From Arthrobacter gallicola (GTDB taxonomy: Bacteria > Actinomycetota > Actinomycetes > Actinomycetales > Micrococcaceae): a DNA stretch of 64,000 bases. The stretch lies in the NCBI RefSeq assembly GCF_014836775.1, contig NZ_JACSQD010000003.1, positions 62,001 to 126,000 on the forward strand. The letters are read 5' to 3'. Position 1 is the stretch's first letter, and every line of letters starts with the position of its first letter. The notes below the pieces were generated by a model that saw nothing but the letters and a program-made list of their open reading frames with translations, was not told where the DNA came from and did no database searches. Below, piece by piece: positions 1 to 64,000 of this stretch. A program made the position numbers and the translations under genes.

Positions 1-126
1 ACGAGCGGAACGCAGGCGTGGAACGCATGGAACGAAGGCTCGGAACGCGGGCGCCGTGAAGCGCCGGAGCTGCCGGGGGGCTTCGGACACGTGACAGGGC
101 GGGGGCGCCGGCAGCAGGATTGGTTC

Positions 127-1269
127 ATGGATTTCCAGCCGCATCCAGTGCGCCAGAGCCCCGTCCCCCGCCACCTGGGAGAGGAGGGCACCGAGGGGTT
201 CCTCGCCGTCGCCCGGCTGGTGAACGAACGAAACCGCCGGTTCTGGGGCAATTCGGACTTTGAGGAATCCCCCGAGGCTCAGCTGGCGGTGATGCAGCCC
301 CGAAAAGCGGGCCGGAGGGTGATCCTGCTCCCGGAAGGACCGGACCCAGCTGGCGCAGCAGTGCTCATTGTTCCGCTCACGGATAACACCCATGCGGTGT
401 GGGTGGACGTGATGGTGGACCCGGCGGCCCGCGGTGCCGGGCTGGGCCGCAGCCTGCTCCGGGCCGCTGAAGAGTATGCCGCCGCACTGGGCCGCAGGGT
501 ACTGGATGGCGAAACGGAGCACCGGTTTGCCGGCCCCGGTGCGGGAGCGGACGCCAGCGGTGAAACGGGTGCTGAACCAGCCGGCGGAACCGGCGGCGAA
601 GTGCTTCGTCCGGCCACGGGGACGGGGCAGATCCCGGCAGACGCCCCGGCCCGGTTTGCCCGGGCTGCCGGGTTTGTGCTGGAGCAGGTGGAGCGGATCA
701 GCCTCCTCCCGCTGGCCGGCGGTACGGACTTCACCGCACAGCTGGCCCAGGCGGCGGCCGCGGCCGGGGACGGCTATGGACTGGAAACCTGGACCGGGCG
801 GTGCCCGGATGCTCTTGTCAGCGACTATGCGATTCTCAAACAGCGCATGAGCACCGATGCGCCCATGGGGGACCTGGAGTGGGAAGAGGAAGCGTGGGAC
901 GTGGCGCGCGTACGCGAAAGCGAGGCCACCCAGGCAGCGGCCGGAGTGGATCTGCTCTGCTGTGCGGTCCGGGACCTTTCCACCGGCGCCCTGGCAGGCC
1001 ACACCGTGCTCTGGGTGCAGCGGGAGCAGCCCGGGGCAGCCATGCAGGATGACACGCTGGTCCTCCGCCCGCACCGCGGGCACAGGCTTGGCATGCTGCT
1101 CAAGGCAGCCAACCTGCAGCGGCTGCAGCGGGAACGGCCGCAGGTTCGGCGTATCTACACCTGGAACGCCGAGGAGAACACGCACATGCTCCGTATTAAC
1201 GAAGCCCTGGGATTCCGCGCCACGGCCTGGGGCGGGCAGTGGCAGCGGCGCCTGGCTCCGGCGAACTGA
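127..1269 (+). CDS. tandem-GNAT N-acetyltransferase
   Basis: The protein has about 380 residues and two GNAT folds. The first carries an acetyl-CoA loop RGAGLG followed by a helix (about residues 110-130). The second carries RGHRLG, then a WNAEENTHMLRINEALGF stretch typical of the C-terminal half of GNAT enzymes. A Gly/Ala/Glu-rich insert separates them. GNATs move an acetyl group from acetyl-CoA to an amine; the substrate cannot be read here. Two-domain GNATs of this type are common in Actinobacteria, and mycothiol synthase MshD is one, but nothing specific supports that name. The start is taken at ATG 127; an in-frame GTG at 91 would add 12 residues. It is monocistronic and is followed by the rplJ leader region. 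Confidence 0.8.
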   Translation: MDFQPHPVRQSPVPRHLGEEGTEGFLAVARLVNERNRRFWGNSDFEESPEAQLAVMQPRKAGRRVILLPEGPDPAGAAVLIVPLTDNTHAVWVDVMVDPAARGAGLGRSLLRAAEEYAAALGRRVLDGETEHRFAGPGAGADASGETGAEPAGGTGGEVLRPATGTGQIPADAPARFARAAGFVLEQVERISLLPLAGGTDFTAQLAQAAAAAGDGYGLETWTGRCPDALVSDYAILKQRMSTDAPMGDLEWEEEAWDVARVRESEATQAAAGVDLLCCAVRDLSTGALAGHTVLWVQREQPGAAMQDDTLVLRPHRGHRLGMLLKAANLQRLQRERPQVRRIYTWNAEENTHMLRINEALGFRATAWGGQWQRRLAPAN

Positions 1270-1629
1270 GGCGAACTAACCGGAGAGCGCACTTGAGGGG
1301 AGCCTGGAACGCACGACGTTGGTGGATACCGCCGCGGACCAGGGGCTGCGCCGGCGATTTGGTCTCCGGGGGATTCTCCCCTAAGCTTGAACTACCAAAG
1401 ACCGTCGGTCGATGTGCATTCAATCCCACCGTTTGGCTGAACCATCAGTCTTCCACGTGTGGAACCCGGTTGGAGAATCATCCGAAAGTCCCTTTATTGG
1501 GCGGCCTGCGCAGGTGAACGAACTGAACTCCGGACCATGGTCCGTTGAGTAAAGCCCCGTGCATCTGCCCGGGGCGTTTTTTATGTTCGGGACCCGATCC
1601 ACCGGCACTATTTCCCCGGAAGGAGGGTT
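1270..1629 (+). promoter_or_regulatory. rplJL promoter/leader region (L10 leader)
   Basis: This 360-base gap precedes rplJ. A possible -35 TTGAAC lies at 1387-1392, but no convincing -10 was found. The distal part holds a terminator-like hairpin (listed separately) about 45 bases before the rplJ start, followed by a strong Shine-Dalgarno AGGAGGG at 1621-1627. rplJL leaders commonly bind L10(L12)4 for autoregulation. Assigning that role here rests on position and structure, not on a matched RNA consensus. Confidence 0.5.
1554..1582 (+). terminator. terminator/attenuator hairpin in the rplJ leader
   Basis: GCCCCG at 1554-1559 pairs with CGGGGC at 1570-1575 across a 10-base loop, and six T residues follow at 1577-1582. 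This is a short intrinsic-terminator shape placed just upstream of the rplJ ribosome binding site, so it may attenuate rplJL transcription. Confidence 0.6.
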
Positions 1630-2199
1630 ATGGCAACGCCAACAAAGGTGTCAGCAGTCGAAGAGATCGCCAATGATTTCAAGGAATCGACCGCTGCTGT
1701 CCTAACCGAATACCGCGGGCTCACCGTTGCACAGCTCAAGGAGCTGCGCCGTTCGCTCGGCCAGGACACCAAGTACTCGGTCGTCAAGAACACCCTGACG
1801 GGCATTGCAGCTAAGGAAGCCGGCATCGATGCATTCGATGGCCAGCTCTCCGGCCCCACTGCAATTGCCTTCATCAAGGGTGACGCAGTTGCGGCTGCAA
1901 AGAGCCTGACGGATTTTGCCAAGACCAACCCGCAGCTTGTCATCAAGACCGGTGTCTTCGAGGGCAACAACCTCGATGCAGCCGGTGTTGCTGCCCTTGC
2001 TGCGCTTGAATCCCGTGAGTTCCAGCTTGCACGTGTCGCCGGTGTCCTCAAGGCTCCGATGTCCATGCTGGCCCGCACGGCAGATGCACTGCGTATGAAG
2101 CTCGAAGAGGAGAGCGGCGCTCCCGCTGCTCCCGCTGCAGAAGAGGCCCCGGCCGCTGCAGAAGAAGCTCCTGCCGCAGAAGCAGCCACCGAAGAGTAG
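1630..2199 (+). CDS. rplJ: 50S ribosomal protein L10
   Basis: The protein has 189 residues. The N-terminus (MATPTKVSAVEEIANDFKES) and the motif YRGLTVAQLKELRRSL are typical of L10, which anchors the L7/L12 stalk on 23S rRNA. The C-terminus is an Ala/Glu-rich tail (about residues 165-189), longer than in E. coli L10 (165 residues) and common in Actinobacteria. AGGAGGG at 1621-1627 fixes the ATG start. rplL follows after 61 bases, so the two are almost certainly cotranscribed. Confidence 0.97.
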   Translation: MATPTKVSAVEEIANDFKESTAAVLTEYRGLTVAQLKELRRSLGQDTKYSVVKNTLTGIAAKEAGIDAFDGQLSGPTAIAFIKGDAVAAAKSLTDFAKTNPQLVIKTGVFEGNNLDAAGVAALAALESREFQLARVAGVLKAPMSMLARTADALRMKLEEESGAPAAPAAEEAPAAAEEAPAAEAATEE

Positions 2200-2260
2200 A
2201 ACCTCTTCTCATCCAATCTCCGGTGCCTGCGAGCACCAACTATAGGAAGGACGCCACATC

Positions 2261-2638
2261 ATGGCGAAGCTCACCAACGAAGAGCTCATTGAGGCTTTCA
2301 AGGAACTGTCCATCATCGAGCTCTCCGACTTCGTGAAGCTCTTCGAAGAGACGTTCGACGTCACCGCTGCTGCTGTTGCAGTTGCCGGTCCGGCTGGCGG
2401 CGGCGCTGCTGAAGCTGCAGAAGAGCAGAGCGAATTCGATGTTGTTCTCGAATCCGCTGGCGAAAAGAAGATCGCAGTGATCAAGGAAGTCCGCGCGCTG
2501 ACTTCCCTGGGCCTGAAGGAAGCCAAGGACCTGGTTGACAGTGCTCCGAAGGCCATCCTCGAAGGTGCCAACAAGGAGACCGCCGAAAAGGCAAAGGAAG
2601 CCCTCGAGGCTGCCGGCGCAACGGTTACCCTCAAGTAG
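2261..2638 (+). CDS. rplL: 50S ribosomal protein L7/L12
   Basis: The protein has 125 residues. It has the N-terminal dimerisation helix ([19 protein letters not shown]), an Ala/Gly-rich hinge (about 40-55) and the conserved C-terminal factor-binding domain ([25 protein letters not shown]). It forms the multi-copy stalk that recruits the translational GTPases. An AGGAAGGA-like Shine-Dalgarno precedes ATG 2261. It is the second gene of the rplJL operon and is closed by the strong terminator just downstream. Confidence 0.98.
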
Positions 2639-2668
2639 CATTGCCTTGCGGCCCAGCCGCATTGCTTC

Positions 2669-2705
2669 AAAAGCCCCCGCCCCCGTTCAGGGAGCGGGGG
2701 CTTTT
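2669..2705. terminator. intrinsic terminator after rplL (likely bidirectional)
   Basis: A perfect 12-bp stem, AAAAGCCCCCGC (2669-2680) with GCGGGGGCTTTT (2694-2705), is symmetrical in its A and T ends. It can therefore stop rplJL from the left and the ybaK transcript from the right. Confidence 0.9.
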
Positions 2706-2766
2706 GCCGTGCCGGGAAGGTCTTGGGCGTCCAGCCTGCGCCGGTCACCCGTGGAGCAGCTGCGGC

Positions 2767-3252
2767 CTAGGGGAGCGGGTCGGTGATGTCGGCGACGCGC
2801 GCGTCCAGTGCGTCGAGCAGGGCGTCACCGTCCACGAAAAGGCTTGCCCCGTGCTCGCCGGCGCCCATTGACACCCGTTTGCCGCGGATGGCCGGCGCGG
2901 CAAAAACCGGCCAGCTGACGCTGCTGCCCAGCGGGGTGATCGTGCCCCGGGCATAACCCGTGGCTTCAAAGGCTTCCCCGGCCGGCGGCAGGGTGAGCTT
3001 GTTTGCCCCCGCTGCCGCCCGCAGCTTTGGCCAGGAAATCTGCGCATCGCCGGGGACCAGCACAAACAGGTACTCTCCGGCTTTCCGCCGGACCACCAAG
3101 GACTTTACGATCTCCCCAGGGCTGATGCCCAGGGCGGCAGCCGCTTCAGCCAGGGAGGATGCGTCCGGCCGGTCCACAATCCGGACGTCCAGGCCAAGCT
3201 CCCGGGCAGCAGCCTGCACCCGGTCACGTCCCCGGACGTGGTCAGCGTCCAC
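2767..3252 (-). CDS. YbaK/EbsC-family aminoacyl-tRNA deacylase
   Basis: The protein has 161 residues and matches the YbaK/ProX editing-domain family throughout. LGISPGEIVKSLVV carries the conserved lysine; the later segments VLVPGDAQISWPKL and GYARGTITPLG (the GxxxGxxxP signature) line the pocket. Family members hydrolyse misacylated tRNAs such as Cys- or Ala-tRNAPro in the cytoplasm. The start is GTG at 3252-3250. It overlaps the stop codon of the upstream thiolase (TAGTG arrangement), which implies translational coupling in a two-gene - strand operon. The exact substrate is not readable. Confidence 0.85.
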   Translation of the reverse strand: MDADHVRGRDRVQAAARELGLDVRIVDRPDASSLAEAAAALGISPGEIVKSLVVRRKAGEYLFVLVPGDAQISWPKLRAAAGANKLTLPPAGEAFEATGYARGTITPLGSSVSWPVFAAPAIRGKRVSMGAGEHGASLFVDGDALLDALDARVADITDPLP

Positions 3253-4472
3253 TAGCCGCGGTACAGCAGCAGGGCCTCACCCTGGCCGCCGCCTCCACAG
3301 AGCCCGACGGCGGCACGCCCCGAACCCCGCCGGTTGAGTTCGTGCGCCGCGTGGAGCGCCAGCCGGGCCCCCGAGGCTCCGATCGGGTGGCCCAGGGCAA
3401 TGGCACCGCCGTGGATGTTGCAGTCGGCCAGGTCCACGCCGAGCTCCTGCAGCGACTGCACGGCAACGGAGCCAAAGGCCTCATTGATCTCCACAAAATC
3501 CAGGTCTCCGGCAGTCCAGCCGGCCCGTTTGAGTGCCTGCGCTATGGCATTGGCGGGCTGGGAATGCAGGCTGTTGTCCGGTCCTGCGACCTGCCCGGGC
3601 ATGCCCACCACCGCGAGGATCTCCAGTCCCTGTTCCTCGGCGAACGCGCGGGAGGTCAGCACGACGGCGGCGGCTCCGTCGGAGAGCGGGGAGGAGTTGC
3701 CGGCCGTGATCGTACCGTCCGCGGCGAACGCCGGACGCAGGCCGGCGAGTGTTTCCACGGTGGTGGCCGGGCGGATGCCCTCATCCGCGGTGAGCACCAG
3801 CGGATCGCCCTTGCGCTGCGGTACGCTCACCGGAGCAATTTCGACGTCGAAGATCCCCGCTGCTGCCGCGGCGGCGGCCCGTTGGTGCGAAGCCGCGGCG
3901 ACCTCGTCCTGGGCGCTGCGGCTGATACCCAGTGCGGTGTTGCCCCGTTCGGTGGAAACACCCATCGATTCGTTGTCGAAGGCATCGGTGAGGCCATCGT
4001 GGGCCACGGAGTCCAGCACCGGCATGGTGCCGTAGTTCCAGCCCTGCCGGGAGCCAGGCAGCACGTGCGGCCCGCGCGTCATGGATTCCTGGCCGCCGGC
4101 CACTGCCACGGTGGCTTCCCCGCTGCGGATAAGGCGTGCTGCATCGGTAATCGCGGCCAGGCCGGAGAGGCAGACCTTGTTGATGGTCACCGTTGGCACG
4201 TCCCAGCCCAGCCCGGCCTTGATGGCCGCCTGCCGCGCCGAGTTCTGCCCGCAGCCGGCCTGGACAACGTGGCCCATGATCAAGGTGTCCACCTGGGACG
4301 GATCAACACCGGAGCGCTCCAGTGCGCCGGCGATGGCGAAGGCACCCAGCTCGACGGCGGTGAACGGGGCGAGCTGGCCGTTCAGCCGGCCCTGCGGTGT
4401 GCGGGCTCCGCCCACGATCACCACATCGGCGGCTTGGTTTGTTCCGGGTTCTGCAGGTGCGGAGGTGCTCAT
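3252..4472 (-). CDS. thiolase (acetyl-CoA C-acetyltransferase)
   Basis: The protein has 406 residues and the full thiolase signature set. These are the nucleophilic cysteine in NKVCLSGLAAITD (C101), GGQESMT, NEAFG, GGAIALGHPIGASG with the catalytic histidine, and a C-terminal LCGGGGQG with the second cysteine. It condenses or cleaves acyl-CoAs. The short length and motif set fit acetoacetyl-CoA thiolase rather than 3-oxoadipyl-CoA thiolase, which is encoded separately near 19.4 kb. It heads a - strand pair with the YbaK-like gene, diverging from rpoB across a 694-base gap. Confidence 0.9.
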   Translation of the reverse strand: MSTSAPAEPGTNQAADVVIVGGARTPQGRLNGQLAPFTAVELGAFAIAGALERSGVDPSQVDTLIMGHVVQAGCGQNSARQAAIKAGLGWDVPTVTINKVCLSGLAAITDAARLIRSGEATVAVAGGQESMTRGPHVLPGSRQGWNYGTMPVLDSVAHDGLTDAFDNESMGVSTERGNTALGISRSAQDEVAAASHQRAAAAAAAGIFDVEIAPVSVPQRKGDPLVLTADEGIRPATTVETLAGLRPAFAADGTITAGNSSPLSDGAAAVVLTSRAFAEEQGLEILAVVGMPGQVAGPDNSLHSQPANAIAQALKRAGWTAGDLDFVEINEAFGSVAVQSLQELGVDLADCNIHGGAIALGHPIGASGARLALHAAHELNRRGSGRAAVGLCGGGGQGEALLLYRG

Positions 4473-4678
4473 GCGGCCAGTCCACTCTCATCGAAGGGAA
4501 TCAGTTCCTAAAGGAAACAGCTGCCCCTAGGCTACCTTCGGAACGTGGCGCGGGACACACTCGGCGGATGCCCGCCCGGGAGGCCGTCCGGCGGCCCGCG
4601 CTCGCACCGCCGGGGCATCAGGTGGTTCAGCCTGGGGCGGGCCTGGCGGCGATACGGGGGAGGCGGTGCTCTGGAGGA

Positions 4679-4766
4679 ACAGCACAGGAACAATGCAGGC
4701 GCAGCACCGGAACATCACAGGGGCAGCACCGGAACATCGCAGGCGCAGCACAGGGAAATCGCGCAC
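4679..4766. repeat. 22-bp tandem repeat upstream of rpoB
   Basis: There are four consecutive 22-bp units, at 4679-4700, 4701-4722, 4723-4744 and a degenerate 4745-4766. The core of the two best copies is GCAGCACCGGAACATC. Twenty-two base pairs is close to two helical turns, so each copy would present the same face of the DNA. The repeat ends about 130 bases before the candidate rpoB -35. The function is unknown. Confidence 0.75.
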
Positions 4767-4898
4767 TCGCGGCGGACTTGGGGTACGCTTATTCCTAGCC
4801 AGCCTCAAATCGGTACGCTGGCACCGCGCCCGTAGCTCCCCGACAGGAAGCCGCAGCCAGAAACCTCAGGGTTCGCAGCTGCTGGATCCGGGGTAGAG

Positions 4899-4928
4899 CT
4901 GGCAGGGGTTTCGATTACCGGGTAGACT
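4899..4928 (+). promoter_or_regulatory. candidate rpoB promoter
   Basis: A CTGGCA (-35-like, 4899-4904) lies 18 bases before TAGACT (4923-4928). The -10 hexamer recurs upstream of rpsL, tuf and secY in this window. A similar TAGAGC lies at 4894-4899, so two start sites are possible. Confidence 0.45.
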
Positions 4929-5166
4929 TCTGTGTCCCCAATGCCATATAGTAGATATTTGCTTCCCTCTCTTAACCTTCAGCCTTCATATAGCGGTGGG
5001 CTGTGTCACGGGCCAGGCGGCGTCCGGATCGTTCAAATGCAGTGTCAGCTGCACAGTTTTGAACCGTCTCGGCGCGCTGTGCACCCGGGAGGACGCACGC
5101 GGACCAGGTCCGTCAGTGCAGAGGGGGAGCGTGAAACACGCCTGAAGGTCTGTGGAAGGATCCCTC

Positions 5167-8100
5167 TTGGTCGCCTCGAGCACCTCTAATAATGCAACCG
5201 CTACCAATCCGGAGAACGCAGCGTCCCGGATTTCATTCGCAAAGATTCACGAACCGCTGGATGTTCCCAATCTTCTTGCCCTGCAGACGGACAGCTTTGA
5301 CTGGCTCGTCGGCAACGAACGCTGGAAAGAACGCGTAAGGAAGGCGCAGGAAGCGGGCGAGGCAGGTTTCGCCACCACCTCCGGCCTCTCCGACATCTTC
5401 GAAGAGATCTCCCCGATCGAAGACTTCCAGGGCACCATGTCCCTGAGCTTCTCCGAACCGGAATTCGCCGACCCGAAGTACACCATGGCCGAGTGCAAGG
5501 ACCGGGACGCAACGTACTCGGCTCCGCTGTACGTCAAGGCCGAGTTCATGAACAACAACACGGGTGAAATCAAGCAGCAGACCGTGTTCATGGGCGACTT
5601 CCCGCTGATGACCGACAAGGGCACCTTTGTCATCAACGGCACCGAGCGCGTCGTCGTCTCCCAGCTGGTCCGTTCCCCGGGCGCCTACTTTGAGCGCACG
5701 GCCGACAAGACCAGTGACAAAGACATTTACACCGCGAAGATCATCCCTTCCCGCGGTGCCTGGTTCGAACTCGAAATCGACAAGCGCGACCAGGTTGGCG
5801 TTCGCCTGGACCGCAAGCGCAAGCAGTCCGTGACCATCCTGCTGAAGGCACTGGGCTGGACCGAAGGCCAGATCCTGGAAACCTTCGGCGAATACGATTC
5901 GATCCGCGCCACCCTGGAGAAGGACCCCACGGAGACCCAGGAAGATGCCCTGCTGGACATCTACCGCAAGCTCCGTCCGGGAGAGCCGCCCACGGTCGAG
6001 GCAGCAAAGACCCTGCTGGAGAACCTGTACTTCAACCCGAAGCGCTACGATCTGGCCAAGGTTGGCCGCTACAAGATCAACCGCAAGCTCGGCGTCGAGA
6101 AGGCCATCGGTGATCCGGACGCATCGGTCCTGAACATTGACGACATCGTCGCCATGATCAAGTTCCTGGTTGCCCTGCACGCCGGCGAGAAGACCGTCCC
6201 GGGCAAGCGCAACGGTGAAGACGTGGACATCCGCGTTGAGGTCGATGACATCGACCACTTCGGCAACCGCCGCATCCGCGCCGTCGGCGAACTGATTGAA
6301 AACCAGATCCGCACCGGTCTTTCCCGCATGGAGCGCGTTGTCCGCGAACGGATGACCACCCAGGACGTCGAGGCAATCACGCCGCAGACCCTGATCAACA
6401 TCCGTCCGGTCGTTGCTGCGATCAAGGAGTTCTTCGGAACCTCCCAGCTCTCGCAGTTCATGGACCAGAACAACCCGCTGGCCGGCCTGACCCACAAGCG
6501 CCGCCTTTCCGCGCTTGGCCCGGGTGGTCTGTCCCGTGACCGCGCAGGCATGGAAGTCCGAGACGTCCACCCCTCGCACTACGGCCGTATGTGCCCCATC
6601 GAAACCCCTGAAGGCCCGAACATCGGCCTGATCGGTTCGCTGGCGTCCTACGCCCGGATCAACGCCTTCGGCTTCATCGAGACCCCGTACCGCAAGGTAG
6701 TGGACGGCGTCGTCACCGACCAGGTTGATTACCTGACCGCCGATGACGAAGTTGAGCGCACGATCGCACAGGCAAACGCCCCGCTGCGTGCCGACAACCA
6801 CTTCGAAGAGGACCTGGTCCTCGTCCGTGCCCGCGGCGGATCCGGCGAGCCCGTGCTCGTGGAGCCCACCGAGGTGGAGTACATGGACGTTTCCCCGCGC
6901 CAGATGGTGTCGGTGGCAACCGCCCTGATTCCGTTCCTCGAGCATGACGATGCCAACCGTGCCCTCATGGGTGCGAACATGCAGCGCCAGGCTGTGCCGC
7001 TGCTCCGTTCCGAGCGTCCCGTGGTGGGCACCGGCATGGAGAAGTACGCAGCCATCGACGCCGGTGACTCCGTCACCGCCGCCAAGGCCGGCGTCGTCAC
7101 CGAGGTGTCCGCTGACCTCGTCACCGTCATGAACGACGACGGCACCGAGACCAGCTACCCGATCATGAAGTTCGCGCGCTCCAACCAGGGCAACGCCTAC
7201 AACCAGCGCGTAATCGTCTCCGAAGGCACCCGCGTTGAGGTCAACGACGTCATCGCCGACGGTCCCTCCACGGACCAGGGCGAACTGGCACTGGGCAAGA
7301 ACCTGCTCGTTGCGTTCATGTCCTGGGAAGGCCACAACTACGAGGATGCGATCATCCTCTCGCAGCGCATGGTCTCCGACGATGTCCTGACCTCGATCCA
7401 CATCGAGGAGCACGAAGTTGATGCCCGCGACACCAAGCTTGGTGCTGAGGAAATCACGCGTGACATCCCGAACGTGTCCGAGGAAGTGCTCTCGCAGCTC
7501 GACGAGCGCGGCATCATCCACATCGGTGCTGAGGTTGAAGCAGGAGACATCCTGGTTGGCCGCGTGACGCCGAAGGGCGAAACGGAACTGACCCCCGAAG
7601 AGCGCCTGCTGCGCGCCATCTTCGGTGAGAAGAGCCGCGAAGTCCGCGACACCTCCCTGAAGGTTCCCCACGGCGAGTCCGGAACCGTCATCGGCGTGCG
7701 CATCTTCGACCGCGACAACGACGACGAGCTGCCCCCGGGCGTCAACCAGCTGGTGCGCGTCTACGTTGCCCACAAGCGCAAGATCACGGACGGCGACAAG
7801 CTGGCCGGCCGCCACGGCAACAAGGGCGTTATCTCCAAGATCCTGCCGATCGAGGATATGCCGTTCCTGGAAGACGGCACCCCCGTCGACATCGTCCTGA
7901 ACCCGCTGGGTGTTCCGGGCCGAATGAACGTCGGACAGGTCCTGGAAATCCACCTGGGCTGGGCTGCCAAGCAGGGCTGGAAGATCGAAGGCGAGCCGGA
8001 GTGGGTCAAGGACCTGCCCGCACTGCCGCGTGAATCCGGTCCCACCACCGTTGCCACTCCGGTGTTCGACGGCGCCAGCGAGGACGAGATCACCAACCTC

Positions 8101-8667
8101 CTGGATTCCACGAACGTCACCCGGGACGGCAACCGCCTGATCGGCGCCTCCGGAAAGGCCCGTCTGTTCGACGGCCGCTCCGGCCAGCCGTTCCCGGATC
8201 CGATCTCCGTTGGCTACATGTACATCCTGAAGCTGCACCACCTTGTCGATGACAAGATCCACGCACGCTCCACGGGTCCGTACTCCATGATCACGCAGCA
8301 GCCGCTGGGTGGTAAGGCACAGTTCGGCGGCCAGCGCTTCGGTGAAATGGAAGTCTGGGCCCTGGAAGCCTACGGTGCCGCGTACACCCTGCAGGAACTG
8401 CTCACCATCAAGTCCGATGACATCCACGGCCGCGTCAAGGTCTACGAAGCCATCGTGAAGGGTGAGAACATCCCGGAGCCCGGCGTTCCGGAATCGTTCA
8501 AGGTGCTCATCAAGGAAATGCAGTCGCTTTGCCTGAACGTGGAAGTCCTTTCCACCGAAGGCAACACGATTGAAATGCGTGACTCGGATGAAGAAGTCTT
8601 CCGGGCCGCGGAAGAGCTGGGTATTGATCTGTCCCGCGCAGAGCCGAGCTCAGTAGAAGAGGTTTAG
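5167..8667 (+). CDS. rpoB: DNA-directed RNA polymerase subunit beta
   Basis: The protein has 1166 residues and is the beta subunit of RNA polymerase. The rifampicin-binding region ([14 protein letters not shown] followed by [20 protein letters not shown], about residues 424-455) is present with the residues typical of rifampicin-sensitive enzymes. The downstream KxxGRHGNKG and [20 protein letters not shown] blocks are intact. TTG at 5167 is preferred as the start because GGAAGGA (5154-5160) sits six bases upstream; a GTG at 5152 would lie inside or ahead of that site. It is followed by rpoC after 190 bases. Confidence 0.97.
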
Positions 8668-8673
8668 TGGATT

Positions 8674-8701
8674 GGTCCTGGCTCCCCCGGGAACCAGGAC
8701 C
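8674..8701 (+). other. hairpin in the rpoB-rpoC spacer
   Basis: GGTCCTGG (8674-8681) pairs with CCAGGACC (8694-8701), and the TCCC/GGGA next to the loop can extend the stem. No T-run follows, so it is not a standard terminator. It may be an RNA processing or stability element between the two polymerase genes. Confidence 0.5.
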
Positions 8702-8857
8702 GGCCCCCAAAGGGCCTGGAGGAGGCGGCTTTAATATTCCTTGCGAGCTCTGCGAGCCAGGAATTTCGTTGCCGCCGATCCAGGCCCGGCGGGGCCACAC
8801 ACCTTCTTCCCGTACCCGAGACATTCAGATTTAGAGAACAAGAGAGAACAGGGACCC

Positions 8858-11800
8858 ATGTCCAACGATTCCACGTTCGGCCTCATGCGAATCGGCCTTG
8901 CCACTGCGGACGAAATCCGCAACTGGTCTTACGGCGAGGTCAAAAAGCCGGAAACCATTAACTACCGAACCCTGAAGCCGGAGAAGGACGGTCTTTTCTG
9001 CGAAAAGATCTTCGGTCCGTCCCGCGACTGGGAATGCTACTGCGGCAAGTACAAGCGCGTGCGCTTCAAGGGCATCATCTGTGAGCGCTGTGGTGTTGAA
9101 GTAACCCGTGCCAAGGTCCGCCGCGAGCGGATGGGCCACATCGAGCTCGCCGCTCCGGTTACCCACATCTGGTACTTCAAGGGTGTTCCGTCCCGCCTGG
9201 GCTACCTGCTGGACCTGGCACCGAAGGACCTCGAAAAGGTCATCTACTTCGCTGCCTACATGATCACCTCGGTGGATGAAGAGAACCGCCACGCCGAGCT
9301 GCCGAACCTGCAGGCCGAGCACGACCTTGAGCGCAAGCACCTGGTTGACCAGCGCGACTCCGACATCGCAGCGATCGCCAAGGACCTCGAAGATGAGCTT
9401 GCTCGTCTCGAAGGTGAAGGCGCCAAGGCAGCTGACAAGAAGAAGGCCCGCGACTCCGCCGACCGCCAGATGGCAAAGGTGCGCCGCGACGCCGACAACA
9501 ACATCGAACGCCTCGAGCAGGTCTGGGAGCGCTTCAAGAACCTCAAGGTCGGCGACCTCGAAGGCGACGAAGGCCTCTATCGCGAACTGCGCGACCGTTA
9601 CGGCCTGTACTTCGAAGGCTCCATGGGTGCCGAAGCCATCAAGAAGCGTCTTGAAGACTTCGACATGCAGGCAGAGTCCGAGAACCTGCGCGAGATCATC
9701 CAGAACGGCAAGGGCCAGCGCAAGACGCGTGCCCTGAAGCGCCTGAAGGTTGTCAACGCGTTCCTCACGACCTCCAACAGCCCCATGGGTATGGTCCTCG
9801 ACGCCGTCCCGGTGATCCCGCCGGAACTGCGCCCGATGGTTCAGCTCGACGGCGGACGTTTCGCGACGTCCGACCTCAACGACCTGTACCGCCGTGTGAT
9901 CAACCGCAACAACCGCCTGAAGCGTCTGCTGGACCTCGGTGCTCCCGAGATCATCGTGAACAACGAAAAGCGCATGCTCCAGGAAGCTGTTGACTCCCTG
10001 TTCGACAACGGCCGCCGCGGCCGTCCGGTCACCGGACCGGGCAACCGCCCGCTGAAGTCGCTCTCGGACATGCTCAAGGGCAAGCAGGGCCGGTTCCGCC
10101 AGAACCTGCTCGGCAAGCGCGTTGACTACTCCGGCCGTTCCGTGATCGTTGTTGGTCCGCAGCTGAAGCTGCACCAGTGCGGCCTGCCCAAGCAGATGGC
10201 GCTGGAGCTCTTCAAGCCGTTCGTGATGAAGCGCCTGGTTGACCTCAACCACGCCCAGAACATCAAGAGCGCCAAGCGCATGGTCGAGCGTTTCCGTCCG
10301 CAGGTCTGGGACGTGCTGGAAGAGATCATCACCGAACACCCGGTGCTGCTCAACCGTGCACCTACCCTGCACCGCCTCGGTATCCAGGCCTTCGAGCCGC
10401 AGCTGGTTGAGGGCAAGGCCCTGCAGCTGCACCCGCTGGTCTGTGGCGCCTTCAACGCTGACTTCGACGGCGACCAGATGGCAGTCCACCTGCCGCTGAG
10501 CCCCGAGGCACAGGCTGAAGCCCGCATCCTGATGCTGTCCTCGAACAACATCCTGAAGCCGTCCGACGGCCGTCCGGTGACCCTGCCTTCGCAGGATATG
10601 ATCATCGGCCTGCACCACCTGACCACCAAGCGCGAAGGCGCCGCAGGCGAAGGCCGCGTGTTCTCCTCCATGGCGGAAGCCGTGATGGCACACGACCTTG
10701 GCGAGCTACACCTGAACGCTCCGGTTCGGATCCGCGTCGACGGGTTCGTGCCGAGCGACGAGCAGCCCGCTCCGGAAGGCTGGGAAGAAGGCACTCCTGC
10801 CCTCATCCCCACCTCCCTGGGCCAGGTCCTGTTCAACCAGACCCTGCCTGCGGACTACCCGTGGGTTGAGTCGGTTGCTGACAAGGGCCAGCTCTCCAAG
10901 ATCGTCAACGATCTGGCCGAGCGGTACCCGAAGGTAGTCACCGCGGCAACGCTGGACAACCTGAAGGACTCCGGTTTCTACTGGGCCACCCGCTCGGGCG
11001 TTACCGTTGCCATCTCGGATATCGCTGCTCCGATCGACAAGCCTGCCATCATGGAGGTTTACGAAGCACGCGCCGCCAAGGTTGAAAGCCAGTACGGCAA
11101 GGGCCTGATCGCGGAAGACGAGCGCCGCCAGGAACTGATCGACATCTGGAACCAGGCAACGAACGAAGTTGCCAAGGCTATGCGTGACAACATGCCGATC
11201 CAGAACAACATCAACCGTATGGTGTCCTCCGGTGCACGAGGCAACTGGCTGCAGGTCCGGCAGATCGCCGGTATCCGTGGCCTGGTGGCCAACCCGAAGG
11301 GCGAGATCATCCCGCGCCCGATCAAGTCCTCCTACCGTGAGGGCCTGTCGGTGCTGGAATACTTCATCGCCACCCACGGTGCCCGTAAGGGTCTGGCCGA
11401 TACCGCCCTGCGTACCGCCAACTCGGGTTACCTGACCCGTCGTCTGGTGGACGTTTCGCAGGACGTTATTGTCCGCGAAGAGGACTGCGGCACCGAGCGC
11501 GGCCTGAACGTCACGATTGCTGTTCCGGATCACAACGGCGAGCTGCAGCTGCACGAAGAGGTCGAGAACTCGGCGTACGCACGTACGCTGGCCACCGACG
11601 TCTCCGATGCGGAAGGCAACGTCCTGGCCAAGGGCGGCGACGACGTCGGCGATGTGCTGATCGAGAAGCTGTTCAACGCCGGCGTCACGGACATCAAGGT
11701 CCGCTCCGTGCTGACCTGTGAGTCCGCCGTTGGTACCTGTGCGCTCTGCTACGGCCGTTCGCTGGCCACGGGCAAGACCGTTGACATCGGTGAGGCTGTC

Positions 11801-12748
11801 GGCATCATCGCCGCACAGTCCATCGGTGAGCCCGGTACCCAGCTGACCATGCGTACCTTCCACACCGGTGGTGTTGCTTCCGCGGAAGACATCACCCAGG
11901 GTCTGCCCCGTATCCAGGAGCTCTTCGAAGCACGTACCCCCAAGGGTGTTGCTCCGATCTCCGAGACGGCCGGACGGGTCACCATCGAAGAGACCGACCG
12001 CCAGATGCGTCTGGTTGTCACTCCCGATGACGGCTCCGAGGAAATCGCTTACCCGGTTCTGCGCCGTGCCCGCCTGCTGGTTGCCGACGGCGACCACGTT
12101 GAGGTTGGCCAGCAGCTGGTTGCAGGTGCAGTGGATCCCAAGCAGATCCTCCGCATCCTCGGCCCGCGCAAGGCACAGGAATTCCTGGTGGACGAGGTCC
12201 AGCGCGTGTACCGCAGCCAGGGTGTTGGCATCCACGACAAGCACGTGGAAGTCATCGTCCGGCAGATGCTGCGCCGCGTGACCGTGATCGAATCCGGCGA
12301 TTCCGACCTGCTCCCGGGTGAGCTGGCCGAGCGCCGCCGGTTCGAGAACGAGAACCGCCGCGTGGTCTCCGAAGGCCGCCGTCCGGCAGCCGGACGTCCG
12401 GAGCTGATGGGTATCACCAAGGCATCGCTGGCAACCGAGTCCTGGCTGTCCGCTGCTTCCTTCCAGGAAACCACCCGCGTCCTGACGCAGGCGGCCATGG
12501 AAGGCAAGAGCGACCCGCTGCTCGGCCTGAAGGAAAACGTCATCATCGGTAAGCTGATCCCGGCCGGAACGGGCCTGCCCCGTTACACCGAGGTCACTGT
12601 CGAACCGACGGAGGAAGCAAAGGCCAATCTCTTCACCGGCCCGAGCGCCTTCAGCGATTTCGACTATGCCGGAGTTGACGGTGGCCTGAGCCCTGAGTTC
12701 CACGCCATCCCGCTGGATGACTACGACATGGGCAGCGAGTTCCGCTAA
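8858..12748 (+). CDS. rpoC: DNA-directed RNA polymerase subunit beta'
   Basis: The protein has 1296 residues. The N-terminal zinc site ([23 protein letters not shown]), the catalytic NADFDGD at about residues 533-539 that binds the active-site magnesium, and the second zinc site ([13 protein letters not shown]) are all present. Trigger-loop sequences around [18 protein letters not shown] are intact. ATG 8858 begins the standard [15 protein letters not shown]. An upstream in-frame start at 8741 would add 39 residues of non-family sequence and was not used. A strong terminator follows. Confidence 0.97.
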
Positions 12749-12782
12749 AGCTGAAAAGCTGCAACGGACCGCACACCGCGAA

Positions 12783-12820
12783 GGAAGGACCCTGCCGAAA
12801 GGCGGGGTCCTTCCCCGTTT
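12783..12820 (+). terminator. intrinsic terminator after rpoC
   Basis: A 14-bp stem (12783-12796 with 12801-12814, one G-U pair) is closed by a GAAA tetraloop and followed by CCGTTT. It isolates rpoBC from the aromatic-catabolism genes. Confidence 0.85.
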
Positions 12821-12904
12821 AAGCCCCTTTTCTGTTTACGGTTCGCGCAGGTCAGTGAGGGGCCGCAAGGAGAGGGTGCCGCCGTCGTATGCCAAAGTAC
12901 TTGT

Positions 12905-13711
12905 ATGGCCAATTCCCCCTCCGGCGACTCCATGGCCGAGCGCATCCTGCGGCTGATCTCCGCGTTCGACGCCGAGCATCCCGCCATGCCGGCAGCAACC
13001 CTGGCCCGCCGGGCCGGGCTCCCGCTGTCCACCACCCACCGCCTGGCCGGCGAACTGGTGTCCCTGCAGGTCCTGCAGCGCGGGGAACGGGGCGAACTCC
13101 GCCTGGGCCTGCGGCTCTGGGAACTGGCCAACCGGAGCTCTGCCGCACTGGACCTGCGGCAGATCGCGATGCCCTTTATGGAGGACATCCAGGCTGTCAT
13201 CCGCCAGCACACCCAGCTCTCCGTGCTGCAGGAGGACGAAGTGCTCTTCATTGAACGGCTCTCCAGCCGCGGCTCGGTCTCCAACTTCGCCAAGGTAGCC
13301 GGCAGGCTTCCGCTGCAGATCTCCTCATCCGGCATGGTGATGATGGCTTATTCGCCGCGGCACGTCCAGGAAGCATTCCTGGACCGTCACCGCGGGGATC
13401 CGGCGCCGTTTCCACGCCCGGAGGCCCTGCGGCGGCAATGGGCGGCCATCCGGCGGGAAGGCAGCGCCACCCTGCCCGGCGTCGTCGACCCCCAAACCAC
13501 GGGCATCGCGGTGCCGGTGTTCGGTCCGCTGGGGACGGCTGTGGCGGCGCTGGGGGTAGTGGTGCCGCTGGGCCGGGAGAACACGGCAGCAACAGTGCCG
13601 GCGCTGATGACAGCGGCCCGGGGCATTTCCCGCGGGCTGGGCACCACGGCAGCCGCTGCCGGTCCGCGGCACGGTCTGGCGGAACCGGCCGGGTCCTCAA
13701 CCGGGGCCTGA
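12905..13711 (+). CDS. IclR-family transcriptional regulator (probable pobA regulator)
   Basis: The protein has 268 residues, with an N-terminal winged helix-turn-helix (AERILRLISAFDAEHPAMPAATLARRAGLPLSTTHRLAGELVSLQVL, about 10-60) and a C-terminal IclR effector domain (FAKVAGRLPLQISSSGMVMMAY and later segments). IclR proteins of this branch (PobR, PcaR, PcaU) respond to aromatic acids. It lies immediately upstream of pobA in the same direction, with a 19-bp palindrome between them, so control of pobA is the likely role. No Shine-Dalgarno is visible before ATG 12905, so a leaderless start is possible. Confidence 0.85.
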   Translation: MANSPSGDSMAERILRLISAFDAEHPAMPAATLARRAGLPLSTTHRLAGELVSLQVLQRGERGELRLGLRLWELANRSSAALDLRQIAMPFMEDIQAVIRQHTQLSVLQEDEVLFIERLSSRGSVSNFAKVAGRLPLQISSSGMVMMAYSPRHVQEAFLDRHRGDPAPFPRPEALRRQWAAIRREGSATLPGVVDPQTTGIAVPVFGPLGTAVAALGVVVPLGRENTAATVPALMTAARGISRGLGTTAAAAGPRHGLAEPAGSSTGA

Positions 13712-13755
13712 GGCTGACCCGGCCCGGGCGCTCGGTGATGCAACATCCCGCGCGC

Positions 13756-13774
13756 ATTCTCATTGAATGAGAAT
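13756..13774. promoter_or_regulatory. 19-bp perfect palindrome upstream of pobA
   Basis: ATTCTCATTGAATGAGAAT has 9-base arms around a single central G, about 90 bases before the pobA start. A perfect palindrome of this size in a regulator-catabolic gene gap is a likely operator. The neighbouring IclR-type regulator is the obvious candidate to bind it, though this is inference. Confidence 0.65.
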
Positions 13775-13863
13775 CGCCTCGCAGTGGAGATGTGCGTGTC
13801 CTCACACTTGAGTCAGGGGCATCCGTTCCCGGTGTTTTAGCTTGTCCACAAAGGAGTACAGCG

Positions 13864-15060
13864 TTGGCTGCAGACCGTACCGTCATCAAGACCCAAGTCG
13901 GAATCGTTGGAGGCGGTCCCGCTGGCCTGATGCTTTCCCACATGCTGGCGAAGTCCGGCGTGGAGAACATCGTTGTGGAAAAGCGGGACCATGAGACCAT
14001 CCGCACCACGCACCGCGCCGGAATCCTGGAACACGGCAGCGTCCGGATGCTCACCGAGGGCGGGGTCAGCGACCGGGTCCTGACCGAAGGCTACAAACAC
14101 GACGGCATCGACCTTCGCTTTGGCGGCGTGAGCCACCGGATCGACTTCGAAGAACTGGTGGGGGAGTCTGTCTGGCTCTACCCGCAGAATGAGGTCTTCG
14201 TCGACCTGGCCGCAGCCCGCGAGCGGGACAACGGCGACGTGCGCTATGCCGTCACGGACACCGAGGTGCTGGATCAGACAACATCCGTTCCCAAGATCCG
14301 CTTCACGGATGCAGAAGGCACCGACTTCGAAATCCACTGCGACATCCTGGTCGGTGCCGACGGCTCCCAGGGCATCTGCAAGCGCTCCATCCCCAAGGAA
14401 CTGCGGACAGATAACTTCATCGAATACCCGTTTGCCTGGTTCGGCATCCTCACCGAAGCACCGCCGAGCGCCCCGGAACTGATCTACGCCAACTCGGAGC
14501 ACGGCTTCGCGCTGATCAGCCAGCGCAATGACAACGTCCAGCGCATGTACTTCCAGTGCGATCCGAATGAGGACGCAGACGCCTGGAGTGACGAGCAGAT
14601 CTGGGCCGAACTGCAGCGCCGGGTGGACGGGCCGGACGGATTCCAGCTCAAGCGCGGCCCGATCTTCGAAAAGACGGTTCTGAAGTTCCGCAGCTATGTC
14701 TGTGAACCGATGCGCTACGGCAATATGTTCCTCGCCGGCGACGCCGGCCACACCGTTCCGCCGACCGGCGCCAAGGGCCTGAACCTGGCCCTGGCGGACG
14801 TGAAGGTGCTCTTCGAAGCCATCGACTCCTTCTACGCAACGAAGTCCGCGGAGCTGCTGGACGGCTACAGCGACAAGGCGCTCCAGCGCGTCTGGCGGGC
14901 CCAGAACTTCTCCTACTGGATGACCTCCATGCTGCACACCCGGAAGGACGCCACTCCGTTCGAGCGCAAGCGGGCGCTGGGAGAACTCAACGGTGTGGTT
15001 TCTTCCCGCCATGGCCAGGCATACCTGGCCGAGGCATACACCGGCTGGCCGGAAAAGTAA
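13864..15060 (+). CDS. pobA: 4-hydroxybenzoate 3-monooxygenase
   Basis: The protein has 398 residues, close to the 394 of Pseudomonas PobA. It contains the FAD-binding GGGPAGLMLSHML near the N-terminus, the DG-type motif GADGSQG, and the GD motif FLAGDAGHTVPPTGAKGLNLALADV. It hydroxylates 4-hydroxybenzoate to protocatechuate using FAD, NAD(P)H and O2. The start is TTG 13864 because AAGGAG at 13851-13856 lies seven bases upstream; an in-frame start at 13792 would add 24 unrelated residues. Its product feeds the pca genes that follow. Confidence 0.95.
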   Translation: MAADRTVIKTQVGIVGGGPAGLMLSHMLAKSGVENIVVEKRDHETIRTTHRAGILEHGSVRMLTEGGVSDRVLTEGYKHDGIDLRFGGVSHRIDFEELVGESVWLYPQNEVFVDLAAARERDNGDVRYAVTDTEVLDQTTSVPKIRFTDAEGTDFEIHCDILVGADGSQGICKRSIPKELRTDNFIEYPFAWFGILTEAPPSAPELIYANSEHGFALISQRNDNVQRMYFQCDPNEDADAWSDEQIWAELQRRVDGPDGFQLKRGPIFEKTVLKFRSYVCEPMRYGNMFLAGDAGHTVPPTGAKGLNLALADVKVLFEAIDSFYATKSAELLDGYSDKALQRVWRAQNFSYWMTSMLHTRKDATPFERKRALGELNGVVSSRHGQAYLAEAYTGWPEK

Positions 15061-15078
15061 GACCGCCAGGCACCATCC

Positions 15079-15114
15079 GCGTTCGTATTGTGAACGCACG
15101 TCCACAAAGTGAAC
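15079..15114. promoter_or_regulatory. paired operator-like sites upstream of pcaH
   Basis: Two related 15-mers lie 19 bases apart: GTTCGTATTGTGAAC (15081-15095) and GTCCACAAAGTGAAC (15100-15114). The first is nested in a GCGTTC/GAACGC inverted repeat (15079-15097). Sites of this size with GTTC/GAAC ends fit IclR-family operators. A 10-base piece of the second (GTCCACAAAG) recurs at 13844-13853, over the pobA ribosome binding site. Confidence 0.55.
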
Positions 15115-15199
15115 AAGCGTGTAATGTGGTAGAAACCACTGGGATGCTTGGACGATGACGAGGACGCGTCGTGTACGCATCCTTTTGAAAGGAAAAAAC

Positions 15200-16024
15200 A
15201 TGGAGACGGAAAACGGTCTGTTCCCCCAGGACCAGCCAGATCAGGGCCCGGACTCGGCGCAGAGCTCGCAGGACGAGATCACCGCGGAGATCCAGGACGT
15301 GCACGCTGCATACCGGAAGGGCCTGGAAAACGGCGACGCCGAAGAGACCCAGCCCCGCCTGGACTTCCGCCCGTACCGCAGTTCCATCCTGCGCCACCCC
15401 ACTAAGGATCCGCACCACACGGACCCGGAGACCATCGAACTCTGGTCCCCGGCCTTCGGCCACCAGGATGTCCACACCCTGGAATCGGACCTGACCATCC
15501 AGCACAACGGAGAGCCCCTCGGCGAGCGGATTGTTGTTGCCGGCCGCATTCTCGACGGCGACGGCCGCCCGGTGCGCAACCAGCTGGTGGAGATCTGGCA
15601 GGCAAACTCCGCCGGCCGCTACATCCACAAGCGCGACCAGCACCCGGCACCGATCGATCCCAACTTCACCGGCGTGGGCCGCTGCATCACGGATGACGAC
15701 GGCAACTACCGCTTCACCACCATCAAGCCCGGACCGTACCCGTGGAAGAACCACTACAACGCCTGGCGCCCGGCGCACATCCACTTCTCGCTCTTCGGCA
15801 CCGACTTCACCCAGCGCATGATCACCCAGATGTACTTCCCGGGCGATCCGCTGTTCTCCCTGGATCCGATCTACCAGTCGATTACCGACCAGAAGGCCAG
15901 GGACCGGCTTGTGGCCACGTATGACCACAACCTCACCCAGCACGAATGGAGCACCGGCTACAACTGGGACATCGTGCTGACCGGCAGCAACCGCACCTGG
16001 ATGGAAGACGAGGACGCAGAGTAA
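15200..16024 (+). CDS. pcaH: protocatechuate 3,4-dioxygenase beta subunit
   Basis: The protein has 274 residues and is an intradiol dioxygenase. The four iron(III) ligands can be placed at Y141 (GRYIHKRD), Y180 (KPGPYPW), H193 and H195 (RPAHIHF). The spacing of 39 residues between the tyrosines matches Pseudomonas PcaH (Y408/Y447). It opens the ring of protocatechuate to 3-carboxy-cis,cis-muconate together with PcaG. An acidic N-terminal extension of about 50 residues precedes the domain. ATG 15200 has GAAAGGAAA just upstream. The stop overlaps the pcaG start (TAATG). Confidence 0.97.
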   Translation: METENGLFPQDQPDQGPDSAQSSQDEITAEIQDVHAAYRKGLENGDAEETQPRLDFRPYRSSILRHPTKDPHHTDPETIELWSPAFGHQDVHTLESDLTIQHNGEPLGERIVVAGRILDGDGRPVRNQLVEIWQANSAGRYIHKRDQHPAPIDPNFTGVGRCITDDDGNYRFTTIKPGPYPWKNHYNAWRPAHIHFSLFGTDFTQRMITQMYFPGDPLFSLDPIYQSITDQKARDRLVATYDHNLTQHEWSTGYNWDIVLTGSNRTWMEDEDAE

Positions 16025-16590
16025 TGAGCGAGCAGAAACTCACCGCAACCCCCGGACAGACGGTTGGACCGTTCTACGGCTACGCGCTGCCTTTCGAAAA
16101 GGACAACGAACTGGTCCACCCCGGCGCCAAGGGCGCCATCCGGGTCCAGGGCACGGTCCGCGACGGCGCCGGCGACGTCATTCCGGACGCCCTGCTGGAA
16201 ATCTGGCAGGCAGACGAAGACGGCAACATCCCGCAGAAGACCGGTTCGCTGGTGCGCGATGGCTACACCTTCACCGGATGGGGCCGGGGCGCCGTCGACA
16301 ACGTGGGTAACTACACGTTCACCACGGTGAACCCGGGGCCGACCGAGGAAGGCTCCGCGCCGTTCATTTCGGTGGTCATCTTCGCCCGCGGCCTGCTGAA
16401 CAAGCTGCACACCCGCATGTACCTGCCGGACGACGAAGCGGCCCTGACCAAGGATCCGCTGCTCTCCTCCCTTCCGGAGGACCGCCGCCGCACCCTGATC
16501 GCGACGCGCGAGGCCGACGGCGGCCTGCGCTGGGACATCAAGCTGCAGGGCGAAGACGAAACCGTCTTCCTGGCCTACCCGGGAGCGTAA
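16024..16590 (+). CDS. pcaG: protocatechuate 3,4-dioxygenase alpha subunit
   Basis: The protein has 188 residues. It shares the intradiol dioxygenase fold with PcaH (LLEIWQADEDG, NYTFTTVNPG) but lacks the His-x-His iron ligands, as expected for the non-catalytic alpha subunit, which completes the active-site cleft. ATG 16024 overlaps the pcaH stop by one base, indicating coupled translation and stoichiometric assembly. Confidence 0.96.
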   Translation: MSEQKLTATPGQTVGPFYGYALPFEKDNELVHPGAKGAIRVQGTVRDGAGDVIPDALLEIWQADEDGNIPQKTGSLVRDGYTFTGWGRGAVDNVGNYTFTTVNPGPTEEGSAPFISVVIFARGLLNKLHTRMYLPDDEAALTKDPLLSSLPEDRRRTLIATREADGGLRWDIKLQGEDETVFLAYPGA

Positions 16591-16594
16591 TTCA

Positions 16595-17992
16595 TTGGGC
16601 TCCGCGGAAACTGCCGACTACGGACTATTGTCGCCGGCATGGGCCGGCACCCGCGCCGCAGCACTGACCTCTGACGAGGCACTGCTGCAGGCCATGCTCG
16701 ACGTCGAACTCGAGTGGCTGCGGGTGCTTGCCTCCGCGGGCCTGATCAACTCCGGGATCCCGGACGCCGTTGCTCCCGCCTGCCAGGCTTCGCGGTATAA
16801 CACTGCGGACCTGGCAGCGCGGGCGCAGGGCGGCGGGAATCCCGTGATTCCCCTGCTGGCCGATCTGAGGGCACTGGTCCGGAAAGAGGCTCCGGAAGCT
16901 GTTGGCCCCATCCACAAGGCCGCCACCAGCCAGGACATCCTGGACTCCGCCCTGATGCTCATGGCATCCCGCACTCTGGAAACCATCCTGGCTGACGCGC
17001 GCCGGGTGGAAACGGCCCTCGGGGACCTGGCCCGCAGGCATGCTGACACTGTCAGCGTGGCCCGCACCCTCACCCAGCATTCGCTGCCCTCTACTTTTGG
17101 CTTGAAGGCCGCACAGTGGCTCCACGGAGTGGGGCAGGCCACCGCCGCCCTGGATACCGTGGCCTCAGCCCTGCCCCTGCAGTGGGGTGGCGCCTCCGGC
17201 ACCATGGCAGCACTCACCACTGCCGCCGATGCAGCTGACCACAGCCCGCTGACCCTGGCGGCGGACCTGGCGGACCGGCTCGGCCTCGTCGATCCGGTGG
17301 CGCCCTGGCAGACCAACCGGATCCCGGTCACCCGGCTGGGGGCCTCACTGGCGGACCTGCTGGCCGCGGCGGGAAAAATCTCCAACGATGTGCTGCTGCT
17401 CAGCCGCCCGGAAATCGGGGAAGTCAGCGAACCCCGCGAAGCGGGCCGCGGCGGCTCCTCTGCCATGCCGCAGAAACAGAACCCCGTGCTCTCTGTCCTG
17501 ATCCGCAGCGCCGCTCTGGCGGCACCGGGCTACACCGCGATGCTGCAGGCTGCAGCCGGAGCGGCGGATGATGAACGTCCCGGCGGATCCTGGCATGTCG
17601 AGTGGCAGGCCCTGCGCCAGCTGCTGCGGCTGGCCGGGGGAGCTATGGCCAAACTGGCCGAACTCACGGAAGGGCTGACGGTGAATACCGGTGCCGTCGC
17701 CCGGAATCTGGAACTCGCCGGCCCGCTGGTTGTCAGCGAGAAAGTCATGGCGCGCATCGCCCCGCTGCTCGAGGGTGGCGTGCCCGGCCAAGGCAAGAAA
17801 CGCGTGCAGGAACTCGTTGCCCGCTCGCTCGCCGGGGAAGACTTCACTGAACTTCTGCGCGGAGCCGTACCTGCCGAACAGCTGGCTGACCAGGAACTTA
17901 CCGAGCTCCTGAATCCGGCCAACTACCTGGGCCAATCACAGGCCCTGATCAACCGAATTATCTCTGCTTACCCCGGAAGGACAAACGCGTGA
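16595..17992 (+). CDS. pcaB: 3-carboxy-cis,cis-muconate cycloisomerase
   Basis: The protein has 465 residues and belongs to the fumarase/aspartase superfamily, with the signature GSSAMPQKQNP and a helical core. In this operon it performs the lactonisation of 3-carboxymuconate to 4-carboxymuconolactone. TTG 16595 is the start, four bases after the pcaG stop, with GGGAG at 16581-16585. Its 3' end overlaps pcaD by four bases (GTGA). Confidence 0.95.
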   Translation: MGSAETADYGLLSPAWAGTRAAALTSDEALLQAMLDVELEWLRVLASAGLINSGIPDAVAPACQASRYNTADLAARAQGGGNPVIPLLADLRALVRKEAPEAVGPIHKAATSQDILDSALMLMASRTLETILADARRVETALGDLARRHADTVSVARTLTQHSLPSTFGLKAAQWLHGVGQATAALDTVASALPLQWGGASGTMAALTTAADAADHSPLTLAADLADRLGLVDPVAPWQTNRIPVTRLGASLADLLAAAGKISNDVLLLSRPEIGEVSEPREAGRGGSSAMPQKQNPVLSVLIRSAALAAPGYTAMLQAAAGAADDERPGGSWHVEWQALRQLLRLAGGAMAKLAELTEGLTVNTGAVARNLELAGPLVVSEKVMARIAPLLEGGVPGQGKKRVQELVARSLAGEDFTELLRGAVPAEQLADQELTELLNPANYLGQSQALINRIISAYPGRTNA

Positions 17993-18789
17993 GCGTCCCG
18001 CAGATCAAAGCAACACAACTCTCCAACGCCGGGCCCGGGGCTCCTGTCCTGATCGCCGGTCCGTCACTTGGCACCTCCGGCACCGCCCTGTGGAGCAGCA
18101 CCGCAGCGCAGCTGGACGGCTACACGGTGATCGCCTGGGATCTGCCCGGTCACGGCAACAGCCCGGCGGCAGCGGAAGGATTCAGCCTGGAGGACCTGGC
18201 AGCGGCTGTTCATGGCCTCGTGGACAGTGCGCTGTCCGCCGGGGATCTCTCCGCCTCGCAGGAACTTTATTACGCCGGGGTCTCCCTAGGCGGAGCCGTT
18301 GGCCTGCAGCTGGGACTCGACTACCCGCAGGCGTTCCGGAAACTGGCCATCCTCTGCTCGGGAGCCAAGATCGGCGACGCCGAAGGCTGGGAAGCCCGCG
18401 CCGAGACAGTGCGCGGACAGGGAACACCGGCCGTCCTGATCGGCTCCGCGCAGCGCTGGTTTGCCGAAGGCTTCATCGAACGGGACAAGGAAACCTCAGC
18501 CGCGCTGCTCCATTCCCTGCAGGATGCCGATCGCTTCTCCTACGCCTACTGCTGCCAGGCCCTGGCTGGCTTCGACGTCCGGGAGCGCCTGGACGGGATT
18601 TCCGCTCCGGTGCTGGCGGTGGCGGGCGCAGAGGACGTTGTCACCCCGCCGTCCTTCGCCGAGCTGATCGCAGCCGGCGTTCCCGACGGACGGTCCGCCG
18701 TCGTTTCCCATGCCGCGCACCTGGCGCCGGCTGAACAGCCTGCGGAAACCGCGAAACTGCTCAGCAGTTTCTTCGGCACCGCCAACTAA
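17989..18789 (+). CDS. pcaD: 3-oxoadipate enol-lactonase (alpha/beta hydrolase)
   Basis: The protein has 266 residues and an alpha/beta hydrolase fold. The nucleophile is in GVSLGG, the acid in AGAEDVVTPP and the histidine in SHAAHLAP near the C-terminus. By position between pcaB and pcaC it hydrolyses 3-oxoadipate enol-lactone to 3-oxoadipate. In several Actinobacteria this activity is fused to PcaC as PcaL; here the two are separate genes. GTG 17989 overlaps the pcaB stop. Confidence 0.92.
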   Translation: MSVPQIKATQLSNAGPGAPVLIAGPSLGTSGTALWSSTAAQLDGYTVIAWDLPGHGNSPAAAEGFSLEDLAAAVHGLVDSALSAGDLSASQELYYAGVSLGGAVGLQLGLDYPQAFRKLAILCSGAKIGDAEGWEARAETVRGQGTPAVLIGSAQRWFAEGFIERDKETSAALLHSLQDADRFSYAYCCQALAGFDVRERLDGISAPVLAVAGAEDVVTPPSFAELIAAGVPDGRSAVVSHAAHLAPAEQPAETAKLLSSFFGTAN

Positions 18790-18819
18790 ACCCGGCTACG
18801 TAAAAGAGAAAGCGATTCA

Positions 18820-19254
18820 GTGAGCGAGAACAGCGCCAAGACCCAGCAGGACATCTACGACGAAGGCATGGCGGTCCGCCGCCAGGTGCTCGGAGATGCG
18901 CATGTCGACCGGGCCAACGCGGCAAAAGACGAGTTCACCTCCGATTTCCAGGACATGATCACCCGCTATGCCTGGGGCACCATCTGGACCCGGCCGGGCC
19001 TGGACCGGACCATGCGCAGCGCCATCACGCTCACCGCCCTGATCGCCCACGGGCACCTGGAGGAACTCGCGATGCATGTGCGCGCCGCGCTGCGCAACGG
19101 CCTGACGCGCGATGAAATCAAGGAAGTTATTCTCCAGTCGGCCATTTACTGCAGCGTCCCCTCCGCCAATTCGGCGTTCAAGGTCGCCCAGGGGGTTTTC
19201 GCCGAGCTGGACAGTTCAGAGAAGCTGAACGGCTCAGAGGCCGACGGCGCCTGA
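18820..19254 (+). CDS. pcaC: 4-carboxymuconolactone decarboxylase
   Basis: The protein has 144 residues and belongs to the small CMD/AhpD-like helical family (YAWGTIWTRPGLDRTMRSAITLTALIAHGHLEELAMHV). It decarboxylates 4-carboxymuconolactone to 3-oxoadipate enol-lactone, the step between PcaB and PcaD. GTG 18820 follows an AAAGAGAAAG purine stretch. It is the last gene of the pcaHGBDC segment; a 161-base gap with an operator-like site precedes pcaF. Confidence 0.94.
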   Translation: MSENSAKTQQDIYDEGMAVRRQVLGDAHVDRANAAKDEFTSDFQDMITRYAWGTIWTRPGLDRTMRSAITLTALIAHGHLEELAMHVRAALRNGLTRDEIKEVILQSAIYCSVPSANSAFKVAQGVFAELDSSEKLNGSEADGA

Positions 19255-19357
19255 CTTCGGAGGCCACCAGGAGGCGGCGGCGGCCGTCTTAAACCGCCAT
19301 GTCCCCAGAGGGCTGGCCTATTGGCGCATTCTTCGATAAATTCGCATCTTGTACGCA

Positions 19358-19374
19358 TGTTCGGTCCACGAACA
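19358..19374. promoter_or_regulatory. operator-like inverted repeat upstream of pcaF
   Basis: TGTTCG (19358-19363) and CGAACA (19369-19374) flank GTCCA. The inner 15-mer GTTCGGTCCACGAAC has the same GTTC...GAAC ends as the site before pcaH, and contains GTCCAC as do the pobA and pcaH regions. It ends 41 bases before the pcaF start. Confidence 0.55.
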
Positions 19375-19415
19375 AATCCGCGGACCTGCGGCATGCAGCA
19401 CCCAGCAAAGGAGCC

Positions 19416-20621
19416 ATGGTGAACCAGGCCTACATTTACGACGCCGTCCGGACGCCGTTCGGACGTTTCGGCGGAGCCCTCGCAGCAGTGCGCCCCGATG
19501 ATCTTGCAGCCCAGGTGGTTAAGGCCGCCGTCTCACGGGCCCCGGGGCTCGATCCCGAGCGGATCGATGAGGTGATCTTCGGAAACGCCAACGGCGCCGG
19601 TGAAGAAAACCGCAACGTAGCGCGCATGGCAAGCCTGCTGGCAGGCCTTCCGGTGTCCATTCCCGGCACCACCGTCAACCGTCTCTGCGGGTCCTCCCTG
19701 GACGCGGCGATGATCGCTTCGCGGCAGATCAACGCGGGAGATGCTGACCTGATGCTGGTGGGCGGCGCCGAATCCATGAGCCGTGCCCCCTGGGTGCTGC
19801 CGAAGAACGAGAAGCCCTACCCGGCCGGGGATCAGACCCTGGCCTCCACCACACTGGGCTGGCGGCTGGTCAACCCGAAGATGCCCAAGGAATGGACGGT
19901 GTCCCTCGGTGAGGCCACCGAACAGCTCCGCGAAAAGTACGGCATCACCCGGGAACGCCAGGATGCCTTCGCCGCGCGCTCCCACGAGCTGGCAGCCCAA
20001 GCCTGGGACGAAGGACGCTACGAGAACCTGACCGTCGCCGTCGACGGCGTGGACCTTTCCCGCGACGAGAGCATCCGTGCCGGGTCCACCGTGGAAAAGC
20101 TGGCCACGCTCAAGACCGTCTTCCGGCCCGTTTCGGATGAGCCCTCCGGCGGCACCGTCACCGCGGGCAACGCCTCACCCCTGAACGACGGCGCTTCCGC
20201 AGCCTGGCTGGGCAGCGAAGCCGCGTCGCAGCTGCTCGGACTTGATCCCCTTGCCCGCATTGCCGGCAGGGGAGCGGCCGCAAACGAGCCGCAGTACTTT
20301 GGCTATGCCCCGGTCGAAGCCGCCAACACCGCATTGAAGCGGGCCGGTATCTCTTGGAGCGACGTCGGCGCGGTCGAACTCAATGAAGCCTTCGCGGCCC
20401 AGTCGCTGGCCTGCATGGACGCCTGGGACATTGATCCCGGCATCGTCAACGCCTGGGGCGGTGCCGTGTCCATCGGCCACCCGCTCGGTGCCTCCGGCAC
20501 CCGGATCCTTGGCACGCTCGCCCGCCGCCTGGAAGCCTCCGGGACACGCTGGGGCGTCGCAGCCATCTGCATCGGCGTCGGCCAGGGCCTCGCCGTCGTA
20601 CTCGAAAACACCAAAGCCTAA
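19416..20621 (+). CDS. pcaF: 3-oxoadipyl-CoA thiolase
   Basis: The protein has 401 residues. Thiolase motifs are the nucleophilic cysteine in TVNRLCGSSLDA, NEAFAAQSLA, GGAVSIGHPLGASG and the C-terminal CIGVGQG. Cleaves 3-oxoadipyl-CoA to succinyl-CoA and acetyl-CoA, the last step of the pathway, as judged by its place next to pcaIJ. AAAGGAG at 19407-19413 supports ATG 19416; an in-frame start at 19299 would add 39 residues of non-thiolase sequence. Confidence 0.94.
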   Translation: MVNQAYIYDAVRTPFGRFGGALAAVRPDDLAAQVVKAAVSRAPGLDPERIDEVIFGNANGAGEENRNVARMASLLAGLPVSIPGTTVNRLCGSSLDAAMIASRQINAGDADLMLVGGAESMSRAPWVLPKNEKPYPAGDQTLASTTLGWRLVNPKMPKEWTVSLGEATEQLREKYGITRERQDAFAARSHELAAQAWDEGRYENLTVAVDGVDLSRDESIRAGSTVEKLATLKTVFRPVSDEPSGGTVTAGNASPLNDGASAAWLGSEAASQLLGLDPLARIAGRGAAANEPQYFGYAPVEAANTALKRAGISWSDVGAVELNEAFAAQSLACMDAWDIDPGIVNAWGGAVSIGHPLGASGTRILGTLARRLEASGTRWGVAAICIGVGQGLAVVLENTKA

Positions 20622-20637
20622 CTTCCCAGGGAGAACC

Positions 20638-21321
20638 GTGCTGAATATTCTGCAGGACGTCGACGAAGCAGTCGCGCCGATCTATGACGGGGCCACCGTG
20701 ATGATCGGGGGCTTCGGCAAGGCCGGGCAGCCCGTCGAGCTGATTGAAGCCTTGCTGCGCCAGGGCGCCAAGGACCTGACCGTCGTGAACAACAACGCCG
20801 GAAACGGTGAGGAGGGGCTCGCAGCGCTCATCGGCGCCGGCCGGGTCAGCAAGATCATTTGCTCGTTCCCGCGCCAGTCCGATTCGCACGTCTTCGACGC
20901 CAAGTTCCGTGCCGGGGAAATCGAACTGGAACTGGTGCCGCAGGGCAACCTCGCCGAGCGGATCCGGGCCGCCGGCGCCGGGATCGGCGGTTTCTTCACC
21001 CCCACCGCCTACGGCACACCGCTGGCAGAGGGCAAGGAAACCCGCATGATCGACGGCCGGGGATACGTCTTCGAGACGCCTATCCACGCTGATTTCGCCC
21101 TGGTGAAGGCTCTGAAGGCGGACCGGACCGGGAACCTGATCTACCGCAAGACCGCCCGGAACTTCGGGCCGATCATGGCAGCGGCTGCAAAGAATGCCAT
21201 TGTCCAGGTCCGCGAAATCGTCGAAACCGGAGAACTCGATCCGGAAATCATTGTGACCCCCGGAATCTACGTGAACTCCCTGGTCCAGGTATCCCGCGAG
21301 AAAGCACCGGCAGCAGCATGA
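20638..21321 (+). CDS. pcaI: 3-oxoadipate CoA-transferase subunit A
   Basis: The protein has 227 residues and belongs to CoA-transferase family I, alpha subunit. It shows GATVMIGGFGKAGQP near the N-terminus, then NNNAGNGEEGLAALI and GFFTPTAYGT. With PcaJ it transfers CoA from succinyl-CoA to 3-oxoadipate. The start is GTG 20638 with CAGGGAGA upstream, 16 bases after pcaF; a longer open frame into pcaF was ignored. It overlaps pcaJ by four bases (ATGA). Confidence 0.94.
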   Translation: MLNILQDVDEAVAPIYDGATVMIGGFGKAGQPVELIEALLRQGAKDLTVVNNNAGNGEEGLAALIGAGRVSKIICSFPRQSDSHVFDAKFRAGEIELELVPQGNLAERIRAAGAGIGGFFTPTAYGTPLAEGKETRMIDGRGYVFETPIHADFALVKALKADRTGNLIYRKTARNFGPIMAAAAKNAIVQVREIVETGELDPEIIVTPGIYVNSLVQVSREKAPAAA

Positions 21322-21998
21322 GTGAGAAGGCAGAGAACACCATCGTGAGCGAAAAACTGGACCGCAACTCACTGGCCGAACTGGTAGCCCGGGACATTGC
21401 CCCGGGATCGTTCGTGAACCTGGGCATCGGCCAGCCGACCCTCGTCTCGAACTACCTCAAGCCCGAGCAGCACGTCACCCTGCACACCGAAAACGGCATG
21501 CTGGGCATGGGTCCCGAAGCCCAGGGCAGCGAAATCGACGGAGACCTGATCAACGCCGGTAAGATTCCGGTCACCGAACTGCCGGGTGCCTCCTACTTCC
21601 ACCACGCTGATTCCTTTGCGATCATGCGCGGAGGGCACCTGGACGTCTGCGTGCTGGGTGCCTTCCAGGTTTCCGCCACCGGTGACCTGGCGAACTGGCA
21701 CACCGGAGCGCCGGATGCGATCCCCGCTGTCGGCGGCGCCATGGACCTGGCCACCGGTGCCAAGGACGTGTACGTGATGATGTCGCTGTTCACCCGCGAA
21801 GGCCTCAGCAAGCTGGTTGCCGAATGCTCCTACCCGCTGACGGGAGTGGGATGCGTGACGCGCGTCTACACTAATGAAGCGGTGTTCCTCATCAAGGAGG
21901 ACGGCGTCCATGTCCGCGAGACCTTTGGGATCAGCTTCGAGGAGCTTGCCGCCAAGATGGATGTGCCGCTGACCGCACCTTCCGCGGACGCAGCCTAA
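21318..21998 (+). CDS. pcaJ: 3-oxoadipate CoA-transferase subunit B
   Basis: The protein has 226 residues and is the beta subunit of family I CoA-transferase, with the catalytic glutamate in ENGMLGMGP and the FVNLGIGQPTLVSNY motif. It partners PcaI. ATG 21318 overlaps the pcaI stop; an internal GTG at 21345 is a less likely start. Confidence 0.94.
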   Translation: MSEKAENTIVSEKLDRNSLAELVARDIAPGSFVNLGIGQPTLVSNYLKPEQHVTLHTENGMLGMGPEAQGSEIDGDLINAGKIPVTELPGASYFHHADSFAIMRGGHLDVCVLGAFQVSATGDLANWHTGAPDAIPAVGGAMDLATGAKDVYVMMSLFTREGLSKLVAECSYPLTGVGCVTRVYTNEAVFLIKEDGVHVRETFGISFEELAAKMDVPLTAPSADAA

Positions 21999-22017
21999 GA
22001 CCTTCAATGGGGGATCA

Positions 22018-22809
22018 ATGAGCGAAACCATCGCGGCCAGCGACCAGTTTGTCCAGTCGCTGGCCCGTGGGCTGTCCGTCATCCGGGCGTTCGACGCCGA
22101 GTACGTACAGATGACGCTCAGCGATGTCTCCCGCCGCACCGGACTGACCAGGGCCACGGCCCGGCGGTTCCTGCTCACACTGGTGGAACTCGGGTATGTC
22201 CGTACCGACGGGCGGAGCTTCGAGCTGACCGCACTGGTCCTGCAGCTCGGCTACTCCTACCTCGCCGGGCAGACCCTCCCGCAGCTTGCTCAGCCGCTGC
22301 TCGAGGATCTGTCCCGGGAAATCCATGAATCGACGTCGGCTTCCGTCCTGGACGGCAACGAAATTGTCTATGTGGCCAGAATCCATACCCGCCGCCTGAT
22401 GACGGTGGGAATCACGGTCGGGACGCGGTTCCCTGCCTACGCCACCTCCATGGGCCGGGTCCTGCTGGCCGGACTGCCGGAGGACCGGCTGGCGGCGTAC
22501 CTCGCGGAGGTGGAACTCAAGCCGCTGACCGAGCGGACGCTGACCACCGAGGCCGCACTCCGGGCCGAAGTCCAGCGGGTCCGCGAGCAGGGCTGGGCTG
22601 TGGTGGATCAGGAACTTGAACGTGGACTGCGGTCCGTGGCGGTTCCGATTTTCAGTCCGTCGGGTGAAGTGATCGCTGCGCTGAATACCTCCATGCAGGC
22701 CACGCTCGGGCTGGATGGCCCTACACTGGAGGAAGCGGCGGCCTCGGTGCTGCCGCATCTGCAGGAGGCTTCACGGAAGATCACGCAGGCCCTGGCGGCC
22801 CGGAGCTGA
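22018..22809 (+). CDS. pcaR: IclR-family regulator of the pca genes
   Basis: The protein has 263 residues. The N-terminal winged helix-turn-helix (LSDVSRRTGLTRATARRFLLTLVELGYV) and C-terminal IclR domain (VGTRFPAYATSMGRVLLAGL, then AVPIFSPSGEVIAALNTSM) match the PcaR/PobR/CatR subgroup, whose members bind beta-ketoadipate pathway intermediates. It lies 19 bases after pcaJ in the same direction, so it is probably the last gene of pcaFIJR and autoregulated through the site at 19358-19374. The symbol rests on family and position. Confidence 0.85.
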   Translation: MSETIAASDQFVQSLARGLSVIRAFDAEYVQMTLSDVSRRTGLTRATARRFLLTLVELGYVRTDGRSFELTALVLQLGYSYLAGQTLPQLAQPLLEDLSREIHESTSASVLDGNEIVYVARIHTRRLMTVGITVGTRFPAYATSMGRVLLAGLPEDRLAAYLAEVELKPLTERTLTTEAALRAEVQRVREQGWAVVDQELERGLRSVAVPIFSPSGEVIAALNTSMQATLGLDGPTLEEAAASVLPHLQEASRKITQALAARS

Positions 22810-23144
22810 CTTCCCGGCAGATCTGGGCTGGCTCAGCTCCGTCCCGGTCCGGGTGTGGAGTCTGCTAGACTTATTACAATTGTTTGTGTGGCAGTGGATG
22901 AAGGCCGCTCGCATGTTCTCCGGATATCTCTCCGAAGTGCGGGTGGGGGCCTGTTTCCGGGTTGCAGGGTTCTTGTGCAACGAATGCCACACTTTTGCAC
23001 GCCTACGGTCGCTTTCGGTTCAACGGAACGTCTCGGGGGCACTGCGGCAACAAACTTTGAAAAGCGTCGCCTGAGGCTGCAGACAGCCGGCAGCCCGGCG
23101 TTGCAACCAGAGAATCTATCTCGAGATAAACGGAGAACTGATAA
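22810..23144 (+). promoter_or_regulatory. rpsL promoter and leader region
   Basis: This 335-base gap holds TGCTAGACT (22863-22871), an extended -10 with the hexamer TAGACT at 22866-22871 but no good -35. It is followed by a leader of about 265 bases. A perfect 12-base palindrome TATCTCGAGATA (23117-23128) lies four bases before the GGAGA ribosome binding site (23132-23136). No gene was seen. Confidence 0.5.
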
Positions 23145-23519
23145 GTGCCTACGATTCAGCAGCTGGTCCGGAAGGGCCGCTCACCCAAGGTCTCCAAGAC
23201 CAAGGCTCCCGCCCTTAAGGGCAGCCCGATGCGCCGTGGTGTGTGCACCCGTGTTTACACCACCACCCCCAAGAAGCCGAACTCGGCTCTGCGTAAGGTA
23301 GCCCGCGTCCGCCTCAACGGCGGCGTTGAAGTTACCGCCTACATCCCCGGTGTGGGTCACAACCTGCAGGAACACTCCATCGTGCTGGTCCGCGGTGGCC
23401 GTGTGAAGGACCTGCCCGGTGTCCGTTACAAGATCGTTCGCGGCGCACTTGACACCCAGGGTGTTAAGAACCGCAAGCAGGCTCGCAGCCGCTACGGCGC
23501 GAAGATGGAGAAGAAGTAA
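23145..23519 (+). CDS. rpsL: 30S ribosomal protein S12
   Basis: The protein has 124 residues and matches S12 throughout ([40 protein letters not shown]). It lines the decoding centre. The lysines that mutate in streptomycin resistance (in TPKKPNS and in the region before PGVRYK) are of the sensitive type as far as they can be read. GTG 23145 follows GGAGA. It is the first gene of the str operon. Confidence 0.98.
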
Positions 23520-23520
23520 T

Positions 23521-23991
23521 ATGCCCCGCAAGGGTCCGGCCCCCAAGCGGCCGCTCGCAGTTGATCCCGTCTACGGCTCCCCGCTGGTCACGCAGCTGAT
23601 CAACAAGGTCCTCGTCGACGGCAAGAAGTCCACCGCCGAGCGCATCGTTTACGGTGCACTCGCCGGAGCACAGGAGAAGACCGGACAGGATCCGGTTGCA
23701 GCCCTGAAGAAGGCCATGGACAACATCAAGCCGAGCCTTGAGGTTAAGTCCCGCCGCGTTGGCGGCGCCACCTACCAGGTGCCGGTTGAGGTCAAGCCGG
23801 GCCGTGCAACTGCACTGGCCCTGCGCTGGCTGGTGGGCTACTCCAAGGCCCGCCGCGAAAAGACGATGACCGAGCGCCTGCGCAACGAGATCCTCGATGC
23901 CTCCAACGGCCTTGGTGCTGCTGTCAAGCGTCGCGAAGATACCCACAAGATGGCCGAGTCCAACAAGGCCTTCGCCCACTACCGCTGGTAA
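23521..23991 (+). CDS. rpsG: 30S ribosomal protein S7
   Basis: The protein has 156 residues ([31 protein letters not shown] ...), the standard length for bacterial S7, which nucleates the 30S head. The start is ATG 23521, one base after the rpsL stop, so translation is likely coupled; the longer open frame from 23419 lies inside rpsL and was rejected. Confidence 0.98.
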
Positions 23992-24028
23992 TAAGCCTTC
24001 ACCAGATTCTGTTCAGCCCAGGCCCTGC

Positions 24029-24046
24029 GGCCCGCTTCGGCGGGCC
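24029..24046 (+). other. UUCG-capped hairpin in the rpsG-fusA spacer
   Basis: GGCCCGC-TTCG-GCGGGCC gives a 7-bp stem with a very stable UUCG tetraloop. It has no T-run. It lies in a 114-base gap and probably stabilises or processes the mRNA. Confidence 0.5.
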
Positions 24047-24105
24047 TCGGGGCCGAAGGCCGAATGGATGACCGGCAGGGCCAGAACCAAAACTAGGGAG
24101 AAACC

Positions 24106-26220
24106 GTGGCACTCGACGTGCTTACCGACCTCAACAAGGTCCGCAACATCGGCATCATGGCCCACATTGATGCCGGCAAGACCACAACCACCGAGCGCAT
24201 CCTGTTCTACACCGGTGTCAACCACAAGATTGGCGAGACGCACGACGGCGCCTCGACCATGGACTGGATGGCACAGGAGCAGGAGCGGGGTATCACCATT
24301 ACCTCCGCAGCTACCACGTGCTACTGGGACAACAACCAGATCAACATCATCGACACGCCGGGTCACGTTGACTTCACTGTCGAGGTTGAGCGGTCCCTGC
24401 GCGTGCTCGACGGCGCCGTAGCCGTCTTCGACGGCAAGGAAGGCGTGGAGCCGCAGTCCGAGACTGTCTGGCGCCAGGCTGACAAGTACAACGTTCCGCG
24501 TATCTGCTTCGTCAACAAGATGGACAAGCTGGGCGCTGACTTCTACTTCACCGTCGACACCATCATCAACCGCCTCGGCGCCAAGCCGCTGGTCCTCCAG
24601 CTGCCGATCGGTTCCGAGAGCGAATTCGAGGGCGTCGTTGACCTCCTCGAAATGCGTGCACTCACCTGGCGCGGCGACGCCAAGGGTGACGTGACCATGG
24701 GCGCCAAGTACGAAGTTGAGCCGATCCCCGCAGACCTGCAGGAAAAGGCTGAAGAGTACCGCGCCAAGCTGGTTGAGACCGTTGCTGAAGCCAGCGACGA
24801 GCTGATGGACAAGTACCTCGAAGGTGAAGAACTCACCCTTGAGGAACTGAAGGCCGGCATCCGCAAGCTGACCGTCAACTCCGAGGTCTACCCGGTGCTG
24901 TGCGGCTCCGCGTTCAAGAACCGCGGCGTACAGCCGATGCTTGACGCCGTCGTCGCTTACCTGCCGAGCCCGCTTGACGTCCCGAACATCAAGGGCCACG
25001 ACATCCGCGACGAAGAGGTCATCCTCGAACGCGCCGCTGATTCCGAAGCTCCGTTCGCGGCACTGGCGTTCAAGGTTGTCACGCACCCGTTCTTCGGTCG
25101 TCTGACCTACATCCGCGTGTACTCCGGTCACGCTGCTTCCGGCACGCAGGTCATGAACTCGACCAAGCAGAAGAAGGAGCGCATCGGAAAGCTCTTCCAG
25201 ATGCACGCCAACAAGGAAAACCCGGTCGACGAGATCACGACCGGCCACATCTACGCCGCTATCGGCCTGAAGGACACCACCACGGGCGACACCCTGTGCG
25301 ACCTTCAGAACCCGATCGTGCTGGAATCCATGAGCTTCCCGGAGCCCGTGATTTCCGTGGCCATCGAACCGAAGACCAAGGGTGACCAGGAGAAGCTCTC
25401 CACGGCTATCCAGAAGCTCTCCGAAGAGGATCCGACCTTCCAGGTCTCCCTCGACGAGGACACCGGCCAGACGATCATCGCCGGCATGGGCGAGCTCCAC
25501 CTGGACATCCTGGTGGACCGCATGCGCCGCGAGTTCCGCGTTGAAGCCAACGTGGGCAAGCCCCAGGTTGCTTACCGCGAAACGATCCGCCGTACGGTCG
25601 AGCGTTACGACTACACGCACAAGAAGCAGACCGGTGGTTCCGGCCAGTTCGCTAAGATCCAGATCGCGATCGAGCCGCTGGATACTGCTGAAGGCGCAAT
25701 GTACGAGTTCGAGAACAAGGTCACCGGTGGCCGTGTTCCGCGCGAATACATCCCCAGCGTCGACCAGGGCATCCAGAGCGCCCTCACCGACGGCATCCTT
25801 GCCGGTTACCCGGTTGTCGGCATCAAGGCAACGCTTATCGACGGCGCTTACCACGACGTCGACTCCTCGGAAATGGCGTTCAAGATCGCCGGCCGCCAGG
25901 CTTTCAAGGAAGCTGCACGGCAGGCAAGCCCGGTTCTGCTTGAACCGATCATGGATGTTGAAGTCCGCACCCCTGAGGAATACATGGGTGAGGTCATCGG
26001 CGACATCAACTCGCGCCGCGGGCAGATGCAGTCGATGGAAGACGCCAGCGGCGTAAAGGTCATTCGTGCCCTTGTCCCGCTGTCCGGCATGTTTGGGTAC
26101 ATCGGCGACCTGCGGTCCAAGACCCAGGGCCGCGCCGTTTACTCGATGTCGTTCAACAGCTACGCAGAGGTCCCGAAGGCAGTAGCCGACGAGATCATCC
26201 AGAAGACGCGCGGCGAGTAA
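24106..26220 (+). CDS. fusA: elongation factor G
   Basis: The protein has 704 residues and is a translational GTPase. The P-loop [19 protein letters not shown] is at the N-terminus, followed by DTPGHVDFT (G3) and NKMDK (G4). Domains II to V, including [10 protein letters not shown] and the C-terminal [13 protein letters not shown], are intact. It catalyses ribosomal translocation. The start is GTG 24106 after AGGGAG. Confidence 0.97.
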
Positions 26221-26226
26221 AACCCT

Positions 26227-26300
26227 GGCCGGTGTCCGGAGCACTTCGGACACCGGCCGTGCGCAGCCTGGTCCAGGGATTAATAATCCGGAAGACCAGG
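26227..26300 (+). other. fusA-tuf spacer hairpins
   Basis: A perfect 12-bp stem GGCCGGTGTCCG (26227-26238) with CGGACACCGGCC (26247-26258) follows the fusA stop by six bases. A second structure pairs CCTGGTC (26267-26273) with GACCAGG (26294-26300) around an inner GGATT-AAT-AATCC. Neither has a T-run. They may reduce read-through or protect fusA mRNA while tuf uses its own promoter. Confidence 0.55.
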
Positions 26301-26351
26301 TTGCGCGGCCAGACTGAGCGGAACCTGTAAGGAACCGCAGCACAAGGCAAT

Positions 26352-26381
26352 TTCATCAAAATAACAGCCCCCCAGTAGACT
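26352..26381 (+). promoter_or_regulatory. candidate tuf promoter
   Basis: TTCATC (26352-26357), an 18-base spacer and TAGACT (26376-26381) precede tuf by about 67 bases. The same -10 occurs ahead of rpoB, rpsL and secY. Confidence 0.5.
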
Positions 26382-26448
26382 TGTATCGGATCAGTTGCGA
26401 GAAGCGCGGCTGGTGATTGAAGTCTTCTAACCTTTCTAGGAGGAACCC

Positions 26449-27639
26449 GTGGCGAAGGCAAAGTTCGAGCGGACTAAGCCGCACGTCAACATCGGCACCA
26501 TTGGTCACGTTGACCATGGAAAGACGACGTTGACCGCTGCCATTTCAAAGGTGCTTGCTGACAAGTACCCTGACCTGAACGAGCAGCGCGACTTCGCTGC
26601 TATTGACTCCGCGCCGGAAGAGCGTCAGCGCGGTATCACCATCAACATCTCGCACATTGAGTACCAGACCGAGAAGCGTCACTACGCACACGTTGACGCC
26701 CCGGGCCACGCTGACTACATCAAGAACATGATCACCGGCGCAGCTCAGATGGACGGCGCAATCCTCGTGGTTGCCGCTACTGACGGCCCGATGGCTCAGA
26801 CCCGCGAGCACGTTCTGCTCGCCCGCCAGGTTGGTGTTCCCTACCTGCTGGTCGCTCTGAACAAGTCCGACATGGTTGAGGACGAGGAACTTCTCGACCT
26901 CGTGGAAATGGAAGTTCGCGAACTGCTGAGCTCCCAGGAGTTCGACGGCGACAACGCTCCCGTCGTTCGCGTTTCCGGCCTGAAGGCACTGGAAGGCGAC
27001 CCCAAGTGGGTTGCGTCCGTCGAAGAACTCATGGAAGCCGTTGACAACAACGTTCCGGACCCCGTTCGCGACAAGGACAAGCCGTTCCTGATGCCGATCG
27101 AGGACGTCTTCACCATCACCGGTCGTGGCACCGTTGTTACGGGCCGCGCCGAGCGCGGTACCCTCGCTATCAACTCCGAGGTCGAGATCGTCGGCATCCG
27201 TCCGGTCCAGAAGACCACGGTTACCGGTATCGAGATGTTCCACAAGCAGCTTGACGAAGCATGGGCCGGCGAGAACTGTGGCCTGCTGCTCCGCGGTATC
27301 AAGCGCGAAGACGTAGAGCGTGGCCAGGTTGTCGTCAAGCCGGGTTCCATCACCCCGCACACCGACTTCGAGGCCAACGTCTACATCCTGTCCAAGGATG
27401 AAGGCGGCCGCCACAACCCGTTCTACTCGAACTACCGCCCGCAGTTCTACTTCCGCACCACCGACGTCACGGGTGTTATCACCCTGCCCGAGGGTACGGA
27501 AATGGTTATGCCCGGTGACAACACCGAAATGACCGTTGAACTGATCCAGCCGATCGCAATGGAAGAGGGCCTCGGCTTCGCTATCCGCGAAGGCGGCCGC
27601 ACCGTTGGATCCGGCCGCGTCACCAAGATCATCAAGTAA
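26449..27639 (+). CDS. tuf: elongation factor Tu
   Basis: The protein has 396 residues with the GTPase motifs [18 protein letters not shown] and NKSD, and complete domains II and III. It delivers aminoacyl-tRNA to the ribosome. The start is GTG 26449 after CTAGGAGGA. It is the last gene of the str operon, with its own likely promoter, and is closed by a strong terminator. Confidence 0.98.
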
Positions 27640-27679
27640 TTTGATGCTCTGACGCTCGGACCGTTCGGTTCAGCATTGA

Positions 27680-27711
27680 GAAGGCCCCGCCGCTACGGCA
27701 GCGGGGCCTTC
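27680..27711. terminator. bidirectional terminator after tuf
   Basis: The 11-bp perfect stem GAAGGCCCCGC (27680-27690) with GCGGGGCCTTC (27701-27711) is followed by TTGCGTT. The stop codon of the converging - strand gene (27693-27695) lies in the loop, so the right arm encodes that gene's last residues. Confidence 0.8.
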
Positions 27712-29918
27712 TTGCGTTCCGCCGGAGGGCTGTCCCGGTGAGTGCCCAGTGCCGCAGCCAGCGCAGTACCGCATTCCAGGCCCTCGGCGAAGGCACGCAC
27801 CGCATTCAGCCCGGCGGCCGAGGCAGCGCCGCCAATGACCGAGAACGCCGTGCCCTGCGCCTGGAGTCCGCGGGCCAGTTCGGTGTTTTCCACCTGCCCG
27901 GCGGCTACTACGACGGCGTCGGCTGGGATCAGCAGGTCCCCGCCCTCCGGTCCGCTCACCAGCAGACCCGCGTCCGTCAGGTACCGGACGGTTACTCCGG
28001 TCAGCATGCGCACACCCGCGCTGCGCAGGGCCTGGAGCGCCGCCCAGCGGGTAGAGGGTCCGATCCCTGCCCCGATGCGCCCGCCCCGGCGCAGCAGGGT
28101 GATCCCGGCGTGGTCCGTTCCAGGGGGACCGGAGAATTCACGGGCAAAGCGTTCGGCTGCCTGCTGCGCGGTCTCCGGCCGTCCCGGAGTTGGAGAAATC
28201 AGCAGGTGGGCGAGGTCCACCGCGATCCCCCCTGCGCCCACGACGGCGACGCCGGGTAGGGCGCGCAGCGCCGCCGGAGCCGCGAATGCCGCGCGGTAGT
28301 CCAGGACGGGGAGCATTTCCCGCCCGGGCAGTGTGACGGTGCGGGGGAGTACGCCGGTGGCCACCACCACGTGGCTGAAGCCGGTCAGCTCGGCCGCCTG
28401 CACCCGCACGCCCGTCCGGATCCGGACACCCAGCCGGGGGAGTTCGTGTTCGAAGTACCTGATGGTCTCCAGGAAGTCCGCTTTGCCCGGCACCTTGCCG
28501 GCCAGCAGGAACTGCCCTCCGATGCCCGGTTCGGCTTCGAAGAGAACCACGGGCACACCGTGGGAGGCCAGGGTTGCGGCTGCCTGGAGGCCCGCCGGGC
28601 CTGCACCCGCCACCGCCACCGCCGGGCGTGCCGCAAACCGGCTCAACGCGGGGCCGGAGCCGGCCGGCGCGGAGCGTGAGGAGCCCTCGGCCGGCCCGGA
28701 CCTCATCCCCGCAGGCTGCACTTCGAGCGGATAGGCGGCTTCCCGTCCGGCCCGCGGGTTGACCAGGCAGGAGACCGGTTCGGTCCCGAGCGAGCGGTCG
28801 ATGCAGGCTTCGTTGCAGGCAATGCAGGTGTTCACCAGTTCCGGCCGTCCGGCGGAGCTCTTGGCGACGATGCGCGGATCGGCCAGGAACGGGCGGGCCA
28901 TGGACACAAAATCCACCTGCCCGGCAGCCAGCGCGGCCTCCGCCTGGCCCAGGGAATTGATCCGGTTCGAACCGATGACCGGGACCGGGCAGGCGTGCTC
29001 GGCCAGCACAGCCTTGATCCGGGCCGCAACGGGAAGCCAGTGGCCGTGCGGCACCAGCGCTTGGACCGTGGGGATCTGTGATTCATGCCAGCCGATTCCG
29101 ATATTGAGGGCGTCTGCCCCGGCCGCCGCGAGGGCGGTGGCCAGAGCAGCGTATTCCGCCGGCGGGCTGGAACCGGGAACCAGATCGTCACCGGAGAGCC
29201 GGAAGATTACCGGGAATCCGGGACCGGCGGCGTCCCGGACCGCTGCCAGCACCGCAAGGGGAAACGCCCGCCGCCGGACGGCATCTCCACCCCAGTCGTC
29301 ATCACGCAGATTGGTGGCCGCTGAAGCGAACTGATTCACCAGGTATCCCTCGGATCCCATGATTTCCACGGCATCGAAGCCAAGCTCCCGGGCCAGGCGG
29401 GCAGCGCCGGCAAAGTCTTCCAGCGTCTGCGCTATCTGCTCCGGGTTCATGGCAGCCGGTGTGCTCCGGGAGTACGCGGACCACACCGGGGAGGGGGCAA
29501 GCGGACGCAGCCCATAGGTTTCTTCAAAGGCGTACCGGCCCGCGTGGAAGAGCTGGAGCGCCAGCCGCCCGCCGGCGTCGTGCACTGCCTCCAGCGCCGC
29601 GCCGGCCGCCTCCTGGAAAGCGCCGCTGCCGCTCACCAGGTAGGTCCGGCCACCGGAGCCTTCCCGGTTGACGGCGGTGCCTCCGGTGACGATCAGGGCC
29701 GCGCCCCCGGCTGCCCGTTCGGCATAAAATGCCCCCAGGGCACGGGGGTCCGACTCGAAGTTCAGGTGCATGGAGCCCATGACTATCCGGTGCGGCAGGT
29801 TCAGGGTGCCGATGGCGCCGGGGGTGAACACGGACGGGAAGCTGCGGGTTCCGGGGCGGGGATCGGTAGACACGGGCTGGGTGCTATCCGCCCGCGCGGC
29901 CCAGGAGGTCCCGGGCAA
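27693..29918 (-). CDS. FadH-like 2,4-dienoyl-CoA reductase (NADH:flavin oxidoreductase)
   Basis: The protein has 741 residues. It combines an N-terminal old-yellow-enzyme TIM barrel (PHRIVMGSMHLNFE near residue 43; catalytic-type Y192 in GSEGYLVNQF and H278 in IGWHES), a [4Fe-4S] site C365-x2-C368-x3-C372-x11-C384, and an FAD/NAD Rossmann unit (AVAGAGPAGLQAAATLASHG, about 435-455). This is the architecture of E. coli FadH. It reduces conjugated dienoyl-CoAs with NAD(P)H. The Y and H match the FadH proton donors. The start is TTG 29918, overlapping the acyl-CoA dehydrogenase gene by 35 bases; GTG 29873 is an alternative. Its company (EPSPS-ligase fusion and dehydrogenase) suggests a cyclic dienoyl-CoA substrate rather than a fatty acid. 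Confidence 0.85.
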   Translation of the reverse strand: MPGTSWAARADSTQPVSTDPRPGTRSFPSVFTPGAIGTLNLPHRIVMGSMHLNFESDPRALGAFYAERAAGGAALIVTGGTAVNREGSGGRTYLVSGSGAFQEAAGAALEAVHDAGGRLALQLFHAGRYAFEETYGLRPLAPSPVWSAYSRSTPAAMNPEQIAQTLEDFAGAARLARELGFDAVEIMGSEGYLVNQFASAATNLRDDDWGGDAVRRRAFPLAVLAAVRDAAGPGFPVIFRLSGDDLVPGSSPPAEYAALATALAAAGADALNIGIGWHESQIPTVQALVPHGHWLPVAARIKAVLAEHACPVPVIGSNRINSLGQAEAALAAGQVDFVSMARPFLADPRIVAKSSAGRPELVNTCIACNEACIDRSLGTEPVSCLVNPRAGREAAYPLEVQPAGMRSGPAEGSSRSAPAGSGPALSRFAARPAVAVAGAGPAGLQAAATLASHGVPVVLFEAEPGIGGQFLLAGKVPGKADFLETIRYFEHELPRLGVRIRTGVRVQAAELTGFSHVVVATGVLPRTVTLPGREMLPVLDYRAAFAAPAALRALPGVAVVGAGGIAVDLAHLLISPTPGRPETAQQAAERFAREFSGPPGTDHAGITLLRRGGRIGAGIGPSTRWAALQALRSAGVRMLTGVTVRYLTDAGLLVSGPEGGDLLIPADAVVVAAGQVENTELARGLQAQGTAFSVIGGAASAAGLNAVRAFAEGLECGTALAAALGTHRDSPPAERKKAPLP

Positions 29919-31068
29919 TCACGGCCTTCTGGATTTCGTTGGTGCCTTCTTCGAAGCGCTGCGCCCTGGCATCCCGGTACACCCGTTCGATCGGCTGGCT
30001 CTGCCAGTAACCGATGCCGCCGTGCACCTGCAGCGCCTTGTCCGTGACGCGGGTGAGCATGTCGACGGCGGTCAGCTTGGCCATCGAGGACAGTGCAGGC
30101 GCACCCGGGTCCGAATCCTGCCAGGCGGCGGCCGCTGTCAGGGTGAGTGCCCTGGCGGCGGCAATGTCGGCGGCGTTTTCGGCCAGCATAAAGGCGATGG
30201 CCTGCCGGGAAGCGAGCGGTTTCCCGAAGGTTGTGCGCTCCAGTGCGTAGGCGACGGCCAGCTGCTGGGCGCGCTGGGCCAGCCCCACACAGCTCATGGC
30301 CACGGAAATCCGGCTGGGTGTCAGGAACCCGCCCAGCGCGACCAGCAGGCCCTCGCCCTCCGCGCCCAGCCGGTTCGCCACCGGAACCGGTGCGTCCGTG
30401 AAGGACAGCGATGCGTGGTCGGTGCCGCGCACGCCCATGGTGTTTGAAGTATCTTCGACCTCTGCCCCCGGGACAGTGCGGTCAACCAGCAGTGCCACGG
30501 TTCCGTCCCGGCCGGTGCTGCCTTCCAGCCGGGCGAACAACAGCCAGTAATCGCAGCGGACCCCGAAGGTGATCAGGTGCTTGCGGCCGGTGAGGTAGTA
30601 GGTGTCCCCGTCGCGGCGGACGGTCGAGGTGATGTCCACGCCGGTGCCGTTGCCCGGTTCCGTCAGGGTGAACGCCACCGTCAGGTCCCCGGCCACGGCC
30701 GGGCGGATGACGTCCCGGCGCTGGCGTTCGTCCGCGAACGGGTTCATGGCCCGCCAGGTTCCGTTCAGGACGTGCACGATCATGCGGATGGACGCGTGCG
30801 AGCGGGAGAACACCTCCATCAGTCCCATCCATTGCACAAAGCTCAGCCCGGCGCCGCCGAGGTCCCGTGGCGCAGCCAGGGACAGGAAGCCTTCGGTCCG
30901 CAGCTGTTTCCACAGTGCATCGGGGGTGGAACCTGCCGCTTCGATTTCCTCCGCCCAGGCCTCGCCGGGTCCCTCGACCCAGTCCGTGACCCTTGCAAGC
31001 AGGCCCTGGTACTCGGAATCCGGGATGGAGCTGCCCCGCCCGTCCGCCGTAATGCTGCTGTTCTTCAC
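29884..31068 (-). CDS. acyl-CoA dehydrogenase
   Basis: The protein has 394 residues and shows the acyl-CoA dehydrogenase fold: AFTLTEPGNGTGVDITST in the middle domain, FGKPLASRQAI, and LQVHGGIGYWQSQPIERVYRDARAQRFEEGTNEIQ at the C-terminus with the catalytic base at about E374. It would oxidise an acyl-CoA to the 2,3-enoyl-CoA, or run in the context of a ring-reduction pathway. GTG 31068 overlaps the stop of the upstream ligase fusion (GTGA), and its own 3' end overlaps the next gene by 35 bases, so the three genes are translationally coupled. Confidence 0.9.
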   Translation of the reverse strand: MKNSSITADGRGSSIPDSEYQGLLARVTDWVEGPGEAWAEEIEAAGSTPDALWKQLRTEGFLSLAAPRDLGGAGLSFVQWMGLMEVFSRSHASIRMIVHVLNGTWRAMNPFADERQRRDVIRPAVAGDLTVAFTLTEPGNGTGVDITSTVRRDGDTYYLTGRKHLITFGVRCDYWLLFARLEGSTGRDGTVALLVDRTVPGAEVEDTSNTMGVRGTDHASLSFTDAPVPVANRLGAEGEGLLVALGGFLTPSRISVAMSCVGLAQRAQQLAVAYALERTTFGKPLASRQAIAFMLAENAADIAAARALTLTAAAAWQDSDPGAPALSSMAKLTAVDMLTRVTDKALQVHGGIGYWQSQPIERVYRDARAQRFEEGTNEIQKAVIARDLLGRAGG

Positions 31069-34000
31069 GCCTGGCTCCTGTCCTTGCCCGGTGGATCTCC
31101 TGCCAGTTCACGCGCCCGTTCACGCAGCAGGAACTTTTGTACTTTGCCGACTGGATTGCGGGGAATGGCCTGGACCAGTTCAAGATGCTCGGGCCAGTAG
31201 TGTTTCGAGACCTGGTAACTGTCCAGATAACCGATGAGCTCAGCAAGGGTCAGGTCCGTTCCGGTGGCGGGGACCACGAAAGCACACGCCCGTTCGCCCA
31301 GCCGTGGATCGGGCATGGCAGCCAGCGCCACGTCCTCCACCCCCGGGTGGCGGTAGAGCAGCTGCTCAATCTCCGCCACGGGAATCTTCTCGCCCCCGCG
31401 GTTAATCACGTCCCGCACTCGTCCGGTGATCCGCAGGTACCCGGCGTCGTCGAGCGTGGCCAGGTCGCCGGTGCGGTACCAGCCATCGTCGGTGAAGGCT
31501 TCTTTGGTCAGGTCCGGCCGGTCCAGATAGCCCTCGAACAGGGTGGGGCTCAGCAGCTCGAAGTTGCCCTCGATCCCTGCTGGGAGCAGCTGCCCCTCGT
31601 CACTGACAATGCGGGCCCGGACGCCGGGGAGCAGCCGTCCGTCCGTTCCCCAGACCAGGGCCGGATCGTCGCCGGGGGAGGAGACGGACCCCAGACAGGT
31701 TTCCGTGGTGCCGAAGGCACCGCAGACGGCGGTATCCAGGACTCGGGTTGCGCGTTCGGCCAGGTGCCGTGGCACGGCCGCGCCGGTATTCACGAAGATC
31801 CGCAGGCTGGCGGGGGCCGCGGCGCCGGCTTCCACGGCTTTGACCAGATCGGTCAGGAAAGGGGTGGCGGCCTGGACGAAGGTACCCTTCCATCCGCGGA
31901 GCATGGTCAGGGCGCGCTCGGGTTCCCAGACTGACTGCAGGATCTGCGGCGCTCCCAGCACGAAGGACAGCCACATTCCGTAGAGAAAGCCCGTCTGGTG
32001 GGCCAGCGGAGAGGGGACGAAAACTGCGTCCGAACCGTCCAGCTCCAGCTGCTGGGCTTCCATGGCGGCGGCCCGGCTTAGCGTGCTGTGCCGGTGGAGG
32101 ACTCCCTTGGGTTCTCCGGTGGTTCCGGAGGTGAACAGCAGCTGGGCCGGCGCATCGGGAGCCGGGGCAGCTGCGTCAATCAGGTCCCGGTCCACCTCGG
32201 TCTCAGCCAGTTCCTGTTCCCAGCCGTGCCAGATGACGCCCCGCTCGCGGACCGGAAGCGGGGGAGCCGCCGCGCCGATGACCACCACGTGCCGGACCGC
32301 CAGGTCGTAGCCGGGATCGGTGCCCGTACCCGCGGCCAGGATGCCGGAGAGTTCCGCGGCATAGTGCCTGCCGCGGAACTCTTCGGGGACCACAACGACG
32401 GCGGCCCGCGAGCGGTGCAAGGCAAACGCGACCTCACGTTCACGGAAAATCGGCATCAGGGGAGCGGCCACGGCCCCGATCCGCAGGGCCGCAACGGTCA
32501 GCAGGACGAATTCGCTCCAGTTCGGCAGCTGGAAAGCCACCCGGTCTCCGGGCTGGACCCCCAAGCTCAGCAGCATCGCCGCGATCCGGTCCGCGCCGGA
32601 ATCCAGTTCAGCCCAGGTCAGGTGTCCGGTGTCCCGCGGCCGTCCGTCGACGACGGCGGTTTCCGCAGGGCGTTCCCTGGCCCACCGGCGGACCCACCCG
32701 GGACCGGTGAGCGCTGCGCTTTCTTCGATGCTGCGCGCTGTGAGCTGGGCCGGCCGGTGTCCGCGCCGGGTCCCCGGGGATTTGCGGCGCAGCGCCCTGC
32801 CCTCCTCAACCTGCATGGATAACCCAAAGGAGTTCATTGCCTCCAGAAACTCCGGGTAGGAGATCCGGTACGCGTTTGGGTAGGTCAGCGTGGAGCGGCC
32901 CTCCGCCGCCGATGCCGCGACGGCCAGGGACATCAGTACCCGGTGGTCGTTGAAGGAGGAAAGGTCCGCACCGGCCAGGCGTGCCGGGCCCCGGACACGC
33001 AGTTCACTGCCGCTGATCCGTACGTCCGCGCCCATGGAGTTCAGCTGCAGCATCGCGGCGACCCGGTCCGACTCCTTCAGCCGCACGTGCTCCACATTGC
33101 GGAACACACTTTCGCCGTCCGCGCAGGCCGCCATGACGGAGAGGATCGGCAGCATATCGGGAACGAGGCGGCAGTCGATGTCCGCCGGGCCCAGGCGCAC
33201 GCCGTCGTGCCGGACCCGGACCGCGTCCGACCCGGCGTCGTAGACCATCGGCAGGCCCATGTCCGCTGCTATGTCCAGGAAATCCGCCTCCGGGTGATCG
33301 GCGCCCCCGGCCGTGACGGAGGTCAGCCCGCGCAGCAGCAGATCAGCGGGATGCAGTGCGGCGGCTGCCAGTCCGAAGGCCGCGGAACCGATGTCGGGCG
33401 GCATCCTCACATCGGTGGGCACGGCCTGCTGCCCCGGCGGGATTTCGAACCTGTGCCAGTCCTGATGCACCTCAACCTGCAGCCCGAACTGCCGCATCAT
33501 CTGGACGGTCAGTTCAAGGTAGGTGCGTTCGTTCAGCGTTCCGTCCACCACCACCGTGGTGGGCCCCGTTGCAAACGGTGCCAGCAGCAGCAGACCGGAG
33601 ATCCACTGTGAAAGTGTTCCGGCAATATGCACCTCTCCGCCGGTGGGGGCGTGGGCGCGGACCCGCAGCGGCGGGCAGTCGGTGGGGGAGTCGACGTCGA
33701 CACCCATCTGCCGCAGCGCGGTCAGCAGCGGACCGATGGGCCGGCGCTGGAAGTACTTCTGGCCCGTGACTGTGACGTCCCGGGACCCCAGTGCCGCGAG
33801 GCCGGCCATGAAGTAGAGCGTTGTACCGGAACTGCCCGCGGAGATGCTGTCCGCGGTGGGGACGTAGGGGCCGCCGCGGACAACGTAGGTGCCGCCGTCG
33901 ACGTCTATCCGGGTGCCGAGGCGGCGCAGCATGGCCACCGTGTAATGCACATGGCGGGCGTCTGTCAGCCCGGTAATGCGGCTGGTTCCGGGAGCGAGTG

Positions 34001-34097
34001 AGGCGAGGATCAACGCCCGGTGGGCGTGGTATTTCGAGTTGGGCACCTGTGCTTCCCCACAGATGCGCTGCTGTGTTCCCAGGACCGAAAGATGCAT
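31065..34097 (-). CDS. EPSP-synthase-like / acyl-CoA ligase fusion protein
   Basis: The protein has 1010 residues. Residues 1-425 form an EPSP-synthase (AroA) fold: NSKYHAHRAL with K22 and R27, GSSGTTLYF (89-97), FQRRPIGPLL with R119, LSQWISGLLLLAP (162-174), MPPDIGSAAF with D235, VRLKESDRVAAM (338-349) and FNDHRVLM (382-389). A linker follows (about 430-460). Residues 460-1000 form an ANL-family acyl-CoA ligase: LLFTSGTTGEPKG (653-665), AFGTTETC, YRTGDLA, GRVRDVINRGGEK, and the C-terminal catalytic lysine region NPVGKVQKFLLRE. Fused proteins of this kind are known from shikimate to cyclohexanecarboxyl-CoA modules. The ATG at 34097 is used; an in-frame start at 34196 would add 33 residues of non-family sequence. 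It is the first gene of a three-gene operon. Confidence 0.88.
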   Translation of the reverse strand: MHLSVLGTQQRICGEAQVPNSKYHAHRALILASLAPGTSRITGLTDARHVHYTVAMLRRLGTRIDVDGGTYVVRGGPYVPTADSISAGSSGTTLYFMAGLAALGSRDVTVTGQKYFQRRPIGPLLTALRQMGVDVDSPTDCPPLRVRAHAPTGGEVHIAGTLSQWISGLLLLAPFATGPTTVVVDGTLNERTYLELTVQMMRQFGLQVEVHQDWHRFEIPPGQQAVPTDVRMPPDIGSAAFGLAAAALHPADLLLRGLTSVTAGGADHPEADFLDIAADMGLPMVYDAGSDAVRVRHDGVRLGPADIDCRLVPDMLPILSVMAACADGESVFRNVEHVRLKESDRVAAMLQLNSMGADVRISGSELRVRGPARLAGADLSSFNDHRVLMSLAVAASAAEGRSTLTYPNAYRISYPEFLEAMNSFGLSMQVEEGRALRRKSPGTRRGHRPAQLTARSIEESAALTGPGWVRRWARERPAETAVVDGRPRDTGHLTWAELDSGADRIAAMLLSLGVQPGDRVAFQLPNWSEFVLLTVAALRIGAVAAPLMPIFREREVAFALHRSRAAVVVVPEEFRGRHYAAELSGILAAGTGTDPGYDLAVRHVVVIGAAAPPLPVRERGVIWHGWEQELAETEVDRDLIDAAAPAPDAPAQLLFTSGTTGEPKGVLHRHSTLSRAAAMEAQQLELDGSDAVFVPSPLAHQTGFLYGMWLSFVLGAPQILQSVWEPERALTMLRGWKGTFVQAATPFLTDLVKAVEAGAAAPASLRIFVNTGAAVPRHLAERATRVLDTAVCGAFGTTETCLGSVSSPGDDPALVWGTDGRLLPGVRARIVSDEGQLLPAGIEGNFELLSPTLFEGYLDRPDLTKEAFTDDGWYRTGDLATLDDAGYLRITGRVRDVINRGGEKIPVAEIEQLLYRHPGVEDVALAAMPDPRLGERACAFVVPATGTDLTLAELIGYLDSYQVSKHYWPEHLELVQAIPRNPVGKVQKFLLRERARELAGDPPGKDRSQA

Positions 34098-34342
34098 GGC
34101 GTTTCTTGCCCTTCCACCGGCTGCTGTGCGCGTCCAGGCGGCCACCCCGGAGCCGAGGCTATCAGCTGGGAATGACCCCCGGAACAGGCTGCGCATCCAG
34201 TGCCGGGGAAGGTCCGTATTTTTGTTCCCGGGCGAAGTCCGCGGCGGCTTTGTCCACAGGGTGGAAGCGGCAGCCCGCGGAGCGCGCCTGCACGCCTAGG
34301 ATGGTGAGCAGATCCGACGGGTAGAGGGGAAAACGGCAGGTC
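34098..34342. promoter_or_regulatory. divergent promoter gap (ligase fusion / giant membrane protein)
   Basis: This 245-base gap lies between two divergent starts and must hold both promoters. No convincing hexamer pair or operator could be read. Confidence 0.3.
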
Positions 34343-37300
34343 ATGGGGGAATTCATCTTTATTCTGGCTGTCGCAGCGGCCGCGTTCACGGTGGGGCGCT
34401 TTTCCACGCGGAAGGCGAAGGCTTCAGCCCCCTGGGACAGCTCAGGCTATGGCGGCAGTTTGCCTCACCCCGCCCAGATCTTCGAAGAGGGCTATCAGGC
34501 AGGACTGCAGGACGCCGCCTCCCTCCAGCACAGCAGCCCCGCCCAGCACAGTAATGCTGCTCAGCACAGTCATGCCGCTGCCGGGGCGGGGTACACCATG
34601 ACGCAGGGGCAGACCAAGCCGCAAATCCCTGCTCAAGCGCAGCCCTCTGCTCCACTGCAGTCTCCTGTTCAAGGGCTGCCCTCTGTGCAAGCGACCCCTG
34701 TACAAGCGCAAACCCCTGCTCAAGCGCTGCCCTCTGTGCAAGCGCAAACCCCTGCTCAAGCGCTGCCCTCTGTGCAAGCGCAAACCCCTGCTCAAGCGCT
34801 GCCCCCTGTGCAAGCGACTCCTGCCCAGGCGCAGGCCGACAGCGGCCGGCAGCACGCGCCGTCTTCCGCTTCCTCTCCCTGGGCGCCGGCTCCCGCTGCA
34901 CCCGCTGCAGGCACACCGGCTGCCACGCCTTCGGCGTGGGCACCGCAGCGGCAGTCCGCTCCACCCCACGCACCCGCCCGGCCTCCCGCTCAGGTCCCGC
35001 CGGCCGCACACCCGGCTTATGCTCCTTTCCAGGCACAAACCCCCGGCGTTGGCCGCCGGCAGCATGGGGTGCAGCCGGTCTTAGCCGGGCCTGCCAGTCC
35101 CGGCGGTCCTGCCGGTCCCGGCGGTCCTGCCTGGCCTGCCGCTCCCCGGCTGCAGCCGGGGAACGGGCCACAGCATCCGGAGCCGCCACGGCCCAAGACC
35201 GACGCCGAGCTGGCAGCTGACAAACGGCGCCGGGACCTGCGCAACATCAATATCACCCTGTACTCCGCGAGCCTCCTGCTCGTGGCGGCGGCGGCGCTGT
35301 TTATTGGCATCGCGATCCCCGAAGAGGCCCGGTTTGCCGGGATTGTGCTCCTGACTGGACTGTTTTATTCCTCCGGTCTGGTGATCCATTCACGCCGGAA
35401 GAATCTGCGGCCCGCGGCCGTTGCGTTCACCGGCACCGGATTGGCATTGATACCGGTTGTTGGTCTGGCGCTCCACAATTTCATCCTCCACGATGCCGTC
35501 TTGGCCTGGCTGGTGACCTCACTGCTGGGAACGGCTGCCTTCGCCTACGCCGCTGCCCGGCTGGACAGCCGCGTTGTCAGCTATCTGGCCCTGACCTTCC
35601 TGCTGTCCACAGCGGTCGCCTCCGGGGCAGCGGTCCGCTCGGGAATCGTCTGGTACTTCGTCTTTACCGTTCTCCTGGCCACACTGGTGAGCCTTGCCGC
35701 GGTCCGCAGGCCAGGCTGGCTGAAGAACGTCTATCTCGACGCATTTGTGCAGGCTCACCGGTACCTCGTCCCAGCCACCGCTGTGGCTGCAGTCATCACT
35801 TCCCCGGAACTTGGACCGGGCTCATTGGCTGTCCTGTTCCTGGCCATAGCCGGGTACTACGCCGTGCTGCTCTGGCAGGGCTCCGCTGCCCAGGCGCTGG
35901 TCCACAGCTACGGGGTCCGCGCTGGAGCCACCACCGCGCTGGTGGCAGCAGCCCACTACTTCTTCGAGTCAGTGCCGGTAACGCTTTTCGCTGCGGTGGC
36001 ATTGCTCGGTGTGCAGGCCGCAGGGCTCTTCGCGCTGGAGCGCCGGTATGCCGCAGCCGTCTCCGCGGCCACGCGCCAGGACGTTCCCCGCCGCGGTACT
36101 CCCGCAGGTGACCAGGCAGCTGCAGCCGCTGGTTCAGCTGCAGGCCTCATCCCACCGGCGGGCGCCGGCGGCCCCACTCCAACGCCTGCGCCTGGCGGTC
36201 CCGCCTCGACGCCTGCGCCTGCGCCTGGCGGCCCCGCCCCTACGTCTGCGCCTGCATCTGGCGGCCCTGCGCCTTTGCCGGCACCTGCTGGTCTAGCTGG
36301 CGGCCCCGGGGCTGCATCCGGCGGAATCCGTTCCGCCGTCCCAACGGCGCCGTCGGCCGGCCGCTGGTTCCTCGCGGACACTGCCACTGTGCTGGGACTC
36401 CAGTTCCTGGCGGGCTTCGGTGCAGCCCTGGTGTTCGGCTTCGACCTTCGGGGCGGGAACGGCAACCTGCCGGGCTACGCCGCTTCCGTGATCCTCATAC
36501 ATCTCACGCTCTGCTTTGCCGCCTGGAAGTTCCGCGGTGCCGTGGAGACCGCGGCAGCCGCTGCCCTGTTGCTCGGTATCCTTCCCCGTCTGTTGAGCGG
36601 GCAGGCACCGCTGTGGCCGCTGGTGCTCCTTCTGGGGATACTCACCGGGTACCTGGTGGTCCGCGCCGTCCGCGCCACCGGAGAGGACCAGAAATCATTC
36701 GTCCTGGCGGCGCGCTGGGCAGGGATCGTACTGGTCCCACTCGTCCTCTACACCGTCCTGGAGACACGGGCCTCCGCGGAGGCGTGGACCTGGACGCTGG
36801 CCGGCGGATTTGCGGCAGCCGCGGGGAACCAGGCCGTTTCTGCCCTGTTCCGGGCAGCGGCGCGGAAAGAGAAATTCCCGAACGGAGAGCTGGCCTTTTC
36901 AATCAGTGCCAGCGTTGTGCTGGCACTTGCCCTGCGCCTGGCGGAAGCACCTGCAACCGTCCTGACCGTGACTGCTCTGTGGATCCTGGTCAGCGTCAAC
37001 GTCCTGTCCTCCCTGCTGCGCCGCCCGGAAGCGGCCGCAGCCGCACCTGCAGGTTTCGTCGCTGCGGCCCTGCTCGGAGCCGGCACTCTGGGGCTGACGG
37101 GATATGAACTGCTTGCGGCAGTGGCGCTGGGTTATTGCGCCCTCCAGGTGCTGCGGTTCGCACCGCACTCAGTGCGCGCGTTGTACCTGGCGGCGGGTCA
37201 GGTCCTGCTCACACTGCTCACCGCGCTCGTGGCGGCCGATCTGGACCTCAGCGTGCATGGAATCTTCATCGCCACAGCGCTTTCGCTGGCAGCACAGCAT

Positions 37301-39988
37301 GTTTTGCGCATCGTGTTCCGCCGCCGGCTCACAGCTATAGGCCTGGGAAAGACGCTGAACTGGGGAACCCTGCTGGCGCAGGCAATCCTTCCGCTGGCCT
37401 ATTACGCGCTACTCGGCATGGACGCCGCTGCGGATACCGGAACAGTGCTGCTGCTCATTGCTGCCGGCAGTGCTGTCACCACACAGACAGTCACGGCCTT
37501 CGCGCTCAAACGGACCGCCGCGCCCGGACCGGTGCTTATCCGCGGTATAACCGAAGCCGCGGCTCTGGTGCTGCTGCTCATGCTGGGAATTCGCCTGGCA
37601 GATGCACCGGGGACGGAGCTGGCGCTGGCCGGACTGTGGGCTGCCTTTGGAGCGAATTTACTGACTGCGGTCCTGCACCGCGGAACCCGGCTGGCGCTGG
37701 CAGCTCCGGCCGGTTTCGCTGCGGCCGCCCTGATCGGTGCGGGCCTGCTGGGACTGCGCGGCTACCAGCTCCTCTTTGCTGCCGCCCTTGCCTACTGTGT
37801 GGTGCTGATCCGGGACCACGGCAACGCGTTCCGCGGCGCGTATCTGGCGGGGGCGCAGGGGCTGGCCGCCCTCCTCGCAGCGCTGTTGGCCGCAGACCTG
37901 ACGGGGCAGGTCAACGGGTTCTTCGTTGCCCTGGCAGCAGCCCTCACAGCCGCGCAGGTTCTGCGGACGGTGTTCCACCGGCAGCTGGAACCATTGGGTC
38001 TGGCGGAACCTTCCCGGTGGGGAGGGCTGCTGGTACTCGCGCTCCTTCCCGTCCTCTACCCGGCGGCCTCCGGTCCGGTGGATACTGGTGTGCTTCTTTT
38101 CCTTGTTCTGATGGCAGCCGCAACCGCCTTGTTCACCCAGCTGTCCACCGCGGCCGGTATTCGGACGGGAACGCCGCTGCCCAACGCGGCCGCCCTGACG
38201 GTCACCACTGCCGTGGCGGTGCTGGCAGCGGTGTTTGCTGCCCGGTATGTGGAACACCCGCAGAGCGGCTGGACGCTGGCGCTGATCTGGGCCGCACTCG
38301 GCGTAAACGTGGCCACCTCGCTGCTGCTGCGTCCGGGCCGGTGGGAAGCAGCCGCGGCTGCGGGATTTGCGGCGGCTGCCCTCGCCGGAGCCGGTGTTTT
38401 GGGGCTGCGGGGCTATGAAATCCTGCTCCTGCTGGCGGCGGCCTACGGCGGATACCTGGTGACGCGGCGCAACCAGCCGAACCGTGGACACTATCTGCTG
38501 GGTGTGCAGGTTCTGGCCGCCTTCCTGGCCAGCGTTATCGCCGCAGACGCCGGAGCCGGGGTGCACGGCGTGTTCACTGCCGGGGCGTCGGTCCTGGCCC
38601 TGGCCCAGGGAGCGCGCGCCGGTCTGGAACCCCGGCTGGCGGGCATCGGCTCCGCCGCCGCTGCCCAATGGACAACCATGGCTGCGCTGGCACTCTGCCC
38701 GGTTTTCTACACGGGGTACGCATGGGTCACCGGGCCGGGGGCACAGCGGGACGTTATGGCACTGCTGCTGGTGCTGCTCCTGGCTGTGGCAGTAGCCGGA
38801 TTCGCCCGCTGGCGCGCAGCCCCCTTCCTCTACCCGGCTGTCTACGCACTCGGAGTCCTGCCCCTGCTCCTGACCGCTCTGGTGCGCTTCAGCGGCGGGG
38901 GTGTGCTGCCGGGCCCGGTCCTGGGAATCCCGGCGGCCGGTCTCCTGCTGATAGCCCTCGGGGCCGCAGCCCTCACCGGCGAAGCACGGCCAGCGGTTGC
39001 CCGGCCGGTCCGCACCGCACTTCTCAGCGCTGCCGCGGCCTACCCGGCAGCTGCGCTGCTCACGGCAACCGCTAAAGACAGCCTGGTGCTGACGGCGCTC
39101 TCACTCGCCGCGCTCGCAGCCGTCTTCCTGACCGTTTCCTACACCCGCGCGCGGACCTGGCTGGCGGCCGGTGTGCCGCCGCTGCTCTGCCTGGCGGCGC
39201 TGGCTGCGGTCGGGGAATTCCAGCGCTCACTTCTGAGCACTCCGATGCCGCACGGCTACGGATACTTGTGGCCCGTCTGGACCGCTGCGCTCCTGCTGCA
39301 GGCACTGCGTATGTTCATGTCCCTGGCTGACGGTGTGCCCGGGACGCAGCTGCGCTCCCGGATTATGGGTGTGGCTTCTTCCTTCGTGCTGGTTGCCGGT
39401 GCTGTACCGGCGATGGGGGAGTGGAACCATGCCGGCCTCGCCGGATCGCTGACGCTGCTGGCCGCCCTCGGACTCGCCGTCCGGGAAGCCCCGGCCGGGC
39501 TGCGGGAGGCGGCGGCGCAGGCAGCTGTTCTGCCGGCCGCCCTCGCCGTTCAGCGGATGGGCTGGTACTTCTTCCCCGTCGATGCCTTCTGGTCGGTCCA
39601 GTACTGGGCGGTCATCCTCGCCGGTCTGGCCGCGTGGGAGTATCTGCGTAAGCGGGACTCCCGGGGGACCGTCCTGCTCGGCGCCTCGGCTGTGATTCTT
39701 TCCGGCAGCGGCCTGACAACCATCGGGTCCGGAGGCGCCGGGGATCAGCTGTGGGCGCTGGTGGCACATGCCGGACTGCTCGCCTTCGGCCTTCTCGCCA
39801 GCCGCAGGCTCTTCACCATCTGGGGTGCCGCGGGTGTTGCGCTGGCGGTGCTCTGGTACCTGCGCGGGTACACATTTTTGCTTCTGGCGCTCCTGGCAGC
39901 CGGATTGATTGCACTGGCCATCTGGAGGCTGGCACGTGTCCGGAGCGAACCGGAGGAAGCCCGCGAAAAGGAGGAGATCCGCTCCTGA
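34343..39988 (+). CDS. giant polytopic membrane protein with internal repeats
   Basis: The protein has 1881 residues; its family was not recognised. An N-terminal hydrophobic segment (about 1-20) is followed by a Gln/Ala/Pro-rich region (about 45-290) containing a QAQTPAQALPSV repeat. After a charged patch (LAADKRRRDLRNINITLYSA) the rest is a long run of hydrophobic segments, broken by a Pro/Ala/Gly-rich loop near residues 595-660. Three homologous modules recur at about 218-residue spacing: the anchor AGFxAAALxGAGxLGLxGY lies near residues 903, 1123 and 1340. The short charged tail (RSEPEEAREKEEIRS) is probably cytoplasmic. No enzyme motif or transporter signature was seen. It diverges from the EPSPS-ligase operon and is followed closely by a 43-residue membrane protein gene. 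Confidence 0.8.
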   Translation: MGEFIFILAVAAAAFTVGRFSTRKAKASAPWDSSGYGGSLPHPAQIFEEGYQAGLQDAASLQHSSPAQHSNAAQHSHAAAGAGYTMTQGQTKPQIPAQAQPSAPLQSPVQGLPSVQATPVQAQTPAQALPSVQAQTPAQALPSVQAQTPAQALPPVQATPAQAQADSGRQHAPSSASSPWAPAPAAPAAGTPAATPSAWAPQRQSAPPHAPARPPAQVPPAAHPAYAPFQAQTPGVGRRQHGVQPVLAGPASPGGPAGPGGPAWPAAPRLQPGNGPQHPEPPRPKTDAELAADKRRRDLRNINITLYSASLLLVAAAALFIGIAIPEEARFAGIVLLTGLFYSSGLVIHSRRKNLRPAAVAFTGTGLALIPVVGLALHNFILHDAVLAWLVTSLLGTAAFAYAAARLDSRVVSYLALTFLLSTAVASGAAVRSGIVWYFVFTVLLATLVSLAAVRRPGWLKNVYLDAFVQAHRYLVPATAVAAVITSPELGPGSLAVLFLAIAGYYAVLLWQGSAAQALVHSYGVRAGATTALVAAAHYFFESVPVTLFAAVALLGVQAAGLFALERRYAAAVSAATRQDVPRRGTPAGDQAAAAAGSAAGLIPPAGAGGPTPTPAPGGPASTPAPAPGGPAPTSAPASGGPAPLPAPAGLAGGPGAASGGIRSAVPTAPSAGRWFLADTATVLGLQFLAGFGAALVFGFDLRGGNGNLPGYAASVILIHLTLCFAAWKFRGAVETAAAAALLLGILPRLLSGQAPLWPLVLLLGILTGYLVVRAVRATGEDQKSFVLAARWAGIVLVPLVLYTVLETRASAEAWTWTLAGGFAAAAGNQAVSALFRAAARKEKFPNGELAFSISASVVLALALRLAEAPATVLTVTALWILVSVNVLSSLLRRPEAAAAAPAGFVAAALLGAGTLGLTGYELLAAVALGYCALQVLRFAPHSVRALYLAAGQVLLTLLTALVAADLDLSVHGIFIATALSLAAQHVLRIVFRRRLTAIGLGKTLNWGTLLAQAILPLAYYALLGMDAAADTGTVLLLIAAGSAVTTQTVTAFALKRTAAPGPVLIRGITEAAALVLLLMLGIRLADAPGTELALAGLWAAFGANLLTAVLHRGTRLALAAPAGFAAAALIGAGLLGLRGYQLLFAAALAYCVVLIRDHGNAFRGAYLAGAQGLAALLAALLAADLTGQVNGFFVALAAALTAAQVLRTVFHRQLEPLGLAEPSRWGGLLVLALLPVLYPAASGPVDTGVLLFLVLMAAATALFTQLSTAAGIRTGTPLPNAAALTVTTAVAVLAAVFAARYVEHPQSGWTLALIWAALGVNVATSLLLRPGRWEAAAAAGFAAAALAGAGVLGLRGYEILLLLAAAYGGYLVTRRNQPNRGHYLLGVQVLAAFLASVIAADAGAGVHGVFTAGASVLALAQGARAGLEPRLAGIGSAAAAQWTTMAALALCPVFYTGYAWVTGPGAQRDVMALLLVLLLAVAVAGFARWRAAPFLYPAVYALGVLPLLLTALVRFSGGGVLPGPVLGIPAAGLLLIALGAAALTGEARPAVARPVRTALLSAAAAYPAAALLTATAKDSLVLTALSLAALAAVFLTVSYTRARTWLAAGVPPLLCLAALAAVGEFQRSLLSTPMPHGYGYLWPVWTAALLLQALRMFMSLADGVPGTQLRSRIMGVASSFVLVAGAVPAMGEWNHAGLAGSLTLLAALGLAVREAPAGLREAAAQAAVLPAALAVQRMGWYFFPVDAFWSVQYWAVILAGLAAWEYLRKRDSRGTVLLGASAVILSGSGLTTIGSGGAGDQLWALVAHAGLLAFGLLASRRLFTIWGAAGVALAVLWYLRGYTFLLLALLAAGLIALAIWRLARVRSEPEEAREKEEIRS
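34703..34810 (+). repeat. 36-bp in-frame tandem repeat
   Basis: There are three tandem 36-bp units, at 34703-34738, 34739-34774 and 34775-34810, nearly identical (one mismatch in the third). They begin CAAGCGCAAACCCCTGCTCA and encode QAQTPAQALPSV in the low-complexity part of the giant membrane protein. Partial copies flank them on both sides. Confidence 0.85.
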
Positions 39989-40020
39989 CACCGGCTGAGG
40001 TCCTCCGCTAGGCTCGATGC

Positions 40021-40152
40021 ATGGAAATCCTCATCCTGCTGGTTATTGCCGCCGCCATCGCCGGTGGCTTCATATGGAGCCGCCGGCACTTTTCCCATGA
40101 GATAGACCGGGCAAAGCGGATCCGGCGGGCCAACCGGGAAGACCGCCCCTGA
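40021..40152 (+). CDS. small single-span membrane protein (43 aa)
   Basis: This is a 44-codon open frame starting 32 bases after the giant membrane protein stop. The product begins MEILILLVIAAAIAGGFIWS, a hydrophobic segment of about 18 residues, and continues with a basic tail rich in Arg (RRHFSHEIDRAKRIRRANRE). Third codon positions are mostly G or C, as in neighbouring genes. No good Shine-Dalgarno sits in front of the ATG. The topology fits an N-out/C-in small membrane protein, perhaps a partner of the preceding gene. The function is unknown. Confidence 0.5.
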   Translation: MEILILLVIAAAIAGGFIWSRRHFSHEIDRAKRIRRANREDRP

Positions 40153-40709
40153 CGGGTCGCCGCGCCGGCCGGTACCAGCCCTTGACCGGTGCCCTCCCCG
40201 CCAAACCGGTCTTCCCGGAACTGCCCTTTTTCGGCACACGCCGGTGGCTGGGCTAGAATGAAGGAAATGACGCGCCATGCCCGCAGACATCCCGCAGGCA
40301 TGAGCGGTCATCTGCTAGCCATCGGGCGCGGACGCCGGGTTGATTCGCGTTCTTACGTCCGATCTGGCAGACTAGAGAAGTTGTTCAAGCGCTTTTGTGC
40401 CCGCACGCGCTGAGCAGGCCGCTGTAAACGGCACTGCGTGCGTGTTGAGATTGCGTCCCGGCCAGGATAATGCCTGGCGCAGGGTCCGGTCCTTCAGGGG
40501 AAAAGCCCATATATGACCCGCCCCCATTCTTGTACGGGTGTTGCCAGTTTCGAATCTGCGACACGCCCGAGCGCGGGGGTCGGAGCCTCGGCAGGTTGAG
40601 GAACCCGGAGCTTCCGGATTCAGCTTGTTGGAGGAGCGCCGGGGCCAACATGGCCGCCAGGGGCAAAAACTGTACAGAGAGCAATACTCGAAGAAAGAGG
40701 CACGACGCC
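40153..40709 (+). promoter_or_regulatory. rpsJ (S10 operon) promoter and long leader region
   Basis: This is a 557-base gap. After a candidate promoter at 40350-40378, a leader of about 325 bases runs to the rpsJ start. It contains a CCGGA-GCT-TCCGG mini-hairpin (40605-40617) and a possible 28-codon upstream frame at 40513-40599 (MTRPHSCTG...). Long S10 leaders are regulatory in other bacteria (L4 in E. coli), but no matching structure was identified here. Confidence 0.45.
40350..40378 (+). promoter_or_regulatory. candidate S10 operon promoter
   Basis: TTCTTA (40350-40355), a 17-base spacer and TAGAGA (40373-40378) form a plausible pair. The -10 is a variant of the TAGACT seen before other translation operons in this window. 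Confidence 0.45.
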
Positions 40710-41018
40710 ATGGCGGGACAAAAAATCCGCATCCGGCTGAAGTCGTATGACCACGAGGTCATTGACGTATCAGCACGGAAGATCGTTGAGACGGTCACGC
40801 GTGCAGGCGCAACGGTAGTAGGCCCCGTGCCGCTGCCCACGGAAAAGAACGTGTACTGCGTTATCCGTTCGCCGCACAAGTACAAGGACAGCCGCGAGCA
40901 CTTTGAAATGCGCACGCACAAGCGTCTGATCGACATCATTGACCCCACGCCTAAGGCCGTTGACTCGCTGATGCGTCTTGACCTGCCTGCAGACGTGAAC
41001 ATCGAAATCAAGCTGTAG
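40710..41018 (+). CDS. rpsJ: 30S ribosomal protein S10
   Basis: The protein has 102 residues ([29 protein letters not shown] ...), typical of S10, which also acts as NusE in antitermination. ATG 40710 begins the conserved sequence, with AAAGAGG upstream. An in-frame ATG at 40650 would add 20 residues not found in S10 proteins. It is the first gene of the S10 operon. Confidence 0.98.
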
Positions 41019-41034
41019 GGGGGAGCAGATACTT

Positions 41035-41691
41035 ATGTCTTCTTCACTTACCCGCCAGGTTAAGGGCCTCCTGGGCACCAAGCTGGGCATGACCCAGGTC
41101 TGGGACGAGAACAACAAGCTCATCCCCGTCACCGTGGTCCAGGCTGATTCCAACGTCATCACCCAGGTGCGCGACGCGGCGAAGGACGGCTACACCGCTG
41201 TCCAGATCGGCTACGGCCAGATCGATCCCCGCAAGGTCACCAAGCCGCTGGCAGGACACTTCGAGAAGGCCGGCGTTACGCCGCGCCGCCACGTTGTTGA
41301 ACTGCGTACCGCTGACGCCGACACCTACGAGCTGGGCCAGGAACTCTCCGTTGAGATGTTCGAAGCCGGCCAGAAGGTCGACATCACCGGCACCTCCAAG
41401 GGCAAGGGCTTCGCCGGTGTTATGAAGCGTCACGGCTTCCACGGCGTCGGCGCTTCCCACGGTGCTCACAAGAACCACCGCAAGCCCGGCTCGATCGGTG
41501 GCGCATCCACCCCCGGCCGCGTCTTCAAGGGTCTTCGGATGGCCGGCCGCATGGGCGCCGTCCGTCACACCACGATGAACCTCACCATCCACGCCGTGGA
41601 TGCTGAGAAGTCGCTGCTGCTGATCAAGGGTGCCGTCCCCGGCGCCCGCGGCCAGGTCGTCCTCGTACGCACCGCCGTGAAGGGAGCTTAG
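41035..41691 (+). CDS. rplC: 50S ribosomal protein L3
   Basis: The protein has 218 residues. [15 protein letters not shown] at the N-terminus and the loop [34 protein letters not shown], which reaches toward the peptidyl transferase centre, identify L3. It lies 16 bases after rpsJ. Confidence 0.98.
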
Positions 41692-41695
41692 TCTC

Positions 41696-42310
41696 ATGGC
41701 TAACGAAACCACTGTTGAATTCCCCGCAGCGATCTTCGACGTTCAGACGAACGTACCGCTGCTGCACCAGGTTGTTGTGGCACAGCTTGCCGCCGCACGC
41801 CAGGGCACGCACAAGACGAAGACCCGCGCAGAGGTAAGCGGCGCAGGCCGCAAGCCGTTCAAGCAGAAGGGTACCGGCCGCGCCCGTCAGGGCTCGATCC
41901 GTGCACCTCACATGACCGGTGGCGGCGTTGTCCACGGACCGACGCCCCGCGACTACAGCCAGCGCACCCCCAAGAAGATGATTGCCGCCGCCCTGCGCGG
42001 AGCACTCTCTGACCGGGCACGCAACGGCCGCATCCATGTGCTGGAATCCCTGGTTGCCGGCGACACGCCGTCGACCAAGGCCGCACGCGAAGCGCTGCGT
42101 TCACTTTCCGACCGCAAGAACATGCTCGTTGTTATCGAGCGCGCCAACGATGTTGCTGCACTCTCGGTGCGTAACCTCTCTGCTGTTCACGTGATCTATG
42201 TAGATCAGCTGAACACCTACGACGTGCTCGTTGCCGACGACGTGGTCTTCACCAAGGCTGCCTACGACGAGTTCGTTGGCAAGAACACTGTCAAGGAGGA
42301 CGCCAAGTGA
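41696..42310 (+). CDS. rplD: 50S ribosomal protein L4
   Basis: The protein has 204 residues. The extended loop ([41 protein letters not shown]) that lines the exit tunnel is present. In E. coli L4 also represses the S10 operon. It starts four bases after rplC and overlaps rplW by four bases. Confidence 0.98.
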
Positions 42311-42612
42311 GCGCGACCACCGCTAAGGATCCGCGCGACGTTGTGCTTGCACCCGTCGTCTCGGAAAAGAGCTACGGCCTGATCGACGAAGGTAAGTACA
42401 CCTTCCTGGTCGACCCCCGCTCGAACAAGACCGAGATCAAGCTGGCCGTGGAGAAGATTTTCTCCGTCAAGGTCGACTCGATCAACACCATCAACCGTGC
42501 CGGTAAGCGCAAGCGGACCAAGTTCGGATGGGGCCAGCGCAAGAGCACCAAGCGTGCGATTGTCACCCTGAAGGACGGCACAATCGACATCTTCGGCGGT
42601 CCGCTCAGCTAG
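42307..42612 (+). CDS. rplW: 50S ribosomal protein L23
   Basis: The protein has 101 residues ([29 protein letters not shown] ...). It sits at the tunnel exit and docks trigger factor and SRP. GTG 42307 overlaps the rplD stop (GTGA), implying coupled translation. Confidence 0.98.
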
Positions 42613-42642
42613 AGCGGAGACCACTTTAACGAGGAATAAATA

Positions 42643-43482
<840 letters not shown>

Positions 43483-43494
43483 GAGCCTGGAAAC

Positions 43495-43776
43495 ATGCCA
43501 CGCAGCCTGAAGAAAGGCCCCTTCGTCGACCAGCACCTGTTCCTTAAGGTGCAGGCCGAAAACGAAAAGGGCACCAAGAACGTCATCAAGACGTGGTCCC
43601 GCCGCTCGATGATCGTCCCCGACATGCTCGGCCACACGATCGCCGTGCACGACGGACGTAAGCACATTCCGGTGTTTGTCACCGAGTCGATGGTCGGGCA
43701 CAAGCTCGGCGAATTCGCTCTGACGCGGACATTCCGCGGCCATGTGAAGGACGACCGCAAGGGCAAGCGCCGCTAG
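43495..43776 (+). CDS. rpsS: 30S ribosomal protein S19
   Basis: The protein has 93 residues ([24 protein letters not shown] ...; [16 protein letters not shown]), the standard S19 of the 30S head that contacts S13. It lies 12 bases after rplB. Confidence 0.98.
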
Positions 43777-43814
43777 GCGCTGCTCTTTCGGCAGAAGACG
43801 AGAGAAGGAAAGCA

Positions 43815-44180
43815 ATGGAAGCCAAGGCAATTGCGCGTCATATCCGCGTAACGCCTATGAAGGCCCGGCGCGTCGTCAACCTTGTTCGTGGCAAGCAAGC
43901 GAATGAGGCTCTGGCAATTCTGAAGTTTGCCCCCCAGGCAGCTTCGGAGCCGGTATTCAAGGTAGTTCAGTCGGCAATGGCCAACGCACGTGTCCTCGCG
44001 GACCGCGACGGCGTGGCCTTCGACGAAGGTGACCTCTACATCAGCGAAGCATTCGTTGACGAAGGACCCACCATGAAGCGGTTCCAGCCGCGGGCCCAGG
44101 GCCGCGCCTACCGCATCAACAAGCGCACCAGCCACGTCACCGTGGTAGTCGCAACCCCGAAGAACGAGGAGGACCGTTAA
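43815..44180 (+). CDS. rplV: 50S ribosomal protein L22
   Basis: The protein has 121 residues with the beta-hairpin ([29 protein letters not shown]) that enters the exit tunnel and carries macrolide-resistance positions; no deletion is evident. It abuts rpsC directly. Confidence 0.98.
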
Positions 44181-45008
44181 GTGGGACAGAAGGTAAACCC
44201 GCACGGGTTCCGACTCGGCATCACCACTGATCACGTTTCGCACTGGTTTGCTGACAGCAACAAGCCGGGCCAGCGTTACAAGGACTTTGTCCGCGAGGAC
44301 ATCAAGATCCGTCAGCTGATGTCCACCGGCATGGACCGCGCCGGCATCGCCAAGGTTGAGATCGAGCGCACCCGCGACCGTGTCCGTGTGGATATCCACA
44401 CCGCACGGCCGGGCATCGTGATCGGCCGCCGCGGCGCCGAAGCAGACCGCATCCGCGGCGAGCTCGAAAAGCTCACCGGCAAGCAGGTTCAGCTGAACAT
44501 CCTCGAGGTCAAGAACCCCGAGATGGAAGCACAGCTTGTTGCCCAGGGTGTTGCTGAGCAGCTCTCTTCCCGCGTGGCTTTCCGCCGTGCGATGAAGAAG
44601 GCTATCCAGTCCGCACAGCGTGCAGGTGCAAAGGGTATCCGTATCCAGTGCTCCGGCCGCCTGGGTGGCGCTGAAATGAGCCGTTCCGAGTTCTACCGCG
44701 AAGGCCGTGTGCCCCTGCACACCCTCCGTGCGAACATCGACTACGGCTTCTTCGAAGCAAAGACCACCTTCGGCCGCATCGGCGTGAAGGTATGGATCTA
44801 CAAGGGCGACGTCACTTCCAAGGAACTGGCTGCACAGCAGGCTGCTGCACCGTCCCGCGGACGCTCCAACGACCGTCCGGGCCGCGGCCCGGCCGACCGT
44901 GGGGACCGTCGTCGTCGTAACGACCGCGGCGACAAGGCCGCCGCGCCTGCTGCAGAGGCTCCGGCCGCTGAGGCAGCTGCCCCCGCAGCAGAAGGAGGAC
45001 AGGCTTAA
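44181..45008 (+). CDS. rpsC: 30S ribosomal protein S3
   Basis: The protein has 275 residues. Type II KH domain ([32 protein letters not shown]) and the C-terminal S3 domain are present, followed by an Arg/Asp/Gly-rich then Ala/Glu-rich tail from about residue 225, longer than in E. coli (233 residues). GTG 44181 follows the rplV stop directly; translation is probably coupled. Confidence 0.97.
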
Positions 45009-45425
45009 ATGCTTATCCCACGTCGAGTCAAGTACCGCAAGCAGCACCACCCGGGTCGCTCCGGCGCTGCAACCGGTGGCACCGCAGTCAGCTTTGGTGA
45101 ATGGGGTATCCAGGCGCTTACGCCTGCTTACGTAACCAACCGCCAGATTGAAGCTGCACGTATTGCCATGACGCGCCACATCAAGCGCGGCGGCAAGGTC
45201 TGGATCAACATTTACCCGGACCGTCCGCTGACGAAGAAGCCTGCCGAAACCCGCATGGGTTCCGGTAAGGGTTCGCCGGAGTGGTGGGTTGCAAACGTCA
45301 AGCCGGGGCGGGTTCTGTTCGAACTCTCCGGTGTTTCCGAAGAGGTAGCTCGCGAGGCCCTGCGCCTGGCGATCCATAAGCTGCCGTTGAAGGCACGCAT
45401 TGTGCGTCGCGAGGGTGGTGAATAG
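45009..45425 (+). CDS. rplP: 50S ribosomal protein L16
   Basis: The protein has 138 residues ([19 protein letters not shown] ...; [20 protein letters not shown]), the standard length. It helps position A-site tRNA. The ATG directly follows the rpsC stop. Confidence 0.98.
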
Positions 45426-45427
45426 CA

Positions 45428-45748
45428 ATGGCTATCGGTTCAAAGGAACTTGCAACTGATCAGCTGGACGGGTTCGACAACGAGCGTCTCGTTGAAGAAC
45501 TGCGCAAGGCTAAGGAGGAGCTGTTCAACCTCCGTTTCCAGTCCGCCACCGGGCAGCTGGAAAACAACGGCCGCCTCCGCGCCGTAAAGCGCGACATCGC
45601 ACGCATCTACACGGTGCTGCGTGAGCGTGAACTGGGAATTCGTCCCGAGGCAGCAGCTCCCGTTGAGGAAGCAGCCCCCGAGAAGAAGAAGTCCAAGAAG
45701 AAGGCTGCGGAGTCCGAAGCTGCGGTTGCCGAGGATGATGCCAAATGA
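45428..45748 (+). CDS. rpmC: 50S ribosomal protein L29 with charged C-terminal extension
   Basis: The L29 core of about 75 residues ([45 protein letters not shown]) is followed by a tail rich in Ala, Glu and Lys ([21 protein letters not shown]) that brings the total to 106 residues. Such tails are common on actinobacterial L29. It is a tunnel-exit protein next to L23 and overlaps rpsQ by four bases. Confidence 0.97.
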
Positions 45749-46050
45749 GCGAAAACAAGAATGAGGCAGCAGTGACAACTGACGCAAACGGAGCCGATGC
45801 CCGCGGGTACCGGAAGACCGCTCGCGGCTACGTGGTCTCGGACAAGATGGATAAGACCATCGTTGTTGAGGTCGAAGACCGCGTGAAGCACGCACTGTAC
45901 GGCAAGGTTCTCCGCCGCACCGAGAAGCGCAAGGCCCATGACGAGCAGAACGCTGCCGGCATTGGTGACCTCGTGCTGATCGCCGAGACCCGGCCGCTGT
46001 CCGCTACCAAGCGGTGGCGCCTGGTCGAGATCATCGAAAAGGCCAAGTAG
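45745..46050 (+). CDS. rpsQ: 30S ribosomal protein S17
   Basis: The protein has 101 residues. The OB-fold of S17 ([40 protein letters not shown]) follows a short acidic N-terminal extension. It overlaps rpmC (ATGA). It is the last gene of the S10 unit and is followed by a terminator. Confidence 0.98.
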
Positions 46051-46441
46051 CTACAAGCCGTAAGGCACAGTAGCTGCAAAGCACATAACAGGCCGGAGCG
46101 TGTGCCGGGGGAGAGGCTGCAAAGCAGCTCCTCCGGCACGCAGGCGCCGTCCACAGCGTCAGGGCCCCGGCCGCGATATCATCCGATTTCGTTTCCGGGG
46201 CCTTTTCGCGATAAACTTGAAATCTTGTCTGTGCGGTGCGGAAGCATGTCCTCTTTCGGACGCCCTTCCTCACCGCCGAATAAGACAAAAGCCCGATAAT
46301 CTTGTTCAGCATGGTGCTGCGGCTTGCGCTGCAGAGCGGCCCGTCTTGGGGCCGGTGCTGAGTACCAGTATTACGGGGTCCACCCATATCCGTTCCGCAA
46401 GGCTCAATAACTGAGAACCGGCGCGACGACAGGAGTACTAA
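46051..46441 (+). promoter_or_regulatory. S10/spc operon boundary and rplN promoter region
   Basis: This is a 391-base gap without a gene. It holds a long imperfect hairpin (46102-46139, GTGCCGGGGGAG opposite CTCCTCCGGCAC with an inner GCTGC-AAA-GCAGC), the intrinsic terminator at 46163-46206, and a possible -10 GATAAT at 46295-46300 with no clear -35. The spc genes therefore probably have their own promoter. Confidence 0.55.
46163..46206 (+). terminator. terminator after rpsQ
   Basis: GGCCCCGG (46163-46170) pairs perfectly with CCGGGGCC (46195-46202), followed by TTTT (46203-46206). The 24-base loop is long, so efficiency may be partial. Confidence 0.65.
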
Positions 46442-46810
46442 GTGATTCAGCAGGAGTCGCGACTGAAGGTCGCCGACAACACGGGTGCCAAGGAAATCTT
46501 GACCATCCGCGTTCTCGGTGGATCCGGCCGTCGCTACGCAGGCATTGGCGACACCATTGTTGCCACCGTCAAGGACGCAATTCCCGGCGGCAACGTCAAG
46601 AAGGGCGATGTGGTCAAGGCCGTCATCGTCCGCACCAAGAAGGAACGCCGCCGCCAGGACGGTTCCTACATCAAGTTCGATGAGAACGCTGCAGTGATCT
46701 TGAAGAACGACGGAGACCCCCGCGGTACCCGTATCTTCGGCCCGGTCGGCCGCGAGCTTCGCGACAAGAAGTTCATGAAGATCATTTCGCTTGCTCCGGA
46801 GGTGCTGTAG
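46442..46810 (+). CDS. rplN: 50S ribosomal protein L14
   Basis: The protein has 122 residues ([37 protein letters not shown] ...), exact family length. It contacts 16S rRNA at the subunit interface. GTG 46442 follows a GACAGGAG site. It is the first gene of the spc operon. Confidence 0.98.
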
Positions 46811-46813
46811 ACC

Positions 46814-47173
46814 ATGGCAAAGATCAAGAAGGGTGACCTGGTTCAGGTCATCACCGGTGCCAAGGCTGAGCGCGGCGGAGACCGCGGTAAGCAGGGCAAG
46901 GTCCTGAAGGTTTTCCCCGAGACCAACCGTGTCCTCGTCGAGGGCATCAACCGCGTCACCAAGCACACCAAGGTTGGCCAGTCCTCCCGCGGTTCCAAGA
47001 CCGGCGGCATCGAGGTTGTTGAAGCCCCGATCCACGTTTCCAACGTGGCCGTTGTGGATCCCGAGACGAAGAAGCCCACCCGCGTTGGCTACCGCACCGA
47101 AACCGTCGAAAAGGACGGCCGGACCCGCACAGTGCGCATCCGCGTCGCCAAGGGCTCTGGGAAGGACCTCTAA
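46814..47173 (+). CDS. rplX: 50S ribosomal protein L24
   Basis: The protein has 119 residues with the KOW motif ([29 protein letters not shown]). It is an early assembly protein. It lies three bases after rplN, and its stop overlaps the rplE start (TAATG). Confidence 0.98.
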
Positions 47174-47742
47174 TGACTGAGACCGTCACCAAGATCGTTC
47201 CCCGTCTGAAGACCCGCTATGCAGCGGAGATCAAGAAGACTCTGCAGGACGAGTTCAACTACGCAAACGTCAACCAGGTTCCGCGCCTCGTCAAGGTCGT
47301 TGTGAACATGGGTGTTGGAGATGCCGCCAAGGACTCCAAGCTCATTGACGGTGCTGTGCGCGATCTGACCGCGATCACCGGCCAGAAGCCGCAGATCACC
47401 AAGGCACGCAAGTCCATCGCACAGTTCAAGCTGCGTGAAGGCATGCCGATCGGTGCGCACGCAACTCTGCGCGGCGACCGCATGTGGGAATTCGTGGACC
47501 GCCTGGTCACCCTGGCGCTTCCGCGTATCCGCGACTTCCGCGGCCTGAGCGGCAAGCAGTTCGACGGCAACGGCAACTACACGTTCGGTCTGACCGAACA
47601 GTCGATGTTCCACGAAATCGATCAGGACAAGATCGACCGCGTACGCGGCATGGACATCACCGTGGTCACCACCGCCAAGACCGATGACGAGGGACGCGCG
47701 CTGCTCAAGGCGCTCGGCTTCCCGTTCAAATCCGAAGATTAA
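47173..47742 (+). CDS. rplE: 50S ribosomal protein L5
   Basis: The protein has 189 residues ([57 protein letters not shown]). It binds 5S rRNA. The next gene is rpsH after 83 bases; the rpsN gene usually found here is absent. Confidence 0.98.
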
Positions 47743-47825
47743 TTACTACGTAAAAGGTCTGCTGTGCGCCACCGGGAAAGCCGCGGCTGCAGCAGAAACC
47801 GTTACGAGGGAGGGCTAGAGCCCAC

Positions 47826-48224
47826 ATGACAATGACAGATCCTGTCGCAGACATGCTCACGCGTCTGCGCAATGCAAACTCGGCATACCACGATTCCGTG
47901 TCCATGCCTTACAGCAAGCTCAAGGCACGCGTTGCCGACATCCTGAAGGCCGAAGGCTACATCGCCGGCTGGAAGGAAGAAGAGGCTGAGGTTGGCAAGA
48001 CGCTGACCCTGGACCTCAAGTTCGGTCCGAACCGTGAGCGCTCCATCGCCGGCATCCGCCGCATCTCCAAGCCCGGTCTGCGTGTATACGCAAAGTCCAC
48101 CAACCTGCCGCGCGTGCTCGGTGGCCTGGGTATCGCCATCCTGTCGACGTCGTCAGGTCTCCTGACTGACCGCCAGGCCGCCAAGAAGGGTGTGGGTGGG
48201 GAAGTCCTCGCCTACGTCTGGTAG
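47826..48224 (+). CDS. rpsH: 30S ribosomal protein S8
   Basis: The protein has 132 residues ([34 protein letters not shown]-terminal GILSTS-type segment [28 protein letters not shown]). It is a central-domain 16S rRNA binder and the spc repressor in E. coli. GAGGGAGG lies upstream. Confidence 0.98.
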
Positions 48225-48242
48225 CAGGGAAGGGAAAGAATA

Positions 48243-48779
48243 ATGTCACGTATTGGACGTCTGCCCATCTCTGTCCCCGCCGGAGTCGACGTTGCCGTTG
48301 ATGGCAACAACGTAACGGTCAAGGGTGCCAAGGGAGAGCTGAGCCACGTTGTGCCCAGCCCGATCACGGTTTCCCTGGACGAGAACACCATCACCGTCGC
48401 CCGCCCCAATGACGAGCGCGAATCCCGTTCCCTCCACGGCCTGACCCGCACCCTGATCAGCAACATGATCACCGGTGTGACTGAGGGCTACAAGAAGGAC
48501 CTGGAAATCGTTGGCACCGGTTACCGTGTGCAGGCCAAGGGCTCGGACCTCGAGTTCGCCCTGGGCTACAGCCACCCGGTATCCGTGAAGGCTCCGGAGG
48601 GCATCACGCTCACCGTCACGGGCCCCACCAAGCTCACCGTTTCCGGCATTGACAAGCAGCAGGTGGGCGAGGTTTCCGCCAACATCCGCAAGCTGCGCAA
48701 GCCTGACCCCTACAAGGGCAAGGGCATTCGTTACGCCGGCGAGATTGTCCGCCGCAAGGTCGGAAAGGCTGGTAAGTAA
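48243..48779 (+). CDS. rplF: 50S ribosomal protein L6
   Basis: The protein has 178 residues and two homologous L6 domains, ending with [27 protein letters not shown]. It binds near the sarcin-ricin loop. It lies 18 bases after rpsH. Confidence 0.98.
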
Positions 48780-48781
48780 TC

Positions 48782-49165
48782 ATGGCCATCAGCATCAATA
48801 AGAAGCGCAATTCCAAGAGCAAGTCCGCTTCCCGGAGCCGCCGCCAGCTGCGGATCCGCAAGCGCATTGCCGGCACCGCGGCCCGCCCGCGCCTGGTCGT
48901 CAACCGCTCTGCCCGCCACGTATTCGTCCAGGTTGTCGATGACAGCCGCGGCGTAACCGTTGCATCCGCGTCCACCATGGAAGCAGACCTGCGTTCCATG
49001 GAGGGCGACAAGACTGCCAAGTCCAAGCGCGTCGGCGAGCTCGTTGCCGAACGTGCCAAGGCTGCCGGCGTCGAAGCCGTGGTGTTTGACCGCGGCGGCA
49101 ACCGCTACCACGGCCGCATCGCGGCTGTCGCAGACGGCGCACGCGAAGGTGGGCTGGCACTGTGA
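48782..49165 (+). CDS. rplR: 50S ribosomal protein L18
   Basis: The protein has 127 residues with a basic N-terminus ([25 protein letters not shown]) and the conserved C-terminal [26 protein letters not shown]. It binds 5S rRNA with L5. It overlaps the rpsE start by four bases (GTGA). Confidence 0.98.
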
Positions 49166-49869
49166 CCGAGGCAAACAAGGAAAAGGAAAATCAGGTGACT
49201 GAAGCTACATCTGCTGAGGCAACTGAGACCAAGGAAACCGCTGCCGCAGGCACCGACGACCGCCGCGGCGGACGCCGGGGCGAGCAGCGCTCCGACCGTG
49301 GAGGCCGTGACCGCGGCGGACGCGGCGGACGCGACGGCGGACGTAATGATGACAAGGACAAGTTCATTGAACGCGTCGTGACCATCAACCGCGTCGCCAA
49401 GGTTGTCAAGGGTGGTCGGCGCTTCAGCTTCACCGCTCTGGTTGTTGTCGGCGACGGCAACGGCATGGTCGGCGTTGGCTACGGCAAGGCAAAGGAAGTT
49501 CCTTCGGCTATCGCCAAGGCAGTCGAGGAAGCGAAGAAGTCCTTCTTCCGCGTTCCCCGCATTGCCGGCACCGTCCCGCACCTGGTGCAGGGCGAGGCAG
49601 CCGCAGGCGTTGTCCTGCTGCGTCCGGCTTCCCCGGGTACCGGCGTTATCGCCGGTGGTCCGGTCCGAGCCATCCTCGAGTGCGCCGGTATCCACGACGT
49701 GCTTTCCAAGTCGCTGGGTTCCTCCAACGCGATCAACATCGTGCACGCCACGGTTGACGCGCTGAAGCGCCTCGAAGAGCCTCAGGCAGTGGCAGCCCGC
49801 CGCGGCCTGCCGCTGGACGAAGTTGCTCCGGCAGCGATGATCCGCAACATGCAGAAGGCAGGTGCCTGA
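49162..49869 (+). CDS. rpsE: 30S ribosomal protein S5
   Basis: The protein has 235 residues. A long N-terminal extension (about 1-65), Thr/Glu-rich then Arg/Gly/Asp-rich, precedes the S5 double-stranded RNA-binding domain ([32 protein letters not shown]). E. coli S5 has 167 residues. GTG 49162 overlaps the rplR stop; a second GTG at 49195 has a better purine run before it and is an alternative start. Confidence 0.96.
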
Positions 49870-50081
49870 TGACTACTCCGAAGCGCGTTGCCGTCAGCTC
49901 GGCACAGCTGGAAATCACTCAGATTAAGTCCACCATCGGTGGTAAGCAGAATCAGCGCGACACGCTGCGTTCACTCGGTCTCAAGCGCATCGGCCACACG
50001 GTCGTCCGCAGCGCTGATGCCGTGACCGTTGGCATGCTCAACACGGTTCCGCACCTCGTGAAGGTTGAGGAGGCGAAGTAA
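49869..50081 (+). CDS. rpmD: 50S ribosomal protein L30
   Basis: The protein has 70 residues ([55 protein letters not shown]), the full L30 fold. ATG 49869 overlaps the rpsE stop (TGATG). Confidence 0.97.
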
Positions 50082-50082
50082 C

Positions 50083-50538
50083 ATGGCCGAAGAAAACAAA
50101 GCTCTGAAGGTCCACCACCTGCGTCCCGCACCGGGTGCCAAGACGGCTAAAACCCGTGTTGGCCGCGGTGAAGGTTCCAAGGGTAAGACGGCAGGCCGCG
50201 GTACCAAGGGTACGGCTGCCCGCTACCAGGTCAAGGCCGGTTTCGCAGGCGGGCAGCTTCCGCTGCACATGCGTCTGCCGAAGCTGCGCGGCTTCAAGAA
50301 CCCGTTCAAGGTTGAATTCCAGGTTGTAAACCTGGACAAGATCTCCGAACTGTTCCCCGAAGGCGGTGAGGTCACCGTTGAGGCCCTCGTTGCCAAGGGT
50401 GCCGTGCGCAAGAACCAGCCTGTCAAGGTCCTGGGCACCGGCGACATCACCGTCAAGGTCGATGTGAAGGCCGATGCCTTCTCCGCCAGCGCCGCAGAAA
50501 AGATCGCTGCAGCAGGCGGATCGGTTACGGCGCTCTAA
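50083..50538 (+). CDS. rplO: 50S ribosomal protein L15
   Basis: The protein has 151 residues ([36 protein letters not shown] ...), a late assembly protein. ATG 50083 begins two bases after rpmD; the frame open from 50065 extends into rpmD and was trimmed. It is the last gene of the spc unit before a terminator. Confidence 0.98.
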
Positions 50539-50570
50539 AGCACTGTGACCGGAACGCACACATTCCGCAA

Positions 50571-50677
50571 CCGGTGCCCGGTACTTCCGGGCACCGGGGC
50601 GGGGTATGCATTCCATCTGCTGATCACTTAGCTCCCGGTGGGCCGCGCGAGCGGCGCGCCGGGAGCTAAGTGTTTTT
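50571..50677 (+). terminator. tandem hairpins and terminator between rplO and secY
   Basis: The first hairpin is CCGGTGCCCGG (50571-50581) with CCGGGCACCGG (50587-50597), without a T-run. The second is a strong terminator: a 13-bp perfect stem 50626-50638 with 50659-50671, then TGTTTTT (T-run 50673-50677). They separate the spc genes from secY-adk-map. Confidence 0.85.
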
Positions 50678-50739
50678 AACACGTCGGCAATCCCCGGTAA
50701 CAGCTGTTGGTGGCGATAACACAACAGCGGGTTTGAGCG

Positions 50740-50747
50740 GATAGACT
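50740..50747 (+). promoter_or_regulatory. candidate secY promoter -10
   Basis: The TAGACT hexamer at 50742-50747 lies about 63 bases before secY and just after the terminator. A -35 could not be assigned. Confidence 0.45.
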
Positions 50748-50809
50748 CAGTTTCTGTCAGCAGTCCCGCCGGGACTCATTCACACTTCAGGATTACTTCA
50801 GGAGGACGC

Positions 50810-52123
50810 TTGCTTAGCGCTATTGGCCGGGCTTTCCGGACGCCAGACCTGCGACGCAAGCTGTTGTTTACGCTGGGAATCATCACTATCTTCCGCATGG
50901 GTGCGTTTATCCCGGCCCCTGGTGTTGACTACGGCAATGTACAGCAGTGCTTGGCTCTTGGTGCCACCACAGGTGGCCTGTATGAGTTCGTGAACCTCTT
51001 CAGCGGCGGTGCCCTGCTGCAGGTCTCAGTCTTTGCCCTCGGCATCATGCCGTACATCACCGCGAGCATTATCGTGCAGCTGCTCCGCGTCGTGATCCCG
51101 CACTTCCAGGCACTTCATGAAGAAGGCCAGCAGGGGCAGTCCACGCTGACGCAGTACACGCGTTACCTCACCATTGCCCTGGGACTGCTGAACGCGACAA
51201 CCGTTGTGTCGCTGGCCCGCTCGGGCGCACTGTTCAACAACATGTGCTCCGTCCCGATCATCCCCGATGACAGCATCATCACCATCCTCCTGCTTATCAT
51301 CACCCTGACGGCCGGTACCGGCCTGATCATGTGGATGGGCGAGCTGGTGACGGAAAAGGGTGTCGGCAACGGCATGTCCCTGCTCATCTTCACCTCGATC
51401 GTGGCGAGCTTCCCCAGCGCCCTGGGTGCCATCCTCTCCGCACAGGGCTGGACCATCTTCCTTGGCGTGATTGCGATCGGCATCGTCACCGTTGCCCTGG
51501 TGATTTTCGTCGAACAGTCCCAGCGGCGTGTTCCGGTCCAGTACGCCAAGCGCATGGTCGGACGGCGCACCGTTGGCGGAACCAACACGTACATCCCGAT
51601 CAAGGTCAACATGGCTGGCGTGATCCCCGTGATCTTCGCATCCTCCATGCTCTACCTCCCCTCGCTGCTGGCCCAGTTCAACACCCCCTCTGACGGATCT
51701 GCTCCGCCTGAATGGGTGGTCTGGATCAACAACTACCTGACGTCGGGCGATCACCCGCTCTACATGGCCGTGTACTTCCTGATGATCGTGTTCTTCACGT
51801 ACTTCTACGTCTCGATCACGTTCAACCCCGAAGAAGTCTCGGAGAACATGAAGAAGTACGGCGGATTCATTCCCGGCATCCGTGCCGGCCGCCCCACCGC
51901 CGAATACCTGCAGTACGTGCTTTCCCGCATTACCCTGCCCGGCGCCCTCTATTTGGGCCTCGTTGCCCTTATTCCGCTGATTGCCCTGGTGCTGGTCGGG
52001 GCAAACCAGAACTTCCCGTTCGGCGGAACCTCGATCCTCATCATGGTTGGTGTGGGCCTCGAGACGGTCAAACAAATTGACGCACAGCTTCAGCAACGTC
52101 ACTACGAAGGGTTATTGCGATGA
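50810..52123 (+). CDS. secY: preprotein translocase subunit SecY
   Basis: The protein has 437 residues and about ten membrane segments, with the SecY features AFRTPDLRRKLLFTLGIITIFRMGAFIPAPG at the N-terminus and QQGQSTLTQYTRYLT in the second helix region. It is the channel of the Sec translocon in the cytoplasmic membrane. TTG 50810 follows TTCAGGAGGAC. It overlaps adk by four bases (ATGA), so coupled translation is likely. Confidence 0.97.
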   Translation: MLSAIGRAFRTPDLRRKLLFTLGIITIFRMGAFIPAPGVDYGNVQQCLALGATTGGLYEFVNLFSGGALLQVSVFALGIMPYITASIIVQLLRVVIPHFQALHEEGQQGQSTLTQYTRYLTIALGLLNATTVVSLARSGALFNNMCSVPIIPDDSIITILLLIITLTAGTGLIMWMGELVTEKGVGNGMSLLIFTSIVASFPSALGAILSAQGWTIFLGVIAIGIVTVALVIFVEQSQRRVPVQYAKRMVGRRTVGGTNTYIPIKVNMAGVIPVIFASSMLYLPSLLAQFNTPSDGSAPPEWVVWINNYLTSGDHPLYMAVYFLMIVFFTYFYVSITFNPEEVSENMKKYGGFIPGIRAGRPTAEYLQYVLSRITLPGALYLGLVALIPLIALVLVGANQNFPFGGTSILIMVGVGLETVKQIDAQLQQRHYEGLLR

Positions 52124-52692
52124 CACGACTGCTCATTATCGGGCCTCCCGGCGCCGGCAAGGGAACACAGGCCGCGCGGATCTCGGACCGTCTGGGAATC
52201 GCAGCCATCTCCACGGGTGACATCTTCCGCTCCAACGTGAAGAACCTGACCCCGCTGGGCGTCGAGGCCAAGAAGTACATCGACGCCGGCAACTTCGTTC
52301 CTGACGAGGTTACGAACAACATGGTCCGGTCACGCCTCAAGGAAGACGACGTGACCGGTGGATTCCTGCTCGACGGTTACCCGCGCACCACCGCACAGGT
52401 GGAGGAACTCGATGACATCCTTGCCTCCGGCAACCAGAAGCTCGACGCTGTCCTGCTGCTGACTGCAGACGACGAGGAACTTGTGTCGCGCCTGCTGAAG
52501 CGGGCGGAAATCGAAGGCCGCGCGGACGACAATGAGGAAGTCATCCGCCACCGCCTCGAGCTCTACAAGCAGCAGACGGCCGACGTCGTCGCCCGGTATG
52601 AGGAGCGCGGCATTGTCACCCGCGTCAACGGCCTGGGAGACATCGACGAAGTCACCGAGCGTGTGATGCAGGCGCTCAAGGACCACAGCTAA
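52120..52692 (+). CDS. adk: adenylate kinase
   Basis: The protein has 190 residues. It has the P-loop GPPGAGKGTQA, the AMP-site region STGDIFRSNVKN and LLDGYPRTTAQ. It is the short form with a small lid lacking the zinc cysteines. It interconverts AMP, ADP and ATP. ATG 52120 overlaps the secY stop. Confidence 0.97.
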   Translation: MTRLLIIGPPGAGKGTQAARISDRLGIAAISTGDIFRSNVKNLTPLGVEAKKYIDAGNFVPDEVTNNMVRSRLKEDDVTGGFLLDGYPRTTAQVEELDDILASGNQKLDAVLLLTADDEELVSRLLKRAEIEGRADDNEEVIRHRLELYKQQTADVVARYEERGIVTRVNGLGDIDEVTERVMQALKDHS

Positions 52693-52709
52693 AGATAGAA
52701 GGCGAGACG

Positions 52710-53531
52710 TTGGCCCAGCCACGGATCCAGTACAAAACCAACGCACAGATGCGCACCATGCGGGAAGCCGGCCTGGTGCTGATCAAGGCCCTCGACGCCG
52801 CGGTGGAAGCCGTTCGTCCGGGTATCACCACAGCGGAGCTCGACCGGGTCTTTGCCGCGGTGCTGGCTGAGGCCGGCGCCACGTCGAACTTCCTGGGTTA
52901 CTACGGTTTCCCTGCGACGATCTGCACCTCAGTCAATGAGGAAGTTGTTCACGGCATCCCCGGTTCCCGCGTGCTGAACGACGGCGACATCATCTCCATT
53001 GACGGTGGTGCGGTGGTCAACGGGTGGCATTCGGACTCGGCCAGGACGGTCATCGTCGGAGCAGCTGATCCCGAGGACCAGCGGCTGTCCGATGTCACCG
53101 AGAACGCCATGTGGCACGGCATTGCGGCCGCAGCCAAGGGCAGGTTCGTAGGCGACATTGGCGCCGCCGTCGACGATTACGTGAGCAGTGTCCCGGGCAA
53201 GCCGCTGGGCATCCTGGAAGATTACGTCGGCCACGGTATTGGGTCGGAAATGCACCAGGCACCGGACGTGCTGAACTACCGGACCAGCCACCGCGGTCCG
53301 AAGCTCAAGCCCGGAATGTGCCTGGCCATCGAACCGATGCTGGTCCGCGGCGGAATCGAGACCAAGACGCTGGAAGACGACTGGACTGTTGTCACCACGG
53401 ACGGGGCACGCTCCTGCCAGTGGGAACATTCGGTGGCCATCCACGAAAAAGGGATCTGGGTGCTGACCGCCCCCGACGGCGGGGCATCCCGCCTGGAACC
53501 GCTGGGCGTCACTCCGGTGCCGATTCCATAG
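52710..53531 (+). CDS. map: type I methionine aminopeptidase
   Basis: The protein has 273 residues in the pita-bread fold. The metal ligands can be read in order: D in SIDGGA, D in HSDSAR, H in GHGIG, E in AIEPM and E in QWEHSVA. Removes the initiator methionine. TTG 52710 follows AGAAGGCGAG. Its last 23 bases overlap, in the opposite direction, the end of the ctaG-like gene. Confidence 0.95.
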   Translation: MAQPRIQYKTNAQMRTMREAGLVLIKALDAAVEAVRPGITTAELDRVFAAVLAEAGATSNFLGYYGFPATICTSVNEEVVHGIPGSRVLNDGDIISIDGGAVVNGWHSDSARTVIVGAADPEDQRLSDVTENAMWHGIAAAAKGRFVGDIGAAVDDYVSSVPGKPLGILEDYVGHGIGSEMHQAPDVLNYRTSHRGPKLKPGMCLAIEPMLVRGGIETKTLEDDWTVVTTDGARSCQWEHSVAIHEKGIWVLTAPDGGASRLEPLGVTPVPIP

Positions 53532-54351
53532 CTGCAGCTGTTTTCCCGTTGAAGGGCCCGTTCCGCCGATTGGCGGAGCGGGCCCTTTGCATGGTGCGGC
53601 GTCCGGGCGGTTTCCGGTACCACTGAAGGCACAACAGGAAAATAACCGCGAGCTCCACGGCCCCTCCGGCGTAGTACAGGACCATGGCTCCGGCTTCGCC
53701 CTGATCGGTTCTGATTCCTGCCGGGGGAGTGGCGTACAGGGACTTGGCCAGGACATTGTGAGCGGCCATGGTCAGGACCAGGACAGCCGCACGCAGGCGG
53801 AGGGAAGCTCGGTGCGGGTTGGGATCCCGGCCGATGAGCGCCGCAGTCCACAGGTAGCCGGCGGCAGCCAGATGGAACGTCACCAGCCAGTGAACCGGCA
53901 GCTCGGTCCGCATGGCGTCGAAGAGCGGGGTGCGGAACATCAGCACCATCCCGCCCATGGACAGGACAGCCGCCGTGACCGGGTGGGCCAGGAAGCGGGC
54001 CGGAATCGAGCGCAGAACCCTGACCAGGCGGCGGGCGGGAACGGGGTCCATAGTGCGCAGGGCCAGGGTCACCGGCCGGGCAATCACCAGCAGGAGAGGT
54101 CCCAGCATTCCGGCGAGGACGTGGGAAACCGCCATGAGAGCGAAGTTACCGTGGGCCTGGGCCGGGAGCGGGCCTGCCGCCGTGACCAGCACTGCAGCGG
54201 TGCCGGCCGTGAATGCCACCGACCGGTATACCGGCCAGACACCAGAGCGGGGCGAGAGCACGCCCGCCCAGTAGGCGGCGGCAGCTGCGGCCGCCGGAAT
54301 CAGGAGCAGGAGGTCGACGGGCAGTCCGCCGGGTTGGTGTTCGTGCAGCAT
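53509..54351 (-). CDS. CtaG-like cytochrome c oxidase assembly membrane protein
   Basis: The protein has 280 residues and about seven membrane segments. The pattern HxxAGMLGPLLLVIARP, GMVLMFRTPLFDAM and MAAHNVLAKSLYATPP matches the caa3-type CtaG family, involved in copper insertion or assembly of cytochrome c oxidase. The last 23 bases overlap map in the opposite orientation, so the C-terminal RRNGPFNGKTAAAMESAPE is encoded partly by the map terminator. The start overlaps the stop of the upstream DUF2243 gene (ATGA). Confidence 0.82.
   Translation of the reverse strand: MLHEHQPGGLPVDLLLLIPAAAAAAAYWAGVLSPRSGVWPVYRSVAFTAGTAAVLVTAAGPLPAQAHGNFALMAVSHVLAGMLGPLLLVIARPVTLALRTMDPVPARRLVRVLRSIPARFLAHPVTAAVLSMGGMVLMFRTPLFDAMRTELPVHWLVTFHLAAAGYLWTAALIGRDPNPHRASLRLRAAVLVLTMAAHNVLAKSLYATPPAGIRTDQGEAGAMVLYYAGGAVELAVIFLLCLQWYRKPPGRRTMQRARSANRRNGPFNGKTAAAMESAPE
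53552..53588 (+). terminator. terminator after map, inside the converging ctaG-like gene
   Basis: A 16-bp stem AAGGGCCCGTTCCGCC (53552-53567) with GGCGGAGCGGGCCCTT (53572-53587, one G-U pair) has a GATT loop and T residues at its end. It lies wholly within the coding sequence of the - strand gene. Confidence 0.8.
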
Positions 54352-54827
54352 CAGGCCCTCTGGCTGGCCGGAACCGAGGCACGGGTGCGGAAGACCAAGA
54401 GAGCTCCGGCGACCAGCAGCAGCACTGCAGCCACGTTCCAGACGAGGTCATAGGGCAGCAGTTCCACTCCATACCGGATTTGGTGGAGCGTGAGAACTTT
54501 GTGCTGGATGATGCCGTCGTAGAGCTGGAAGGCGCCGGTCCCCAGCAGTACGGCACCTGTCCACCGGACCGGAATCAGGCTGCGGTACCGGCGCAGGTCG
54601 GCGAACAGGAACAGGCCCGCTACTACGGCAAACCAGCCAAAGGCGTGAAACAACCCGTCCGAGAACAAGCCTGCGGCAGTCGTGGACTTGTCATAGAAGT
54701 GGTGCCACTGCAGGAGCTGGTGAAACACGACCTCATCCAGGAAAGCGGCGATGCCGATGCCCACGAGGACACCGGAAAGCAGATTCCGGCGGCGGGCCCG
54801 GCCCTGGGACATGCTTGCGGAATTCAT
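54351..54827 (-). CDS. DUF2243 membrane protein
   Basis: The protein has 158 residues and four hydrophobic segments. It carries conserved FLDEVVFHQLLQWHHFYD near the N-terminus and QLYDGIIQHKVLTLHQIRYGVE in the middle, features of the DUF2243 family, which often sits beside CtaG-like genes. It is the first of a two-gene - strand operon. The function is unknown; the conserved histidines suggest a possible metal role. Confidence 0.8.
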   Translation of the reverse strand: MNSASMSQGRARRRNLLSGVLVGIGIAAFLDEVVFHQLLQWHHFYDKSTTAAGLFSDGLFHAFGWFAVVAGLFLFADLRRYRSLIPVRWTGAVLLGTGAFQLYDGIIQHKVLTLHQIRYGVELLPYDLVWNVAAVLLLVAGALLVFRTRASVPASQRA

Positions 54828-55100
54828 CCCCAGACCTTAGCAAACCGGTGCCGCCGGAAGGAGTAAACCGGAGCCGCCGGAAGGGTCAGCGCCAGCGCAC
54901 ACCGGGCCGCTCGTCCGGCCCCTCTTCCCGACGCACAGAGCCCGCGTCCGTCACAAAATGAACGGCCGCTGAACGCGCGCTGAAAGCTCGGGCAACTGCT
55001 TCTGAAGACTCTTTGAACCGGGGACTTTTCCTGAATTCTCCGGCACCAGGAAACCTACGCTGAAGGCATCAACCACCTGCTGACGAAGGTTCTTCACCCC
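54828..55100 (+). promoter_or_regulatory. ugp promoter region with PHO-box-like repeats
   Basis: The 273-base gap between the DUF2243 gene and ugpA contains the six-unit 11-bp repeat listed next and a possible -10 TACGCT at 55056-55061. A -35 was not clear, which would fit activator-dependent transcription. Confidence 0.5.
54958..55023. promoter_or_regulatory. putative PhoP-binding PHO box (six 11-bp direct repeats)
   Basis: Six adjacent 11-bp units run from 54958 to 55023: ATGAACGGCCG, CTGAACGCGCG, CTGAAAGCTCG, GGCAACTGCTT, CTGAAGACTCT and TTGAACCGGGG. Five of six carry TGAA at the same phase. On the - strand they read GTTCA/TTTCA every 11 bases, which fits the actinobacterial PhoP consensus built on 11-bp direct repeats starting GTTCA. 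They precede the glycerophosphate transport operon, a classical phosphate-starvation target. Confidence 0.75.
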
Positions 55101-56096
55101 ATGTCATCTTCCACTTTGTCCCCGGCACTGGAGGTCCGCCCACAGCCGTCCGCACCCGGCAGTCCGGGCGCCCCGGGAGCGTCCACTACTCCGGGGCCCG
55201 GCCGTCGTGCCGCCAGGGCAGCCAGGCGCCGCGGTAACTGGGTGCTGTTTCTCCTGCTGGCCGGCCCCAACATAGCTCTGCTCCTGGTCTTCACGTACAA
55301 GCCGCTGCTGCAGTCCCTCTATTTCTCCACCCTGCAATGGAACATCGGTTCCAGCATTGCCCGGCCCGTGGGCCTTCGGAACTACATGGACTGGCTCAGC
55401 GCTTCCTCAACACCCCAGATCGTGGGGGTCACGGTTCTCTTTACCCTGGCCACTGTGGGCGGCGGCATGGTCATCGGGCTGCTGCTGGCACTTCTGCTCA
55501 ACAGCCGGCTCAAGCTCCGCGGCGCTGCCAGAACAATCATCGTCGCCCCGTACGTGCTTTCCGGCGTGGCGGTCGGTCTGCTCTGGCTGTTTGTCTTCGA
55601 TCCAAATTTCGGCGTCACCTCGGCGCTGCTTCAGGCCCTCGGCCTGCCGTCGCCGGACTGGTACAACGATCCGGGGTCTGCACTGACCATGGTGATCATC
55701 GTCTACCTCTGGAAAAACGCCGGCTACGTGGCCCTGATCTATCTCGCGGGGCTTCAGGCCATCCCCAAAGACCTGCTGGAAGCGGCGTCACTGGACGGCG
55801 CCGGGAAGGTCCGCAGGCTGTTCGGGATCGTCCTGCCGCTGCTGGGCCCCACAACGTTCTTCCTGTCGGTCACCACCCTGCTCAGCTCCCTGCAGTCCTT
55901 TGACATCATCCAGGCCATGACCAAGGGCGGACCGCTCGGGGGAACAACCACCATGATGTACCAGATCTACCAGGAGGGCTTCACCCACGGAACGGCGGGG
56001 TACTCCTCGGCGATCGCCACCATCCTCTTTCTGGTGCTGCTGGCCATCACCCTCATCCAGCTCAAGTTCGTCGAAAAGAAGGTGCACTACTCATGA
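55101..56096 (+). CDS. ugpA: ABC transporter permease (UgpA type)
   Basis: The protein has 331 residues. A Pro-rich N-terminal stretch of about 45 residues is followed by six hydrophobic segments and the EAA loop (EAASLDGAGKVRRLFGIVLP, about 227-246) that contacts the ATPase. It belongs to the carbohydrate-uptake (CUT1) permease family. The neighbouring binding protein and phosphodiesterase point to sn-glycerol-3-phosphate or glycerophosphodiesters. It overlaps the second permease by four bases. No ATPase gene is present in the operon. Confidence 0.85.
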   Translation: MSSSTLSPALEVRPQPSAPGSPGAPGASTTPGPGRRAARAARRRGNWVLFLLLAGPNIALLLVFTYKPLLQSLYFSTLQWNIGSSIARPVGLRNYMDWLSASSTPQIVGVTVLFTLATVGGGMVIGLLLALLLNSRLKLRGAARTIIVAPYVLSGVAVGLLWLFVFDPNFGVTSALLQALGLPSPDWYNDPGSALTMVIIVYLWKNAGYVALIYLAGLQAIPKDLLEAASLDGAGKVRRLFGIVLPLLGPTTFFLSVTTLLSSLQSFDIIQAMTKGGPLGGTTTMMYQIYQEGFTHGTAGYSSAIATILFLVLLAITLIQLKFVEKKVHYS

Positions 56097-56917
56097 GCCG
56101 TACCCGGACCCGGATTGCCGGCTACGGCACCCTGCTGGCCGCCGTCGCAGTAATGGTCCTGCCGCTGGCCTGGATGCTGCTGGCCAGCTTCAAGGAACCC
56201 GATGAAATCTACACCGTCCCGATCCAGTGGATTCCGGCCGCCTGGGACCTGTCCAACTATGCCGCAGCCCTGGAACGGGTGCCGTTTGGCAGCTTCTTCG
56301 CGAATTCGCTCCTGGTGACGGTCATCGGTGCCTCGCTGAAGATTTTCCTGGGACTGACGACGGCGTATGCGCTGGTGTTCCTGGACGTCCCGTTCAAGAA
56401 GGTGTTTTTCGCCGTCGTGATCTTCGCCCTCCTGATTCCGCAGCAGATCGTCATCATCCCCAACTACACCCTGGTGGCGGAGCTCGGCTGGCTGAACACC
56501 TACCAGGGCATGATCCTGCCCGGGCTGGCCAGCGCCTTCGGCACCTTCCTTTTCCGCCAGCATTTCCTGTCCCTGCCGGCCTCCGTGCTGGAAGCGGCGG
56601 GGCTCGACGGCGCCGGCCACCTGCGCAGGCTCTTCCACTTCGTGGTGCCGATGTCCGCTCCGACCATCGCCGCCGTCGCGCTCGTCTCGGTGGTCAACGA
56701 GTGGAACGAATACCTCTGGCCGCTGCTGGTCGTCGACAAGGCGGAGATGATGACCCTCCCTGTCGGTCTGACCCTGCTGCAGAACAACGACGGCGTTACC
56801 AACTGGGGCGTGCTGATGGCGGGAACGGTCCTGGTGACCGTGCCGGTGCTCGTCCTGTTCTTTGTGCTCCAGCGCCGGATTGTCTCCGGCCTGACCGCCG
56901 GTGCCGTCACGGGCTAG
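56093..56917 (+). CDS. ugpE: ABC transporter permease (UgpE type)
   Basis: The protein has 274 residues, six hydrophobic segments and the EAA loop (EAAGLDGAGHLRRLFHFVVP, about 167-186). It is the second CUT1 permease subunit and pairs with the upstream gene. ATG 56093 overlaps the stop of the first permease (ATGA). The next gene follows after 77 bases. Confidence 0.85.
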   Translation: MSRTRTRIAGYGTLLAAVAVMVLPLAWMLLASFKEPDEIYTVPIQWIPAAWDLSNYAAALERVPFGSFFANSLLVTVIGASLKIFLGLTTAYALVFLDVPFKKVFFAVVIFALLIPQQIVIIPNYTLVAELGWLNTYQGMILPGLASAFGTFLFRQHFLSLPASVLEAAGLDGAGHLRRLFHFVVPMSAPTIAAVALVSVVNEWNEYLWPLLVVDKAEMMTLPVGLTLLQNNDGVTNWGVLMAGTVLVTVPVLVLFFVLQRRIVSGLTAGAVTG

Positions 56918-56994
56918 GCCCGTCCTTAACTTCCTCTCAACCCCGTTCCCTTTCATCTACCCGCCCGCAAGACCCAGGAACCACTAAGGAAACC

Positions 56995-58365
56995 ATGAAC
57001 AAGCGACTCGCCCCTGCCTCACTTCCCGCCGCCGGCCTCACCCGCCGCAATATCCTTGCCCTCGCCGGCATCCTCGGAGGTTCAGCCGCCCTGGCCGCGT
57101 GCGGCGGGCCCTCGACCGCCGGAGAAGGCGGAGCAGTAACGGCAGCCGGGAGCGACTGGTCGGCAGTGACACCGGCGAAGAAGATCACCTGGTGGTCCAA
57201 CCACCCCGGAGCCTCCAAGCCAATTGAAGAGGAACTGATCCGGCGGTTCACCCAGGAATCGGGCATCGAGGTGGAGCTGGTCACTGCCGGCGCCAACTAC
57301 GACGAAGTTGCCCAGCGCTTCCAGTCCTCGGCCGGAACCGACAACGTTCCGGACCTGGTCGGTGCCAGCGACGTCTGGTGGTTCCGCTACATGATCAACG
57401 GCCAGATCATCCCGGTGGACAGCCTGGCAGCGCACCTGGAAATCGACACCCAGGACTACAACTCCGGCCTGTACAACGACTACCGGTTCGGTGAGGATCA
57501 CTGGGCCTTCCCCTACGCCCGGTCCACGCCGCTGTTCTACTACAACCGTGACCTCTTCAAAGCCGCCGGCCTGCCGGACCGCGCCCCGAAGACCTGGACC
57601 GAATACAACGAATGGGCACCGGCCCTGACGGCAGCCAACAACGGGGCAGTGCCCATGTCGCTCGGGAAGGGCACTTCCTGGTCAGCCTGGTGGTTCTGCA
57701 ACATCATGTGGGGGCTTGGCGGCTCCTACTCGGACGAGTGGACGTTGACCCTGGATGATCCCAAGACCATTGAAGCCGGCGAGTTCCTCCGCCGGATGAT
57801 GAACCAGGACAAAACGCTGACCGTCTCCGCAGCCGACTACGTCGCCGATTTCACCGCCGGGGTCAGCGCCTGCACCATCGCCTCCACCGGTTCCCTCACC
57901 GGTATCCTCGAGGCCGCAAAGTTCGACGTCGGCACCGGGTTCCTGCCCCAGGGACCGGAAGGCGCGGCCTGCCCGACAGGCGGCACCGGCATTGCCATCG
58001 CGGCGGACAAATCCCCGGAACAGCAGCTGGCAGCGGCGATGTTCCTGAAGTTCATCGGCGAACCGGAGCAGACCGCGTACTTCTCGGCAAACACCGGGTA
58101 CATGCCGGTCCGCACTTCCGCAGCGGACGGGGAAACCATGAAGGCCGTGTACGCCAAGGCTCCGCAATTCCGGACAGCAGTGGACCAGCTGGCCACCACC
58201 AGGGTGCAGGACTGGGCACGGTCCTTCATCCCGTCCGGCGACCAGGCCCTGACCACCGCCCTGGAGAAGATTATGCTGCAGGACACCCCGGCGGCGGAGG
58301 CCTTCGCGGCAGCAGCCGAAGCCATCGGCAAGTCCTTCGAGCAGAACGTTGAGCCGTACCTGTGA
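56995..58365 (+). CDS. ugpB: ABC transporter substrate-binding lipoprotein (UgpB type)
   Basis: The protein has 456 residues. The signal peptide has twin arginines (TRRNILALAGILGG, RR at 17-18) and a lipobox LAAC with the lipidated cysteine at 36, so export may be by Tat. The mature part is a family 1 binding protein; FPYARSTPLFYYNRDLFKAAGLPDRAPKTW closely follows UgpB. It captures glycerol-3-phosphate or glycerophosphodiesters outside the membrane. ATG 56995 follows CTAAGGAAA; the much longer open frame from 56227 overlaps ugpE and was rejected. It overlaps the phosphodiesterase gene by four bases. Confidence 0.87.
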   Translation: MNKRLAPASLPAAGLTRRNILALAGILGGSAALAACGGPSTAGEGGAVTAAGSDWSAVTPAKKITWWSNHPGASKPIEEELIRRFTQESGIEVELVTAGANYDEVAQRFQSSAGTDNVPDLVGASDVWWFRYMINGQIIPVDSLAAHLEIDTQDYNSGLYNDYRFGEDHWAFPYARSTPLFYYNRDLFKAAGLPDRAPKTWTEYNEWAPALTAANNGAVPMSLGKGTSWSAWWFCNIMWGLGGSYSDEWTLTLDDPKTIEAGEFLRRMMNQDKTLTVSAADYVADFTAGVSACTIASTGSLTGILEAAKFDVGTGFLPQGPEGAACPTGGTGIAIAADKSPEQQLAAAMFLKFIGEPEQTAYFSANTGYMPVRTSAADGETMKAVYAKAPQFRTAVDQLATTRVQDWARSFIPSGDQALTTALEKIMLQDTPAAEAFAAAAEAIGKSFEQNVEPYL

Positions 58366-59159
58366 ACCCCGTGCTGCCGGGGCGGGGGGAGCTGACCAAC
58401 ATTGCCCACCGCGGAAACTCGTCACAGGCACCCGAAAACACCCTGGCCGCCTTCGCCTCAGCGGTGGCGGCCGGGGCCGGGATGATCGAAACTGACCTGC
58501 AGCTCAGCTCGGACGGCACTGCCGTACTCATCCATGACGCAAGCCTCTCCCGGACCGCAGGCAGCGGTGCCCTGGTAGGACAGACACCGGCAGCCCAGCT
58601 GCGGGGCGCCGACGCGGGTTCCTGGTTCGCACCGCAATTCGCCGGCGAACGGCTCCCGGACCTGACGGATCTGGTTGCTTTCGCCGCTGAACACCCCGCG
58701 GTATCCTGGCTCCTGGAGTTCAAGGGGGAGTGGAGCACCAGCGGGATCACGTCCGTGGCGGAACTGCTGCGGGCGGGCGGACTCGGCCCGCGCTGCCTGC
58801 TCCAGGGATTTTCCCGCCAGACGGTGCGCACCCTTTTCACTGTGGCTCCGGACCTGCCGCGGGGACTGCTGACCGGCGTCGCACCGCCGTCCGGAAGCGA
58901 AGGGGAACTGCTGCAGTTCCTGTCAGCGGTCGAAGCATCCGCCTGCAACCCGCACGGTTCTCTTCTCACGGCGGCTCCCGGGCTGGTGGATACCCTGCAT
59001 TCCAACGGTCAGCTGGTTTATACCTGGACGCTGAACGAGCCGGCGCACTGGGAGGCAGCGGTATCGGCGGGTGTTGACGGGATCATTACTGACCGTCCTG
59101 CCGGACTTGCGGCCTGGCTGAGGCACTCCTCGCCGGTGCGCAGTGCCCCAGGGATTTAA
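58362..59159 (+). CDS. ugpQ: glycerophosphodiester phosphodiesterase
   Basis: The protein has 265 residues in a GDPD TIM barrel. The active-site motifs are [13 protein letters not shown] (HRG, PENT), [12 protein letters not shown] (ExD) and [10 protein letters not shown] (HD). It hydrolyses glycerophosphodiesters to glycerol-3-phosphate and an alcohol. It lacks a signal peptide, so it is cytoplasmic and acts on imported substrate. GTG 58362 overlaps the ugpB stop (GTGA), completing a ugpAEBQ operon. Confidence 0.9.
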
Positions 59160-59184
59160 CTTATCCGGCATCGTACCGTAGAGT
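59156..59184 (+). promoter_or_regulatory. candidate infA promoter
   Basis: TTAACT (59156-59161), a 17-base spacer and TAGAGT (59179-59184) form the best-matching pair in this part of the window. The -35 overlaps the ugpQ stop codon. Confidence 0.55.
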
Positions 59185-59317
59185 TATCTGTTGGTTGTCT
59201 CTACATTCGTGCCCTTTTCCATCCGGAGAATTCCGGCAGGCGGGGCATGAAGGGACCACCAAAAACCAAAACCGCTGCCCGTGCAAATCAAGGGCGGCAC
59301 AGACGTTAGCGGAGGAT

Positions 59318-59539
59318 ATGGCCAAGAAAGACGGCGTCATAGAGATTGAGGGCTCGGTCAACGAAGCCCTGCCCAATGCGATGTTCCGCGTTGAGCTGGC
59401 CAACGGCCACATTGTGCTCGCACACATCTCGGGAAAGATGCGTCAACACTACATTCGCATCCTCCCCGGAGACCGCGTTGTGGTGGAACTTAGCCCGTAC
59501 GACCTCACCCGGGGCCGTATCGTCTACCGCTACAAGTAA
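59318..59539 (+). CDS. infA: translation initiation factor IF-1
   Basis: The protein has 73 residues ([73 protein letters not shown]), the standard OB-fold IF-1. GGAGG at 59311 fixes ATG 59318; the frame open from 59195 includes non-coding leader. It is the first gene of the alpha unit. Confidence 0.98.
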
Positions 59540-59604
59540 CAACAAGGCTCCGGTTTCCCACAGGGGACCCGGAGTTCATCCCTGCAACCACGCAAAGGAA
59601 AACC

Positions 59605-59718
59605 ATGAAGGTCCAGCCGAGCGTCAAGCAGATCTGCGATAAGTGCAAGGTGATTCGCCGTAACGGCCGAGTCATGGTGATCTGCGAGAACCCGCGCCAC
59701 AAGCAGCGCCAGGGCTAA
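59605..59718 (+). CDS. rpmJ: 50S ribosomal protein L36
   Basis: This is a 37-residue protein ([20 protein letters not shown]... ending PRHKQRQG) with the zinc-binding C-x2-C, C and H pattern of the zinc-containing (C+) L36. It has an AAAGGAAA site upstream and lies 65 bases after infA. Confidence 0.96.
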
Positions 59719-59903
59719 CTAGCGGCTAACGTCCAAGGACCCGCAGGGGGCCTTCGGGCACGCTAAGCCCACGCGTAGTAATTGAATATGGCAGTACAGC
59801 GTCTGATACGCGTGACGCATACCCCCGGTACGGAGGCCGGGGACCTGGCAACGGGGACGTACTGCCTCAGACCTCCGGTATTACCCAAAGGAGAACCGCC
59901 AAT
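59719..59903 (+). promoter_or_regulatory. structured leader upstream of rpsM
   Basis: The 185-base gap can fold into a three-way junction: an outer stem GGCAGTAC (59790-59797) with GTACTGCC (59859-59866), arm 1 GCGTC (59799-59803) with GACGC (59814-59818), and arm 2 CCCCGG (59823-59828) with CCGGGG (59837-59842). CTCC at 59873-59876 can pair with the ribosome binding site GGAG at 59890-59893. This is consistent with an autoregulatory ribosomal-protein leader; not matched to a known RNA family. Confidence 0.5.
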
Positions 59904-60281
59904 ATGGCACGTCTCGCCGGCGTAGACATTCCCCGCGAAAAGCGGGTTGTCATTGCGCTTACCTACATCTACGGCGTGGGCAAGACCCGTGCAGAGCTGA
60001 CCTTGGCAGAGACCGGCATCAGCCCGGACACTCGCGTCAAGGACCTCACCGATGCTGAGCTCGTTCAGCTGCGTGACTACATCGAGGGCAACTTCAAGGT
60101 TGAGGGTGACCTCCGCCGCGAGGTAGCAGCAGATATCCGCCGCAAGGTTGAAATCGGCAGCTACCAGGGCATCCGCCACCGCCGCGGCATGCCTGTCCAC
60201 GGCCAGCGCACCAAGACCAACGCTCGTACCCGCAAGGGCCCGAAGCGTACCGTTGCCGGTAAGAAGAAGGCCGGCCGCTAA
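59904..60281 (+). CDS. rpsM: 30S ribosomal protein S13
   Basis: The protein has 125 residues ([66 protein letters not shown]). It bridges the subunits and contacts S19. ATG 59904 follows AAAGGAG. Confidence 0.98.
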
Positions 60282-60348
60282 ATAACGCGGTCCAGGTCAT
60301 GACCTGCACAGTCAGGTCACCTATTCCAAACTCTTTGTAGGAGAAGTA

Positions 60349-60750
60349 ATGCCCCCCAAGACTCGTGGAGCGGTACGCAAACCGCGTCGCAAGGATAAGA
60401 AGAATATTGCGCTCGGCCAGGCGCATATCAAGAGCACTTTCAACAACACCATCGTGTCCATCACGGACCCGTCCGGTGCTGTTATCTCATGGGCTTCCGC
60501 CGGTGAGGTTGGCTTCAAGGGTTCCCGCAAGTCCACCCCGTTCGCTGCGCAGATGGCTGCTGAAGCCGCTGCCAAGCGCGCCCAGGAACACGGCGTCCGC
60601 AAGGTCGACGTCTTCGTGAAGGGTCCGGGTTCGGGACGCGAAACCGCTATCCGTTCGCTGCAGGCCACCGGCCTGGAAGTTGGCACCATTCAGGATGTCA
60701 CCCCGAGCGCACACAACGGCTGCCGTCCCCCGAAGCGCCGCCGCGTCTAA
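60349..60750 (+). CDS. rpsK: 30S ribosomal protein S11
   Basis: The protein has 133 residues ([52 protein letters not shown]-terminal [13 protein letters not shown]-type end). It forms part of the E-site platform. AGGAGAAG lies upstream of ATG 60349. Confidence 0.98.
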
Positions 60751-60933
60751 TTCGCATTCGTTGCCGGTGCCGGCACTGTTCGTCGGGTCTGCTCTGCTTA
60801 GCGCAGGCAGGCCCGAAGGGCGGTCCGGCCCGGGTGCGAGGCTGCTAGCCGTCCAAGACGCGCGCGGGATGCCCCGTCGTCGTCGTTTCCACCATTTGTG
60901 CTGCGTCATATAGCGGACGCTCGCTGAAAGGAA
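60751..60933 (+). other. rpsK-rpoA spacer lacking rpsD
   Basis: In most bacteria rpsD lies here. Instead the 183 bases hold a hairpin, TCGGGTCTGC (60783-60792) with GCAGGCCCGA (60807-60816, one G-U pair), and no gene. No T-run follows the hairpin. Confidence 0.6.
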
Positions 60934-61950
60934 ATGCAAGTGCTCATTGCACAGCGCCCCACCCTCACTGAAGAAGTCGTAGCCGACAACCGGTCCCGGT
61001 TCATCATCGAACCGCTGGAACCCGGTTTTGGCTACACCCTCGGCAACTCGCTTCGCCGCACGCTGCTTTCCTCCATCCCCGGTGCTGCCGTAACCAGCAT
61101 CCGGATCGACGGAGTTCTGCATGAGTTCACCACCGTTCCCGGCGTGAAGGAGGATGTCACTGAGATCATCCTGAACGTCAAGAACCTCTCGGTGTCCTCC
61201 GAGCATGACGAGCCTGTCGTGGCTTACCTGCGCAAGCAGGGCCCCGGCGTCGTCACCGCTGCGGACATTGCTCCGCCGGCCGGCGTGGAGTTCCACAACC
61301 CGGATCTGCACATCGCCACCCTGAACTCGAAGGGCAAGTTCGAACTTGAACTGACCATCGAGCGTGGACGTGGCTACGTTTCCGCAAGCCAGAACAAGTC
61401 CGGCGACCAGGAGATCGGCCGTATTCCGGTTGACTCCATCTACTCGCCGGTCCTGAAGGTAACCTTCCGCGTGGAGGCTACCCGTGTCGAGCAGCGCACC
61501 GACTTCGACCGCCTCATTGTCGACGTTGAAACCAAGGATGCCATTGCACCGCGCGACGCCGTCGCCTCTGCCGGCACCACCCTGGTTGAGCTTTTCGGCC
61601 TGGCCCGTGAACTGAACACCGCAGCTGAAGGCATCGAAATTGGCCCGAGCCCCACGGATGCCGCACTGGCAGCCGATATGGCCCTGCCGATTGAGGACCT
61701 TGAGCTGACCGTGCGCTCCTACAACTGCCTCAAGCGCGAAGGCATCCACAGCGTGGGTGAACTCGTAGCCCGCTCCGAGGCTGACCTGATGGACATCCGT
61801 AACTTCGGTGCGAAGTCCATCGATGAGGTGAAGGCGAAGCTGGTTGAACTGGGTCTGTCCCTGAAGGATTCCCCTCCCGGGTTCGACCTTGCAGCCCGCG
61901 CCGCAGCCATTGAAGAGGACGAGTCCGAATTCTCGGACGACGAGCTCTAA
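60934..61950 (+). CDS. rpoA: DNA-directed RNA polymerase subunit alpha
   Basis: The protein has 338 residues. The N-terminal dimerisation domain ([36 protein letters not shown]) and C-terminal DNA-binding domain ([41 protein letters not shown]) are intact, ending in an acidic tail ([12 protein letters not shown]). AAAGGAAATG places the start at ATG 60934. Confidence 0.98.
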
Positions 61951-62011
61951 CTACGCAAAATTATGCCGCCGTGCCTGAGCACAGCGCGGCACCGTTTGAG
62001 GAGAAAAAGTA

Positions 62012-62566
62012 ATGCCTACACCCACCAAGGGTAAGCGCCTCGGAGGCAGCCCGGCTCACCAGCGCCTGATGCTGGCGAACCTGGCCGCTCAGCTGTTCGA
62101 GCACAAGCAGATCACCACCACGGTGACCAAGGCCAAGCGCCTGCGTCCCTACGCAGAACGCCTGATCACGTTCGCAAAGCGCGGAGACCTGTCTTCCCGC
62201 CGCCGCGTTCTGGCCCTGATCTCTGACAAGGGCCTCGTTCACGAGCTCTTCACCGAGATCGCACCGGCCGTTGCCCAGCGCGACGGCGGCTACACCCGCA
62301 TCACCAAGATCGGCAACCGCAAGGGCGACAACGCTCCCATGGCTGTCATCGAGCTGGTTCTGGAACCGCTGTCCGCAAAGCAGTCTGTTGTTGCCGAGGC
62401 ATCCACCGCTGCTGCTGCCGCTGCTCCGGCTCCGGTTGCTGAGTCTGCCGATTCCGCTGATTCCGCCGACTCGGCTGAATCCGGCGAGTCCGCTGACTCT
62501 GCAGAATCCGCTGAGTCTGCTGACTCTGCTGATGACGCTGCTGAGGCAACCGAAGAGAAGAAGTAA
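62012..62566 (+). CDS. rplQ: 50S ribosomal protein L17 with acidic SAD-repeat tail
   Basis: The L17 domain occupies residues 1 to about 125 ([51 protein letters not shown]). A tail of about 60 residues follows, built from Ser-Ala-Asp/Glu triplets ([20 protein letters not shown]), very acidic and low in complexity. Acidic L17 extensions occur in Actinobacteria. It forms part of the tunnel exit. Total length is 184 residues. Confidence 0.97.
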
Positions 62567-62591
62567 TTCTCTGATTGGTTCACCGTGCCCT

Positions 62592-62604
62592 TAATATTGA
62601 GGGT
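62592..62604 (+). promoter_or_regulatory. candidate promoter for a leaderless truA mRNA
   Basis: TAATAT at 62592-62597 would place transcription initiation about seven bases later, at or next to the truA ATG at 62605. No Shine-Dalgarno is properly spaced. A -35 was not clear. Confidence 0.35.
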
Positions 62605-63534
62605 ATGAGTATCGAGAAACCCGCCGTCCCACACCCGGACGGCGGGTTTCTTCGTATCCGGCTGGACCTGGCCTACGACGGCGCGCCGTTTTCCGGCTGG
62701 GCCACCCAGCCCGGTTTCCGCACGGTCCAGGGCACGCTGGAAGCAGCGCTGGCCGTCCTGATCCGCCGGCCGGTCCGGGTAACGGTAGCCGGGCGGACGG
62801 ACGCCGGAGTCCATGCCCGCGGCCAGGTGGTCCACTTCGACCTCACCCCTGCCGAGTGGCACGCACTGTCCCGCGGCAAGGACCTGGAACCATCCGCGGC
62901 ATTGCGGCGCAGGCTGCGCGGCGTCATCAACCGCGAACTGACCATGCCGTTAAAGGACGCAGGTACCTCCCGGCGGGCAGCCGAGGCCCTGGCCGGCGCT
63001 ATCGAGGTCCGTGCCGTCACGCTGGCGCCTGAGGGTTTTGACGCCCGGTTCTCGGCTCTGTGGCGCAGGTACAGCTACCGGATCGCGGACCGGGAGCAGA
63101 CCTGGGACCCGCTGCTGCGCAGCATTAGCCTCTGGTACAAAGTCCCGGTCAACGAGGACGCCATGAATGAAGCCGCCGCAGGAGTGCTGGGGATCCAGGA
63201 CTTCCTGTCCTTCTGTAAACCGCGGGAAGGGGCCACGACAATCCGTGAGCTGCAGGAATTCAGGTTTGTCCGCGGCTCAGACGGGATTCTCACGGCGCAC
63301 CTGCAAGCCGACGCGTTCTGCCACAACATGGTGCGCTCCCTGATCGGAGGAGCGCTGCTGGTCGGTGCGGGGGAGCGGAGGCCTCAGTGGCTGGCCGAAC
63401 GCATGTTCGCCCGCATCCGCGACTCCAAATCCATCCTGGCAGCGCCGCATCCGCTGGTGCTGGAGGAAGTCCGGTACCCGGACGCGGACCAGCTGCTGGC
63501 ACGGGCGGAAATGACACGTGCCCGGAGGGCATAA
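62605..63534 (+). CDS. truA: tRNA pseudouridine(38-40) synthase TruA
   Basis: The protein has 309 residues. LRIRLDLAYDGAPFSGWATQPGFRTVQGTLEAAL opens the family fold; the catalytic aspartate lies in GRTDAGVHARGQVVHFD, and the C-terminal QADAFCHNMVRSLIGGALLVG is conserved. It makes pseudouridine in the anticodon stem-loop of tRNAs. ATG 62605 is preferred to an in-frame TTG at 62575. Confidence 0.95.
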   Translation: MSIEKPAVPHPDGGFLRIRLDLAYDGAPFSGWATQPGFRTVQGTLEAALAVLIRRPVRVTVAGRTDAGVHARGQVVHFDLTPAEWHALSRGKDLEPSAALRRRLRGVINRELTMPLKDAGTSRRAAEALAGAIEVRAVTLAPEGFDARFSALWRRYSYRIADREQTWDPLLRSISLWYKVPVNEDAMNEAAAGVLGIQDFLSFCKPREGATTIRELQEFRFVRGSDGILTAHLQADAFCHNMVRSLIGGALLVGAGERRPQWLAERMFARIRDSKSILAAPHPLVLEEVRYPDADQLLARAEMTRARRA

Positions 63535-63576
63535 AGAAGGGCATAGAATAGTCAGGACAGTCGCGTGCACCGGACT

Positions 63577-63605
63577 TTGACCTGGCCCGGCAAGCAAGCT
63601 ATTGT
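63577..63605 (+). promoter_or_regulatory. candidate rplM promoter
   Basis: TTGACC (63577-63582), a 17-base spacer and TATTGT (63600-63605) form a good sigma-A-type pair. A leader of about 210 bases follows, containing a perfect hairpin GCGTATGG-CAT-CCATACGC at 63764-63782 before the rplM ribosome binding site. Confidence 0.6.
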
Positions 63606-63819
63606 TTATAGTCGTTGTGCGTGTCCTACCTCGATAGGTCTATGCCCACGGGAGCGGCTCGGTTGCAGAGCCACCTGGCCCCGGGGAGATAGCCGAGAAC
63701 TCAGGACCACTGGTTACATCAGTCCTCACCTGACCGTCCGGTAACGCATAGAGAAGCTGCGCGGCGTATGGCATCCATACGCGGCGCGCCACCTAAGAAG
63801 AAGAAACGAAGGCAAAAAC

Positions 63820-64000
63820 GTGCGTACGTACACCCCGAAGCCCGGCGACATCAACCGCCAGTGGCACGTCATTGACGCCACCGACGTTGTCCTAGGCCGT
63901 CTTGCCAGCCAGACCGCAACACTGCTGCGCGGAAAGCACAAGCCGACCTTTGCCCCCCACATGGACATGGGCGATTTCGTCATCATCATCAACGCTGAGA
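63820..64000 (+). CDS. rplM: 50S ribosomal protein L13 (partial, cut by window end)
   Basis: The first 60 residues are visible, beginning [20 protein letters not shown] and continuing [40 protein letters not shown], the N-terminal L13 domain. GTG 63820 follows a purine-rich AAGAAGAAACGAAGG stretch. The gene runs past the end; rpsI is expected next. Confidence 0.95.

Follow-up and report, generated by a model that had tools for sequence, protein, structure and literature searches.

A probable polyketide synthase-free pathway to cyclohexanecarboxyl-CoA encoded at two loci in Arthrobacter gallicola

The window, a 64,000-nucleotide stretch of the Arthrobacter gallicola genome, carries a three-gene operon which, together with a second locus on another contig, probably constitutes a split cyclohexanecarboxyl-CoA (CHC-CoA) pathway that operates without a polyketide synthase (PKS) and feeds a dedicated condensing enzyme, with omega-cyclohexyl acyl chains as the probable product. 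Homology and synteny support CHC-CoA synthesis well. What was observed is which genes are present, their order and orthology, their residue signatures, how they are linked and where they are absent together; the individual chemical steps and the final product are predictions from sequence. In Streptomyces, the CHC-CoA genes convert shikimate to a cyclohexane-ring building block, and this synthesis supplies the starter for a few antibiotics.

The operon and its chromosomal setting

The operon occupies positions 27693-34097 on the minus strand and, as originally predicted, consists of three intact, coupled genes that overlap or lie 10 nt apart. Gene 1 (31065-34097, minus strand) encodes a 1010-residue fusion with Pfam matches to EPSP_synthase (residues 9-421, E value of 1e-80), AMP-binding (residues 470-858, E value of 2e-69) and AMP-binding_C (residues 909-985). 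Its EPSPS-like domain (residues 1-430; 32808..34097, minus strand; PF00275) is of the PlmJK type rather than AroA, and its acyl-CoA ligase domain spans about residues 470-1010 (31065..32690, minus strand). Gene 2 (29884-31068, minus strand), whose GTG start overlaps the gene 1 stop by 4 nt, encodes a PlmL-like acyl-CoA dehydrogenase of 394 residues (Acyl-CoA_dh_1, E value of 2e-41). Gene 3 (27693-29873, minus strand) encodes a PlmM-like FadH/OYE-type flavin, Fe-S reductase of 726 residues (Oxidored_FMN, E value of 3e-54; Pyr_redox_2, E value of 9e-21). Its GTG start at 29873, 10 nt past the gene 2 stop, was preferred to an alternative TTG open reading frame that extends to 29918 and overlaps gene 2, because an orthologue starts at the GTG. 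The operon region yielded no sigma-70 consensus promoter, and its terminator-like sites were near chance level and fell inside genes.

The operon had been placed between tuf and the S10 operon. The left neighbour is indeed tuf (EF-Tu; 26449-27639, plus strand), which is convergent, marks a conserved locus and lies outside the pathway, but on the right a large divergent membrane-protein gene (34343-39988, plus strand) intervenes before the S10 operon, which begins at about 40470. This gene is also present in operon-lacking congeners and is thought to lie outside the pathway. Across congeners tuf is 98.7-100% identical and adjoins the operon whenever the operon is present; in the nine operon-lacking congeners the membrane-protein or S10 genes come straight after it. 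Comparison of gene order, as the original prediction had suggested, showed that all 12 further operon-bearing congeners whose loci were read have these three genes at this position. Since, in addition, 20 of 29 Arthrobacter genomes carry the EPSPS domain with open frames and the six genes of both loci are under purifying selection (dN/dS of 0.06-0.27), we conclude that the three-gene grouping is not due to chance.

The EPSPS-like domain and its partner enzymes

The EPSPS-like domain belongs to the same family as AroA (about 30% identity) and shares most of the PEP-site residues and the catalytic Asp313/Glu341; the retained active-site positions are K22, R27, R124, S170, Q171, D313, K340, E341 and R344. 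It differs from AroA in a signature found throughout its own family: S23Y, N94S, R100Y and S197E are common to 95/95 members, S169 is lost, and K411I is present in 94/95, the remaining one being unreadable. Thus, among the AroA S3P-phosphate serines (169, 170 and 197), Ser23, Arg100 and Lys411, Ser170 alone is retained. The domain exceeds the NCBIfam aroA cutoff (317 versus 287 bits), and automatic annotation would therefore label it AroA, a source of misannotation. The score is also what might be expected if the operon were a chance association of a spare AroA, conferring for example glyphosate tolerance, with generic fatty-acid oxidation genes. This explanation is already contradicted and was rejected on the active-site residues; the non-AroA signature is fixed in 95/95 members, the genome has its own AroA elsewhere (contig C8), and an order of four to six genes is conserved across several phyla, leaving it a negligible probability. 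A search of viral contigs for relatives found none, and a search of plasmids returned true AroA only, at 33% or less.

The best NCBIfam match of the ligase domain was TIGR03208, cyclohexanecarboxylate-CoA ligase, at 469 bits, which is under the 792-bit cutoff of that model. Both Glu residues of the acyl-CoA dehydrogenase motif FEEGTNEIQ are retained in 71/71 relatives, and the four cluster cysteines of the gene 3 reductase in 55/55. The fusion was also compared with the Streptomyces CHC-CoA clusters, as had been proposed. The three genes matched PlmJK, PlmL and PlmM, with relatives of 61-69% identity beside AHBA synthase or modular PKS genes in Streptomyces.

The second locus and comparison with known systems

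The operon had been thought to hold the same gene set as the Streptomyces clusters. This was true of the fusion, the dehydrogenase and the OYE-type reductase, but the ChcA-type SDR, which almost everywhere else sits between genes 2 and 3, is absent from the operon here. Its orthologue, SDR2 (contig C11, 310164-310994; 74% identity to an in-operon Sinomonas SDR), lies in a trio with a second acyl-CoA ligase, LIG2 (C11, 308456-310147), and a FabF-like condensing enzyme, KAS2 (C11, 307207-308442). The operon alone is thus incomplete, its ChcA-type reductase being unlinked. SDR2 has the enoyl-reductase Y-X6-K pattern, retained in 55/55. KAS2 retains Cys-His-His, and its acyl-pocket G107-I108-G109 is replaced by A-V-S/A in all copies. 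The absence of polyketide genes was borne out genome-wide: no PKS was found, the PF00109 matches being FabF, KAS2 and weak, short thiolase-type ones only.

Gene order was compared in the best 80 of 170 matches from a scan of genome contigs, and most of these 80 named loci had the order EPSPS.ligase-ACD-SDR-OYE. Seven Streptomyces genomes have fusion-ACD-SDR-OYE-KAS2-LIG2 contiguously, from which we infer that the SDR2-LIG2-KAS2 locus belongs to the same pathway. KAS2 sits with the SDR here and adjoins the operon in Streptomyces, Microbacterium, Streptosporangium and others. Both loci are missing together from one clade of eight congeners, a joint absence that represents a single event on the tree, and one congener (G013) retains the trio without the operon. 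In two sets of genomes of our own choosing, all 12 non-PKS operon genomes had LIG2 and 10 of them KAS2 (the two Sinomonas have LIG2 and no close KAS2), and neither gene occurred in any of the 8 PKS/ansamycin-type genomes.

The SDR is outside the operon in the group formed by Arthrobacter and Cellulomonas and inside it in Sinomonas and other loci. Its loss from the operon might mean that the pathway halts before CHC-CoA, at a cyclohexenyl- or dihydroxycyclohexadienyl-CoA product, and the Streptomyces sulphureus and S. albus loci (L093 and L105) hold the EPSPS-ligase fusion alone. However, each of the 20 operon-bearing congeners has an SDR orthologue, as do both Cellulomonas, where the trio order is the same, which makes an early halt unlikely. 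The position of chcA between plmL and plmM is a matter of location and not a chemical requirement.

The parallel drawn with phoslactomycin and ansatrienin held. The published phoslactomycin/lactomycin order is plmJK-plmL-chcA-plmM (PMC5852498, Table 2), encoding an EPSPS-ligase fusion, an acyl-CoA dehydrogenase, a ChcA-type SDR and an NADH:FMN oxidoreductase, and the loci whose operon includes the SDR, in Sinomonas and Streptomyces, share that order. Two modular-PKS loci (L084 and L085) hold EPSPS orthologues at 66-68%. Arthrobacter differs in having no PKS, in carrying the SDR at another locus and in the joining of the pathway to KAS2 and LIG2, both missing from the PKS-type genomes examined. 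Similarly, the ansatrienin-type system (ansJ/K/L/M, chcA) is represented by Streptomyces LUP30 (L069), where the same four-gene operon lies beside an AHBA synthase (match to 1b9i, E value of 3e-189), a type II dehydroquinase and a class II DAHP synthase. The starter there presumably feeds an ansamycin PKS, whereas Arthrobacter has neither AHBA nor PKS genes. In asukamycin-like type II PKS loci (L080, L102 and L103) the CHC operon adjoins KAS, KASIII and ACP genes; this KAS is ~39% identical to KAS2 and has a second KAS/CLF-like gene, a divergent one, as its partner, whereas KAS2 of Arthrobacter stands alone with a CoA ligase.

Proposed pathway and fate of the ring

In the proposed pathway, the EPSPS-like domain would act on shikimate and the fused ligase would make the CoA ester, after which the hydroxyls and double bonds still present would be removed by three enzymes, namely the acyl-CoA dehydrogenase, the FadH-like reductase and the ChcA-type SDR of the second locus, yielding CHC-CoA. 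Shikimate is indicated as the feed by the DAHP synthases that adjoin family members in Streptomyces, Lentzea, Kutzneria and Eremiobacterota. The ring would then serve KAS2 and LIG2 as the primer from which an acyl chain is built, an omega-cyclohexyl fatty acid being the likeliest outcome. A point against this step is that acyl-ACP is what FabF-type enzymes usually extend; FabH could prime the chain instead of KAS2.

Catabolic pathways often use ligases, acyl-CoA dehydrogenases and FadH-like enzymes, the NCBIfam matches of the operon include cyclohexanecarboxylate-CoA ligase and dehydrogenase, and the KAS2-LIG2 pair of two other Arthrobacter is near genes resembling thiolase and hydroxyacyl-CoA dehydrogenase. 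The operon might accordingly degrade shikimate or quinate to an alicyclic CoA entering beta-oxidation. We consider this quite improbable: orthologous operons lie within antibiotic biosynthetic loci and also beside DAHP synthases, KAS2 is a condensing enzyme with its Cys-His-His intact, and the conserved set contains no hydratase, thiolase or shikimate transporter. The fatty-acid starter is favored over catabolism because the second locus has a FabF-like KAS and a CoA ligase.

A possible but less favored outcome is that CHC-CoA from the same pathway ends up not in bulk membrane fatty acids but in a special lipid or a small secreted metabolite, with a short CHC-primed chain made by KAS2 and LIG2. 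Both enzymes are additional to the housekeeping FabF and FabH, which are encoded separately, the asukamycin-like and phoslactomycin-like loci spend the same CoA on secondary metabolites, and no report of cyclohexyl fatty acids in Arthrobacter was found in the papers searched. Against this, neither locus is accompanied, in the congeners read, by a conserved acyl carrier protein, tailoring enzyme or transporter.

Omega-cyclohexyl fatty acids, the preferred product, occur in Curtobacterium pusillum and Herbiconiux, both of the Microbacteriaceae, a family in the order to which Arthrobacter belongs (PMC3426160, PMC10011130). In these organisms and in Alicyclobacillus the starter CHC-CoA is elongated by fatty-acid-type enzymes; in Arthrobacter the corresponding product is predicted. 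Two observations count against this product: the papers searched gave no report of it in Arthrobacter, and the published fatty-acid profile of Sinomonas susongensis, a species whose genome carries the operon, contains branched and straight acids only (PMC10394333). Summed feature 8, reported at 8.3% in Sinomonas humi and >10% in a new Herbiconiux species, may be a mislabel of cyclohexyl-C17:0; this was kept as a lead only, since S. susongensis has the operon and no summed feature 8. The cyclohexylacetic-acid pathway of Agrococcus was set aside as unrelated, being prephenate derived.

We tentatively suggest that the PKS-free set (EPSPS.ligase, ACD, SDR, OYE, KAS2 and LIG2) may be the older, widespread form of CHC-CoA metabolism and may supply the genes behind the omega-cyclohexyl acyl lipids of actinobacteria and soil MAGs; the Streptomyces antibiotic clusters would then have recruited the first four and lost KAS2 and LIG2. 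In Arthrobacter and Cellulomonas the set lies at two separate loci. The dozens of orthologues provide material for working out the function of a puzzling EPSPS-like enzyme, and the six genes are candidates for the synthesis of omega-cyclohexyl fatty acids, which are known chemically in Curtobacterium, Herbiconiux and Alicyclobacillus. In this common soil genus, CHC-CoA synthesis would be a conserved trait encoded on the chromosome, free of polyketide genes and equipped with its own condensing enzyme, and ring-ended lipids are predicted in Arthrobacter.

The operon and its EPSPS-like enzyme

The original prediction of three coupled minus-strand genes was confirmed. Gene 1 (31065-34097; ORF with domain and profile matches) encodes an EPSP-synthase-family domain and an AMP-forming ligase in one protein, gene 2 (29884-31068; ORF with domain match) an acyl-CoA dehydrogenase (ACD), and gene 3 (27693-29873; GTG start) a FadH/OYE-type reductase (OYE). 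Gene 2 overlaps the end of gene 1 by 4 nt, and 10 nt separate it from gene 3; an alternative TTG ORF for gene 3, reaching 29918, overlaps gene 2. The top NCBIfam match of the ligase part was cyclohexanecarboxylate-CoA ligase, at 469 bits, below the 792-bit cutoff. A fast-evolving 1,881-residue membrane protein with a repetitive, Pro/Gln/Ala-rich N terminus is encoded at 34343-39988; most genomes of the genus have it in the tuf-S10 interval, with or without the operon, and it was not detected at this site in the congener G023.

Among 95 members of the EPSPS-like family (E. coli AroA numbering), Lys22, Arg27, Gly96, Arg124, Ser170, Gln171, Tyr200, Asp313, Lys340, Glu341 and Arg344 were retained in all, and Ser23, Asn94, Arg100 and Ser197 were replaced in all by Tyr, Ser, Tyr and Glu, respectively. 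The 94 readable sequences had Ile for Lys411 and retained His385/Arg386; Ser169 is lost, with Leu at the neighboring position beside a one-residue gap. In the host's own AroA, Ser23, Arg100, Ser197 and Lys411 are all retained. Given the roles of these residues in E. coli AroA structures, the 3-phosphate of shikimate 3-phosphate would no longer be gripped while much of the remaining site is kept, which would fit action on shikimate itself.

A second locus with a candidate reductase

In ansatrienin biosynthesis, as Floss, Moore and Reynolds reportedly established, shikimate loses its 3-oxygen and is activated with CoA before alternating reductions and dehydrations. A ChcA-type reductase (SDR) was absent from the operon in the window, in all tuf-locus Arthrobacter and in two Cellulomonas. 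A search with a related SDR matched another contig of the host genome (G000:C11:310206-310982). This protein, SDR2, has 74% identity to an SDR inside a Sinomonas operon, and next to its gene come LIG2, encoding an AMP-ligase, and then KAS2, encoding a FabF-like synthase. The trio was present in all 10 further genomes of the genus whose locus was fetched and in both Cellulomonas. The SDR has the enoyl-reductase Y-X6-K pattern, OYE four cluster cysteines and ACD its Glu, so that the enzymes fit the chemistry outlined above: the 3-oxygen of shikimate would be lost, a CoA ester made, and the ring reduced and dehydrated by SDR, OYE and ACD to cyclohexanecarboxyl-CoA (CHC-CoA).

SDR2 was found in all 20 operon-bearing genomes of the genus and in one of nine lacking the operon. 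In a tree of four translation genes the other eight form one clade and the exception, G013, lies near the base, so the pattern represents one joint absence and one trio-only genome rather than 29 independent observations. G013 (L159) keeps the trio but lacks the operon at tuf, and its whole genome holds no close EPSPS-like gene. In other Arthrobacter and Specibacter (L231, L235, L227, L228, L232), a KAS2-LIG2 pair lies away from the operon, among genes resembling those of the 2-methylcitrate cycle or of phenylacetate-CoA ligase and acyl-CoA metabolism.

Distribution and gene order among relatives

Of 29 genomes in the genus, 20 carry the EPSPS-like domain, the host among them (72-95% identity among the other carriers). 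It is also present in 30 of 295 sampled Micrococcaceae genomes (5 of 32 genera) and, at about 50% identity, in 4 of 396 genomes sampled across the phylum, which belong to a single family. Two further phylum-level matches (35-36%) behave as AroA. Each of the 12 further operon-bearing congeners whose locus was read keeps the tuf/three genes/S10 arrangement, and in the nine lacking the operon membrane-protein or S10 genes directly follow tuf. The operon genes are under purifying selection.

When 84,980 species, one genome each, were scanned, 170 relatives were found. Among the best 80 are Arthrobacter, Sinomonas, Cellulomonas, Microbacterium, Microlunatus, many Streptomyces, Lentzea and Actinoplanes, as well as Eremiobacterota and two Gammaproteobacteria MAGs; their commonest order, EPSPS.ligase-ACD-SDR-OYE, is that of plmJK-plmL-chcA-plmM for phoslactomycin/lactomycin (PMC5852498, Table 2). 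The predicted likeness to Streptomyces ansatrienin and phoslactomycin clusters was further borne out by modular PKS at L084 and L085 and by L069, where AHBA synthase (E value of 3e-189 to 1b9i), dehydroquinase and class II DAHP synthase accompany the operon. KAS, KASIII or ACP genes are present at L080, L102 and L103. Eremiobacterota loci have a DAHP synthase gene together with a FabF-like KAS that is more distant (about 35% to KAS2); both precede the operon at L104 (7687-9921), L097, L106, L107 and L110.

Two EPSPS-like copies in differing contexts occur in Lentzea NBRC 105346 (L080, L113) and Streptomyces albus (L068, L105). The fusion stands alone, with no ACD, SDR or OYE nearby, in Streptomyces sulphureus (L093, 10001-12979) and at S. 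albus L105 (10001-12988), where the product may be an unreduced dihydroxy-ring CoA. In family f18 of the same phylum (L040-L043), EPSPS and ligase are separate genes, followed by ACD and SDR, with no OYE detected at these loci; this unfused form may be ancestral.

Fusion, ACD, SDR, OYE, KAS2 and LIG2 are contiguous in seven Streptomyces loci (L070, L074, L075, L076, L079, L081, L091), and KAS2 alone adjoins the operon in Microbacterium STN6, other Streptomyces, an Acidothermus MAG, Streptosporangium and Solirubrobacterales-type MAGs. In genome-wide searches, LIG2 (at least 59%) was found in 12 of 12 non-PKS operon genomes and KAS2 (at least 61%) in 10, the exceptions being two Sinomonas; neither was found in the eight genomes whose operon is of, or groups with, the PKS/ansamycin type. 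In an EPSPS tree (quick method, several open forks), the PKS and ansamycin loci branch from within the non-PKS ones, suggesting that PKS use of the operon was derived from a non-PKS form.

The predicted product

KAS2 retains Cys163-His303-His340 and Lys335. In all copies, Gly107-Ile108-Gly109 is Ala-Val-Ser/Ala, Phe202 is Leu and Leu342 is Ile, unlike the housekeeping FabF compared. The predicted lack of polyketide genes near the operon extends to the whole host genome, where no PKS was found and a normal FabH/FabF locus is also present. Given the KAS2 residues, the lack of PKS and the separate FabH/FabF locus, the best reading is that CHC-CoA would prime a fatty-acyl chain.

Curtobacterium pusillum contains omega-cyclohexyl fatty acids (PMC3426160) and Herbiconiux may contain cyclohexyl-C17:0 (PMC10011130); both belong to the same order as Arthrobacter, for which our literature search found no report of such acids. 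Sinomonas type strains of operon-bearing species contain chiefly anteiso acids, with summed feature 8 at 8.3% in S. humi and none in S. susongensis (PMC10394333). By homology and synteny, a pathway of the CHC-CoA type is well supported. Synthesis of CHC-CoA or a near relative is very probable, and chances are about even that omega-cyclohexyl fatty acids would be the final product.
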